The notes under the pieces were generated by a model. It did not search any database and was not told the origin of the DNA. It saw nothing but the letters and a program-made list of their open reading frames with translations. DNA of 64,000 bases from NCBI RefSeq assembly GCF_037975245.1, contig NC_092569.1, positions 37,136,168-37,200,167 on the forward strand, given 5' to 3'. Positions 1-64,000 of this stretch are shown one piece after another (position 1 is the stretch's first letter; each line of letters begins with the position of its first letter). The position numbers and the translations under genes are program-made. Origin of the DNA: Apostichopus japonicus. Its lineage: Eukaryota > Echinodermata > Holothuroidea > Aspidochirotida > Stichopodidae.

Positions 1-1239
1 AATCAAAACCACAGTACTGTACACGATTATCTGTCATTTTAGTAAAACATTTTCCACAAAAAAGCATGGAACTGCTGATTTTGGTTTGGCTTCACTGTGT
101 CATACATTTACAACGCTAGGATTGTTAACACAAAAATATGAAGAAAAATTGTTTCGTGTCAGAATACCAATGCACTTAACACATCCTTAAGTACACATCC
201 TAAGTATTTCTTGTGGCATGTTCTGCATGCCATCAATCACAATTCGAAAAATTAGAACAATTTAAAAGGAGCTTTGAGACAAGGTTGCCATTATCGAAAC
301 CATGATTTGCTGCAAACAGTTTTCAGACTTTCACCTAATACCAGTTGGAAGATAGATGCATTGTCAACCTTAGATTTTCATCGAAAAATCCTGTATCTAG
401 AATGGCCTACCATCATGCCCTCATACCGCATGATGATACATCTACAGTATTGTGTTATTGTTGATGATGTTATTATACTGATAGAATTAGGGACAAGGAT
501 TGTTTTATTAGTTTCATGCTTTTCCTAAGAACCCTAAGTACCAATTTTCAAAGGACCAACCACTAATCAAGATGCCAAAGAAACTTTTCTTGTAATTCAC
601 TATAAGCTGTGAACCTGTTTAACTTTCAGTACATGTTTTGAGACATTAAAATGGAAGAGGAGAGCTACCAGTTTTGCTTGGATTAGCTTGATTGGAAATT
701 TGGATTGATAATTCAAGAGTGTACATTGCAATCTTGTTAATCAACAATTCTTTAGTTGAATTTTTTGGTTCAATCAGCTTCGATTATTATTGATATAATT
801 GTCAGGATGTTTTGCTAATTGTTGTTAAAATGTTGTTAAAAGTTTTGAAAAGAGTTTTACAGTTTCTAAGAGTTTCCAAGTGTTTCAAAAATGGCTTTGG
901 AGCATATCTCTTTCAAAGAATTTGACGAATAAAGAGCAAAATCGATGACTGAAAAAAGTGTAATGAAAGTTACCGTAATGCGAGTTACCAGACTTTTCCC
1001 CCCTCCATACCACATCTGAAGTTGTTTCATATATTTTACTGCTGATATATAAACATCAGTAGGGTAGATATCTTGTACATGTATGCAATTGAAGAAATCA
1101 TTCTTTGTTTGAGCACAGTGCCATTTTGTACCGGTGTCAATTTTTCAGGTGTTCTTTTTCCGTAATGCGAGTTACCGATATTTGGAAGCGCACCATACAG
1201 TTGGAAGTCTGACCTCAATATATGACCGTTACTAGCAAA
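1..1239. other. No gene seen
   Basis: AT-rich sequence without supported exons. The word GTAATGCGAGTTACC occurs at 976 and again near 1162 and 7253, marking scattered copies of some repeat. Confidence 0.5.
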
Positions 1240-1321
1240 TTTTCGAGCACAGCTACTTGACCCGGAAGTAATTGTTTCGCGCAAATCCGGTTCTACGGAC
1301 TTCGGTTCGCTACTTCCATGT
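1240..1321 (+). promoter_or_regulatory. Candidate CpG-rich promoter with ETS-like site
   Basis: CCGGAAGT at 1262-1269, several CpGs and another TTCC-type word just before the ATG of the candidate exon. No TATA. Inference from context. Confidence 0.3.
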
Positions 1322-1495
1322 ATGGATGTAATCGGTAAAATTCGCAAACATCCCAATGTCATTCGGGTTTACGAGTATCGTAGCTCGATAAAGGATACTT
1401 TAGAGACTCAAATACGATCATTTCCGGAAAGAAACGAAGATTTTACCAATAGAACAGTGCATTTTCTTATCGACGACCAACGCAAAAACATAAAG
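1322..1495 (+). CDS. Candidate first exon of an unrecognised gene
   Basis: 58 codons from ATG to a strong AAG/GTAAGT junction at phase 0. The product starts MDVIGKIRKHPNVIRVYEYR, is rich in Arg, Glu, Asp and Ile and has no hydrophobic segment. The 90 bp before it are CpG-richer than the surroundings with an ETS-like CCGGAAGT. I see no convincing second exon downstream; later exons may have been missed. Function unknown. Confidence 0.45.
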
Positions 1496-3440
1496 GTAAG
1501 TCAAATCGAGTCGACGTCTATCGTTATGTGACTTTCGCGTCTTAGACAACTTTTAACCGTAAAAATAGCATTTTTGTAATATATAAGCTTGAATCTTACT
1601 CATATTTTTCAGAAAAGTTGTAACTCCCCCGAAAAGTGTGATTTTTTGGTCAACGAAAATGGTGCTCATATGTGGTTTTGGTTGCCCCTAATACATGTAT
1701 CCTAACGTACATAATACACATATACACGAAAGCACCGTATCCTATAACGTGCAGCCTAGCGCTATATGTCGACTATGATGTACAGTAGCTAGTGCTAGAT
1801 TTGCAACGTCTCGTATTTTTCGTAATCTTTCTATTCGGCATAGATTCCCTTCATTTTTTGGCGTTAATATGGAAAAATCAGGGAGTTGATAAGTCACGGT
1901 ACTACTTATGGCTACTAAATAGTTAAATTTAAAAATTCGAGGGCATAGCGGACAGTAATATTACTGTACTAGGCCCCTAGTACAAGCCTAGGCTAGCCTA
2001 TAGGCCTAGTACTTTTGTATTTACTAAAGTAATATACTACGACAAGTTTTTACTACAGGTAGGCCCTAGCCTAGTTTTAGTAATACTAGAATACCTGCAT
2101 AGTTTAGTCCAATTTTAATAATGGACTAAGGCTTATAACCTTTAGTTCTTAGCCTACGCCTTCTTGCCCTTGTGTAATAATTCTAAGGGGCCTGTTCTTG
2201 AAAAGATTTGGACTGCATAAGATACAATTTAGTATTATTATTATTTTACAAAAATTATTAGTAGTACAAGTAGACTGCCTTTGTACTATGTATAAGTTAA
2301 GATCATGGCTTATTATGAGTTTTATTAAAGCTGGACTGGGTGAAAATTTCCTCCATCCTGGGATCGGGATCCATTTCAATGTCACTTTGTTACAAGTGTT
2401 CAAGAACGGTATTAGATCCATGACTTAAGTCTAGGCCCAATTCCCTATGCTTAATATGTAGAGCAAGATACGTAACACAGAAATAAAACTAGCTTGCTTT
2501 ATACTGCTTACACTTTATACTTATTGCTATTACAGTTAGACCTACTGCTGGTACTTGAGAACAATTGCACCTCATAGAGCCATGTAGTTGTACATAGCTA
2601 CTTATAATTCCAGGTGACTTAAAACAATATCAGGGATCATTTTGTGACAACATGTTTTGCTGTTAAAGAGAGTTTACGATCTTTTTAATGTTATGTTGTT
2701 TTCTATGATAGGTACAGTAGTAGAAGTACTTAGTCATTCACGTACAGTCTTCCCTATGTGTGTGTGTGTCACACACAGATTTCTCGTCGGTGCTTTCCCA
2801 TGTATATATGACCAAAAAAAAGTTATTCCCAAAAAGAAGAAAAGTTTCATTCACTATTAGATTTGTTTTGTTATGTATAATGACTAACATTGCAAAATGC
2901 AGTTCCACTTGTATTAAGTATTAGCCCAGAGAGCTTCCAGAGTTTATTACATCCTCATGTTTATTATCCTCATATCTGAAGTCTTCATATAAGAGTTTAT
3001 TTATAGAAATCTGTTAATAAATGTAGTCTCACATTCTATTTAATACTATATATCTTTAAGTTCCTAGCTCTCTTATATGTACCCGTACAGTAGTAAGAAG
3101 GAATGCAGCCTGTGGATCAGTTAAGTGCCTGTTGTTACAACTCTGCTCCAAACTATTGTTTGTTTAATCAGGTTGTATTATTAGTGTGCTACCTTTAAGC
3201 AATTTTGTTTTCTATATATGTGTAATTTACATTTTTCCTCAGTTTCTGTTATACTCTTATAGAAAGAACAAGTTGTGTGCAGCAACAGGCTGTAATATAC
3301 TCAGCAGTCTCATGCCTATTCTCTAGCTAACTCGAACAGGTTATTGGCCCAGACACATACACTGGAAGTTAACTGTGTAGAATAGATTGTTGTTTGGAAT
3401 TTATGTGCTGATTTTGGAACCATTTCTTGGGAATTGTCGG
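1496..3440. other. Intron or intergenic; no further gene seen
   Basis: Includes a stretch at 1960-2090 of overlapping CCTAGGCC/TAGGCCTA palindromic words and a short GT/CA run near 2755. No supported exon. Confidence 0.4.
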
Positions 3441-3442
3441 TA

Positions 3443-4640
3443 TAGTAAGACGGGGTAAAAAAAAACCACAGGGTAGTTGGGGTAAAAAAAAACCACCCCC
3501 CAACTACAAGTCGTGAGAAATAGAAACACATTTTTGTATGGTGTATGTGAAAACCATGGTGCCCAAGTCAATTCTGATATACTTTATTGATTGTTACTAT
3601 TCTTTTCCATCGGCGTACCGATACTTTTAGCGCCGATTTTTCTCATACTCTAAAAATAGCAAATATTTAAGTTCTGACCACTGTCCTTTAACTTTATCCT
3701 GCAAAAATATTAGAATTGATATAGAGGTTTTTGTTTCTTGGTTATGATAACAAGAGGAGTACCTACATGAATCAGTAATGTAATTACCCACACGATCTGC
3801 CAGTTTTCTCGAATGACGTGTTTTTTTTTTACCCCAGGGTTTAGTGTCCGTTTGGGGTAAAAAAAGACCAGTCATAATTTCCTCCCAAAATGGTTTATAT
3901 TTATCACAGAATGTTAGAATTGCTATATGATTGACACAGGGAGTACATCTATGCTCCTCTAATTTCTACCAAAATAATAATTTACCTTTTTATAACTAAC
4001 TGTTGCCTGTTCTTAACCTAAGTTATTTCTATGTTAGCCTAGTGTTATAGCCTAACACAATATATGTCTGCTGTATATGGTTATCTTGTTATTTTTAGAG
4101 TCCTAAATTAATCTCTACCCTAAGTCCCAACCCCACAGCTGGATGTGATACTAATATATAGAATAATACTCATAAAACATGGTCAATAATGTTTTAGGGG
4201 GTATTAAGCAGTCTTGATAGAATCTTGCTTAGTCTCGGAAGGTGGGGTTTGTTTCTGGGAGTTTATCGTTTGGTAATAGGTTAATTCATGCAGAACTTGA
4301 TTGAAAATGCCCAAATAAAGCTTTTCTAAAGTGTGCTGAAAATATTTCTGGTGGTTTTGCACATTTTCTTTGGTAGTATGTTGTTTTAACAGTGTGGACT
4401 TTTTTTTACCCCAGCAGGGTTTTTTTTTACCCCAAAAATGATGAACAGCCGGGGTAAAAAAAAACCACCCCTTTTCTGGAATTTCTCCTTTACTCATTGT
4501 GTTTGAAATTTTTATTATGGCTATTTAGGAAGGTATTCCCACTTGTCAACTGACAATGCTAAAATATCTACCTAAGCATCTACCTAACGAGTTTTATGTT
4601 AAACTTTAAGGAAACGTTTTTTTTTTACCCCGTCTTACTA
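3443..4640. mobile_element. Non-autonomous inverted-repeat DNA transposon with TA target duplication
   Basis: Ends are perfect inverted repeats starting TAGTAAGACGGGGTAAAAAA, flanked by TA at 3441-3442 and 4641-4642. The motif GGGGTAAAAAAAAACC recurs inside in both orientations (near 3453, 3479, 3816, 3855, 4398, 4425, 4451 and the two ends). No transposase is visible. A TA duplication suggests a Tc1/mariner-like source, not proven. Confidence 0.7.
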
Positions 4641-4680
4641 TACTTAAATTGGTTAATTTAGTCGTGACAACTGACCAATA

Positions 4681-5136
4681 TGGCTGGAACAACAGAAGAT
4701 ATGACGTGGAAAATTAACAAAATGGAAGGCTCGAACTGGCTGACATGGAATTTCCAGATGAGACATTTGTTTCTTGCAAAAGGCCTGTGGGCTATGAGGA
4801 TGGCTCAGGAAAGTTGGGGGTTACTGTATGTGAGAAGTAGAAGAGTGCAAACTTGAAAAAGACACAACTGGCATTTTTCACCATTGTGCTTGCAATAGCA
4901 TCTAGTCAGCTGGAATTAATTACAACAAGTGAGAAACCTAGTGATGCTTAGGATGCCTTGCATACTCTGTTCGAAAAGGATTCTCTAACCAACAAAATTC
5001 AGCTCAAGAAAAAGTACCTCAGAACTGAAATGGCAGAGGGCAAGTCAGTTGGAAATAATTTGAATTATATGAAAGGAAGTATGGATCGTTGGGCTGCTAT
5101 TGGTGCTCCTATTTCTGAAGAAGACCAGGTTGTTAA
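4681..5136 (+). pseudogene. Ty1/Copia-type retrotransposon gag fragment, broken
   Basis: Begins MAGTTEDMTWKINKMEGSNW, then FQMRHLFLAKGLW, the N-terminal signature of Copia gag, and later LFEKDSLTNKIQLKKKYLR and APISEEDQVV. It has a one-base frameshift after GLW, in-frame TGA and a TAG where the family has Trp, and stops abruptly near 5136. No LTR, protease or pol is next to it. It starts only 40 bp after the preceding transposon. Confidence 0.8.
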
Positions 5137-5779
5137 AGTTATATGTCAAGTTTGGACTTATTTATTTACTTTCTACTCTTACCTTTTACTTTTATATATT
5201 TGTCTTTTAATTTTAATCTTATGCTATATGTCACAGGTATATCTCACCATTTCAAAGTTACAAAACTATCCATCCTGCCACCTGAACTGTTTTTGCTATG
5301 TCATGCCTTCACTATGCCACCTTGAAATACCCCTTCCAGTCATAATGCACTTGACATTGTGTGTGATTTTTTTCAGACAATATTATTGTATGAAGTCTTC
5401 ACAGTATGAAGTGTGTTTCATTTCAAGAAGTATTCAAATTTTGTTAAGCTATTCCTTCCATTTGAACAAAGTATTTCACTTTGAAGTGATCGAAGTAATT
5501 TATATTTCATGCCCATAATTTCACAGGACATTAAAACATGTTCTTTCATGGAGAGTGTCACACAAATGTTTTTTGTTTTCTTTTTTCTGTTGCTTAAAGT
5601 GCCTTATTGTTACAGTTATAAAATCAATAAAAGACCAGGCAATTCTATTTCCACTGTTGACTTATGTTCTACTATGCATGTGCAAAAGAAAAAGAAAACA
5701 GCCCTACTCAAAATATTTGGTCCGAGTATCAATAGAACGTAATGTATCCAAACACGTCCAGTGTACTGAAAGTCCGCTT
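5137..5779. other. No gene seen
   Basis: T-rich unique-looking sequence after the gag fragment. Open frames here are long only because of base composition and have no splice or family support. Confidence 0.4.
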
Positions 5780-5985
5780 TTAATTAAAGTCCCCATATTT
5801 GGCAAAACCACCTCATCCCTCCAAAATACCCTAACTCTTCCCAAAGCTGGTGAACACCACACCCATCCCAAAGCTGGGAAACTCCAAACCCTTCCCCAAA
5901 TCCGCTAAGCACCACATTCCCTCCCCAAAACCCATAAAAACACCACACCCCTCCCCTAAACAACACACCCCTACCCAAGCCACAG
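5780..5985. repeat. Degenerate C/A-rich minisatellite
   Basis: Imperfect units of about 20-30 bp built on CACCACACCC and CCCAAA words. Frames open on both strands reflect lack of T/A stop words. Confidence 0.5.
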
Positions 5986-8756
5986 TACTTAACTTCAATA
6001 TTGGCAAGCGGTTATGTAGTGTGATACATGAACCAAACAAGGATTGGTATTGACTGGAAAACTGTTAACTGATATTTATTGATGAATATAAGCAACAGAT
6101 GAGTACCCAGCTTTGCAGAATCTCACTGAGTAAGGGCTACTGTGGAATTATGGTAAGTGGGTAAGTGTAAATCATTTGGTATTGTAGGTATAAATCATTC
6201 GGAATTGTTGGAAGTTCCTTAGAAAGCAACTAGAAATAAGGTTTGGCCTAGGCCATGTTACCTTTGTATATTCGACATGTGGTATGACCCCTTCAGTTTT
6301 GACAACAGACTCAGGAAAATTTGTGTTACCTTAATAGTTACCACCATTAATTTAGCTAGAAAGGAAACACCATCTCCCTTGCCCCCTCCCCCATTTTGTC
6401 TCTCTTACCCCTCCCATACGCAGCTCTCAGTAACTTCAGATTTTACCTAATCATATATTAGAATTTGGGACAAAATTTCTTCCAAACCTTAGCACAACTT
6501 AAATTACTTAATTTCACGCCACAAAACCTAACATTCCTAAGAGACCGTACACTAAAGGAATGGGTCCCACTACATTGAAAACGATTTGAATGAAGTCTTG
6601 TCGGTAGTAGCCCATAGCATGAAAACGGCTTGGCGAAAGTCTACCTAATTTCAAAATGGCGGCGACAGCAACAAAATCGCCGAGTCGAGGTAATCGTTTT
6701 GTGACTGGCCGTCTTAGACAACCATTTCACCGAAACTTTACAGCATCATGTAGGAGAGTACAAGATCCACAAATGGGGGAACTTTTTTGCTGTAACTCTC
6801 TTTCGTTGGTTCGTTTTGACCTATTTTGTGTCAGTTAGGAATACATGTGTGAGGACGAAGTTGGATTGCAATCGTTGTTTCATAGGTTTTCGTTGATTTT
6901 TTCTCGGGTATCTTTGCCCTACCATACATTGGAATTACTTTTAATCCATTCTGTGAGGTTCCGGTAAGTTGTAAACTATCAATGTCTGTAAATTCTGTGA
7001 GTGAAACGTAGGACCGACTTTACGTTAAATGCGGGCAAATTCAAATTTAATGATATGCGTGATCGTTGATCATTCTTCGAGGTCACGGGGTCAGACTTCC
7101 AACTGCATACATTAAGGCGAACAGAATTATAATTCTTGATAATTTCATATTGTAGCTATGAATGTTGGATATAACACCACACGAAAATTGAGGAGTTACA
7201 CTAACCCATATTCAAGCCACAGCACTTGGATTATAAAAAAACAGGAAAAAGTGTAATGCGAGTTACCATGGAATCGCCCCTTTGATTTAAACAGTGTTTA
7301 AGTAATTGTGCCATTTTGCCTGTCCCATTCTGCTGCTAAAACACAAGATAAATGATTGGGAAAATGTACTATATATTCGAGTAGCAGCTCAAAGTTGCAG
7401 GGAGGGACTGCATAGGCTTAGGACTCACACACACCAACCTACTGTATAGTACATGCCTGAGCAAGTTTTTAAATACAAATTGAAAGGGTTGATTGAAAGT
7501 ATGTGTTGATCAATTGGGTTAATTGTGTTCTTTTAGAAGTGAATATTTAGTGAATGCAGTTTGCAGGTAGTTACAATGTTATTTAATATATTACTATAAA
7601 ATAGCCCTCGCAAATAAACAAATAGACCCAGCACAGGCATTGGCAGTGGATCTTTTTTAGTCACAAATAGCCCCCCTCAATTTTTTTTTAATTCTCACCC
7701 TGGTTGGTAGTAAGTGTGGAAAACATAATACTGGCAAAAATAGCAGCCTGAGTAACGTTAACAACGTAAAAGTCAAATTCACATTTAAATGAATCAAGTA
7801 GACATCTCAGAACTGGGTCATAATTTCAGAACAGGTAAATGTGAGCAACAAGATTGTATCGGTCCCAGAATGATATGTACAGTAGTACCTTGGATGGTAC
7901 TGGTACAAATACTAGTCGAAACATTACCATGTTTGAGGTGACAGGTAAACTTTCAAGTGATAGGAAAAATGCTTAAGAAATTACTTACTATGAGCTTTTA
8001 AGAGCTGCAACCATGGTAGGCTCATTTGCGATCTTTCAGATATCAGACCAGCTGTATAAAGAGCCGCTTAGGTGTGTTGATAGTGTTCTACGTACAAGGG
8101 TACTTGGAAAAGTACTGTAGGGCACATGGATTGTCAAACTTGGATCACAGGGGGCAAAATTCATGTTAGATTCCAATTAAACATTATAAATTTCTATTTA
8201 TTTTTGACAAGAGGTCCTCGTCCTATCCTACGCCTAATTTTAGACTCAAATCTTCTGTATATAGCTTGGTGTAAGACAAAGTCATACCATACCTTTTAGC
8301 CTACTTTTTTGGATGCCACTGCCAGGCTACTGCTCTGTGTGGGTAAAGACCTTAGGTTCGGGGATAATACGCCTAACAGTTACAGTCAGTTACACCACAG
8401 TTGATTTTTTAGTTGAAAGTAGTCTAACAAGTAACATTTGAGATTTAGTATTCAACATTTGTACCAATATGAAATCGTTTACCTAAATACGAAGCAATTA
8501 CGCAAATGAACACGTACCTTTAATCCTCGAGAATTTCGCTAAATTTGTAAGCTAATCAACGACTACTGATTTGTTGCGTTGTGTTTCCAAGTAACTTGTT
8601 TTGGCTAAAACATTCGTAAGTTGACCAGAAATAGAAAAGGATTGAAAGCTAGTTACTCATATCAGGCCAGATGAGAAAATGGTAGTGGCGCTATGTCAGA
8701 AAATTATAGAAACTGGAACCGGTTACGGCAATCTGATGTGTAATAATTCGAAAGAA
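5986..8756. other. No supported gene; CpG-richer island at 6590-7110
   Basis: At 6656 an AAAATGGCGGCGACAG word (YY1-like, typical of metazoan starts) opens 60 codons, but the nearby donor is weak. Bases 6678-6735 resemble 1500-1550, and 7085-7110 resemble 1195-1225 in inverted orientation, so this is a diverged duplicate of the 1-kb region or a shared repeat. Confidence 0.35.
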
Positions 8757-9113
8757 TCAGTTTATCGCCGATAAAATCGGGTTATGGAGCGAAAAACGGA
8801 GCTTTTCGTACGCAAAAACAAGGTTTTCAATCAACTTTATTGAGCGAAAAACATTGTTTTTCGATACTCTCGGTTTATCCTTCGATCGAAAACTAAGTTT
8901 TGCGATCATAAACACGATTTTCGAAAAATCCAGTTTATCGAGAGGAAAACAAAGTTTATCTTGATCCTGTTTTTTGCTCGATAAACTGAATTTATCGAAG
9001 AACTCTATCTTCGCCTGATAAACCGAGTTTATCGAAGAATTATGTTTTCGATAAGCAGTGTTTTCGAGAAAAAAAACCTTCATTCCTCTTTTGGAGGTTT
9101 CCTTTACATGCAA
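8757..9113. repeat. Array of short alternating inverted half-units (GATAAA/TTTATC)
   Basis: Words such as TCGATAAAC, GTTTATCGA, GCGAAAAAC and GTTTTTCG alternate in direct and inverted orientation every 12-20 bp, so the segment could fold into a row of small hairpins. The open minus frame is a by-product. Confidence 0.5.
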
Positions 9114-9168
9114 AAGTATTGCATCACAGATGTCTTAAACGCTAAATGACAGTAACTATAATAATGAT

Positions 9169-10389
9169 CATGGGCGGCGATCCGTACTTCCGAGTGGGGG
9201 GGATATGACCTTGTTGACTATCTAAGCGTCCACCATGAGTTGGCGCGAAGCGTACAAGAAAATTTTGGGATTTACAGACCCTCTAGATGGCCGGAAACGG
9301 CACTTGCCGAGGTTTCCAAGCGGCATATACCCAACTTTAAAATAGGGATTTCATGTCCGAAATATCTCATAATCAGGATCCAAAATACTTTTTTTTTAAT
9401 TTCGGGTGTTATTTTGGGAAAATTGCCCCTGTCAATCTTGTTTCAGGCGCTACGTTAAAATGTTCGAGAGCTCTTTATATTATTCGATGAAGAAAATGGC
9501 CTCATGCAGGCTATTATAGGCCTATACACATGCAATACACAATTACACATAGTTACATTCCTATGTACCGATTGCTAGGGCATCCAGGTGAAACATACGT
9601 GTATTAACAGGGGCGTAGGAAGCTATTTGGGATTGGTACGGAAGATCAGAGTGTGGCCATCTACCATAATCATCGGGGGGGTGGGGGACGTTTGGAAGGT
9701 CAAACTACGCTACGCGCCACCTTTGGTTGGCGCGTAGCGTAATGGAGAAAATTTTGAAAAAATGCTTCCCAGATTGCAGGAAATGGCACTTCCCGAGCTT
9801 TTCTTCTGTGCATTCTCCCTTGTCTGTTTTTGTACCCGATTAATCTTCTGAAACACATTTTGAAGTATGTTTTCATTTTGGTTCTTTATTTTTTGCCTTT
9901 TTTTCTTCTTAGTGCTACTTTTTCTCCTTTTTTTTTTTTGCGCCGTGAATATTGGTCCGGCGAACCGCTCCGACGCCCCTAATTAAGCATTACCCTGGTA
10001 ACATGAGATTCTCAGCTGTTCGAGGGAACATGTACGTGTGTAGGCCTACTATAGGGCCTATATGAATACTATGAGGGTGCATATATGTACTATATCAATA
10101 CCGTGGGCGCAATAATACATTTTGTTGTTATAGGGCCAATGAAGCCTACAGTCAACTATTCTTGCTTTATAAAGACGGTTTATTTGAAAAGATCGCACTG
10201 CGTTTATGGTATAGGCGAGAAATGAAGCTAAAAAGAGCCGTACATTCACGATGATGCATAAATGAAGGCATGAAAATATTCTTATTCCTGGCATTTGGTG
10301 GGGGGGATATGGTGTGTTACATCCCCTCCACCCATTTTCATGGGGGGATATATCCCCCCCCCCCATCCCCCCCAGGATCGCCGCCCATG
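9169..10389. mobile_element. hAT-like element 1, 1221 bp, 8-bp target duplication
   Basis: Terminal inverted repeat CATGGGCGGCGATCC at both ends, flanked by ATAATGAT at 9161-9168 and 10390-10397. G-runs lie just inside the ends. Contains the shared subterminal module near 9220-9320 and probably a nested relative at 9608-9980. No transposase seen. The 8-bp duplication and C-A/G-rich termini fit hAT. Confidence 0.8.
9608..9980. mobile_element. Probable nested hAT-like element
   Basis: Starts CAGGGGCGTAGGAAGC and ends with GACGCCCCT, matching the family ends; a TACGCTACGCGCCA palindrome lies near 9705-9740. The flanks share only TTAA words, not a clean 8-bp repeat. Confidence 0.4.
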
Positions 10390-10397
10390 ATAATGAT

Positions 10398-11779
10398 TGC
10401 AATTAAACTTGCGAATTAAACTTCTTAAGTTAACAAGACTATTGGTAGTAGAAACCAAAAGTGTACCTACAAGTTTAGTTACAGGAGGTCTTTGTTGAAA
10501 GAGATCTAGGTATCTACATTGACTCATCTCTGCAACCTTCCAAACATATATTTTCTCTTAGAGAATAAATATACTCTTGGCATAGAAAAAAATATATTTT
10601 GTGCCCTAGAGAATATATATTTTTACAGAATATTTACTGTAAGAGAATATATATTTTGCAAAGAATAAATACTTGCTATTAGAAATATTTTCTGTACGCA
10701 TGCAGAATGTATAAATATATATTATGAGAATAAAAATAATTTTCAGAGAATATATATGTTTAACCATATAGGCCTATATAAATATTTCTCAAATGTATTT
10801 TTGAAGTAAACCATGTACCGGTATATATGTATTTCGCTAGTAAATATATATATATATATCTATATATATATATATATATTGTACGTAATAAATTCCGATT
10901 TCTCGAGCCATAGATATCATCATCACTTTCCTTTGATAACCTTCTTTATTTGTCCTTGGATGACACAATTGGAACAATCTGCTTAGCTGTCAATATATAC
11001 AGGGCAATGCTTGATCTATTTTTGTTTTAGAAAGTATAAATATGTCTTGCTATTGGAAGTGGTGTGTACATTATAAAGAAAAACAAAGAATATGTTTCAG
11101 TTCATTAGTCATGATGTAAACAATCCGCAAATCTGTCATTACACGTAAGACATAGCAATACGTGCCTCTACTTTTGTGAACAGTTGTCCTTATATTGTTA
11201 TTTATGGAAAGTACTCTTTTCCATTGACATGTTAAAAGTGCTTCTTCTCGTAAATGAAAAGTGACCGTTTGTTGAAGGTGGTGGTTATATGGTGCACCTG
11301 GGATTCTTGCAAGTTTGAAAGGATTTCGGAAGTTTTTTTTTATTACTTATTTAGTTCGTTTTGAGTTAGAGTTATTAGTTTTCGTAGTTCTTAACAAGGA
11401 CATATTAAGACTAAAATTGTACCTCAAGCTTGACCCTTGAAGTATTCTTAATTGTTGACTTTCCAGGTTCATCAATGATAACTGGGTTTCGTTTGATAAT
11501 CCAGTTTCTATAAACCTGCATGAATAAAGAACGGACAATTCCAACACCCTGGCAGTTCCACACAACCCAGTTTAGGTCTACAACGATGGTGTACATTTAC
11601 TCAAAAGGTTACACTTTTTTCTGGAGAAGTACCAAACTGAAATGACCTAATGAAGTGATTGGTTTGGCCTTTTTTTTTTAAATCATCATTGCTTGCTAAT
11701 TGTATGTTAAAGAAGATGGATTCAAGAATTGATAATGTAAATTAAGGAGGATTGTATCTGATTTAAAGCATTGTTAGGT
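10398..11779. repeat. AT-rich low-complexity zone (10530-10890), otherwise no gene
   Basis: GAGAATATATATTTT-type units repeat loosely from 10555 to 10760, followed by a TA dinucleotide run at 10845-10880. From 10890 to 11779 I see nothing supported. Confidence 0.5.
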
Positions 11780-11782
11780 TAA

Positions 11783-11916
11783 ATGTGGATATTATTCCTT
11801 GCAAATGTCCTTGTCAGTCTGCTAGCCATGTCCCTCTTCTTGCTCACAATTTCAATGGTCATAATAGGCAAATTTGCAAGTACCGTGATGGACCAAGCCG
11901 TCAGCTACCATGTGGT
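11783..11916 (+). CDS. Weak candidate exon with hydrophobic N terminus
   Basis: ATG opens MWILFLANVLVSLLAMSLFL and continues hydrophobic for about 30 residues, signal-anchor like, reaching a GTAAGA donor where the 57-bp array starts. No second exon or homology was recognised; may be chance. Confidence 0.2.
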
Positions 11917-12405
11917 GGGTAAGATATGCCAGACCACAACCCCTATACCAGTATGCATCGGCTACCATGTGGTGGGTAAGATATGCCAGACGACAACACC
12001 TATACCAGTATGCATCGGCTACCATGTGGTGGGTAAGATATGCCATACGACAACCCCTATACCAGTATGCATCGGCTACCATGTGGTGGGTAAGATATGC
12101 CAGACAACAGCTCCTACCAGTATGCATCGGCTACCATGTGGTGGGTAAGATATGCCAGACGACAACACCTATACCAGTATGCATCGGCTACCATGTGCTG
12201 GGTAAGATATGCCAGACGACAGCTCCTACCAGTATGCATCGGCTACCATGTGGTGGGTAAGATATGCCAGACGACAACACCTATACCAGTATGCATCGGC
12301 TACCATGTGGTGGGTAAGATATGCCAGACGACAACACCTATACCAGTATGCATCGGCTACCATGTGGTGGGTAAGATATGCCAGACGACAGCTCCTAACA
12401 GTATG
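11905..12405. repeat. Minisatellite, about 57-bp unit, 9 copies
   Basis: Units start at ACCATGTG words (11908 to 12359); some are 54 bp through a 3-bp deletion. Each carries GGTAAGAT, a good 5' splice-site word on the + strand. Frames open on both strands are produced by the repeat length. Confidence 0.9.
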
Positions 12406-12644
12406 CTCTATCATATATCTTGTAAAGCGATGAATATTGTGTGTGAATCGATGAACAACTAATGGTGGATCGAATACGCAGAGACAAACACAAAACAATC
12501 ATCTTATATCTGCAGTCTTTGTTATTTATTTATTACGTATCCTTGTATTGTAGGTTACATACATTGAATTCAAAGTAACATACTTTAATGTAATCTTTGA
12601 ACCAAACGAAATGTTACGTAATCGTTAATGAAAGCATTGGTTCC

Positions 12645-12650
12645 TTTATT
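12645..12650 (-). terminator. Candidate poly(A) signal of the EndoU gene
   Basis: First AATAAA on the minus strand after the stop codon, 337 nt downstream. No other cue. Confidence 0.25.
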
Positions 12651-12779
12651 TCATTACATGTACGTTTCTTAAACGGCCTTAGGGTGCCAGGTTGGGACTA
12701 GCAAACATAGTTACGTAAGTTGCAACCTAGCTAACATGTAAGAGGTCAAAGGAGTCACGTTTAAGGTCAACTGGTAAAT

Positions 12780-12945
12780 GGGACTTATTAGTCTCATAAA
12801 GAAATTGGTATTATAAGAGCAGTGGTCTAACAAGTAAACTGGTCTAATGAGTACAGTGGTCTTATATGCAAAGTGGTCTAATCAGTAAACAGGTCTTACA
12901 AATACAGTGGTCTTACAAGTAAACGGGTCTTTATAAGTTAAAGGG
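12780..12945. repeat. Degenerate GGTCTTA/GGTCTAA minisatellite
   Basis: Six to seven imperfect units of 20-27 bp with GTGGTCTTA or GTGGTCTAA, just beyond the EndoU stop codon, in its likely 3' UTR. Confidence 0.6.
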
Positions 12946-12986
12946 GTGAAGATTAATAATGATACTTTTTGGGAAATCTGGCTATT

Positions 12987-13220
12987 TTAAGAGATGAAGT
13001 AGGCTGATCCAACATGAACTGTGTTTTGTGTATAAGTTTGTACTTTTATTGGCCAACTGTTAGCACCATCGGTGATAGTGAAGGAGGTCTGCGATCCAGG
13101 ATTTTCAAGGAAACACGCCATGTATATAGCTAGTTCGAATTCTGTGCTGACACCAAGCATGATTGAAGTTAGCGGCTTCTTCCTACCAGACCAGTAAAAT
13201 TGAACTCCAAGATGATCAGG
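12987..13220 (-). CDS. ENDOU: EndoU gene exon 9: C-terminal EndoU segment and stop
   Basis: 77 residues and TAA. Holds GRKKPLTSIMLGVSTEFELA (the Lys-containing block before the SPEFE-like motif), ACFLEN and the family ending GSAYFIS. Acceptor TTTTACAG. Confidence 0.93.
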   Translation of the reverse strand, partial: PDHLGVQFYWSGRKKPLTSIMLGVSTEFELAIYMACFLENPGSQTSFTITDGANSWPIKVQTYTQNTVHVGSAYFIS

Positions 13221-16200
13221 CTGTAAAAGTGAAAGGGTCCTTTACTAACACAGGACAATGAAACATTGTACAACTACATAGAAAAGCAATGATAACATAA
13301 TAGAGATTCCTTATACAACAACACCACCAAATTAAAATATATAGCCTTCCGTCGGCTCAACTATGGCGTCAGGTCACAGAGCTATACTAACTCCGATCTA
13401 AATATGTATTAAATATATACTACAAAGAATACAGCAAGCGATGAAATATGTGCCCAATATCTAAATCTGTTGTAGGCCTACTAATTACTTTGTATATAAT
13501 TGAATTGGCTATGGCGTATGCATGAGAAAGATTGCCTGACCTCATAGCATCAACGATATAACCGATCAAAGAATCACTTCTCTGGTGGCTTCACAGATGC
13601 TGAATGTCACCCTTGCGTATAAACCATGTTATTTATGGGAAGCTAACAGAAGTATTGACGCATTTTCAATACTTCATCAACATTAAGGCTTGAAGGGAGG
13701 AACTTATATCAGAATGCGCTTTGCCTTAAAGGAATATTTCAGACAAATTACCGAAATAAAAATTCAAAGTTGATGAACAAAATAGAAATAAAAATTCAAA
13801 GTTTGCCTTGGTGTTAATTTCTTACCGTAAGGTTGATTACCTCAGTAATATAAAAGAAAAATAAGTAAATAACTCATTATAATACTTACTTGACTCATTC
13901 CGAAATTGCCATAATAGTCGAGAGCGCCCTGCTTTTCCAGCTCGTAAAATTGAATCCAGTTATGGAAACCGTTGACTTGGGTACTACTCTTCCATTCCCC
14001 GCAGAAACAATGTTCAAAACCCGAGGAATCATCAGAGGCAGTCCGTTGATATAGATCAAAGAACGCCGTGATTAGCTTCGATCTAAAATCAGCAGCATCA
14101 GCAACAAGACCTACGACAGGATGATCAAAAACATAAACAAAGTATCAACCGTTTACACTAACCAAATCTCATGAAACCACTTATAATATCAGCTTATCCT
14201 TAACGAATTGAAGTCCATCATTAACGTAATCAAAATCCTCATATTCTCGCTATTCTGACTGTATCTTTCCATTGTCTTGATTGCATCATAGATCTTCCTG
14301 GTTCCATTAACTTACCCTAACCTTCACTAGGAAGCATCTACCCTCTATGAAGCAACTGTTGTTGCTTTCTTGAAGTTGCTTTCTTCATTTCTTAGACTTT
14401 GTATCATGTAATTCTAGACCATGTACCAGGCGCCGCGTAAAAGCACTGTGAAAATGTAGTGTTAATCTGCAAATGCTACAGTAGGCTATGTACATGTGCG
14501 ATCACAGCAGTAATAACAAATCAGTGATGCTCTTGCACTTTCCATCTCTGTGATTTGCAGATACCTGCTGTATGTACCTGCTAAGTGTACACGTGCTACG
14601 AATGCAGTACAAATCATAATTTAAGGATGTTGATGTAGCCTCGTCACCTTAAACAAAAGGAGCATTATTACATTTAACGGAGCGCCATGATGAACAGAGA
14701 AAAAGTTTTGCCCAAAATGCCTCCCATGCACGTTGCAGGAAATAAACAATATTAAGAGTATTGTATAACGTAGCAGGCAAACTTTTAGGGGAAAGATTGA
14801 GAAGGGTCCCTTAGCTTCCTTCAACCTGAAAAGAGGGCTTTTAGTTCAACTTTATTTTTCGGGAACTCAAATGGGATTCGGGGGGGGGGGGGGTCGCTTC
14901 CATTGCTCCCCCTGACTACGTACCTGCACCACGATAGAGTAGGTAGATAGCACAATTCTGATCCACCGGGTATCACCAGGCGAGTCTGAACCCAGTAGTT
15001 ATTATCTATCTATCCATATCTCACCAGATAGCATCTACTTTCTTATACCACTAGGTAGTCTTACACCTGCATAACAGGGCAATTAAAGTAACAATAAATT
15101 TCCTTTACGCACCAACTTCAGCGAGCTTGGTTACTGCATGCTGCATCAATGACGTAGCCATAATGGCGTCAAGATAAGCGGTCTGTTCGTTCAAGTCATC
15201 TTGGTTTGAATCGCGGTCTTCAGTTACACCTTGATTTGGTTCATAATTGTCACACAGAGTTTTGAACTGGACAAATGTTCCCGTATTGTAAATGGTTGCC
15301 TCGTCGAAATAACTGAACAGTCTTTAATGAAAGAATATAACCGAAATGATAATAAGTGCATCTAAGACACCATAAACACGAATCAAGTATATAGTGCCTA
15401 GCAAGACAAACGTTATAAAGTGTGTGCCGTCTCTTTTGTGACATCTTCATGATGGTTCATTCTATCTCACTAAAGTTTGTCGATATTTATTTCATGCAAT
15501 AGTGGATTGAGGCACTCCAACAAGCGCACCCCACCCTTTTTGGCATACTCTGGATTAACGCTTAATAAAACCGTCCATGATGTGGTGTCATATTAATTAT
15601 CACTTACTTTGAAGGTGCCTGGTCAACATTGTTGCTGGAACTGGATAACTCAGTCTGTATATTCACTGTGTAGCTGGAACTGTCGATGCGGTTCACATCA
15701 CGAGCCCACAAATCCGATGCATAGACATTGAAATCAAGTCCACCGCCACCTCCACTTCCTAATAATGATAATACAAAGCGGGACTATTTAATGGTGCATA
15801 GCTTGTGGAACCCTTTATGTGTTGTCACAGCTTGTTGGCCCTAAGTGATGTATAGTTCATATTACCGTCACTAGTTCATGGCTCGTAGGATCGTCTCTAA
15901 GGTATAGCTTGTGTGACCCTAACCTGTGAGGCCTTCTCTTCACAGCAATGACAAACACATCTGTGATTGTGTTAACTTTTAGGAAAGTGGTTGAAAGGAT
16001 AGTCCAGATCTGGAAACTAATGCCAGGTCTGATTTCAGAGATGCGCCCTGAGATATCTTTTCCTTATTTTGTCACTTTATTATTTTGATCAGGGATTGTG
16101 CAGGATTCCAAGTTTGTTTTAAGGGAATTGAAGTCATCATTACTGAAATATAAAAATTGACTAGCACTTTCAACCACCAATATGTCGAAAGCGATACATA

Positions 16201-19200
16201 TGAATCTCTTGCAATTTTCACGAGGATACTGAAAATATTTCACTAAAAAAGTTCCTTTGAACCCTCATATTAACGGTAGAAGTGATATGTTCTCATTACA
16301 GCAATGACAGATTGGCTCTGGCATTGTTACGATTGAGACAATTGATTGATGCTGTAGGTAAAGGCTCCTGACTATAGCAATGTCAATGAAGAATGTGGTC
16401 CTTCCCAGCTCACAGCAAAGAGAATTAACACTGTGGCATTGATTACTTTCATGAACATATTTGATACTATGATGATATTTGATATATTCTGCACAGGAAA
16501 TGTCAATGGTGTCTCTGGCGTTCCTTACTCTCATGAGGAATAGAAAGCGATATTAGTGATTTCTTCTCTTCATGGCAAGACAGTGGTGTCTCGGGTAATT
16601 GGTACCCTCAAGGGAATTGATCGTTATATAAGTGATGTCTTCTTCTCCGGGCAGGACAGTGGTGTCTCGGGTGAAGGTTACTACCCCCTCACCCACCCCC
16701 TCCCCCTCACACCAGGACAACTAGGTCAAGGTGACTCTGGTGAACGTTTATCCAGGTATAACTAATACTTTCATGCTACGAGTGCTATGTCAGCGACTTC
16801 GGTCAGCTTGCGGCTTTGATAAGCCAATGAGGCTTCTTCGCGAGTTCCTGCTTACAGGAGTATCTAATATACATACATACACGCGCACACACACCCATAC
16901 ATACACACATACATACACGCATACACACACATACATACGTCAACTATGATCTGTATCTCTCTACAATGGCAAGGATGTTGTTCCTGTGAATATATAGCGC
17001 CAAACAAACGATGAAATAATTCTCGTAGCGCTTAACATAATAATAACAATTATAACATATATGCTTTGGTGAAAAGATGTTCTTCTATATATGAAAAATG
17101 ATCTTTTTCTCTCCACAATGGCAAGGATGTTGATCCTGTGATGTGTTCGTCTTCATATGCTCTTTCCACCGTGTCAGGATGTTGATCCTGTAGTGTGGTC
17201 GTCTGCATATAAGCAATGACCGAGTATTAAAAGTGTTGTTATTAGTTCCTACCCTCTAGACACTGGAGCTATAACATAACCTTCATAGGATAGACAAAGT
17301 TGACTGTTGACACTGATTCCATAAACAATGTAAGTGTGACATTGCTTTAAAAGCAATCGGTGATAAACCTGTCTTGTCTGAACCTGACTAACTGACTAAC
17401 TTGTAGGTGCCTCATGATAACCAAGAGCGTATACTGTTGCTATTGCATTATCATCATTCAGTTGTTACAAGATATAACTGTAACGTAGAGCTGAGCGTAT
17501 TCAAAGTATTTGTCCATGCATAGATGCAATTGCGTCGCCAGACATTTCAATCTTGGGGGGCACTGGGGGGCCATCGCTTAATTAAGGGGGAACAATGTTT
17601 GTTTGTGAATGCCATCGTGGGAGAGGGGTCTAAGGGGAAATTTTTGATTAATAAAGGGTCCTTAGATGCAATCTTGTGCTATATTTTGCAAACTTGAAGT
17701 AACTTTATGTTCAAGAATTTTCGGGCTTAGTCGATATTAATGTTTTAATTGAGGCAGATACAGTTATTCTTTGGAGTATATTTTTAATACTACAAATCGC
17801 ATCTGGGGGGGGGGGGCACGATTTTTTGGGAGGGCACGTGCACCCCCAGGCCACCCCCTGGCGACGGCACTGCATAGATGCGAGGATCCCTTGGATGGCA
17901 ACCCCGTTCCATACTTACCACCACAAGTCTCGCTGTAATCTGGGCAGCAGTCACCGTATGTATTACATGCTGTGTTACATTGACAGGACTTTGAAGAATC
18001 CAGAGCAGCATTACACCTGCCTACACAAGTATCTCCTGTGGGTGCCTGCGTTGTGGTTGTGGTCGTCGCACCAGTTGTGGAGGAGGTGGTGGTAGTGGTT
18101 GTAGTGCCTTACAAGAAACAGGGATATCACATGCGTTAAAGGGGCAATTCGCCGTTGAGTCAAATGTCATTTAAGTTTCTATTCCTATCATTTAGTTTTT
18201 ATCAATTGAAAACAATACCTATATCAATCACAATTGTCAAGGTTGAAATTTGTAAATGTTTTAGTTGGACATTTCAATTCTTCTCTTGCTGGAATGCAAA
18301 GAGATAGAATATGTGATGTTTCCAAAATACATTATTTTGAATGATTCTTGAGTTAACACTTCATTTTCTCCTTTAAGCTTAAAACAAGGAATGTCCGAGT
18401 AGCCTACGGGAGACGGATGTGCCATCATTGTGTTCAGCAAAACCGGCAGTGTGACCGAACTTGTCCATCGTGGGGCTGACTCAAAGCCTTCTTTCTCTGT
18501 CCTCATGAGATGACATTATCTTCCAGCCATAACGCATAATCACACCCACACCACACAGTCCCATTTCGATGACGGATTACATGTGGAGCTCCACCAGTTA
18601 CAATAAATCATAAACAATAAATCATGTTAGAAATTTAAGTTAAAACATTGCTGAAAAACGAAACCCTTTCATTTTCACATGGCATGCACCGTGCCTTACA
18701 CCAGGGAGTTGTTATGGAACAACTCCCTGCTTACACAGACGTGTGACCATGTATCACAACCCGGTTTGATACAAATCAGATTGTAATAGGGATCCTCGTC
18801 AACCAAGGGCCGGATAGCTCGTGTGGTAGAGCAGCATTGAACTTTAAATCTTGAGGTCACTGGTCCAAATCTCGTTATAACTTTCTAGTTTGCTCTTTCA
18901 AAATTAGAAACATTGATTTAACTAAATGTAATAAACCAATTTGCGACAGGCCCAAATTTCCCTTAATGAATTCCTTCGTGAAAATCAATACATTGTTATA
19001 CTGCAAAAATAGATACGCTGTCATATGAATATACTGTTAGAAATAAAAGCTGCAAGACATATATCAACTCGAAATAAATATATTGATAGAAATAAATAGT
19101 ACTAGTATAAATACTACTAGAACTATAAATAAATTGCTACAAATAAATATTGTAACGGAAATGTCATATCCCTTTACGTCAATTGGTAGTGTAACATTAT

Positions 19201-22200
19201 CGTCATGCATTGAGCGTTCCCTCAGTTTTACCCATCAGTGGCGCCCGGAAGTCTGTAATTGTATCTCTCCCAAAATAGGTGTAGAGCTGTTGCGAGTTGC
19301 AGGTGGGCACAGCCAATGACAATGTAACCCCTGTTTGTTTGTTTGTAAAACTCTGTCGAATCAGCACCCGAATTTGGAGATGTTTCCCATTGTTAGTGGT
19401 AGCGCAGATTGTTTTATTAGTTTTAGCTCACCACGCTCACGAGGTATTCCGAGATTTGCCTCTGACCATGGAGCTATATATTCTCGTTTAGAGCTCCATG
19501 CTCTGACGAAGAGAGAACTGAGAGAACCGCCTATTTTCTGTAAGTCGCCACCACTAAACTGGTATATTTGTTCTATCACACGATTATGTACTTGGCATGA
19601 CTTCTAGGTTTAATTTTTTGTCTTGGTAAAGCTAAAATTCGGTATCTTTGGGTTGACGGGATATTGTTCATACAACCAGGGAGTTGTTATACAACTAGGA
19701 ATTTCTGAGAAAACTATCGTTGCGCTACGTGCATTTAAGCAGGGAGTCTCCCCGATTTAAGTAACAAGAAGCGAGGGTATACTTTAAAAGAGGCATAATA
19801 TTTGTTGACAATTTCTATATGGGTTCGATAATTGTGATTTCGACTTCACTAGGAGGCTCACAAACGTTAGACCATATTTGTAATGTGGACGAATGTCTAG
19901 TTTATATCGTTCATGTTTGTTCAGTCAACACAAGTAGTGCGAGAGCAGTGGCGTAGCTACCGGGGGGGGGGCGTGGGGGTGGGCGACAGCCCCCATGAAA
20001 GCTTGTCGCCCCCCAGTCGCCCCACTGGGATTTTGGGTGTCGAAAAAAAAATTACATGTGCGAAAAATATATCATTTGTCTGAGTGGTCTCGAATCTCCA
20101 TGATGACCACTCATGAACGACCCTTCGACCGCGGACCGGCAGTAGGCTATAGTTGCTGAAAAAACCTGACGTGACATAGCGCATAGGCCGAGAAGACATC
20201 TACAGTAGTCGCACTGTACTGAAAACACATGTTAACGACCGTCGAATTATATAATTCCTGCTCTAATAAAAACAGGGGCGTAGCCAGGGGGGTGGGCGAA
20301 GGTGGAGACCGCTCCTCCCCCCCCCCCCCTTGAGCATATTTTTTGTACGTTTTTATGATATCGCTAGTAATTTCAAGATAAAAAATGCTTAAATGCAACT
20401 TGCAATGCCTGGGAAGTGCCATTTCCAACGATCGGGAGACATTTTCGGCCAAAATTTTCTGATGCGCTTCGCGCCAATACATGGTGGCGCTACGCTTAGA
20501 TAGTTTCCAATGCCGAATCTACGGCTCTGATAATTTGCCTACAGGTTTGCCCTCCCTTCGGAAATCCCTCTCTATACTGCACCTGAATAAATACACAAAC
20601 AGCCAACCAGGATCACAGTGCACATTAACTGATCTTTACCTCCATGTTTCCAGGTACTGAAATGCCAAGAAGATGTTAATAGGTAAAAAATGCTGACATC
20701 ATACAGGTTTCTCACATCATTGCTCGCGTCATTGCCTCGATACTCTGTTACATTTTCAATCGGGTTTTCACTTCTGGGACGTGCCCTGATGCTCTTAAAA
20801 CCGCTAAAAAAAAACAATTTTGCAAGACGATACTATCGCTGAGAACTACCGGCCAATCAGTCTATCACCCTAATAATATTTCAGACGCAATCTTTGATGT
20901 CAGTTTTACATATAGTTCGGTCATTTCAGTTATGTTACTTGCCTGAAAGCCCAGTCAATCTTTCCTTATTTTCCACGTGCAATTTGCATATTTGTCGGAA
21001 AATGTCAATTCCGGTGTCAAACTCACAAAAGATATGTCATGGTATTTCAAAGTAACTTACCAAACTGTTTTTTCTTTCTATTTCACTAAACTATTTGATG
21101 ACCATATCAAGACATGGGATCTCAAAATAAAGGATGTTGAGAAAACTTTACAGCAGCTTACAAGGCCTGGGAAGTGTCATTTCCAACGATCTAGGAGGCC
21201 TTTTTAGCTAAAAATTTTGGGGACGCTGCGCGCCAACTCATGGTGGCGCTCCGCTTAGATAGTAACAAGACGCCCTCCCAGGAAATGGTCAAGCCCCCCC
21301 CCCCCACTGAAAAAATCCTGGCTACGCTACTGTGCGAGAGTGTTAGTGTCAACCAACGCAATATTATCCTTCATTTGTAGATACATTTACCTACGTAGTG
21401 GTTCAGTTGTGTCGAAAAGAGATGTTTTATTTAGTGATCTATAAGCTGATAAACATGTTTAACTCTTTTAGCCTGTAGTTGAGTGAGTCCCAACAAAATC
21501 TCCTGTGTGCCTCTTACGAGTAGGGTTAACTGCGATAGTTGCGTAATTGCGTAACTGTGAAGAAAATTAATTTACCATTTCTTAACTGTTTGTCTCTGTA
21601 AAATTTGTCAATGCCGTAATCTGTGGCAAAAATCATATGACAGTGAATCATCGATCGAATGACTACATCAATAAATTAGAGATCAACCCCAGTCATCAAC
21701 CTCTTTTCCGATTTTTGTCTTGATATGTGTTAAAGATTTTTATTAGTTCAAACAGCCGGAACTTCCTGAGACACTGGTCAACGTTACAATATACTGGTGG
21801 TAATAAACTCACTGCTGTCACTAAACTTTAAACTATACTATAAAATAAACTGCTAGACATAAATAAACTGCTAGAAGTTAGATAGCCTGTATAGCAATAT
21901 GTTTGATAGTGCGCCAGTTAGAAGCCACAGTACCTATCGTGTAAGCAGGGATCATGCCCCAGCTATATTCGATGCAACCAATCACGTTGAGAACAAATGT
22001 TCGTTTGTCAGAATTTTTAAAAAGTTTAAATGCATAGTTTCAAATGTAAATTTCTCTCTGCCTGTTAAACAGATATCGATATAGAGTGTTGTTTTGTATT
22101 TTTCTGGTTAACTATCATTAATACGAAAACCGCTGGACTATTCTTTTAACGTGAAATGAGAGCAAATCCTACACTGCTGTAATAACTTAGACTACATTAA

Positions 22201-25200
22201 GACGATGGCAACACGATCATGATGAATCTATTGAATTACAATTAAAAAACATAACTCATAACTGATATTTAACTGATATTTAAACTAACCACTACAGGTG
22301 CTAGTGAAATCCGAGCAACAGTCACCGTACGTTGAGCAATCAGCGTCGCACTGGCATGTTTTGGTAGCATCTGGTGACGTGCCACATCGTCCGACACAGT
22401 TATCTGGAGCTCCAGAGCCACCTAACAGAGTAAATTTCAAGAAACGGTTATTAACATCTCAGGCCACAGGTGTGCTGCCTTTCACACTTAAACTGAGTAG
22501 GCCTACTCTATCACATCTACCATACCGACAAACAATATATATTGCATATTCATTTTCCAGTTTAATAACTACATATGGGTGAGCATGGGAGGGATGGTGT
22601 CCATTGTCAGGAGGCTACACATATCCGTTACATAAATATTCCATTCCGTAACCAAGTTTATTGTCTTTCTTATTGATGAGTATTAACGCGTATTCTCATT
22701 GATACCTATTGAGTGTCAATAAGCAGCAGAATACAAGATACCTATTGAGTGCCAATAAGCAATAGTCTACATGGCACCTTTACAAGATATCGCAGCCTAT
22801 ACTAATATATGCCTATCATTAGGATCATTTGATATCATTAGCATCTCTTCGCTCAGTACGTATATCTTTCTATGGAACGCACAGAGGGAAAATCCGTTAA
22901 AAACGTCCTGATTTGGAACAACAACCATGTACTCTTTAACAACGTGATTTGTAGCAACGACAATGTAAAAATCGCAACAATGTCCTGATTTGTAGCAACG
23001 GATATGTAAAAGTCGTTAACAACGTGAAATTTGTACTGAGCAACGGCGCCCTTCAGAAAGTTTTCAGAGGCGTGGCCTACAATGGTTATGATCTACGCAT
23101 GTTCATTTAAAAATTATCGGTGCTAGGCTGGTCGACCTGGGAATAGTGAAAGTTACTGCTGTAGTTTAGCAATATAGTAGGAATTCTAATGAGCGAATGT
23201 TCAGGAAAGCTTTAGCTTTTCTTCTTAGATGCCCATTACTCCAGCCATCTCGGAATTGGTCAGCCCTCTGTTTATTAGTGATTTCAAGTCCTCTCGATCC
23301 GAGGTCATTTATGTCAGGCCAATGTGCTAAACTATCAGCTTAAATCATATCTAAAGTCGGTGCTAAACAATGTGTAGGATGACTGCATCAGCATTACGTG
23401 ATGAACGTAAAGCAACATTTGCCGCAAATAGAAATTTCAAAATGAGGGCCACGCCTCTAAAGTTTTCAAAGGACGCCAATGGAAAATGTTTGCCCTGTAA
23501 GGCTTATTTTAGGTAGTTCGGGAACGGTAAGCCCGGCCTTACACTGATACCGTAGAACCGAGCGTGAAACGTGAAATAATCAGGAAAAGCGGGTACTGCA
23601 TAATATATGTCTTCTTTTTATGATTCAGGATAAAACTGTAACTTGTAACTTTAGATAATTAAAATGTAAAGAGCCCGAAGACTACAGACGAAAATATAAA
23701 TAACGGAGCCTACTGTTCTACGTCTGTAGACTTCGCGAGATAAACTTCAACTCCTCGATAAATCTTTAAGAAACACTTAAACCCCTGATTCCAAAATAAC
23801 AAATTAAGACGCGTTGCACAGGGCACACGCTCTGCCCTTGAACCCGATTGGTGTAAACTTTTAACTCACCCCTTACCAAACTCTTGATTGGTTGAGTGCC
23901 AACCTGATATGCAGATGAGCATATGCAAATGGGCACTCAACCAATTTGAACCAGTTTGGCTGTCTTCCAACCCCGAATCATTTAAAACAAAAGATACGCT
24001 TCTAATAGTGCGTGATTTATATCCCGCCACACCACAGCGCAAACCACCAATGCGCGAGCCATGGGTGACGTCATAATGACAATAACTAGAATACGCTTCA
24101 CAATAACAATAACTAGAATACGCTTCACAGCCCCATTGATTGTATTGACGCCTATTTGTATTTGTGGCCATTGCTACAAATCACGTTGTTAACGATTTTT
24201 AAATCCATGTTGCTACATATCCGGACGATGTTGGCATTGTTGATCGTTGCTATAATTGACGCCTTTGTTACAGTGTTACGTTCAGCCCTAACTGTTTAAG
24301 AAAGATGACGTCATACTTACAAAAACTCTCGTAGTCTGAGCAGCAGTTTCCGAATGAGGAACAATCTACGTTACATTGACACGAGTGTCTATTGTCGTAG
24401 TCCAAGCACCCTCCAAAAGCTTCACATGTATCTTAAAGAAAACAAAGCAAACAAAGCAAAACACATTAAATGGCTAGGAGCAATTCGTGACTTTAATGGT
24501 AGTCTCCTAACAACCATAGCGCGATTGTCACAATTGTACAAACTAAAAGATCTTTATGAATTATGATAGAACCATCGTTGATTGGAGAATGACCTACTGG
24601 CAGAAATGAGTCTTTACTTACCACACAAACCATAGTAGTCTGAGCAGCAGTTTGCGTAGCCTAGCTACTGACAGGAATGAGTCTTATACTTACCGCACAA
24701 ACCATAGTAATCTGAGCAGCAGTTTGCGTAGCCTAGCTACTGGCAGGAATGAGTCTTTACTTACCACACAAACCCTAGTAGTCTGAGCAGCAGTTTGCGT
24801 AGCCTAGCTACTGACAGAAATGAGTCTTTACTTACCGCACAAACCATAGTAGTCTGAGCAGCAGTTTGCGTAGCCTAGCTACTGGCAGGAATGAGTCTTT
24901 ACTTACCACACAAACCATAGTAGTCTGAGCAGCAGTTTGCGTAGCCTAGCTACTGACAGGAATGAGTCTTTACTTACCACACAAACCATAGTAGTCTGAG
25001 CAGCAGTTTGCGTAGCCTAGCTACTGACAGGAATGAGTCTTATACTTACCGCACAAACCATAGTAATCTGAGCAGCAGTTTGCGTAGCCTAGCTACTGAC
25101 AGGAATGAGTCTTATACCTACCGCACAAACCATAGTAGTCTGAGCAGCAGTTTGCGTAGCCTAGCTACTGACAGGAATGAGTCTTTACTTACCACACAAA

Positions 25201-28200
25201 CCATAGTAGTCTGAGCAGCAGTTTGCGTAGCCTAGCTACTGGCAGGAATGAGTCTTTACTTACCACACAAACCATAGTAGTCTGAGCAGCAGTTTGCGTA
25301 GCCTAGCTACTGACAGGAATGAGTCTTATACTTACCGCACAAACCATAGTAATCTGAGCAGCAGTTTGCGTAGCCTAGCTACTGGCAGGAATGAGTCTTT
25401 ACTTACCACACAAACCATAGTAGTCTGAGCAGCAGTTTGCGTAGCCTAGCTACTGGCAGGAATGAGTCTTTACTTACCACACAAACCATAGTAGTCTGAG
25501 CAGCAGTTTGCGTAGCCTAGCTACTGACAGGAATGAGTCTTATACTTACCGCACAAACCATAGTAATCTGAGCAGCAGTTTGCATAGCCTAGCTACTGGC
25601 AGGAATGAGTCTTTACTTACCACACAAACCATAGTAGTCTGAGCAGCAGTTTGCGTAGCCTAGCTACTGGCAGGAATGAGTCTTTACTTACCACACAAAC
25701 CATAGTAGTCTGAGCAGCAGTTTGCGTAGCCTAGCTACTGGCAGGATTGAGTCTTTACTTACCACACACACCATAGTAGTCTGAGCAGCAGTTTGCGTAG
25801 CCTAGCTACTGGCAGGAATGAGTCTTTACTTACCACACAAACCATAGTAGTCTGAGCAGCAGTTTCCGTAGCCTTCACATAACCTGTTGCACTGACATGA
25901 CAACGCAATGTCGTAGTCGACGCATCCTAAACTGCTACAGGAATCTGGAGATGAACAACAAATTTAACATATTTTGGAAAGCTGATAACCACCTGGTCCC
26001 TCCAGGCTACACTATCTTCTTGACCTTTTACAGGGGGGATTATGCCCAAAAAACCTAACACTTTGAAAAGTGTTAGGTTTTTTGGGCATAACCCTTCCCA
26101 ACCCTTCTAGCTATATAGAGTTGGTTTGAGTATTAGAATTAAGAAATACAGATCTATTCAAAAATACCTATTTTTTCGGGGCTGCTATTGATGTTTATTT
26201 CCAAAATTTTGGTTCAAACTTTGTTTTGATTTAAAAAGTGTGAAAAAGTCTACATCTTGCCTTTTTAACTTTCAAAACAATCTAGGCTCCACTTAGAAAC
26301 AGGCAAGCACCTTCATAAATGTTCTAGAAAATAGAAAAAACTACCCTGAAAAGATCAGGGCTTTAGAGAATTGGACATTTGAATTATCATCGGAATATTG
26401 CCAAAACCCGCCCAAAAACCGAGAAACAGTTGAAAAATTCTTCATTGTCTGAATTTTTTTTATCTCACGCCCCCTACACCCTTTTAAATAATCTAACAAA
26501 TATTATGTTCTTTACCTTACAAAAGTAAAGCAATGAATGTCGGAATAGCGCCACTAATTGGTTGTTAGAGAGATTTGCACAATGGGTAGGATGCACGTGT
26601 GCGTGTTTATATGTGTATTGTTTATGCATTGTATATTCTGGTGGAGGGGCGTGTCCACAGTCTGATGACAACGCTTATATCTCGGTAATTTTTCAACCAA
26701 TTTCCAAAATTTTAGGCTCAAATGATAGGAAATATTTAAGATAATACCATGATAACATAAAATACAGCAAAACAAAAAGTGTCGTACTAATTTGGTACTA
26801 TGTGTCGTACTTTATTAGACGTAAAGAATTTGAAATAAACTGCACCATGCTTTTATGAGTAACTTATATACCCCAAATGCTAGAGTAGAATGGATGAACA
26901 TTTTTCATAGAAACATGCTTACTACACCATGTAGTACCTGCCCAGATGTCGTTGCCATAGGAGATTTAACATCTTAATTTAAATGAAAGTATTAGTAACC
27001 ATGAAACACGGGCAGAAACGTTATGTCATTTTTACCTAGAACAAATGGTAAGAGATCCACCCAAATTTACCGAAAACACTAGCTCCCTGATCGATCATGT
27101 GAAATGATGAAAAATGTGCAAGTACCACATATTAGATTGAGCGATCATTTTCTGGTATATTTTTCTCTGTCACAAAGAGAAACAAGTAAAGAAAAGAATG
27201 CATACTTCGATTACTTATAACTATGCATTACAAATATGCATGACGATGTATTTTTGTAAGACCTGCCTTATGCAATTAGCTAATACAAAGGGTTAAAAGA
27301 AAATATCAACCTGCTTGGATAAACACAGAATTAAACTCTGCAAAGAAAATGAAGGAAAAAGCGAAATTTAATGAACCCCTGCAGCATCGTCCCTGGAGAA
27401 ACAAGACAACATCCCTCATTCGACAATGTAAACAGGATTACTTTAAAAGTGCTAATGCCAAAAACTGTGGAAATACCAAAAGAACTACGGCAGATCTTAG
27501 GAAACGTTCAATCATCGTTAAATTGTTCAAACTTAAGCCAAAGTACACTTCTGGAATTGACTTAGCCTATAGAAAAAGTATAACCGAAGGTGCCTTTTAT
27601 TAACATTTCATCTCTGTATCAAGCATGTATGTAAACATGGATGAAAACTATTAACAAACGTGTTAATAGAAGACATGAATTACTAGGTCAGTTGGCATCC
27701 ACTCATGGGCGTCAATCCTGGGGGGGGGGGGACACGTCCCCCCGCATTTCGATGGGTGGGGGACACACTATCAAATGCCCCCCACCCCCCCCCCCCCCCA
27801 CACACACACATTTGGAAAAAGAGTAGTGTCTTGGCTCTATTTTGTTAGGGCTTACACATCTCAGGATTCATATCATACGTTCTATGAAAAGTGACCGAGA
27901 TTTTTCACATCGGTAATCCTGCAACTTTTCAAATATTCGATGAAAAAGTCGATGAATCCAGCTGTTCGGGCTATGTTTGGTGAAGTCGAAGCTCTCTTGC
28001 TGTTGCTCCTCGTCTCCTCCGTCGACGGAAGCCGAGGGATCTTTTAGTGCTTTGAGGCGTTTGAAGACATGGCTCCGGAGGACCATGACTCAACAGAGGC
28101 TGAATCATGTGATGGTGTGCCATATTCACCGCGAACGTCTAGCCCAGTTGAAGCCTGAGGAGTTAGCAGAGAAGTTCTTTGGTTCCTCGAATTACAGACG

Positions 28201-31200
28201 CCGCATCTTCGGGCGATCCCAGTAGAAAACTACTGCGCTCCATCATTATCATAAAAGAGGGCACTTCATAGCTAGAGCCAAAGCCTGTACATAGTTGTTG
28301 TTTGGTTGTAGATGGTATTTCAAAGACGGTGCCCGTTCCCTTATATTGGGGAAATGAAATAGGGAGCATATTCCGTGGCAGCGCATCCCATGTTACCTTG
28401 TTATTGAGTGATACCGGAGTTAACTCCACAGTGAGAACACTGGGTACACGGAAGTTACATAGTACGCTCCGACCAGAATTCACCCGACTACCAGATGCAG
28501 AGCCACCTATCAACCGAGGTAACTTGCGTGAGGACTCCAACGAACAACCAATGATTTATTTTGATGCCTTCATCACTTTAGCCACCACTCACATCGGACC
28601 TTTTCTAAGTCTGACAATACATGCGCATGTGTGAGGTCCTGAAAACATAATTAAAGTGGTTTGTCTTGCCATCCTTGTTTCAAATTTCATAGAAATGTAT
28701 TCTCGTAGACCTAGCAAAACATTTAAACTGACACAGTCCCATTGAAAGTATGTCACGGGTGGCATTACAAGTCATTGGTGGTTTAACATGCTGGCGTATG
28801 ACGACTTTTGGCCAAGTTTGCGCTATGACCTTATAAGCTCACTATACGAACTCGGATCTGGACTGTGCCTAATTAGTTAGTTATTTAAATTAATAATAAT
28901 GGCGTATTAGGAAATGCACCATTTTGTGGTATGACTCCCAGGACGGCAAGTCGAGAAATTCACATGCAGTCGCGGCGGATAGCTTCCTTCGCCTATAGTA
29001 TATCCGGGGACACTTTGGGACATCGTTCATATAGGCCTATATCTGAGGCCCAGGGGTAATTCCTTGACAGACTGGGTGCAATATAATGTGCCCATTTCGA
29101 AGTAAATTTATTCACAGATTGTTAGTTGTCATGGGTTCGAACAAATGAGGGGTATTCTATCCTGAAACATTTTGCTCCCGAAATCACGCAACTAGATGGC
29201 TGCTATCCAGCCTGGCAAGTGCCATCTCCAGCGATCTGGCAGGTATTGAAATTTTCTGCGTACGCTGCGCGCCGACCGATGGTGGCGCTCCGCTTAGATA
29301 GTACTTACGGCCGGTATACTTGAATAGATTACGTCCCCCCAAGTTTCAAATCGGATTGACGCCTCTGCATCCACTAAGCTACCTACAGGCACTAGCTTTG
29401 ATAACCGGAAATTACGAGTCAGTTTGTCCTACAGTCAAGGGCGGCGGAACCGGGGGGGGGGGGGGCACAGGGGGCACGTGCCCCCCACTTTTCCTCAGGT
29501 TAAAAAGGTGCCCTTTTTCTACATAAAAATTGAGGTGTCTCAAGTTAGCAAGAGGCCAGGGAACCAGAATGAACACTCGGGAAGGGCCGTTTCCGGCCAT
29601 CTGAGGGGTTTGTAAAACCAACAATTTTCTTGTACTCTCCGCGCCAACCGATGGTGGCGCTCCGCGCAGATAGTCGTGCATACAACTTTGCAAATCCTGG
29701 CTACGCCCTTGACTTTTAATGAATTTCTGTGGGTCAAACTCAAAGCTATTTCGAATGGAAAAAATTTGTTAAGATATTATCAAGAAATAAACTCTAAATC
29801 GGAAGATTCCTACTTTAGCAACTAGCATGATTTCACCTCATTTTGTCTCAAAAGAAAACTCGTTCCTTGTTTCCCAATCTGCACATTGGATATTGCAGTG
29901 CTAGTATGCATATTTTCCTTTAGGGGGGGGGGTGGGGGTGGGGGGCGTTGATGGAGTGATGTGTATACGCAAATAAGGTAATACAATAAGAGTTATAAAG
30001 GGAACTAAATATAAGGCTGCATCCAATCGAGTTTCTGCAAAGTGCCCTTTGATGTCGGTGCCCCCCCCCGTGCTTCCGCCGCCCTTGCCTACAGTATCTT
30101 AATAACTTAGACACTAAGATTAACAGTGATCAGAATCACCCTCTGTTTACTGTACTGAAAAGTCTCCTGCACAAATCGAATAGAAATCTCAACGTTTTGC
30201 CAAAATACAGATTAAAAGTTTACATGAACTCTCTTATATACCGTGCTGCTTTATACGTTCATTCCGAGCACTTAGAATGTTTGTTGTAGTCTGTTATATC
30301 GTTTTATGTACTGACTTTTGTATGTGTATATGTATTTTGTATGAGATCCTATCAACTTACCTTTTAACTTATTTCACTTTCATATTATTTATACTTCCTG
30401 TTAACGTATTTTATGACTCCTCTTTAAAATTTTATATTTATACTGAAATGAATGTATGAAACTACTAAAGCTACTGGCTTCGATGAGTTGAGTGCTTAAA
30501 TTTTAATGAAAATTGCACCCTATATGATATAGAGTCTTACACATAAATTGAATTTTTGTATTCGAGAAAACGCATTTCCACCGACATGGGAGTCGGCTAA
30601 AGTTATCCCGATTTACAAAAACGGGTCCCCCTAAGATCCTGCTAATTACCGACCAATGGAATTACTTCCGTTAGTGTCAAAATTTGGATAAAAATATTCA
30701 TCAAAAATCATATGAATATGTTGATAAGTTTTGCTGACTAAGATCGACACAATCAGGGTTTAGAGCGAAACATTCATGTGAGACAGCCTGCATAATTTAA
30801 CAGAAAGTTGGGTGCAAAATATTGAACTTTAGTAGGCTCTAGTATGCTAGACCTAACAAAAGGGTTCGACCTTGTAAATCAAGGCATCTTATTGGGGACA
30901 GTTAAAATCTGCCAATGCTCTGATACATCAAGTAAATGGCTGCAAACATATCTGTATAACAGAACACAAAGTGAACTAAAAAAGGAGAAAAAACAATCAT
31001 TTTTGTTTGTGACACCATAAGCAATAGAATAGCACTGTTCAGAAGAATTAAGAGATATATTGACTTTCCTGTACTTGCGTGTTATACTATATTCTGCCAT
31101 TCATAGATTACAGTAATCGAATTAAGAGATATATTGACTTTCCTGTACTTGCGTGTTATACTATATTCTGCCATTCATAGATTATAGTAATCGAATTAAG

Positions 31201-32676
31201 AGATATATTGACTTTCCTGTACTTGCGTGTTATACTATATTCTGCCATTCATAGATTACAGTAATCGAATTAAGAGATATATTGACTTTCCTGTACTTGC
31301 GTGTTATACTATATTCTGCCATTCATAGATTATAGTAATCGAATTAAGAGATATATTGACTTTCCTGTACTAGCGTGTTATACTATATTCTGCCATTCAT
31401 AGATTACAGTAATCGAATTAAGAGATATATTGACTTTCCTGTACTTGCGTGTTATACTATATTCTGCCATTCATAGATTATAGTAATCGAATTAAGAGAT
31501 ATATTGACTTTCCTGTACTTGCGTGTTATACTATATTCTGCCATTCATAGATTACAGTAATCGAATTAAGAGATATATTGACTTTCCTGTACTTGCGTGT
31601 TATACTATATTCTGCCATTCATAGATTATAGTAATCGAATTAAGAGATATATTGACTTTCCTGTACTTGCGTGTTATACTATATTCTGCCATTCATAGAT
31701 TACAGTAATCGAATTAAGAGATATATTGACTTTCCTGTACTTGCGTGTTATACTATATTCTGCCATTCATAGATTACAGTAATCGAATTAAGAGATATAT
31801 TGACTTTCCTGTACTTGCGTGTTATACTATATTCTGCCATTCATAGATTACAGTAATCGAATTAAGAGATATATTGACTTTCCTGTACTTGCGTGTTATA
31901 CTATATTCTGCCATTCATAGATTATAGTAATCTTACATGGGATTCATGCAACCAGGGAAACATTGACCAAATCGAAAAACTCCAAAAATATGTGGCCCGA
32001 GTAATTCTAGGTGTTTGATTATACACATGATATACATAACCATGGATTTCGGATTAAATATGTTTCTGAATGGTGGAAAATGAATTCCACAGGAAAAGTT
32101 TAAATACATTGCAGCGAAACAATGTAAGAATACAAAGAACCTCACTATAGTAGTTAAAGACAAGTCGAGTTTTAGTTAGGCCATGTTTTAGTTCCTTTCA
32201 ACGCTTACTTCTTTGAAAGTGTTACTACACTCCATTTAATGTTCATGTACATTACATTTTATGGTTTGATATTGGATCACTCTTTAAGAATTTCCAACGT
32301 TGTAAAACATCTGTAATTCAGTTGAATTTCAGGTTACTCAATTATTTCATAAAGTTTAAAACTTTATGTATTTTACTCTGGTTACATATTTTTGTATTAT
32401 TTTAGGGCCTCGTGGAAGCTTAGCTCCGGCTAACCGAGTTACGCTCTTAAACTAAAGTTTTAATAGAATAATAATGATAAGCAGCTGTTCTTCCATAACC
32501 GAATAGATATAGAAGCCCTAAATTGTAAAAGAAGAAAAAGAAATATGATATAAAATATGAGAGCAGTAAACAGGCAAATAAAACGCAAGCAACTAGCCGA
32601 ATTTCCAATCCTACTTACCTTGTGCTGAGATGGCGTTCACCGCCACCAGAAGAACGAACGCCAATGTAGTCTTCAT
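12987..32676 (-). CDS. ENDOU: Secreted EndoU (poly(U)-specific endoribonuclease-like) protein with four somatomedin-B domains; complete nine-exon gene
   Basis: Nine exons join in frame (58, 111, 111, 132, 189, 151, 209, 221, 234 nt) to give 471 residues plus stop. Order: signal peptide 1-18; somatomedin-B (SMB) domains near 20-57, 57-94, 98-137 and 155-199, each with eight Cys and the CQC...YGxCC core; Thr-rich linker before SMB4; EndoU domain 205-471. Catalytic-type motifs are EHCFCGE (His354) and GFHNW (His370), 16 residues apart as in the family, with a Lys pair at 408-409 as candidate third catalytic residue. Known for the family: Mn-dependent or metal-stimulated cleavage of RNA at U, leaving 2',3'-cyclic phosphate; SMB-bearing members (placental protein 11 type) are secreted. 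SMB exons are all phase 1-1, which favours domain duplication. Introns carry many transposons and one exon-derived minisatellite. An AATAAA lies 337 nt past the stop. The domain reading is very secure; RNase activity and gene symbol are by homology. Confidence 0.93.
13890..14110 (-). CDS. ENDOU: EndoU gene exon 8: catalytic core
   Basis: Carries both catalytic-type histidines: GFEHCFCGE (His354) and GFHNWIQFY (His370). Most family members known to me have non-Cys residues at the two positions occupied here by Cys355 and Cys357. Donor GTAAGT, phase 0; acceptor GTCGTAG. Confidence 0.94.
15113..15321 (-). CDS. ENDOU: EndoU gene exon 7: EndoU domain, LFSY/LDNYE region
   Basis: Encodes the family blocks KLFSYFDEAT, a DNYEP motif and a helix with AYLDAIMATSLMQ. 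Phase 2 to phase 1; donor is the less usual GTGCGT, kept because frame and family alignment continue exactly across it. Confidence 0.92.
15608..15758 (-). CDS. ENDOU: EndoU gene exon 6: Gly linker and start of the EndoU domain
   Basis: A GSGGGG linker leads into the conserved N-terminal EndoU segment with SDLWARDVNRI. Phase 1 to phase 2, donor GTAAGT, acceptor ATTATTAG. Confidence 0.92.
15759..17518. repeat. EndoU intron 5: diverged repeat units and a CA-rich microsatellite
   Basis: Loose copies of CTCxACAATGGCAAGGATGTTG with CCTGTG occur near 16965, 17112 and 17175, and GTGGTGTCTCGGGT at 16583 and 16660. A CA/CATA microsatellite fills 16865-16940. No coding support. Confidence 0.4.
17527..17872. 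mobile_element. hAT-like element 2, 346 bp, in EndoU intron 5
   Basis: Ends CAATTGCGTCGCCAG and (inverted) CAGTGCCGTCGCCAG, flanked by CATAGATG at 17519-17526 and 17873-17880. G-runs inside both ends. Lies 46 nt from the exon 5 donor. Confidence 0.8.
17919..18107 (-). CDS. ENDOU: EndoU gene exon 5: Thr-rich linker and somatomedin-B domain 4
   Basis: Opens with about 18 residues dominated by Thr and Ser, a likely O-glycosylated spacer, then an eight-Cys SMB domain (CQCNTAC, YGDCCPDY). Donor GTAAGT; acceptor CTTGTAAG. A hAT-like insertion ends 46 nt past the donor. Confidence 0.92.
18702..18729. mobile_element. Ultrashort palindromic insertion, 28 bp, 7-bp target duplication
   Basis: Perfect 12-bp arms CAGGGAGTTGTT around a 4-nt centre, flanked by CTTACAC at 18695-18701 and 18730-18736. 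Confidence 0.75.
18807..18880 (+). repeat. tRNA-like segment, probably a SINE head or tRNA pseudogene
   Basis: Starts GGGCCGGATAGCTC; an A-box-like TAGCTCGTGTGGTAGAGC is followed about 40 nt later by a B-box-like GGTCCAAATCT. Resembles tRNA-Lys but the T arm and acceptor pairing are damaged. A SINE head is preferred over a working tRNA. Confidence 0.5.
19467..19500. mobile_element. Ultrashort palindromic insertion, 34 bp, 7-bp target duplication
   Basis: Ends CATGGAGCT and AGCTCCATG around a partly paired centre; flanked by CTCTGAC at 19460-19466 and 19501-19507. Confidence 0.75.
19677..19688. mobile_element. Possible half-length member of the palindromic family
   Basis: CAGGGAGTTGTT (one arm only) lies between two ATACAAC words (19670-19676, 19689-19695). 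The right word also pairs with the arm, so the target-duplication reading is ambiguous. Confidence 0.4.
19740..19754. mobile_element. Ultrashort palindromic insertion, 15 bp, 7-bp target duplication
   Basis: CAGGGAGTCTCCCCG, a 7-bp-arm palindrome with one mismatch, between ATTTAAG at 19733-19739 and 19755-19761. Confidence 0.65.
19946..21332. mobile_element. hAT-like element 3, 1387 bp, composite
   Basis: Starts CAGTGGCGTAGCTACC and ends GGCTACGCTACTG, flanked by TGCGAGAG at 19938-19945 and 21333-21340. A second family-type end, CAGGGGCGTAGCCAGG, lies inside at about 20273, and two copies of the subterminal module occur (near 20405-20500 and 21165-21265), so one relative is nested in another. 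A LINE scrap is also inside. Confidence 0.78.
20745..20870 (+). pseudogene. LINE reverse transcriptase scrap
   Basis: CPDALKTA and ENYRPISLSP read in different frames 40 bp apart: the paired blocks that precede the catalytic part of LINE reverse transcriptases. Badly decayed and short. Confidence 0.5.
22290..22421 (-). CDS. ENDOU: EndoU gene exon 4: somatomedin-B domain 3
   Basis: Phase 1-1 exon with a short GSGAP linker, then eight Cys with core CQCDADC and YGDCCSDF. The donor taken is G/GTTAGT, which keeps the eighth Cys of the domain; an alternative GT six bases earlier would remove it. Acceptor CTGTTAG. Confidence 0.9.
22900..24240. mobile_element. Candidate inverted-repeat element in EndoU intron 3
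   Basis: Left block 22905-22965 and right block 24165-24230 are about 60-bp imperfect inverted repeats sharing AACAACGTGATTTGTAGCAA; a further direct copy lies at 22985-23035. An internal 24-bp direct duplication (ACAATAACTAGAATACGC) is at 24080-24127. Ends and target duplication are not defined. Confidence 0.45.
24321..24431 (-). CDS. ENDOU: EndoU gene exon 3: somatomedin-B domain 2
   Basis: Phase 1-1 exon of 37 codons, acceptor TTTAAG, donor T/GTAAGT. Eight Cys, core CQCNVDC and FGNCCSDY. It is closest to exon 2 (shared LDYD/VDYD and CCSDY), suggesting tandem exon duplication. Confidence 0.93.
24602..25833. repeat. 71-bp minisatellite made of an EndoU exon end, 17 copies
   Basis: On the minus strand each unit reads 39 nt of coding-like sequence (YANCCSDYYGLC), a GTAAGT donor, then 26-32 nt of intron-like sequence. 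The 39 nt match the end of exon 2 except G-to-C at one place. Unit 18 is exon 2 itself. Units differ by CATACTTACCG versus CTTTACTTACCA variants. Confidence 0.93.
25834..25944 (-). CDS. ENDOU: EndoU gene exon 2: somatomedin-B domain 1
   Basis: Phase 1-1 exon of 37 codons, acceptor CTCCAG and donor GTAAGT. Eight Cys in SMB spacing, core CQCNRLC followed by GYGNCCSDYYGLC. The last 39 nt and the donor are the seed of the 71-bp array lying directly downstream on the transcript. Confidence 0.93.
26040..26091. repeat. 52-nt near-perfect hairpin in EndoU intron 1
   Basis: Two exact 25-bp arms beginning TTATGCCCAAAAAACC, with only GA between them. It could be a very short TA-targeted inverted-repeat element or encode an RNA hairpin; nothing nearby decides. 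Confidence 0.85.
26092..26920. other. EndoU intron 1: no gene seen
   Basis: Intronic sequence without supported exon or clear element. Confidence 0.4.
26925..27603 (+). pseudogene. LINE A, 5' remnant: endonuclease end and linker to reverse transcriptase
   Basis: GDL, SSLIDHVK and a SDHFLVY-type block (in shifted frames) match the end of an AP-like endonuclease. At 27300-27600 follow PAWINTELNSAKK, RNKTTSLIRQCKQDYFK, typical of the linker before LINE reverse transcriptase. Multiple stops. It lies in EndoU intron 1, antisense to the gene. Confidence 0.6.
27977..28225 (+). pseudogene. hAT transposase C-terminal (dimerisation) fragment
   Basis: Reads PSTEAEGSFSALRRLKTWLR, then TMTQQRLNHVMVCHIHRERL and a TAG. 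The order 'AE-SFS-LRR-K-WLR-TM-Q-RL' is the hAT C-terminal dimerisation signature used by ZMYM-like and THAP0-like relatives. The rest of the transposase is missing, so it cannot be active. Confidence 0.8.
28226..29100. other. Interior of hAT-like element 4; nothing recognised
   Basis: Both strands have 110-125 codon open frames (28302-28634 +, 28163-28540 -). Neither resembles a family I know. Confidence 0.3.
29436..30087. mobile_element. hAT-like element 5, 652 bp, inserted in LINE A
   Basis: Ends CAAGGGCGGCGGAACC and (inverted) CAAGGGCGGCGGAAGC, flanked by CCTACAGT at 29428-29435 and 30088-30095. A second inward end, GGCTACGCCCTTG, lies at 29698-29711, so a shorter relative may be nested. 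Holds a subterminal module copy (29580-29680). Confidence 0.8.
30118..30462 (+). pseudogene. LINE B: 3' tail inserted in LINE A
   Basis: NHPLFTVLKSLL, then LPKYRLKVYMNSLIYRA resemble the C-terminal 'lp..R...y.nSfi' end of LINE reverse transcriptase proteins, followed by T-rich 3' UTR. It separates LNNLDTK from KATGFDELS of LINE A, which should be adjacent; ACACTAAG/ACTACTAAAG flank it as a possible target duplication. Confidence 0.5.
30463..31046 (+). pseudogene. LINE A, reverse transcriptase remnant
   Basis: Blocks in order: KATGFDELS, PPTWESAKVIPIYKNGSP, NYRP, then MLDLTKGFDLVNQGIL (the first catalytic region, with the usual A of KAFD changed to G) and WLQTYLYNRTQSE. Many stops and frameshifts. 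CR1/L2/Crack-like by motif, clade not settled. Confidence 0.8.
31047..31933. repeat. 74-bp minisatellite expanded inside LINE A, 12 copies
   Basis: Almost identical units. The unit contains LINE coding sequence reading VLYYILPFIDYSN in one frame, continuous with LTWDS at 31934. One site alternates ATTACAG/ATTATAG through the first eight units, giving a 148-bp dimer. Confidence 0.92.
31934..32475 (+). pseudogene. LINE A, C-terminal remnant and 3' end
   Basis: LTWDSCNQGNIDQIEKLQKY and VARVILG are the classic block after the LINE reverse transcriptase core. The 3' UTR ends with GGGCCTCGTGGAAGCTTAGC followed by TAATAATGATAA-like repeats, as in CR1/L2-type tails. Confidence 0.75.
32619..32676 (-). 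CDS. ENDOU: EndoU gene exon 1: start codon and signal peptide
   Basis: ATG at 32676-32674 opens a 19-codon signal peptide: MKTT, then a hydrophobic core LAFVLLVAV, ending AISAQ. The exon closes one base into the next codon at a consensus GTAAGT donor (32618-32613). The leader upstream has no in-frame coding look, and this is the only ATG giving a signal peptide. Confidence 0.9.
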
Positions 32677-32796
32677 CTCTGCTACGTCTCATCTACAAAT
32701 GTAAAGATGCTACAGAGAATCTGTTCTTAAAAGCTCCTCAACAGATGTCAAGTCACATGGATATATCATGACTGCATGTTGACACGAGATAACCTG

Positions 32797-32822
32797 CTTT
32801 ATACTGACTGGCAGACTTTATA
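32797..32822 (-). promoter_or_regulatory. Candidate TATA boxes of the EndoU gene
   Basis: Two TATAAAG words on the minus strand (32803-32797 and 32822-32816), 121-146 nt before the start codon. A leader of roughly 90-120 nt is implied. Position-based only; TATA words are common in this AT-rich DNA. Confidence 0.3.
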
Positions 32823-33149
32823 ATTTTCTTACCAAGGCTTTCTTTGTCGTTGATATTGATGGCAAACGTGTATCAGGTTGTTTACACACGATAAGAATGT
32901 TGGAGATTACAATCTGCACTGTCAAATAAGGATGTGGAATGCTCCTTTAAGATCAATTTGTATGAGTGAATCCCCGCTCGAGTCTAATTGAAACTTAATG
33001 CATACGCAATTGTTTCAAAAATATTTCTTATCACTTCCAAACTGTTCAACATTCAGGTACCTATATTGCAGAATATGTGCCTAAAGCCCGATTTGCCTGC
33101 TATAACCATCACGGTAATTTGTCTACAAGTAGTCTAGGTTTGCGCCGCC

Positions 33150-34167
33150 CGTATGGAAAGCCGTTTTAATATTTAATAAGGAATTTCAGATATCTCGAAA
33201 TAATTTCAGATATCTCAAATTAAATTACAGATATCTCCAATTTATTTAAGATATCTACAAATAATTGCAGATATTTTAAAATCAATTTCAGATATCTCGA
33301 AATACCAGGGAATTTCAGATATCTGAAATTGAATTCGAGATATCTCGAATTCAATTTCAGATATCTCGAATTCAATTTCGGATATCTCGAATTCAATTTC
33401 AGATATCTGAAATAGAATTTTGGATATCTCGAATTCAATTTCAGATATCTCGAATTTAATTTCAGATATCTGAAATAAAATTTCAGATATCTGAAATAAA
33501 ATTTCAGATATCTCGAATTCATTTTCAGATATCTCGAATTCAATTTCAGATATCTCGAATTCAATTTCAGATATCTCGAAATAGAATTTTAGATATCTCG
33601 AATTCAATTTCAGATATCTCGAATTCAATTACAGATATCTGAAATTTCCCAATTAAATGTTTAAATGTTTAAAAATTAAACGGCTTTCCATACGTGCCAT
33701 TTTAACATTTAATCGGAAATTTATGCATATGCATTTCAGATATCTTGAATTCAATTGCAGATATCTCGAATTCAATTTCAGATATCTCGAATTAGAATTG
33801 CAGATATCTTGAATTCAATTTCAGATATCTCGAATTCAATTTCAGATATCTCGAATTAAATTTAAGATATCTGAAATAGAATTTCAGATATCTCGAATTG
33901 AATTTCGGATATCTCGAATTGAATTTCAGATATCTCGAATTGAATTTCAGATATTTGAATTAGAATTTCAGATATCTCGAAATCTATTTTAGATATCTCG
34001 AATTCAATTTCAGATATCTCGAATTCAATTTCAGATATCTGAATTAGAATTTCAGATATCTCGAAATCTATTTAAGATATCTCGAATTCAATTTCAGATA
34101 TCTGAAATAAGAAACAATTTCAGATATCTAAAATTTCCGATTAAATGTTAAAATGGCTTTCCATACG
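33150..34167. mobile_element. Two joined elements made of a palindromic AGATATCT array
   Basis: About 40 units of 22-26 bp, each with AGATATCT between AATTTC and GAATTC/GAAATT words, in both orientations. The block begins CGTATGGAAAGCC (33150) and ends GGCTTTCCATACG (34167); the same inverted end occurs at 33682-33694, followed by a second start at 33695. Each half thus has an A/T-rich terminal repeat plus palindromic core. Confidence 0.75.
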
Positions 34168-35143
34168 CCCGGCCGCTATATTGGTAGAGGTTTCTAGTAC
34201 GGATGTGAAGACACCCTTAGCATCTGTTCAGCAATAACTTTCACAATGAGCTGGAACAATCTTGGGATTAGACTAATATTGGTAGATACCGAAATGAAGT
34301 AACAAACTAGCTGTACATCCATAACGGGGGCAGGCAATTTCTTTCCCAATATATATCGCCAATGATCTCGCCTTAGGAGGCCCATTTCCTTGTATTTAAA
34401 ATTGTTTGGCTACAGAGCATGTATCTTTCTAATCCATCATCAGCTCCACGGCCCATCATCAGCGTCTCTCTGTTTTTTCTTTTTTTTTACAGATCGAGGG
34501 CAAGTAACAGACGTTCCGAAATGGCTTGGGTAGAAACACCAAAACGTACCGGTCATCGCCCAACCCCTTTGGTTAACCAGGACTGTGTTCACAGTATGAC
34601 TTATGTTCCCGGTGTTAGTTCGTCCAATATAAAGTATCTGATACAACTATTCTCAGACCTCAGTACTTGGTGAAACCGACGAAGATAATTCCATAGTACG
34701 TGTCAGTACCATACAGAGGTTTTGACTGCTGCAAAAGTTCCCACGAGTGAAAGACTAGTTTCTATGAGTCACACTTTAGATCTAGGTATTATCATCATAT
34801 TGACCCGGAAAAAAATCTGCAGCTCAAAATGGATGTATAGTGAAGGAGGTATTATGAAATATCACATATTAGAGGGTGTCTATTGTGGGGAGGGGCTCCG
34901 TCCCTTGATGTGACGAATATAATTTGAGGTTATTGTTATAAGTGACAAGCACTTGTCTTGCCAAACAGTGAAACTCTAAACGTACTTTGCTTTACGATGC
35001 GATACTGCTTACCGTTTTATTTAAATTCCATCTTGAACAATATGATCAGGATAAGATTAACCTAACCATAGAATGAAAAGACACATACACACACAATTGC
35101 ACAAATCTTTTAGTCCAAAATAAATGTTGTAACAAAAATTCAC
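34168..35143. other. No supported gene
   Basis: An acceptor-like TTTTTTTTTACAG at 34482 is followed by broken frames (PKWLG, TSVLGETDEDNSIVR) that may be an old retroelement or pseudogene scrap. Not identified. Confidence 0.3.
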
Positions 35144-35356
35144 TCAATATCGATATGGAGGAATAGACTGGATTCCAAAACTAAGATCCTTGAAACTGAA
35201 GTAAAAAATTTCTACTTGGTTATTTGATTTCTGCTGCTTCTTCTGATCATCGCTTGTTCTTGTTTGACAGAACCTCGTCTTGTGATCAACAGGTATTGAA
35301 TGTCCTGCTACCACTAACCACTCACTCTCCTCCTTACCACTCCATGGTGCAACCAT
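35144..35356 (-). CDS. Weak candidate terminal exon, unrecognised
   Basis: 70 open codons to a stop, with SEWLVVAGHSIPVDHKTRF and a C terminus FYFSFKDLSFGIQSI. Its 5' part is the unit of the adjacent 88-bp array. No family recognised and no defined acceptor. Confidence 0.2.
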   Translation of the reverse strand: MVAPWSGKEESEWLVVAGHSIPVDHKTRFCQTRTSDDQKKQQKSNNQVEIFYFSFKDLSFGIQSIPPYRY

Positions 35357-36530
35357 TCCCCACCTCAGTCTGACCTCATGTTATGAATGTCTTGCTACCT
35401 CTACCCACTCACTCTGCTCCTTACCACTCCATGGTGCAACCATTCCCCACCTCAGTCTGACCTCATATTATGAATGTCTTGCTACCACTAACCACTCACT
35501 CTGCTCCTTACCACTCCATGGTGCAACCATTCCCCACCTCAGTCTGACCTCATATTATGAATGTCTTCCTACCACTAACCACTCACTCTCCTCCTTACCA
35601 CTCCATGGTGCAACCATTCCCCACCTCATTCTGACCTCATGTTATGAATGTCCTGCTACCTCTACCCACTCACTCTGCTCCTTACCACTCCATGGTGCAA
35701 CCATTCCCCACCTCAGTCTGACCTCATATTATGAATGTCTTGCTACCACTAACCACTCACTCTGCTCCTTACCACTCCATGGTGCAACCGTTCCCCACCT
35801 CATTCTGACCTCATGTTATGAATGTCCTGCTACCTCTACCCACTCACTCTGCTCCTTACCACTCCATGGTGCAACCATTCCCCACCTCAGTCTGACCTCA
35901 TATTATGAATGTCCTGCTACCACTAACCACTCACTCTCCTCCTTACCACTCCATGGTGCAACCATTCCCCACCTCAGTCTGACCTCATGTTATGAATGTC
36001 TTGCTACCTCTACCCACTCACTCTGCTCCTTACCACTCCATGGTGCAACCATTCCCCACCTCAGTCTGACCTCATATTATGAATGCCCTGCTACCACTAA
36101 CCACTCACTCTCCTCCTTACCACTCCATGGTGCAACCGTCCCCACCTCAGTCTGACCTCATGTTATGAATGTCCTGCTACCACTAGCCACTCACTCTGCT
36201 CCTTACCACTCCATGGTGCAACCATTCCCCACCTCAGTCTGACCTCATGTTATGAATGTCCTGCTACCTCTACCCACTCACTCTGCTCCTTACCACTCCA
36301 TGGTGCAACCATTCCCCACCTCAGTCTGACCTCATGTTATGAATGTCCTGCTACCTCTACCCACTCACTCTGCTCCTTACCACTCCATGGTGCAACCATT
36401 CCCCACCTCAGTCTGACCTCATGTTATGAATGTCCTGCTACCACTAACCACTCACTCTGCTCCTTACCACTCCATGGTGCAACCATTCCCCACCTAAGTC
36501 TGACCTCAGTTTCTTAACATCCTGCTACCA
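35290..36530. repeat. 88-bp minisatellite, about 14 copies
   Basis: Units contain CTTACCACTCCATGGTGCAA; the minus strand therefore has GTGGTAAGGAG, a splice-donor-like word, in every copy. Variation is mainly TCTGCTCC/TCTCCTCC and CATATTAT/CATGTTAT. Confidence 0.92.
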
Positions 36531-37455
36531 CTTGCCACTCAAGAAATAAAAGAAATAATGTGAAGGACATTCTGGTATCTTTGAGAGTGACCTGTATTTT
36601 TGGGAACGTCAACAGATGGAATGGCTAATTAGGTTGTTTAAGATAACTGAGAGGAAGACAAGCAATTAATAAAGTAGATATTATGTATTTAAGATGGCTA
36701 CTAGATTACAAATTCTCAATACCTCTTTTATGTAAAGAGTGCATAGAAATAAGATATCTAAGGATTGCCAAAGTCAATGTCTCAACATTTTGGGGAAATG
36801 AAAATAATAAAACAAGAAAACAAAAATTCCTTCACAACAGGCAAGATTCTGAATCTCCCTTGTACATCTTCTTACAGTGAAACCACCTTCATTTCTTGAC
36901 ATTCAATCATTTGCTTAGAAACCTCCATTTCGCTGGTTTCTAAAACTGAGTCCAACATTTGAGTGAATAATGGTCATGTGTTAATGGTAGATGATCATTA
37001 ACAAACCACTGATACATTCCACAGGTCTGATTCCTATCATGCTTAATATACTTTCTTCTTCAAAAGTCATTCGAGATCACCCAAGTTCAAAGTCTAAAAA
37101 TCTAGAAAAGTATTTACTTCATAAGCAAAGCTTGAATGAACTTCATACATAGTATGTGCATCAAATGTAGTGCTAGAACCCTACTTTTCTTCATAGGGGT
37201 CAAAGGTCATTTAAGGTCATCAGAGGCCACTTCTGCAACATATTTCACTCTATACCTTTCAAGCAAAGCTTCTATGAACTTCCATGAACAAATTTGTTGT
37301 TTTTTTGAAGAGATCCAAGGCCATTTGAGTTCACAGGTGGTCAAAATCTGAGAACTTTGTAAACTTGACAACTTCATAGGTAAAGCCTGAATGAACTTCA
37401 TACATGGTGTATGCATCAAGCATAGTAACAGGTCTCTTTAGTTTTCATATAGGCA
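36531..37455. repeat. Diverged dispersed repeat, about 130-bp units
   Basis: AAGCTTGAATGAACTTCATA-like words at 37125, 37264 and 37383 and GGTCAAAGGTCATTTAAGG near 37198 mark three diverged units. 36540-37100 holds nothing I can identify. Confidence 0.4.
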
Positions 37456-40020
37456 GGTTATTACAGGTTAGGGACAATATACCTCCTACAGATATATCCC
37501 CATCCTACTGTAGGTGGACCATGTACCTCATTACAGACATATCTCCAATCTAGGTGGACCATGTACCTCATACAGATATATCCCCATCATACTGTAGGTG
37601 GACCATGTACCTCATACAGACATATCTCCATCATACTGTAGGTGGACCATGTACCTCATACAGATATATCCCCATCATACTGTAGGTGGACCATGTACCT
37701 CATACAGACATATCTCCATCCTACTGTAGGTGGACCATGTACCTCATTACAGACATATCTCCATCCTACTGTAGGTGGATAATATACCTCATACAGATAT
37801 ATCCCCATCATACTGTAGGTGGACCATGTACCTCATACAGACATATCTCCAACCTAGGTGGATAATATACCTCATACAGATATATCCCCATCATACTGTA
37901 GGTGGACCATGTACCTCATTACAGACATATCTCCATCCTACTGTAGGTGGACCATGTACCTCATTACAGACATATCTCCATCCTACTGTAGGTGGACCAT
38001 GTACCTCATTACAGACATATCTCCATCCTACTGTAGGTGGACCATGTACCTCATACAGATATATCCCCATCATACTGTAGGTGGACCATGTACCTCATAC
38101 AGATATATCCCCATCATACTGTAGGTGGACCATGTACCTCATTACAGACATATCTCCATCCTACTGTAGGTGGACCATGTACCTCATTACAGACATATCT
38201 CCATCCTACTGTAGGTGGACCATGTACCTCATTACAGACATATCTCCATCCTACTGTAGGTGGACCATGTACCTCATTACAGACATATCTCCATCCTACT
38301 GTAGGTGGACCATGTACCTCCTACAGACATATCTCCATCCTACTGTAGGTGGACCATGTACCTCATACAGACATATCTCCATCCTACTGTAGGTGGACCA
38401 TATACCTCATTACAGACATATCTCCATCCTACTGTAGGTGGACCATGTACCTCATACAGACATATCTCCATCCTACTGTAGGTGGACCATGTACCTCATA
38501 CAGACATATCTCCATCCTACTGTAGGTGGACCATGTACCTCCTACAGACATATCTCCAATCTAGGTGGATAATATACCTCATACAGATATATCCCCATCA
38601 TACTGTAGGTGGACCATGTACCTCATACAGATATATCCCCATCATACTGTAGGTGGACCATGTACCTCATACAGACATATCTCCATCCTACTGTAGGTGG
38701 ACCATGTACCTCATACAGACATATCTCCATCCTACTGTAGGTGGATAATATACCTCATACAGACATATCTCCATCATACTGTAGGTGGACCATGTACCTC
38801 ATTACAGACATATCTCCATCCTACTGTAGGTGGACCATGTACCTCATTGCAGACATATCTCCATCATACTGTAGGTGGACCATGTACCTCATTACAGACA
38901 TATCTCCAACCTAGGTGGATAATATACCTCATACAGATATATCTCCATCCTACTGTAGGTGGACCATGTACCTCATTACAGACATATCTCCATCATACTG
39001 TAGGTGGACCATGTACCTCATACAGACATATCTCCATCCTACTGTAGGTGGACCATGTACCTCATTACAGACATATCTCCAATCTAGGTGGATAATATAC
39101 CTCATACAGATATATCTCCATCCTACTGTAGGTGGACCATGTACCTCATTACAGACATATCTCCATCCTACTGTAGGTGGACCATGTACCTCATTACAGA
39201 CATATCTCCATCATACTGTAGGTGGACCATGTACCTCATACAGACATATCTCCATCCTACTGTAGGTGGACCATGTACCTCATTACAGACATATCTCCAA
39301 TCTAGGTGGATAATATACCTCATACAGATATATCCCCATCATACTGTAGGTGGACCATGTACCTCATTACAGATATATCTCCAATCTAGGTGGATAATAT
39401 ACCTCATACAGATATATCTCCATCATACTGTAGGTGGACCATGTACCTCATACAGACATATCTCCATCCTACTGTAGGTGGACCATGTACCTCATTACAG
39501 ACATATCCCCATCATACTGTAGGTGGACCATGTACCTCATACAGACATATCTCCATCCTACTGTAGGTGGATAATATACCTCATACAGATATATCTCCAT
39601 CCTACTGTAGGTGGACCATGTACCTCATTACAGACATATCTCCATCCTACTGTAGGTGGACCATGTACCTCATTACAGACATATCCCCATCATACTGTAG
39701 GTGGACCATGTACCTCATTACAGACATATCTCCATCATACTGTAGGTGGATAATATACCTCATACAGATATATCTCCATCATACTGTAGGTGGACCATGT
39801 ACCTCATACAGACATATCTCCATCCTACTGTAGGTGGATAATATACCTCATACAGATATATCTCCATCCTACTGTAGGTGGACCATGTACCTCATTACAG
39901 ACATATCTCCATCCTACTGTAGGTGGACCATGTACCTCATTACAGACATATCTCCATCCTACTGTAGGTGGACCATGTACCTCATTACAGACATATCTCC
40001 AATCTAGGTGGACCATGTAC
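37456..40020. repeat. 44-45-bp minisatellite, nearly 60 copies
   Basis: Units of GTAGGTGGACCATGTACCTC plus CATACAGA or CATTACAGA and a CATATCTCC segment. Some units lack ATCCTACTG and read CCAATCTAGG, spaced irregularly. Confidence 0.95.
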
Positions 40021-40635
40021 TGTAATACTGTAATAGCTAGTAAAGGTTTTTAAAAGTAAGCCCAGGGATAAAGCCCTCAAATAATTAAGGCTGTCTGGAC
40101 ACAGTGAATCTGTGATGTCACAACCATATTCATGTTAAATATGTGGAGGCGGGTGGTAAGTTTGAAATGTCATTTTCTCAACACGTAAATCAGATATGTA
40201 TATGCTTTGGTGATGTGGGTATTTTCTGGACCATTCTTTAAACAGTGATATTCTAAGTTTCCTTCTTACTAAAGGAACAGGCTACAACTATTCACTTGTA
40301 TAATAAATGTTTGAACTATTGACCTTTAAAGCAGATATTTCAGGTATTTTGAGTTTTAAGATGATATCGCTGCTCAAACCATACAACAGTTGCTTCATCA
40401 GCCTTCACTGGTGAAGTTTCATTCCAAACAATGAGGTCGGAATTATTGAACTTTTGCTTTAAGATGTGGTTAATACTGTATTACATGATATATTGCATGT
40501 ACATGATACATTGGTTTAAGGTACTAGATTATCCATTGCCCTGAACCATGTCAATGTGATCCTACATCATGGTATTGTGTACACATCTGCAGTAGCCAAA
40601 ACAGATCCAGTGGCCAACTTTGTTTTAACACATCT
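40021..40635. other. No gene seen between arrays
   Basis: Unique-looking AT-rich spacer. Confidence 0.4.
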
Positions 40636-41818
40636 TTACAGCCACCTCATGTACAAACCATGAAGTCCTATATGCCCCTATCAGCCACCTCATGTACAAA
40701 CCATGAAGTCCTATATGCCCCTACCAGCCACCTCATGTACAAACCATGAAGTCCTATATGCCCCTACCAGCCACCTCATGTACAAACCATGAAGTCCTAT
40801 ATGCCCCTACCAGCCACCTCATGTACAAACCATGAAGTCCTATATGCCCCTACCTGCCACCTCATGTACAAACCATGAAGTCCTATATGCCCCTACCAGC
40901 CACCTCATGTACAAACCATGAAGTCCTATATGCCCCTACCTGCCACCTCATGTACAAAGCATGAAGTCCTATATGCCCCTACCTGCCACCTCATGTACAA
41001 ACCATGAAGTCCTACATGCCCCTACCTGCCACCTCATGTACAAACCATGAAGTCCTATATGCCCCTACCAGCCACCTCATGTACAAACCATGAAGTCCAA
41101 TATACCCCTACCAGCCACCTCATGTACAAACCATGAAGTCCTATATGCCCCTTCCTGCCACCTCATGTACAAACCATGAAGTCCTATATGCCCCTACCTG
41201 CCACCTCATGTACAAACCATGAAGTCCTATATGCCCCTACCTGCCACCTCATGTACAAACCATGAAGTCATATATGCCCCTACCAGGCACCTCATGTACA
41301 AACCATGAAGTCCTATATGCCCCTACCAGACACCTCATGTACAAACCATGAAGTCCTATATGCCCCTGCTGCCCACCTCATGTACAAACCATGAAGTCCT
41401 ATATGCCCCTACCAGCCACCTCATGTACAAACCATGAAGTCCTATATGCCCCTACCTGCCACCTCATGTACAAACCATGAAGTCCTATATGCCCCTGCTA
41501 CCCACCTCATGTACAAACCATGAAGTCCTATATGTCCCTGCTACCCACCTCATGTACAAACCATGAAGTCCTATATGCCCCTACCTGCCACCTCATGTAC
41601 AAACCATGAAGTCCTATATGCCCCTGCTACCCACCTCATGTACAAACCATGAAGTCCTATATGCCCCTGCTACCCACCTCATGTACAAACCATGAAGTCC
41701 TATATGCCCCTACCAGCCACCTCATGTACAAACCATGAAGTCCTATATGCCCCTACCAGGCACCTCATGTACAAACCATGAAGTCCTATATGCCCCTGCT
41801 GCCCACCTCATGTACAAA
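40636..41818. repeat. 43-bp minisatellite, about 27 copies
   Basis: Units of CACCTCATGTACAAACCATG, AAGTCCTATATGCCCC and a variable TACCAGC/TACCTGC/TGCTACC end. The array stops 60 bp before a candidate DSCC1 poly(A) signal. Confidence 0.95.
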
Positions 41819-42211
41819 CTCTGTACATTTGACCCTTCCTATTCTTTAAGCATGTACATCATCCTAGTCTCCTTCACCTTTATTATTATTATGTCAAACA
41901 TATCACATGTCTGTACTTGACCAATCATCATCCTCAGATTGTCTTATATATGTCTGCAGCTCACAGACTAATGGAAGCTAGTCAGTTCAATTCATTGTTC
42001 TCTGCCAATGGCTCCTTATCAGATTTCTGTACATCCCGTGGCACTGACATAGCTTGGTCTGCTGAATTCAATCAAATCTTCTCTTTTCCTTCCATCCCAT
42101 GTACTACTGGAAGCAAGTCCACTGATTTCTTTCTTCCCTCCTTAAGACTCCCAAACACATCCACTACTAGAATTGAATCCTTTGAACTCTTTGTATTCTT
42201 CATGAACCAAG

Positions 42212-42323
42212 TCAAGTCACAGGCCTTTTACTGTTATACTCCCTTATACCTTCTGGACCAGTGGAAGTTCTTGCATATTTCTGCAGCAATGCTCCAATCT
42301 TTAATTTATCTTCTGCTAAATTT
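42212..42323 (-). CDS. DSCC1: DSCC1 terminal exon and stop
   Basis: 112 nt ending in TGA at 42214-42212. Starts after TCTTTTTCAG; encodes NLAEDKLKIGALLQKYA and the conserved C-terminal REYNSKRPVT. The + strand frame open across it is an antisense shadow. Confidence 0.9.
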
Positions 42324-45300
42324 CTGAAAAAGAAATATCCATCTGGTTGAACACAAACATTAAATCATAACTTTCAAGTTTAAACACATAAATTTAGAAG
42401 AAAAATCAGTCAAACATTGCTATAGAAAGAAGGAATATAATGGAATAACTACATTCATGAACGAGGTACGGTTGACTAACCCTACATGCAACAGTCCCAG
42501 ATTACTTACTCAATGCAGCGATAATATGAAGTGGTATAATGCCATGTAATGTACAAATGAAAACCAAAGAATCCCAGATTACTTACTCAATGTAGGGATA
42601 AATGAAGGAATCCCAGATTACTTACTCAATGTAGGGATAAATGAAGGAATCCCAGATTACTTACTCAATGTAGGGATAAATGAAGGGATCCCAGATTACT
42701 TACTCAATGTAGGGATAAATGAAGGAATCCCAGATTACTTACTCAATGTAGGGATAAATGAAGGAATCCCAGATTACTTACTCAATGTAGGGATAAATGA
42801 AGGAATCCCAGATTACTTACTCAATGTAGGGATAAATGAAGGAATCCCAGATTACTTACTCAATGTAGGGATAAATAAAGGAATCCCAGATTACTTACTC
42901 AATGTAGGGATAAATGAAGGAATCCCAGATTACTTACTCAATGTAGGGGTAAATGAAGGAATCCCAGATTACTTACTCAATGTAGGGATAAATGAAGGAA
43001 TCCCAGATTACTTATTCAATGTAGGGATAAATGAAGGAATCCCAGATTACTTACTCAATGTAGGGATAAATGTCATCCATTGTCCAGCGATCCTTGATCT
43101 TAAATAAATAGTTGAACCTGTGAGATGACAAACATATTTGTCTCTTTTATTTTGCTTCATTATTATGCAAAGCCAGCAAGCATGTGTCATATGTCCCATT
43201 ATAAATGAACAAGTACTTGGAGTGCACACAGAAATACATGAAAGAGACTGATGGCACATGATTAAATGATTAAAGGGCACCAGCTTTCTGTTTAATGTTT
43301 CTTAGAATGTACTTAGAATTAATCCTCTGATACCAAAGCTTCAGGTGCTAGAGATTACAAGATACAATGGGAAGCTATTTTCCTGCTATCTTACAGACTA
43401 GTTGACTGACACTTTAAGTAGGTGAATAAAAAATGTACTGCTAGCACTATCAAACATTCAACTGATGCATTGTTGCCATCAGTAAGGGGTTTTTCAAGCC
43501 CTGTTAACCTATAATTTCACAAAAACTATCAACTATTAAAAGCTCTGCAGACTGTAAGCCATTTACCACTAAATTCATATGAAATATCTTTGGAAGGTTA
43601 ATAAATATAAACTAGAGCACCAATGGTGCAGAAGCTCATACCTTTTCGAGCTTAAAAATGTAGGGCCCACAAAACTTTATGGCCCACCAAATTTCAGGCC
43701 ATTTTCAGATTCCACCAATTTTGGGCCCATGAGGGATAACCCCCCCCCCCTCCGTTAGCAGAATACTGGCCACACACCACTGGCTATAATTCCTATTTTC
43801 CCCCTTTAAATCCTGTTTTACCCACTCTCTCAAACAATACCACTGACCTACCCTTTTAAACTTTCTCCCCTCTACCTGAGCAGACCTGAATCACTCCTTG
43901 CCAAAATTTTGGTTGGCTGCCTACATATCCCAGGCTCAAAGACTTCTAAGAATCGGCAAGTGCTGATTGGCTATTGGGCTCTCATGCTTACAGTTCAACA
44001 GTTAATAACAACTCCCAGTCCTGCTTTAATTCCACTAACAGCCTCTGCAGAGCTTAACCACAAATGTAAACAAACACTGCAGAGACTGGGAGACAAATTA
44101 AAGGAGCTTCGGCAAAAGGTGAAGGCTCAGATTTTTTTAAACAATGGGGATTAATTGTAATTAATTAACTTTTGATCAAAAATTATTAGGCATCATCTTA
44201 TTCATACACAATCCAACAATCATCAGTTCAACTTTGAATATGATCCATCAAAATCTTGAGGAGATTGAGATATTCGAAAATATTACAAAGAATGACCCCT
44301 GATGACCCCCTAAATGACATTTGACCTCAATTTTCCGAACACCCCTCATAACCCTCATCCCGAGGAACGTTGTGACCAAGTTTAATTATAACTGGCCATA
44401 CACTGTATGAACAGGAGCAATTTGAAAATATAGGGCCGAGGCCTGGGCCACAAAAGACCCCTAGTTGATCTTTGATCTCAAATTCATGAACACCCTGAAG
44501 GTAAAACTTCCATAGTACTATCGTGACAAACCCTCAACATTGTACCATGGAATCTGTAGGAGAAGAAGCATTTTGCGTATTTCTACAAAATGGCCCATTA
44601 CGTCCCACAGGTGACCTTTGACCCCAAATTTCGGACCATCTCTGATGGCCCTATACCCAATGATCCTTGCGTCCAAGTTTCATGAAATTCCATCAAACAC
44701 TGTGTGAGTGGGAGCGGTTTTACCAATTGTTGACGGATAGAGTGATAGACGCCGCACTGTAACAATAGCTCACACCAGCATGAGCTAAAAACTACATTGG
44801 GCCAATCAATTTGAAACAACCAACATCTATGTCTCAAACAGTTTGTGGTGAATGAAATGTTTACAAAATATTCAACTAAGTTCTTTGTTATCTTTCACTG
44901 ACTAAAGCCTTTATGCCCATTCACTCCAAAAATTAGAATAGCTTTGCAATTAAATACTTTGCAGCCAGAACAAAGGATAAAAGAAAAAAAAATTCCTCCT
45001 CCACTCACCTTTCTCTTTCATTTTCTGGAAGCGATGTTGCTTTGAAAAGGGAAACCACTTGCGGTTTGCTTGCTCGATCAACGAGGGCCAGGCCCTGAGA
45101 ATCAGAAAATCAGATCAATTCATACAGCCTTGACTAGGTACCTTCATGACTAATGTTATGCATGAAGAATTCTACCCTGACTGGATATCTACACTGAATG
45201 GATATCTCTGAGTGGATATCTACACTGACTGGATATCTACACTGAGTGGATATCTACACTGAATGGATATACACTGAGTGGATATCCACACTGAATGGGT

Positions 45301-47780
45301 GTCTACACTGAATGGATATCTACACTGAGTGGATATCTACACTGAATGGATATACACTGAGTGGATATCCACACTGAATGGGTGTCTACACTGAATGGAT
45401 ATCTACACTGAGTGGATATCCACACTGAATGGATATCTACACTGACTGGTTGTCTACACTGAGTGGATATCTACACTGAATGGATATCCACACTGAGTGT
45501 ATATCCACACTGGTATATCTACATCTTTCCATTGTATTAGTAGTGAATTGCAAGAACGTCCATGTCCTGAGTCTGACTGTCCACTACATTACAATGTACA
45601 CTACAAATTGCATCACCAATCATACACATTGTTACATGTATTGTAATTTAGTAAACCTACATGATTGTAGTTACATTAAATGTACTTTAGTAGTTCACTT
45701 AGGTTTGACTATAAAGTCAAATACACAGACTGTTAACTCTGTTCCTCAGATCATGGAGCTATAAACCTGGGTTTATAGCTCCATGCTCAGATGCAACACA
45801 AAACTCAATGGTAAAACAAGATGTTGATGGCTTCAAATGACGACAGTTTACAAATTTGTCAAGGACAAATGATATTGAATTCCATCCAAGGATACTCTAT
45901 TGTTAATAAGAAGTTAGAAGGGAATGCTTGGGTTGAGCATGGAACTATAACCGATTATAGCTCCATGGGTTGAGTGATAAGATTTTATAACACAACAGAC
46001 TGAAATGAAGGCCTGCACTCAGGAGCTGACATCATCATCTCTCAAAGCCTTAAAGGAGCATTCCAGAGTCTTAGCATATTTTAAAGAAAACCTCAAAAGC
46101 TATAGAAATATTACTAGAAACTGATGTACAACATATCAAGACTAAGCTTCAGCCTAACGTAGTAACACTGGCAACATATCAAGACTAAGCTTCAGCCTAA
46201 CGTAGTAACACTGGCATACCTTAAAGGGTCATTCCATATCAAATCACCAAATTTTGGAGTATTTTGTAGTTCCACATCTTTTACAAATTCCAAAATTTAT
46301 TGTTTGATTGGAACACCATGAAATAAGCATATTCTGAAATTTCTGTTGCATTGCTTCAAAATTGGCCAATTTATCATACTTTGAAATTCCGCAATTTGTC
46401 GCCACCCTGGCATTTTCTTGACTTTTGAAGTCTCATTTCTCAGCGGTTAAACATCCTACTACCTTTCTATTACAGATGCCTATAGAGTCCATCCCATAGA
46501 ACAGGAATACAAACAATTAGGCTACAAAAACATAGTCTTGTGTAGTTAGGTCAACTTAAAAATGTCAAAATATTCAACAACAAAAAAATTACTACAAAAT
46601 GTGCTATTTTTAGTGATAAATTGCTCCTAAACCATTGCTTCAGTGTACTTGATTCTTTCAGAGGTAATTATGTCTAGTACAAAACAATACAAAATAATGA
46701 TTACAATGCTTTCCTATAATATATTTGCAAGTTGTGCAGCTCTAAAGTTGCTATTTCATGCTGCGAATCAGCATGAGGAAGGAGTTTTATGCAATTTTTT
46801 AAACCATGTTAGAGCTGTCAGGATTTTACACTTGAATAATAAGTATAAAGTTCTTACCCCTTAACAAATTTCAGGGTTGTAGCTTTTCTCGATATTAATT
46901 TATGAAGTTGTTAAGTTGATTGGATGTACAAAAGAGGTCGTCTTATTTTTGAGTGACACTCTAACACTGACATACCTTACTGTACATTTTACTGAGTGGC
47001 ACTCTAACACTGACAAACCTTACATTTTACTGAGTGACACTCTTACACTGACATACATTTACATTTTACTGAGTGACACTCTAACACTGGAATACATAAC
47101 ATTTTACTGAGTGGCACTCTAACACTGGCATACATAACATTCTACTGAACTTGTGACATGCTAACACTGGCCTACATTATGTTTACTGAGTGGCACTCTA
47201 ACACTGGCATACATAACATTTTACTGAGTGACACTCTAACACTGAAATGTACATTTTACTGAACTTGTGACATGCTAACACTGACATACCTTACATTTTA
47301 CTGAGTGACACTCTAACACTGACATACATTTACATTTTACTGAGTGACACTCTAACACTGACATACATTTACATTTTACTGAGTGACACTCTAACTCTGA
47401 CATACATTTACATTTTACTGAGTGACACTCTAACACTGACATACATTACATTTTACTGAACTTGTGACATGCTAACACTGGCATACATTATGTTTACTGA
47501 GTGACACTCTAACACTGACATACAGTACATTACATTTTACAGAGTGACACTCTAACACTGGCATACATAACATTTTACTGAACTTGTGACATGCTAACAC
47601 TGGCATACATTATGTTTACTGAGTGACACGCTAACACTGGCATACATAACATTCTACTGAGTGACACTTCAAACTGCTAATAATATATTTGCCCATAGTT
47701 ACCTTTAATTGATCTTCATGAGTGCTCATTCCATCTGGAACACTTTGTTGCCAAACTTGAAGAAATTCTGATAAATTAAA
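42212..47780 (-). CDS. DSCC1: DSCC1 (DCC1), C-terminal four exons; 5' part not in recognisable form here
   Basis: Four exons of 78, 86, 63 and 112 nt join in frame to give the last 112 residues of sister chromatid cohesion protein DCC1. Recognised blocks in order: LQVWQQSVPDGM and DQLK; GLALVDR; LPENERERFNYLF; KDRWTMDDIYPYIE; KIGALLQKYA; and YNSKRPVT at the C terminus. Known for the family: DCC1 joins CTF8 and CTF18 in the alternative clamp loader CTF18-RFC, which loads PCNA and aids cohesion; this C-terminal winged-helix region contacts DNA polymerase epsilon. The exon before LQVW is not in the 48 kb region, where a 12.7-kb satellite begins instead. Three of the four introns or flanks contain minisatellites, one made of the penultimate exon's end. 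A candidate AATAAA lies 41884-41879, about 330 nt after the stop. Identification is firm; the upstream gene structure is not. Confidence 0.9.
42490..43054. repeat. 39-bp minisatellite made of a DSCC1 exon end plus donor, about 13 copies
   Basis: On the minus strand each unit reads TTTATCCCTACATTGA followed by GTAAGTAATC: the last exon bases and donor of the penultimate DSCC1 exon, which abuts the array at 43055. Copies are almost identical. Confidence 0.94.
43055..43117 (-). CDS. DSCC1: DSCC1 penultimate exon (RWTMDDIYPYIE)
   Basis: 63 nt, phase 2 to phase 2, acceptor CTCACAG, donor GTAAGT. The last about 20 exon bases plus donor are repeated some 13 times in the 39-bp array immediately downstream on the transcript. 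Confidence 0.92.
43612..44790. repeat. Diverged dispersed repeat with three internal units, in a DSCC1 intron
   Basis: Starts CTAGAGCACC and ends AGCATGAGCTAAAAAC. Three units of about 170 bp share TTTGACCYCAAAT, a 'GTCCAAGTTT' block and GGAGCAATTTG/GGAGCGGTTTT words. This resembles a repeat common in marine invertebrate genomes; no class assigned. Confidence 0.4.
45009..45094 (-). CDS. DSCC1: DSCC1 exon with the GLALVDR block
   Basis: 86 nt, phase 0 to phase 2, acceptor TTCTCAG and donor GTGAGT. Encodes GLALVDRASKPQVVSLF and continues through LPENERE. Confidence 0.9.
45170..45512. repeat. 17-18-bp minisatellite
   Basis: About 20 imperfect copies of CACTGAATGGATATCTA, upstream of the DSCC1 exon at 45094 on the transcript. 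Confidence 0.85.
45752..45785. mobile_element. Ultrashort palindromic insertion, 34 bp, 7-bp target duplication
   Basis: Perfect 16-bp arms CATGGAGCTATAAACC with a 2-nt centre; flanked by CTCAGAT at 45745-45751 and 45786-45792. Confidence 0.8.
45938..45967. mobile_element. Ultrashort palindromic insertion, 30 bp, 7-bp target duplication
   Basis: Arms CATGGAACTATAA and TTATAGCTCCATG (one mismatch) around CCGA; flanked by GGTTGAG at 45931-45937 and 45968-45974. Confidence 0.78.
45975..46940. other. DSCC1 intron, no element identified
   Basis: A 46-bp direct duplication (CAACATATCAAGACTAAGC) occurs at about 46131 and 46172. Otherwise nothing supported. Confidence 0.4.
46945..47670. repeat. About 39-bp minisatellite, 18-19 imperfect copies
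   Basis: Units carry TTTACTGAGTGACACTC and TAACACTG, with a second type reading GAACTTGTGACATGC. It begins about 35 nt beyond the donor of the DSCC1 exon at 47703. Confidence 0.88.
47703..47780 (-). CDS. DSCC1: DSCC1 exon with the WQQSVPDGM block
   Basis: 26 codons, phase 0 at both ends, acceptor TTTTTTTACAG and donor GTAACT. A minisatellite of about 39 bp starts some 35 nt past the donor. Confidence 0.9.
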
Positions 47781-48119
47781 CTGTAAAAAAAGAAGAATTT
47801 CAAGTAGATTCATTTCCATCATATTTACTTTCTTGTAATGACATTAAACCTTTAAGTGCATTAATAAAACAAAACTGAGGAACAAAGCAATATCCTAAAA
47901 GATGACATAATATAGTGTTGAATGTAAACCTATGTCATACCAATCCAACCATCTATCCTGAATGTATTTAACTGCAGTCTAAAAATGATCAAATTATTGC
48001 CAATGATTGCAGTTCACATATCATCTAGGGATAGCCGATGAGTGTTGGCATGTGAACATTGGAATAACTGCATGATAAACACCCCCACTGAAGCTCTAAT
48101 GAAACAGTTCACAAGATAA

Positions 48120-48340
48120 GAATTCAATAACAGGCAATCACAACATGAAGAGTGGCTGTACAAACATCAATTATAAAGTTCACAAGAATTCACTCACTAA
48201 CAGGCAATCACAACATGAAGAGTGGCTGTACAAACATCAATTATAAAGTTCACAAGAATTCACTCACTAACAGGCAATCACAACATGAAGAGTGGCTGTA
48301 CAAACATCAATTATAAAGTTCACAAGAATTCACTCATTTG
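48120..48340. repeat. 70-bp tandem triplicate
   Basis: Three copies with CAGGCAATCACAACATGAAG (48131, 48201, 48271), immediately before the 60-bp satellite. Confidence 0.92.
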
Positions 48341-51300
48341 TCAGTATGCTTTAACAACATTTCTGCAAACATCCTACATCAGACATAGAGGCCTACCTTG
48401 TCAGTATGCTTTAACAACATTTCTGCATACATCCTACATCAGACATAGAGGCCTACCTGGTCAGTATGCTTTAACAACATTTCTGCATACATCCTACATC
48501 AGACATAGAGGCCTACCTTGTCAGTATGCTTTAACAACATTTCTGCATACATCCTACATCAGACATAGAGGCCTACCTGGTCAGTATGCTTTAACAACAT
48601 TTCTGCAAACATCCTACATTAGTCATAGAGGCCTACCTTGTCAGTATGCTTTAACAACATTTCTGCATACATCCTACATCAGACATAGAGGCCTACCTTG
48701 TCAGTATGCTTTAACAACATTTCTGCATACATCCTACATCAGATATAGAGGCCTACCTGGTCAGTATGCTTTAACAACATTTCTGCAAACATCCTACATT
48801 AGTCATAGAGGCCTACCTTGGCAGTATGCTTTAACAACATTTCTTCATACATCCTACATCAGACATAGAGCCTAGCTTGTCAGTATGCTTTAACAACATT
48901 TCTGCAAACATCCTACATCAGTCATAGAGGCCTACCTTGTCAGTATGCTTAAACAACATTTCTGCAAACATCCTACATTAGTCATAGAGGCCTACCTTGT
49001 CAGTATGCTTTAACAACATTTCTTCATACATCCTACATCAGACATAGAGGCCTAGCTTGTCAGTATGCTTTAACAACATTTCTGCAAACATCCTACATCA
49101 GTCATAGAGGCCTACCTTGTCAGTATGCTTTAACAACATTTCTGCAAACATCCTACATTAGTCAGAGAGGCCTACCTTGTCAGTATGCTTTAACAACATT
49201 TCTGCATACATCCTACATTAGTCATAGAGGCCTACCTTGTCAGTATGCTTTAACAACATTTCTGCAAACATCCTACATCAGTCATAGAGGCCTACCTTGT
49301 CAGTATGCTTTAACAACATTTCTGCATACATCCTACATCAGACATAGAGGCCTACCTTGTCAGTATGCTTTAACAACATTTCTGCATACATCCTACATCA
49401 GACATAGAGGCCTACCTTGTCAGTATGCTTTAACAACATTTCTGCAAACATCCTACATCAGTCATAGAGGCCTACCTTGTCAGTATGCTTTAACAACATT
49501 TCTGTATACATCCTACATCAGTCATAGAGGCCTACCTGGTCAGTATGCTTTAACAACATTTCTGCATACATCCTACATCAGTCATAGAGGCCTAGCTTGT
49601 CAGTATGCTTTAACAACATTTCTTCAAACATCCTACATCAGACATAGAGGCCTACCTTGTCAGTATGCTTTAACAACATTTCTTCATACATCCTACATCA
49701 GTCATAGAGGCCTACCTTGTCAGTATGCTTAAACAACATTTCTGCAAACATCCTACATTAGTCATAGAGGCCTACCTTGTCAGTATGCTTTAACAACATT
49801 TCTTCATACATCCTACATCAGACATAGAGGCCTAGCTTGTCAGTATGCTTTAACAACATTTCTGCAAACATCCTACATTAGTCATAGAGGCCTACCTTGT
49901 CAGTATGCTCTAACAACATTTCTGCAAACATCCTACATCAGTCATAGAGGCCTACCTTGTCAGTATGCTTTAACAACATTTCTGCATACATCCTACATCA
50001 GACATAGAGGCCTAGCTTGTCAGTATGCTTTAACAACATTTCTTCATACATCCTACATCAGACATAGAGGCCTAGCTTGTCAGTATGCTTTAACAACATT
50101 TCTGTATACATCCTACATCAGTCATAGAGGCCTACCTGGTCAGTATGCTTTAACAACATTTCTTCAAACATCCTACATCAGACATAGAGGCCTACCTGGT
50201 CAGTATGCTTTAACAACATTTCTGCAAACATCCTACATCAGTCATAGAGGCCTACCTTGTCAGTATGCTTTAACAACATTTCTTCATACATCCTACATCA
50301 GACATAGAGGCCTACATTGTCAGTATGCTTTAACAACATTTCTTAATACATCCTACATCAGACATAGAGGCCTACCTGGTCAGTATGCTTTAACAACATT
50401 TCTGCAAACATCCTACATCAGTCATAGAGGCCTACCTTGTCAGTATGCTTTAACAACATTTCTGCAAACATCCTACATTAGTCATAGAGGCCTACCTTGT
50501 CAGTATGCTTTAACAACATTTCTTCATACATCCTACATCAGACATAGAGGCCTAGCTTGTCAGTATGCTTTAACAACATTTCTGCAAACATCCTACATCA
50601 GTCATAGAGGCCTACCTTGTCAGTATGCTTTAACAACATTTCTGCATACATCCTACATCAGACATAGAGGCCTACCTGGTCAGTATGCTTTAACAACATT
50701 TCTGCATACATCCTACATCAGTCATAGAGGCCTAGCTTGTCAGTATGCTTTAACAACATTTCTGCATACATCCTACATCAGACATAGAGGCCTAGCTTGT
50801 CAGTATGCTTTAACAACATTTCTGCAAACATCCTACATCAGTCATAGAGGCCTACCTTGTCAGTATGCTTTAACAACATTTCTGCAAACATCCTACATTA
50901 GTCATAGAGGCCTACCTTGTCAGTATGCTTTAACAACATTTCTTCATACATCCTACATCAGACATAGAGGCCTAGCTTGTCAGTATGCTTTAACAACATT
51001 TCTGCAAACATCCTACATCAGTCATAGAGGCCTACCTTGTCAGTATGCTTTAACAACATTTCTGCAAACATCCTACATCAGACATAGAGGCCTACCTTGT
51101 CAGTATGCTTTAACAACATTTCTGTATACATCCTACATCAGACATAGAGGCCTAGCTTGTCAGTATGCTTTAACAACATTTCTTCATACATCCTACATCA
51201 GACATAGAGGCCTACATTGTCAGTATGCTTTAACAACATTTCTTCATACATCCTACATCAGACATAGAGGCCTAGCTTGTCAGTATGCTTTAACAACATT

Positions 51301-54300
51301 TCTGCAAACATCCTACATCAGTCATAGAGGCCTACCTTGTCAGTATGCTTTAACAACATTTCTGCAAACATCCTACATTAGTCATAGAGGCCTACCTTGT
51401 CAGTATGCTTTAACAACATTTCTTCATACATCCTACATCAGACATAGAGGCCTAGCTTGTCAGTATGCTTTAACAACATTTCTGCAAACATCCTACATCA
51501 GTCATAGAGGCCTACCTTGTCAGTATGCTTTAACAACATTTCTGCAAACATCCTACATCAGTCATAGAGGCCTACCTTGTCAGTATGCTTTAACAACATT
51601 TCTGCAAACATCCTACATCAGTCATAGAGGCCTACCTTGTCAGTATGCTTTAACAACATTTCTGCAAACATCCTACATCAGTCATAGAGGCCTACCTTGT
51701 CAGTATGCTTTAACAACATTTCTGCAAACATCCTACATCAGTCATAGAGGCCTACCTTGTCAGTATGATTTAACAACATTTCTGCAAACATCCTACATCA
51801 GTCATAGAGGCCTACCTTGTCAGTATGCTTTAACAACATTTCTGCAAACATCCTACATCAGTCATAGAGGCCTACCTTGTCAGTTTGCTTTAACAACATT
51901 TCTGCATACATCCTACATCAGACATAGAGGCCTACCTTGTCAGTATGCTTTAACAACATTTCTGCAAACATCCTACATCAGTCATAGAGGCCTACCTTGT
52001 CAGTATGCTTTAACAACATTTCTGCAAACATCCTACATCAGTCATAGAGGCCTACCTGGTCAGTATGCTTTAACAACATTTCTGTATACATCCTACATCA
52101 GACATAGAGGCCTACCTTGTCAGTATGCTTTAACAACATTTCTTCAAACATCCTACATCAGACATAGAGGCCTACCTGGTCAGTACGCTTTAACAACATT
52201 TCTTCAAACATCCTACATCAGACATAGAGGCCTAGTTTGTCAGTATGCTTTAACAACATTTCTTCATACATCCTACATCAGACATAGAGGCCTACATTGT
52301 CAGTATGCTTTAACAACATTTCTGCAAACATCCTACATCAGTCATAGAGGCCTACCTTGTCAGTATGCTTTAACAACATTTCTGCATACATCCTACATCA
52401 GACATAGAGGCCTACCTTGTCAGTATGCTTTAACAACATTTCTGCAAACATCCTACATCAGACATAGAGGCCTAGCTTGTCAGTATGCTTTAACAACATT
52501 TCTGCATACATCCTACATTAGTCATAGAGGCCTACCTGGTCAGTATGCTTTAACAACATTTCTGTATACATCCTACATCAGACATAGAGGCCTAGCTTGT
52601 CAGTATGCTTTAACAACATTTCTGCAAACATCCTACATCAGTCATAGAGGCCTACCTTGTCAGTATGCTTTAACAACATTTCTGCATACATCCTACATCA
52701 GACATAGAGGCCTAGCTTGTCAGTATGCTTTAACAACATTTCTGCATACATCCTACATCAGTCATAGAGGCCTACCTTGTCAGTATGCTTTAACAACATT
52801 TCTGCAAACATCCTACATCAGTCATAGAGGCCTACCTTGTCAGTATGCTTTAACAACATTTCTTCAAACATCCTACATCAGACATAGAGGCCTAGCTTGT
52901 CAGTATGCTTTAACAACATTTCTGCAAACATCCTACATCAGTCATAGAGGCCTACCTTGTCAGTATGCTTTAACAACATTTCTGCAAACATCCTACATCA
53001 GTCATAGAGGCCTAGCTTGTTAGTATGCTTTAACAACATTTCTGCAAACATCCTACATCAGTCATAGAGGCCTACCTTGTCAGTATGCTTTAACAACATT
53101 TCTGCAAACATCCTACATCAGTCATAGAGGCCTACCTTGTCAGTATGCTTTAACAACATTTCTGTATACATCCTACATCAGACATAGAGGCCTACCTGGT
53201 CAGTATGCTTTAACAACATTTCTGCAAACATCCTACATCAGTCATAGAGGCCTACCTTGTCAGTATGCTTTAACAACATTTCTGCAAACATCCTACATCA
53301 GTCATAGAGGCCTACCTGGTCAGTATGTTTTAACAACATTTCTTCATACATCCTACATCAGACATAGAGGCCTACCTGGTCAGTATGCTTTAACAACATT
53401 TCTTCATACATCCTACATCAGACATAGAGGCCTACCTTGTCAGTTTGCCTTAACAACATTTCTGCATACATCCTACATCAGACATAGAGGCCTACCTGGT
53501 CAGTATGCTTTAACAACATTTCTTCATACATCCTACATCAGACATAGAGGCCTACCTTGTCAGTATGCTTTAACAACATTTCTGCATACATCCTACATCA
53601 GACATAGAGGCCTACCTTGTCAGTATGCTTTAACAACATTTCTGCAAACATCCTACATCAGTCATAGAGGCCTACCTTGTCAGTATGCTTTAACAACATT
53701 TCTGCATACATCCTACATCAGACATAGAGGCCTACCTGGTCAGTATGCTTTAACAACATTTCTGCAAACATCCTACATTAGTCATAGAGGCCTACCTTGT
53801 CAGTATGCTTTAACAACATTTCTGCATACATCCTACATCAGACATAGAGGCCTACCTGGTCAGTATGCTTTAACAACATTTCTGCAAACATCCTACATTA
53901 GTCATAGAGGCCTACCTGGTCAGTATGCTTTAACAACATTTCTGCAAACATCCTACATTAGTCATAGAGGCCTACCTGGTCAGTATGCTTTAACAACATT
54001 TCTGCAAACATCCTACATCAGTCATAGAGGCCTACCTTGTCAGTATCCTTTAACAACATTTCTGCAAACATCCTACATCAGTCATAGAGGCCTACCTTGT
54101 CAGTATGCTTTAACAACATTTCTGCAAACATCCTACATTAGTCATAGAGGCCTACCTGGTCAGTATGCTTTAACAACATTTCTGCATACATCCTACATCA
54201 GACATAGAGGCCTACCTTGTCAGTATGCTTTAACAACATTTCTGCATACATCCTACATCAGACATAGAGGCCTACCTGGTCAGTATGCTTTAACAACATT

Positions 54301-54550
54301 TCTGCATACATCCTACATCAGTCATAGAGGCCTACCTTGTCAGTATGCTTTAACAACATTTCTGCAAACATCCTACATCAGTCATAGAGGCCTACCTTGT
54401 CAGTATGCTTTAACAACATTTCTGCAAACATCCTACATTAGTCATAGAGGCCTACCTGGTCAGTATGCTTTAACAACATTTCTGCATACATCCTACATCA
54501 GACATAGAGGCCTACCTTGTCAGTATGCTTTAACAACATTTCTGCATACA

Positions 54551-54916
54551 CAAGGGCGTAGGAACCGGGGGGGCTGGGGGGGCGCCAGCCCCCCCAGTGA
54601 AAAATGTGGAGGGGCGGAAGTATCATTCCGCCCCCCCGCTCCGCAAGTCAGAAAACCCCTTTTTCATTTCCAAATGAGAAAAAAATCTCATTTGGAGCAC
54701 CAAATTGCATCTAAGGCCAGGTGAAAATACAAAATTAAGTTTACAAAATGGAGTGGGTGTTGAAGTGTGCTATATTGCAACAAATTGCATCTGAGGCCAC
54801 CTGGAAATGCAAAAAATTCCAAAGGGGAGGGGGACACCCCCTCCCCTTAGACCCCTCCCCCAGGCCGGCCATCAGTCTTCAGCCCCCCCACTCAAAAGTA
54901 CCTTCCTACGCCACTG
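54551..54916. mobile_element. hAT-like element 6, copy a, 366 bp
   Basis: Ends CAAGGGCGTAGGAACC and (inverted) CAGTGGCGTAGGAAGG, flanked by TGCATACA at 54543-54550 and 54917-54924; the empty site is seen in every neighbouring satellite unit. G/C-run ends, no coding capacity. Confidence 0.9.
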
Positions 54917-57900
54917 TGCATACATCCTACATCAGACATAGAGGCCTACCTGGTCAGTATGCTTTAACAACATTTCTGCATACATCCTACATCAGACATA
55001 GAGGCCTACCTTGTCCGTATGCTTTAACAACATTTCTGCATACATCCTACATTAGTCATAGAGGCCTACCTTGTCAGTATGCTTTAACAACATTTCTGCA
55101 AACATCCTACATCAGTCATAGAGGCCTAGCTTGTCAGTATGCTTTAACAACATTTCTGCATACATCCTACATCAGACATAGAGGCCTACCTGGTCAGTAT
55201 GCTTTAACAACATTTCTGCAAACATCCTACATCAGTCATAGAGGCCTACCTTGTCAGTATGCTTTAACAACATTTCTGCAAACATCCTACATTAGTCATA
55301 GAGGCCTACCTTGTCAGTATGCTTTAACAACATTTCTTCATACATCCTACATCAGACATAGAGGCCTAGCTTGTCAGTATGCTTTAACAACATTTCTGCA
55401 AACATCCTACATCAGTCATAGAGGCCTACCTTGTCAGTATGCTTTAACAACATTTCTGCAAACATCCTACATCAGACATAGAGGCCTACCTTGTCAGTAT
55501 GCTTTAACAACATTTCTGTATACATCCTACATCAGACATAGAGGCCTAGCTTGTCAGTATGCTTTAACAACATTTCTTCATACATCCTACATCAGACATA
55601 GAGGCCTACATTGTCAGTATGCTTTAACAACATTTCTTCATACATCCTACATCAGACATAGAGGCCTAGCTTGTCAGTATGCTTTAACAACATTTCTGCA
55701 AACATCCTACATCAGTCATAGAGGCCTACCTTGTCAGTATGCTTTAACAACATTTCTGCAAACATCCTACATTAGTCATAGAGGCCTACCTTGTCAGTAT
55801 GCTTTAACAACATTTCTTCATACATCCTACATCAGACATAGAGGCCTAGCTTGTCAGTATGCTTTAACAACATTTCTGCAAACATCCTACATCAGTCATA
55901 GAGGCCTACCTTGTCAGTATGCTTTAACAACATTTCTGCAAACATCCTACATCAGTCATAGAGGCCTACCTTGTCAGTATGCTTTAACAACATTTCTGCA
56001 AACATCCTACATCAGTCATAGAGGCCTACCTTGTCAGTATGCTTTAACAACATTTCTGCAAACATCCTACATCAGTCATAGAGGCCTACCTTGTCAGTAT
56101 GCTTTAACAACATTTCTGCAAACATCCTACATCAGTCATAGAGGCCTACCTTGTCAGTATGATTTAACAACATTTCTGCAAACATCCTACATCAGTCATA
56201 GAGGCCTACCTTGTCAGTATGCTTTAACAACATTTCTGCAAACATCCTACATCAGTCATAGAGGCCTACCTTGTCAGTTTGCTTTAACAACATTTCTGCA
56301 TACATCCTACATCAGACATAGAGGCCTACCTTGTCAGTATGCTTTAACAACATTTCTGCAAACATCCTACATCAGTCATAGAGGCCTACCTTGTCAGTAT
56401 GCTTTAACAACATTTCTGCAAACATCCTACATCAGTCATAGAGGCCTACCTGGTCAGTATGCTTTAACAACATTTCTGTATACATCCTACATCAGACATA
56501 GAGGCCTACCTTGTCAGTATGCTTTAACAACATTTCTTCAAACATCCTACATCAGACATAGAGGCCTACCTGGTCAGTACGCTTTAACAACATTTCTTCA
56601 AACATCCTACATCAGACATAGAGGCCTAGTTTGTCAGTATGCTTTAACAACATTTCTTCATACATCCTACATCAGACATAGAGGCCTACATTGTCAGTAT
56701 GCTTTAACAACATTTCTGCAAACATCCTACATCAGTCATAGAGGCCTACCTTGTCAGTATGCTTTAACAACATTTCTGCATACATCCTACATCAGACATA
56801 GAGGCCTACCTTGTCAGTATGCTTTAACAACATTTCTGCAAACATCCTACATCAGACATAGAGGCCTAGCTTGTCAGTATGCTTTAACAACATTTCTGCA
56901 TACATCCTACATTAGTCATAGAGGCCTACCTGGTCAGTATGCTTTAACAACATTTCTGTATACATCCTACATCAGACATAGAGGCCTAGCTTGTCAGTAT
57001 GCTTTAACAACATTTCTGCAAACATCCTACATCAGTCATAGAGGCCTACCTTGTCAGTATGCTTTAACAACATTTCTGCATACATCCTACATCAGACATA
57101 GAGGCCTAGCTTGTCAGTATGCTTTAACAACATTTCTGCATACATCCTACATCAGTCATAGAGGCCTACCTTGTCAGTATGCTTTAACAACATTTCTGCA
57201 AACATCCTACATCAGTCATAGAGGCCTACCTTGTCAGTATGCTTTAACAACATTTCTTCAAACATCCTACATCAGACATAGAGGCCTAGCTTGTCAGTAT
57301 GCTTTAACAACATTTCTGCAAACATCCTACATCAGTCATAGAGGCCTACCTTGTCAGTATGCTTTAACAACATTTCTGCAAACATCCTACATCAGTCATA
57401 GAGGCCTAGCTTGTTAGTATGCTTTAACAACATTTCTGCAAACATCCTACATCAGTCATAGAGGCCTACCTTGTCAGTATGCTTTAACAACATTTCTGCA
57501 AACATCCTACATCAGTCATAGAGGCCTACCTTGTCAGTATGCTTTAACAACATTTCTGTATACATCCTACATCAGACATAGAGGCCTACCTGGTCAGTAT
57601 GCTTTAACAACATTTCTGCAAACATCCTACATCAGTCATAGAGGCCTACCTTGTCAGTATGCTTTAACAACATTTCTGCAAACATCCTACATCAGTCATA
57701 GAGGCCTACCTGGTCAGTATGTTTTAACAACATTTCTTCATACATCCTACATCAGACATAGAGGCCTACCTGGTCAGTATGCTTTAACAACATTTCTTCA
57801 TACATCCTACATCAGACATAGAGGCCTACCTTGTCAGTTTGCCTTAACAACATTTCTGCATACATCCTACATCAGACATAGAGGCCTACCTGGTCAGTAT

Positions 57901-58944
57901 GCTTTAACAACATTTCTTCATACATCCTACATCAGACATAGAGGCCTACCTTGTCAGTATGCTTTAACAACATTTCTGCATACATCCTACATCAGACATA
58001 GAGGCCTACCTTGTCAGTATGCTTTAACAACATTTCTGCAAACATCCTACATCAGTCATAGAGGCCTACCTTGTCAGTATGCTTTAACAACATTTCTGCA
58101 TACATCCTACATCAGACATAGAGGCCTACCTGGTCAGTATGCTTTAACAACATTTCTGCAAACATCCTACATTAGTCATAGAGGCCTACCTTGTCAGTAT
58201 GCTTTAACAACATTTCTGCATACATCCTACATCAGACATAGAGGCCTACCTGGTCAGTATGCTTTAACAACATTTCTGCAAACATCCTACATTAGTCATA
58301 GAGGCCTACCTGGTCAGTATGCTTTAACAACATTTCTGCAAACATCCTACATTAGTCATAGAGGCCTACCTGGTCAGTATGCTTTAACAACATTTCTGCA
58401 AACATCCTACATCAGTCATAGAGGCCTACCTTGTCAGTATCCTTTAACAACATTTCTGCAAACATCCTACATCAGTCATAGAGGCCTACCTTGTCAGTAT
58501 GCTTTAACAACATTTCTGCAAACATCCTACATTAGTCATAGAGGCCTACCTGGTCAGTATGCTTTAACAACATTTCTGCATACATCCTACATCAGACATA
58601 GAGGCCTACCTTGTCAGTATGCTTTAACAACATTTCTGCATACATCCTACATCAGACATAGAGGCCTACCTGGTCAGTATGCTTTAACAACATTTCTGCA
58701 TACATCCTACATCAGTCATAGAGGCCTACCTTGTCAGTATGCTTTAACAACATTTCTGCAAACATCCTACATCAGTCATAGAGGCCTACCTTGTCAGTAT
58801 GCTTTAACAACATTTCTGCAAACATCCTACATTAGTCATAGAGGCCTACCTGGTCAGTATGCTTTAACAACATTTCTGCATACATCCTACATCAGACATA
58901 GAGGCCTACCTTGTCAGTATGCTTTAACAACATTTCTGCATACA

Positions 58945-59310
58945 CAAGGGCGTAGGAACCGGGGGGGCTGGGGGGGCGCCAGCCCCCCCAGTGAAAAATG
59001 TGGAGGGGCGGAAGTATTATTCCGCCCCCCCGCTCCGCAAGTCAGAAAACCCCTTTTTCATTTCCAAATGAGAAAAAAATCTCATTTGGAGCACCAAATT
59101 GCATCTAAGGCCAGGTGAAAATACAAAATTAAGTTTACAAAATGGAGTGGGTGTTGAAGTGTGCTATATTGCAACAAATTGCATCTGAGGCCACCTGGAA
59201 ATGCAAAAAATTCCAAAGGGGAGGGGGACACCCCCTCCCCTTAGACCCCTCCCCCAGGCCGGCCATCAGTCTTCAGCCCCCCCACTCAAAAGTACCTTCC
59301 TACGCCACTG
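58945..59310. mobile_element. hAT-like element 6, copy b, 366 bp
   Basis: Same insertion as copy a, carried by the duplication, with the same TGCATACA flanks (58937-58944, 59311-59318). I see one base difference (GTATTATT against GTATCATT near 59015). Confidence 0.9.
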
Positions 59311-61016
59311 TGCATACATCCTACATCAGACATAGAGGCCTACCTGGTCAGTATGCTTTAACAACATTTCTGCATACATCCTACATCAGACATAGAGGCC
59401 TACCTTGTCCGTATGCTTTAACAACATTTCTGCATACATCCTACATTAGTCATAGAGGCCTACCTTGTCAGTATGCTTTAACAACATTTCTGCAAACATC
59501 CTACATCAGTCATAGAGGCCTACCTTGTCAGTATGCTTTAACAACATTTCTGCATACATCCTACATCAGACATAGAGGCCTACCTGGTCAGTATGCTTTA
59601 ACAACATTTCTGCAAACATCCTACATTAGTCATAGAGGCCTACCTGGTCAGTATGCTTTAACAACATTTCTGCAAACATCCTACATTAGTCATAGAGGCC
59701 TACCTGGTCAGTATGCTTTAACAACATTTCTGCAAACATCCTACATCAGTCATAGAGGCCTACCTTGTCAGTATGCTTTAACAACATTTCTGCAAACATC
59801 CTACATCAGACATAGAGGCCTACCTTGTCAGTATGCTTTAACAACATTTCTGCAAACATCCTACATCAGTCATAGAGGCCTACCTTGTCAGTATGCTTTA
59901 ACAACATTTCTGCAAACATCCTACATTAGTCATAGAGGCCTACCTGGTCAGTATGCTTTAACAACATTTCTGCATACATCCTACATCAGACATAGAGGCC
60001 TACCTTGTCAGTATGCTTTAACAACATTTCTGCATACATCCTACATCAGACATAGAGGCCTACCTGGTCAGTATGCTTTAACAACATTTCTGCATACATC
60101 CTACATCAGACATAGAGGCCTACCTTGTCAGTATGCTTTAACAACATTTCTGCATACATCCTACATCAGACATAGAGGCCTACCTTGTCAGTATGCTTAA
60201 ACAACATTTCTGCAAATATCCTACAGATCAGACATAGAGGCCTACCTTGTCAGTATGCTTTAACAACATTTCTGCATACATCCTACATCAGACATAGAGG
60301 CCTACCTTGTCAGTATGCTTAAACAACATTTCTGCAAACATCCTACATCAGTCATAGAGGCCTACCTTGTCAGTATGCTTTAACAACATTTCTGCAAACA
60401 TCCTACATTAGTCATAGAGGCCTACCTGGTCAGTATGCTTTAACAACATTTCTGCATACATCCTACATCAGACATAGAGGCCTACCTTGTCAGTATGCTT
60501 TAACAACATTTCTGCATACATCCTACATCAGACATAGAGGCCTACCTGGTCAGTATGCTTTAACAACATTTCTGCATACATCCTACATCAGACATAGAGG
60601 CCTACCTTGTCAGTATGCTTTAACAACATTTCTGCATACATCCTACATCAGACATAGAGGCCTACCTTGTCAGTATGCTTAAACAACATTTCTGCAAATA
60701 TCCTACAGATCAGACATAGAGGCCTACCTTGTCAGTATGCTTTAACAACATTTCTGCATACATCCTACATCAGACATAGAGGCCTACCTTGTCAGTATGC
60801 TTAAACAACATTTCTGCAAATATCCTACAGATCAGACATAGAGGCCTACCTTGTCAGTATGCTTTAACAACATTTCTGCATACATCCTACATCAGACATA
60901 GAGGCCTACCTTGTCAGTATGCTTAAACAACATTTCTGCAAATATCCTACAGATCAGACATAGAGGCCTACCTTGTCAGTATGCTTTAACAACATTTCTG
61001 CATACATCCTACATAC

Positions 61017-61057
61017 ACTGTCCTCTCTCATCCTGTATGTTGTGATGCCTTCAGCCT
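61017..61057 (-). CDS. Candidate internal exon beside the 60-bp satellite; gene not recognised
   Basis: 41 nt with acceptor TTATCTTGCAG and donor GTATGT, encoding AEGITTYRMREDS when entered at phase 1. It ends at phase 0, compatible with the DSCC1 exon at 47780, but the residues do not resemble the DSCC1 segment expected there. The 60-bp array abuts its donor within 2-3 nt. It may be an alternative 5' exon or part of another gene. Confidence 0.4.
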
Positions 61058-61137
61058 CTGCAAGATAAAATCATGCATTCACTAATTTTAAGTGTTAATT
61101 GTTTAAATTTAGCATGTTTGTGTCCAGCTAAAGTTAC

Positions 61138-61213
61138 TAACCGTATCAATGATTGTCTGTGCCATGTCTTTTTGCACCTTACCTAGGCTACCACCTGTTT
61201 TGACACTTGACAT
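61138..61213 (-). CDS. Candidate first coding exon; gene not recognised
   Basis: ATG at 61213, 25 codons plus one base to a GTAACT donor; encodes MSSVKTGGSLGKVQKDMAQT and continues IIDTV. Joins in frame to the exon at 61057. Low-complexity-free, charged and coding-like, but I recognise no family. Could also be an internal exon starting at the preceding AG. Confidence 0.35.
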
Positions 61214-61374
61214 CTTCAAAATTGTAATTAAAATTCTACAATACATACAGACCATGTTTGTTAGTGGAGAAGGTAAACACGCCTTAGTTCACTATTCAAA
61301 ATTATAGAAATAAATGTACAATGTATGAGGTAAGAACTTAATAGTGTCTGCATGACAATATGGATACATGGCAG

Positions 61375-62055
61375 GTACTGTACTGGCTATAAACCAGAGT
61401 GTCAATACTCCCAGAGAGTTACTGGTACAAGCTATAAGCCAGAGTATCAATACTCCCAGAGAGTTACTGGTAATAGCTATAAACCAGAGTATCAATACTC
61501 CCAGAGAGTTACTGGTACAAGCTATAAACCAGAGTGTCAATACTCCCAGGGAGTTACTGGTACTAGCTATAAACCAGAGTATCAATACTCCCAGGGAGTT
61601 ACTGGCACAAGCTATAAGCCAGAGTATCAATACTCCCAGAGAGTTACTGGTACTAGCTATAAACCAGAGTATCAATACTCCCAGGGAGTTACTGGTACAA
61701 GCTATAAGCCAGAGTATCAATACTCCCAGGGAGTTACTGGTACTAGCTATAAACGAGAGTATCAATACTCCCAGAGAGTTACTGATACTAGCTATAAACC
61801 AGAGTGTCAATACTCCCAGGGAGTTACTGTACTAGCTATAAACCAGAGTATCAATACTCCCAGGGAGTTACTGGTACTAGCTATAAACCAGAGTATCAAC
61901 AATCCCAGGGAGTTACTGTACTAGCTATAAACCAGAGTGTCAATACTCCCAGAGAGTTTCTGGTACTAGCTATAAACCAGAGTGTCAATACTCCCAGGGA
62001 GTTACTACAGTACTAGCTATAAACCAGTGTCAATACTCCCAGGGAGTTACTGCAG
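61375..62055. repeat. 45-bp minisatellite, about 15 copies
   Basis: Units of AGCTATAAACCAGAGTATC, AATACTCCCAGGGAGTTACTG and GTACT. The 45-bp length leaves several frames open on both strands. Confidence 0.94.
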
Positions 62056-64000
62056 TACTAACAAACAAACAGCAGTATGACAGCTGAATTACTATCTACT
62101 TCACCACACCATGTACATTATTATTTAACAATAGTTTTATATTATGTGTTTCTACCCCTGCAGTATATACAACATATTGTACTACTGTATGCTGCACAAA
62201 CAAACAGCAGTATGACAGCTGAATTACTATCTAGTTCACCACACCATGTACATTATTATTTAACAATAGCTTTATATTATGTGTTTCTACCCCTGCAGTA
62301 TATACAACATATTGTACTACTGTATGCCGCACAAACAAACAGCAGTATGACAGCTGAATGACTATCTAGTTCACCACACCATGTACATTATTATTTAACA
62401 ATAGCTTTATATTATGTGTTTCTACCCCTGCAGTATATACAACATATTGTACTACTGTATGCTGCACAAACAAACAGCAGTATGACAGCTGAATGACTAT
62501 CTAGTTCACCACACCATGTACATTATTATTTAACAATAGCTTTATATTATGTGTTCCTACCCCTGCAGTATATACAACATATTGTACTACTGTATGCTTC
62601 ACAAACAAACAGCAGTATGACAGCTGAATAACTATCTAGTTCACCACACCATGTACATTATTATTTAACAATAGTTTTATATTATGTGTTTCTACCCCTG
62701 CAGTATATACAACATATTGTACTACTGTATGCTGCACAAACAAAGAGCAGTATGACAGCTGAATTACTATCTAGTTCACCACACCATGTACATTATTATT
62801 TAACAATAGCTTTATATTATGTGTTTCTACCCCTGCAGTATATACAACATATTGTACTACTGTATGCCGCACAAACAAACAGCAGTATGACAGCTGAATT
62901 ACTATCTAGTTCACCACACCATGTACATTATTATTTAACAATAGCTTTATATTATGTGTTTCTACCCCTGCAGTATATACAACATATTGTACTACTGTAT
63001 GCCGCACAAACAAACAGCAGTATGACAGCTGAATGACTATCTAGTTCACCACACCATGTACATTATTATTTAACAATAGTTTTATATTATGTGTTTCTAC
63101 CCCTGCAGTATATACAACATATTGTACTACTGTATGCCGCACAAACAAACAGCAGTATGACAGCTGAATGACTATCTAGTTCACCACACCATGTACATTA
63201 TTATTTAACAATAGTTTTATATTATGTGTTTCTACCTCTGCAGAATATACAACATATTGTACAACTGTATGCTGCACAAACAAACAGCAGTATGACAGCT
63301 GAATTACTATCTAGTTCACCACACCATGTACATTATTATTTAACAATAGTTTTATATTATGTGTTTCTACCCCTGCAGTATATACAACATATTGTACAAC
63401 TGTATGCTGCACAAACAAACAGCAGTATGACAGCTGAATGACTATCTAGTTCACCACACCATGTACATTATTATTTAACAATAGCTTTATATTATGTGTT
63501 TCTACCCCTGCAGTATATACAACATATTGTACTACTGTATGCCGCACAAACAAACAGCAGTATGACAGCTGAATTACTATCTAGTTCACCACACCATGTA
63601 CATTATTATTTAACAATAGTTTTATATTATGTGTTTCTACCCCTGCAGTATATACAACATATTGTACAACTGTATGCTGCACAAACAAACAGCAGTATGA
63701 CAGCTGAATGACTATCTAGTTCACCACACCATGTACATTATTATTTAACAATAGCTTTATATTATGTGTTTCTACCCCTGCAGTATATACAACATATTGT
63801 ACTACTGTATGCCGCACAAACAAACAGCAGTATGACAGCTGAATGACTATCTAGTTCACCACACCATGTACATTATTATTTAACAATAGCTTTATATTAT
63901 GTGTTTCTACCCCTGCAGTATATACAACATATTGTACTACTGTATGCCGCACAAACAAACAGCAGTATGACAGCTGAATTACTATCTAGTTCACCACACC
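62056..64000. repeat. 135-bp tandem array, at least 14 copies, cut by the window edge
   Basis: Units of CAGTATGACAGCTGAATTAC, TAGTTCACCACACCATGTAC and TTTCTACCCCTGCAGTATAT. Variation at a few sites (AATTAC/AATGAC, TAGCTT/TAGTTT, GCTGCA/GCCGCA). Frames that open are by-products. Confidence 0.95.

Follow-up and report, generated by a model that had tools for sequence, protein, structure and literature searches.

The tiny palindromic inserts found in a 64-kb stretch of Apostichopus japonicus DNA (the window), and in large numbers elsewhere in the genome, are with a probability of about 0.92 end-joined excision footprints of cut-and-paste transposons of the P superfamily. The genome most likely carries thousands of such P-type scars, which form a record of past jumps and break repair. 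Known P-type excision scars come from engineered fly loci. Scars standing in a genome by the thousands would make the natural balance of excision and repair measurable; sequence data by themselves would also show where a transposase cuts, and families that left no other trace would come to light. Repeat annotation based on consensus families would probably overlook inserts of 12-40 bp.

Inserts in the window

Six inserts of 12, 15, 28, 30, 34, and 34 bp were found in the window, and exact 7-bp repeats flank each of them. Scar 1 (18695-18736) has a 28-bp insert of end family F1, CAGGGAGTTGTTATGGAACAACTCCCTG, at 18702-18729 between CTTACAC repeats. Scar 2 (19460-19507) has a 34-bp insert at 19467-19500 between CTCTGAC repeats; its reverse strand starts CATGGAGCTCTAAACGAGAA, with one mismatch to the end of a 9.45-kb source element of family F4c. 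Scar 3 (19670-19695) is a one-ended remnant whose 12-bp insert, CAGGGAGTTGTT, lies at 19677-19688 between ATACAAC repeats, and scar 4 (19733-19761) has a 15-bp insert, CAGGGAGTCTCCCCG, at 19740-19754 between ATTTAAG repeats. Palindromes of 34 bp (45752-45785, CTCAGAT repeats) and 30 bp (45938-45967, GGTTGAG repeats) were found in scar 5 (45745-45792) and scar 6 (45931-45974), respectively. Scars 1 to 4 had been listed in the original prediction, and all four were found where it had placed them, with the exact repeats at each.

At random places of the window, an exact 7-mer match at such spacings occurred in 81 of 200,000 draws. When the window was scanned blindly for hairpin-ended inserts between 7-bp repeats, 43 matches were obtained, five of which are scar inserts, while the remaining 38 lie inside tandem arrays; five Markov-shuffled windows gave 0, 0, 0, 1, and 1 matches. 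An anchored scan gave eight further matches: six within a 45-bp tandem array (61376-62052), one at 41540 in an array of 43-bp units, and a single one at 24209.

Scars 2 to 4 lie in a copy of a dispersed repeat (19142-19898) which has long matches of 70-88% identity. After 40 of 331 candidates were scored, 16 copies were compared as empty-site controls. The site of scar 2 is empty in all 15 paralogous copies that reach it, and that of scar 3 in all 13. At the site of scar 4, 10 of the 13 copies are empty and the other three hold a 13-bp insert between ATTTAAG repeats. One further scar site, outside these three, is empty in four of seven paralogs. The empty sites support insertion at a staggered target with a 7-bp duplication, as had been proposed.

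Occurrence in the genome

How common are such inserts in the whole genome? A strict palindrome pattern built on CAKGGAGYT (18-30 bp) gave 2,677 matches, and the reversed control gave none. A looser pattern (14-44 bp) gave 5,119 matches versus 184 for the reversed pattern, and a pattern of 45-75 bp gave 470 versus 101. The end consensus CAKGGAGYT of the original prediction needs correction: the 15-bp insert CAGGGAGTC departs from it, and a second common family in the genome starts CATGGAGGT.

The flanks were assessed in 43 inserts from 40 genome regions, drawn from 50 listed of the 5,119 matches; the seven places not included are one that overlaps a sampled place, five copies lying in a cluster, and one other, and two of the inserts (L056 and L059) represent one duplicated site. 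An exact 7-bp flanking repeat was found in 21 of the 43 inserts, versus 1.4% for permuted flanks. The flanks agree at six or seven of the seven bases in 32 inserts (permuted, 4.3%) and at five or fewer in 11. Exact repeats of 5, 6, or 8-12 bp were found at none of the 43, and one of 4 bp was found. In this sample, the kind of comparison with controls that had been suggested places the 7-bp repeats far above chance. The consensus of the 7-mer over the 21 exact-flank inserts is GTNNNAC, whose symmetry arises by construction because both strands were counted.

Full-length source elements

The original prediction had called for a full-length element that shares the ends of the inserts and their 7-bp duplications, and such elements were found for two end families, F4 and F4c. 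These elements, 4.5-10.6 kb in length, have scar-like ends with inverted repeats of about 33 bp, perfect in one element (L019) and mismatched at one or two positions in either coding element. Their ends begin with CATGGAG, while those of the other families begin with CAGGGAG or CATGGAG. Exact 7-bp duplications were found in all six elements with both ends retrieved, four non-coding and two coding. For the coding elements, the 7-mer was known at one flank first, and the far end, retrieved later, bore the identical 7-mer. The non-coding copies, four in number, derive from the coding element by loss of internal sequence.

In the coding elements, ORFs of 673 and 635 amino acids match PF21787, the RNase H domain of P-type transposases (E = 2.2e-26 and 3e-27); the first ORF is in addition similar to P transposase of Drosophila (PDB 6p5a, E = 5.5e-7). 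Thus, the source elements have a P-type RNase H domain together with short inverted ends and 7-bp duplications, features of the P superfamily. Both ORFs match PF12560, the RAG1-importin-binding domain (E = 9.7e-11 and 1.4e-9). The combination of a P-type catalytic domain and a RAG1-like N-terminal part in these transposases bears on the origin of that part of RAG1. The helix-turn-helix model PF12017 was below the cut-off in both, and a scan of these two ORFs gave no match to a THAP domain. The GTP-binding insertion domain PF21788 is absent from the two ORFs, which stop shortly past the first part of the RNase H domain, and is present in other P-like ORFs of the genome (L011 and L012).

Some other approaches to the element ends failed. 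No paired ends were found in ten loci of 3.3-3.4 kb around the first P-domain matches, and wider pieces were therefore needed. Mechanical pairing of 7- or 8-bp duplications with inverted ends in eight 8-kb pieces gave weak, chance-like pairs only. A comparison of the P-like loci L014 and L110 was uninformative because both lie in a larger duplication with about 98% identity.

Retained ends and a model of excision

For F4, retention was scored in 75 distinct sites other than elements, among the first 100 of 811 anchored sites. The retained end stops at base 18 in 31 of them, at 19 in three, and at 20 in one. For F4c (38 distinct sites out of 44 in all), it stops at base 19 in 15 and at 20 in one, while two sites are element ends. 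From Drosophila, a stop at 17 bases would be expected; the stops seen here lie at 18 and 19. Six 40-bp inserts at C1:1238968-1310568 exceed the limit, and some ends read CATGGAGCTATAAACCTGGG, about 20 bases. Insert lengths and junction points differ from site to site, internal sequence is absent, and bases fitting neither end occur in 12 of 42 distinct inserts. For F1, F2, F3, and F5, the junction comparison is circular because the ends were read from the scars themselves. Among 20 remnants without a visible second end, an exact copy of the left 7-mer lies within 21 bases in five (control, 0.26%), while five or fewer of the seven flank bases agree in 12. In short, both target duplications are kept, exactly so in 21 of the 43 sampled inserts, as in excision footprints, and in F4 and F4c the retained end is, with the above exceptions, no longer than the staggered cut.

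These observations suggest the following course of events. A large P-type element would insert near GTNNNAC and duplicate 7 bp, as is seen for F4 and F4c. Later, the transposase would make a staggered cut, with one strand opened at the extreme terminus and its partner 18 or 19 bases further in, between GA and AGGAG, to judge by the point at which retention breaks off in the scars. The donor site would then consist of two 7-mers, each carrying a single-stranded element tail of 18-19 bases. By analogy with Drosophila, the tails may be trimmed, annealed, and filled by end joining. The product would be a near-palindrome of about 12-38 bp with the anatomy seen here, in which up to 18-19 bases of each end lie between the two 7-mers. 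Some scars may later have been copied within other repeats.

Families without a known source

A source is known for F4 and F4c, and only scars have been found so far for F1, F2, F3, and F5. Of 1,897 anchored F1 places, 100 were listed; neither these nor all 77 of a second set gave a full-length F1 element, and a longer F1 end recurs in these sets in one pair only, 115 bases apart on C17. Likewise, no element was found at any of three F1 candidate places (L086-L088). Of the four F1 ends there, the one in L086 belongs to a one-ended remnant, in which the exact 7-mer follows 17 bases on, and the other three gave nothing. A search for a full element in one copy and a scar in another at the same site found no such case. 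An allele series sought via a flank common to 14 element ends (L024-L037) led instead to a larger nested repeat with inverted flanks. Scars of two families can share one 7-mer (L124 and L125).

Alternative explanations

The original prediction viewed the inserts as ultrashort elements, two fused terminal repeats mobilised as such. Insertion with 7-bp duplications is supported, but the movement of ultrashort palindromes by themselves is not. Some sequences do recur often, such as the F1 25- and 28-mers, and the exact duplications in 21 of 43 inserts would also suit such elements. However, lengths and junctions vary, the known longer ends mostly stop at 18-19 bases, and the 7-bp repeat is also found at five of the 20 remnants without a visible second end. 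The inserts therefore look like the leftovers of a large transposon and not like a fixed mini-element. Moreover, several recurring 25-mers have the same flank past the insert (..GTACAACTGC and ..ATCTCAGGTC), and these therefore look copied inside other repeats. Self-mobile palindromes are thus very unlikely. MITEs are families of copies with inverted ends, target duplications, shared internal sequence, and a fixed structure. The present inserts have inverted ends and target duplications in common with them but are far shorter, without internal sequence, fixed length, or consensus; MITE identity was rejected, as the junction point varies between copies and neither internal sequence nor a fixed structure is present.

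Could F1, F2, F3, and F5 derive from an unrelated superfamily with a similar cut geometry, while the F4 and F4c scars belong to the P superfamily? No full-length element of these families was found, with F1 covered by a dedicated search, and this leaves some room for the idea. It seems improbable nonetheless, given the identical first seven bases (CAKGGAG), the same 7-bp duplications in the sample, and the 7-mer at which scars of two families occur. The bases matching neither end in 12 of 42 distinct inserts might point to filler, in the form of transposon-end fragments taken up during repair of ordinary staggered breaks where an element was never resident. However, duplications that are always 7 bp long, a preference for GTNNNAC, and inserts that begin with base 1 of the element fit insertion by a transposase, and filler capture is extremely unlikely. 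A few sampled inserts look chance-like (L050, for example, has none of seven flank bases agreeing), and the reversed pattern still gives 184 matches. For the whole set, the controls (5,119 versus 184 matches; 21 of 43 exact flanks versus 1.4%) contradict chance palindromes or assembly artefacts, whose probability is negligible.

Comparison with known systems

According to the available parts of PMC7776569 and PMC2895639, the Drosophila P element is cut 17 bases inside its end. Its excision leaves 17-nt tails, which are mended by alternative end joining. In the resulting junctions, no more than 17 bases from either inverted end remain between the two target duplications, and the join shows microhomology or additional bases (PMC2895639, available part); the scars described here have the same anatomy as these junctions (PMC2895639 and PMC7776569, available parts). 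Thus, while the original prediction knew of no described family of this form and none was found, the form itself matches that of P-element excision junctions (PMC2895639, available part). The numbers differ: 8-bp duplications and 17 bases in Drosophila, 7-bp duplications and 18-19 bases here. Moreover, the Drosophila junctions were made in a cross, whereas thousands of scar-like inserts stand here in a genome assembly. Among the papers listed by a search of titles and abstract openings in mostly open-access literature, none dealt with genome-wide natural P-type footprints.

A broader picture can be drawn only tentatively, with somewhat less than an even chance of being right as a whole. The excisions recorded here may number in the thousands, with at least four end families (F1, F2, F3, and F5) surviving mainly or only as scars; scars alone might then suffice to infer such lost "ghost" transposons, where they were cut, and how the host tends to join ends. 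Scars might also serve other families as new targets and give rise to tandem repeats, and the sources might form a branch of the P superfamily that cuts 18-19 bases inside and has a RAG1-like domain at the N-terminus.

Galileo, a member of the P superfamily in Drosophila, has 7-bp duplications in common with the source elements, with the consensus GTANTAC (PMC4168063, available part). In contrast, its ends are long and internally repetitive (PMC3573991, available part), while those of the sources are about 33 bp, and it has a THAP domain (PMC4168063, available part), for which the two scanned ORFs gave no match. Zebrafish Pdre2/THAP9, likewise of the P superfamily, has ends beginning with CAT and subterminal inverted repeats (PMC10983969, available part); its 8-bp duplications and 13-bp ends are unlike those of the sources found here.

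Short inserts flanked by 7-bp repeats

According to the original prediction, ultrashort palindromes had transposed in the window with 7-bp target duplications. The four inserts concerned, 18702-18729 (28 bp), 19467-19500 (34 bp), 19677-19688 (12 bp), and 19740-19754 (15 bp), were found where predicted, each with exact 7-bp direct repeats on both sides. Two additional inserts of the same kind, also with exact 7-bp direct repeats, lie at 45752-45785 and 45938-45967. At such spacings, chance exact 7-mer matches occurred in 81 of 200,000 draws of random window positions. Of the 43 hits in a blind 7-bp scan of the window, five are inserts from this set and 38 lie within tandem arrays; five Markov-shuffled windows gave 0, 0, 0, 1, and 1. 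An anchored-scan hit at 24209 (minus strand) has GTAGCAA repeats spaced 32 bases and enclosing CATGGATTT.., with no inverted ends seen; it is possibly part of a local repeat.

Genome-wide (671.6 Mb, 35 contigs), a strict palindrome pattern had 2,677 matches versus 0 for the reversed pattern, and a looser pattern of 14-44 bp had 5,119 versus 184. At 45-75 bp, the looser pattern had just 470 versus 101, and several of the listed rows are pairs of neighbouring inserts. Among the first 50 places listed for the looser 14-44 bp pattern, 43 were sampled in 40 regions; of the remaining seven, one overlaps a tested place, and the sample did not include five clustered copies and one other place. Exact 7-bp flanking repeats were found in 21 of the 43 inserts, and at least 6 of the 7 flank bases match in 32 (regions L056 and L059 being a single duplicated site), compared with 1.4% and 4.3% when flanks were permuted among sites. 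At other repeat lengths, these inserts gave no exact repeat of 5, 6, or 8 to 12 bases and one of 4. The consensus of the 21 exact sites is GTNNNAC, symmetric by construction as both strands were counted. In 11 of the 43, five or fewer flank bases match, which could reflect age or trimming; L050, with 0 of 7, looks like a chance match.

Empty sites in paralogous repeats

Window 19142-19898 is a member of a dispersed repeat family, for which 40 of the 331 candidate matches were scored; 16 further listed copies were fetched and aligned. The 34-bp insert is absent in all 15 copies reaching its site, where a single 7-mer, mostly CYCTGAC, is present. All 13 copies reaching the 12-bp site are empty there, their landmark-to-landmark distance being 19 bases less (12 + 7) except in L092, whose left landmark differs; the aligner gap is 17 bases versus 19 by landmark distance. 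At the 15-bp site, ten of 13 copies are empty, and the other three, which are the three best matches to the repeat, have a 13-bp insert between ATTTAAG repeats. Thus, the insertion at this site probably predates the divergence of these copies. Of seven aligned copies of a second repeat, three carry a 31-bp insert flanked on either side by GTTGAAG, and four have no insert and one GTTGAAG-like 7-mer (at most two bases off); the filled query was matched unbroken by 3 of 40 scored copies.

Source elements

Across the genome, 45 matches to the P-type RNase H family PF21787 were found. Near one of them lies the end CATGGAGCTA.., which extends well beyond the length kept in the inserts, and a search with this end block revealed elements of 4.46-4.80 kb. 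All four fetched have exact 7-bp duplications (GTTGAGA, GTAGAAC, TTCTTAC, and GTTAGAC), and in L019 both ends are identical across 33 bp. None has a long ORF; L019, L021, and L022 each have one of 107 aa, and L020 has none of at least 120 aa. Each of the four corresponds to an internally deleted form of a coding element at C17:16770475-16781120 (10,646 bp, duplication GCCCAAC). A second coding element lies at C17:20911684-20921137 (9,454 bp, duplication GTATGCC). For both, one end was known first, and the far end, fetched later, bore the matching 7-mer; the ends differ by one or two mismatches. Their ORFs (673 and 635 aa) hit PF21787 with E values of 2.2e-26 and 3e-27, and both score below the cut-off of the HTH model PF12017. 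The 673-aa ORF also matches the Drosophila P transposase of known structure (6p5a; E 5.5e-7).

Three P-type transposase ORFs have an N-terminal match to PF12560, the RAG1 importin-binding region: L016:3657-5675 (minus strand, E 9.7e-11), L015:2548-4452 (plus strand, E 1.4e-9), and L014:2585-4459 (plus strand, E 0.0017, below its cut-off). No THAP match was found in the three. They are reminiscent of the N-RAG-TP element of Aplysia, which PMC8355894 discusses in relation to the origin of RAG1.

At L113 (C13:18282700-18284750) and 14 further loci (L024-L037), a 73-bp flank adjoins F4-type element ends, in many places with an inverted second copy about 1.3-1.8 kb off; this is a composite or nested element. 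L014 (C3) and L110 (C17), on different chromosomes, share a stretch of more than 7 kb with 98% identity, and in both a 628-aa open frame contains a P-type RNase H match. Since they carry the same scar, the scar is older than their duplication.

Probable excision footprints

According to PMC7776569, P transposase makes its 5'-strand cut 17 bp into the 31-bp inverted repeat, and homologous repair or end joining closes the break at the donor site. Drosophila end-joined sites, as presented in PMC2895639, have a duplication at either edge and, between the two, a pair of retained runs of at most 17 bases each that may be separated by extra bases. The inserts here are built alike, with 7 bp instead of 8 and 18-19 bases instead of 17. 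They are very likely (probability about 0.9) end-joined excision footprints of P-superfamily transposons. Polymerase-theta-like end joining would have made them. In 42 distinct sampled inserts, the retained end parts overlap in 24, abut in six, and are separated by extra bases in 12; this count allowed one mismatch per side and took the F1, F2, F3, and F5 ends from scars, so it is descriptive only.

The cut position was assessed with the known F4 element end, CATGGAGCTATAAACAGAAGGAGAAAA. Among the first 100 of 811 places with its first 15 bases, seven are element ends and the others are 75 distinct rows. Of these, 25 stop after 15 bases, including rows from other end families (..CCTGGG and ..CGAG), 4 after 16, 11 after 17, 31 after 18, 3 after 19, and 1 after 20. 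F4c, the end of the second coding element, has one base more ahead of the AGGAG motif that it shares with F4, and its 44 places (38 distinct, two being element ends) stop 12 times at 16, 5 at 17, 3 at 18, 15 at 19, and once at 20. Thus, retention stops ahead of AGGAG, 18 or 19 bases inside the element.

Of 26 distinct F4 rows without a visible second end, 20 were fetched; one (L130) has five bases of the other end. An exact left 7-mer lies within 21 bases in five of the 20 (0.26% in swapped controls), and eight match at 6 or 7 of 7 (7.9% in swapped controls); no clear repeat was found for the other 12. The 12-bp insert, predicted as a possible half copy, belongs to this one-ended class.

Some inserts fit less well. 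No full element of F1, the family of the first window insert, was found among the 100 listed of 1,897 places or in another listing of 77 places; one pair has a longer common run but lies 115 bases apart. The ..CCTGGG ends, including the insert at 45752, retain about 20 bases. A 40-bp insert, CAGGGAGCTGTTACTCTAACGTTA.., is listed six times within 72 kb at C1:1238968-1310568 and exceeds twice the usual limit of 18-19 bases; in the one copy fetched (L048), 6 of the 7 flank bases match. Both cases could be due to templated extra bases or to a different end family. No site was seen to have a scar in one allele and the full element in another.

P-type excision footprints and Galileo-like 7-bp duplications are already known. 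No genome-scale standing set of P-type excision scars was found among the titles and abstract openings listed by searches of an open-access library. As far as seen, three further features are also new: the 18-19-base stop, end families represented by scars alone, and source transposases whose N-terminal region is RAG1-like and gives no THAP match. Tentatively, the genome may hold a record of thousands of P-type excisions, with F1, F2, F3, and F5 surviving mainly or only as scars, from which vanished transposons, their cut sites, and end-joining habits could be inferred; scars would be retargeted and seed tandem repeats, and the sources would form a P-superfamily branch with an 18-19-base cut and a RAG1-like N-terminal domain.

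Scars in pairs and tandem arrays

Adjacent scars of two different families surround three exact GTGCAAG copies in L124 (C3:9998200-9998560) and three CTTATAC copies, one of them 1 base off, in L125 (C2:21837550-21837900); in both, the duplicated target was used a second time. L122:71-631 (C2:31519220-31519780) consists of some 16 tandemly repeated 35-bp units, part of them inverted, each combining a 28-bp scar with a 7-mer, and is a scar turned minisatellite. In the window, a 43-bp minisatellite at 40639-41819 (27.5 copies) has a unit of TACAAAC and a 36-bp part with CATG at its start and end and imperfect inverted ends; it may be speculated that this also began as a scar.
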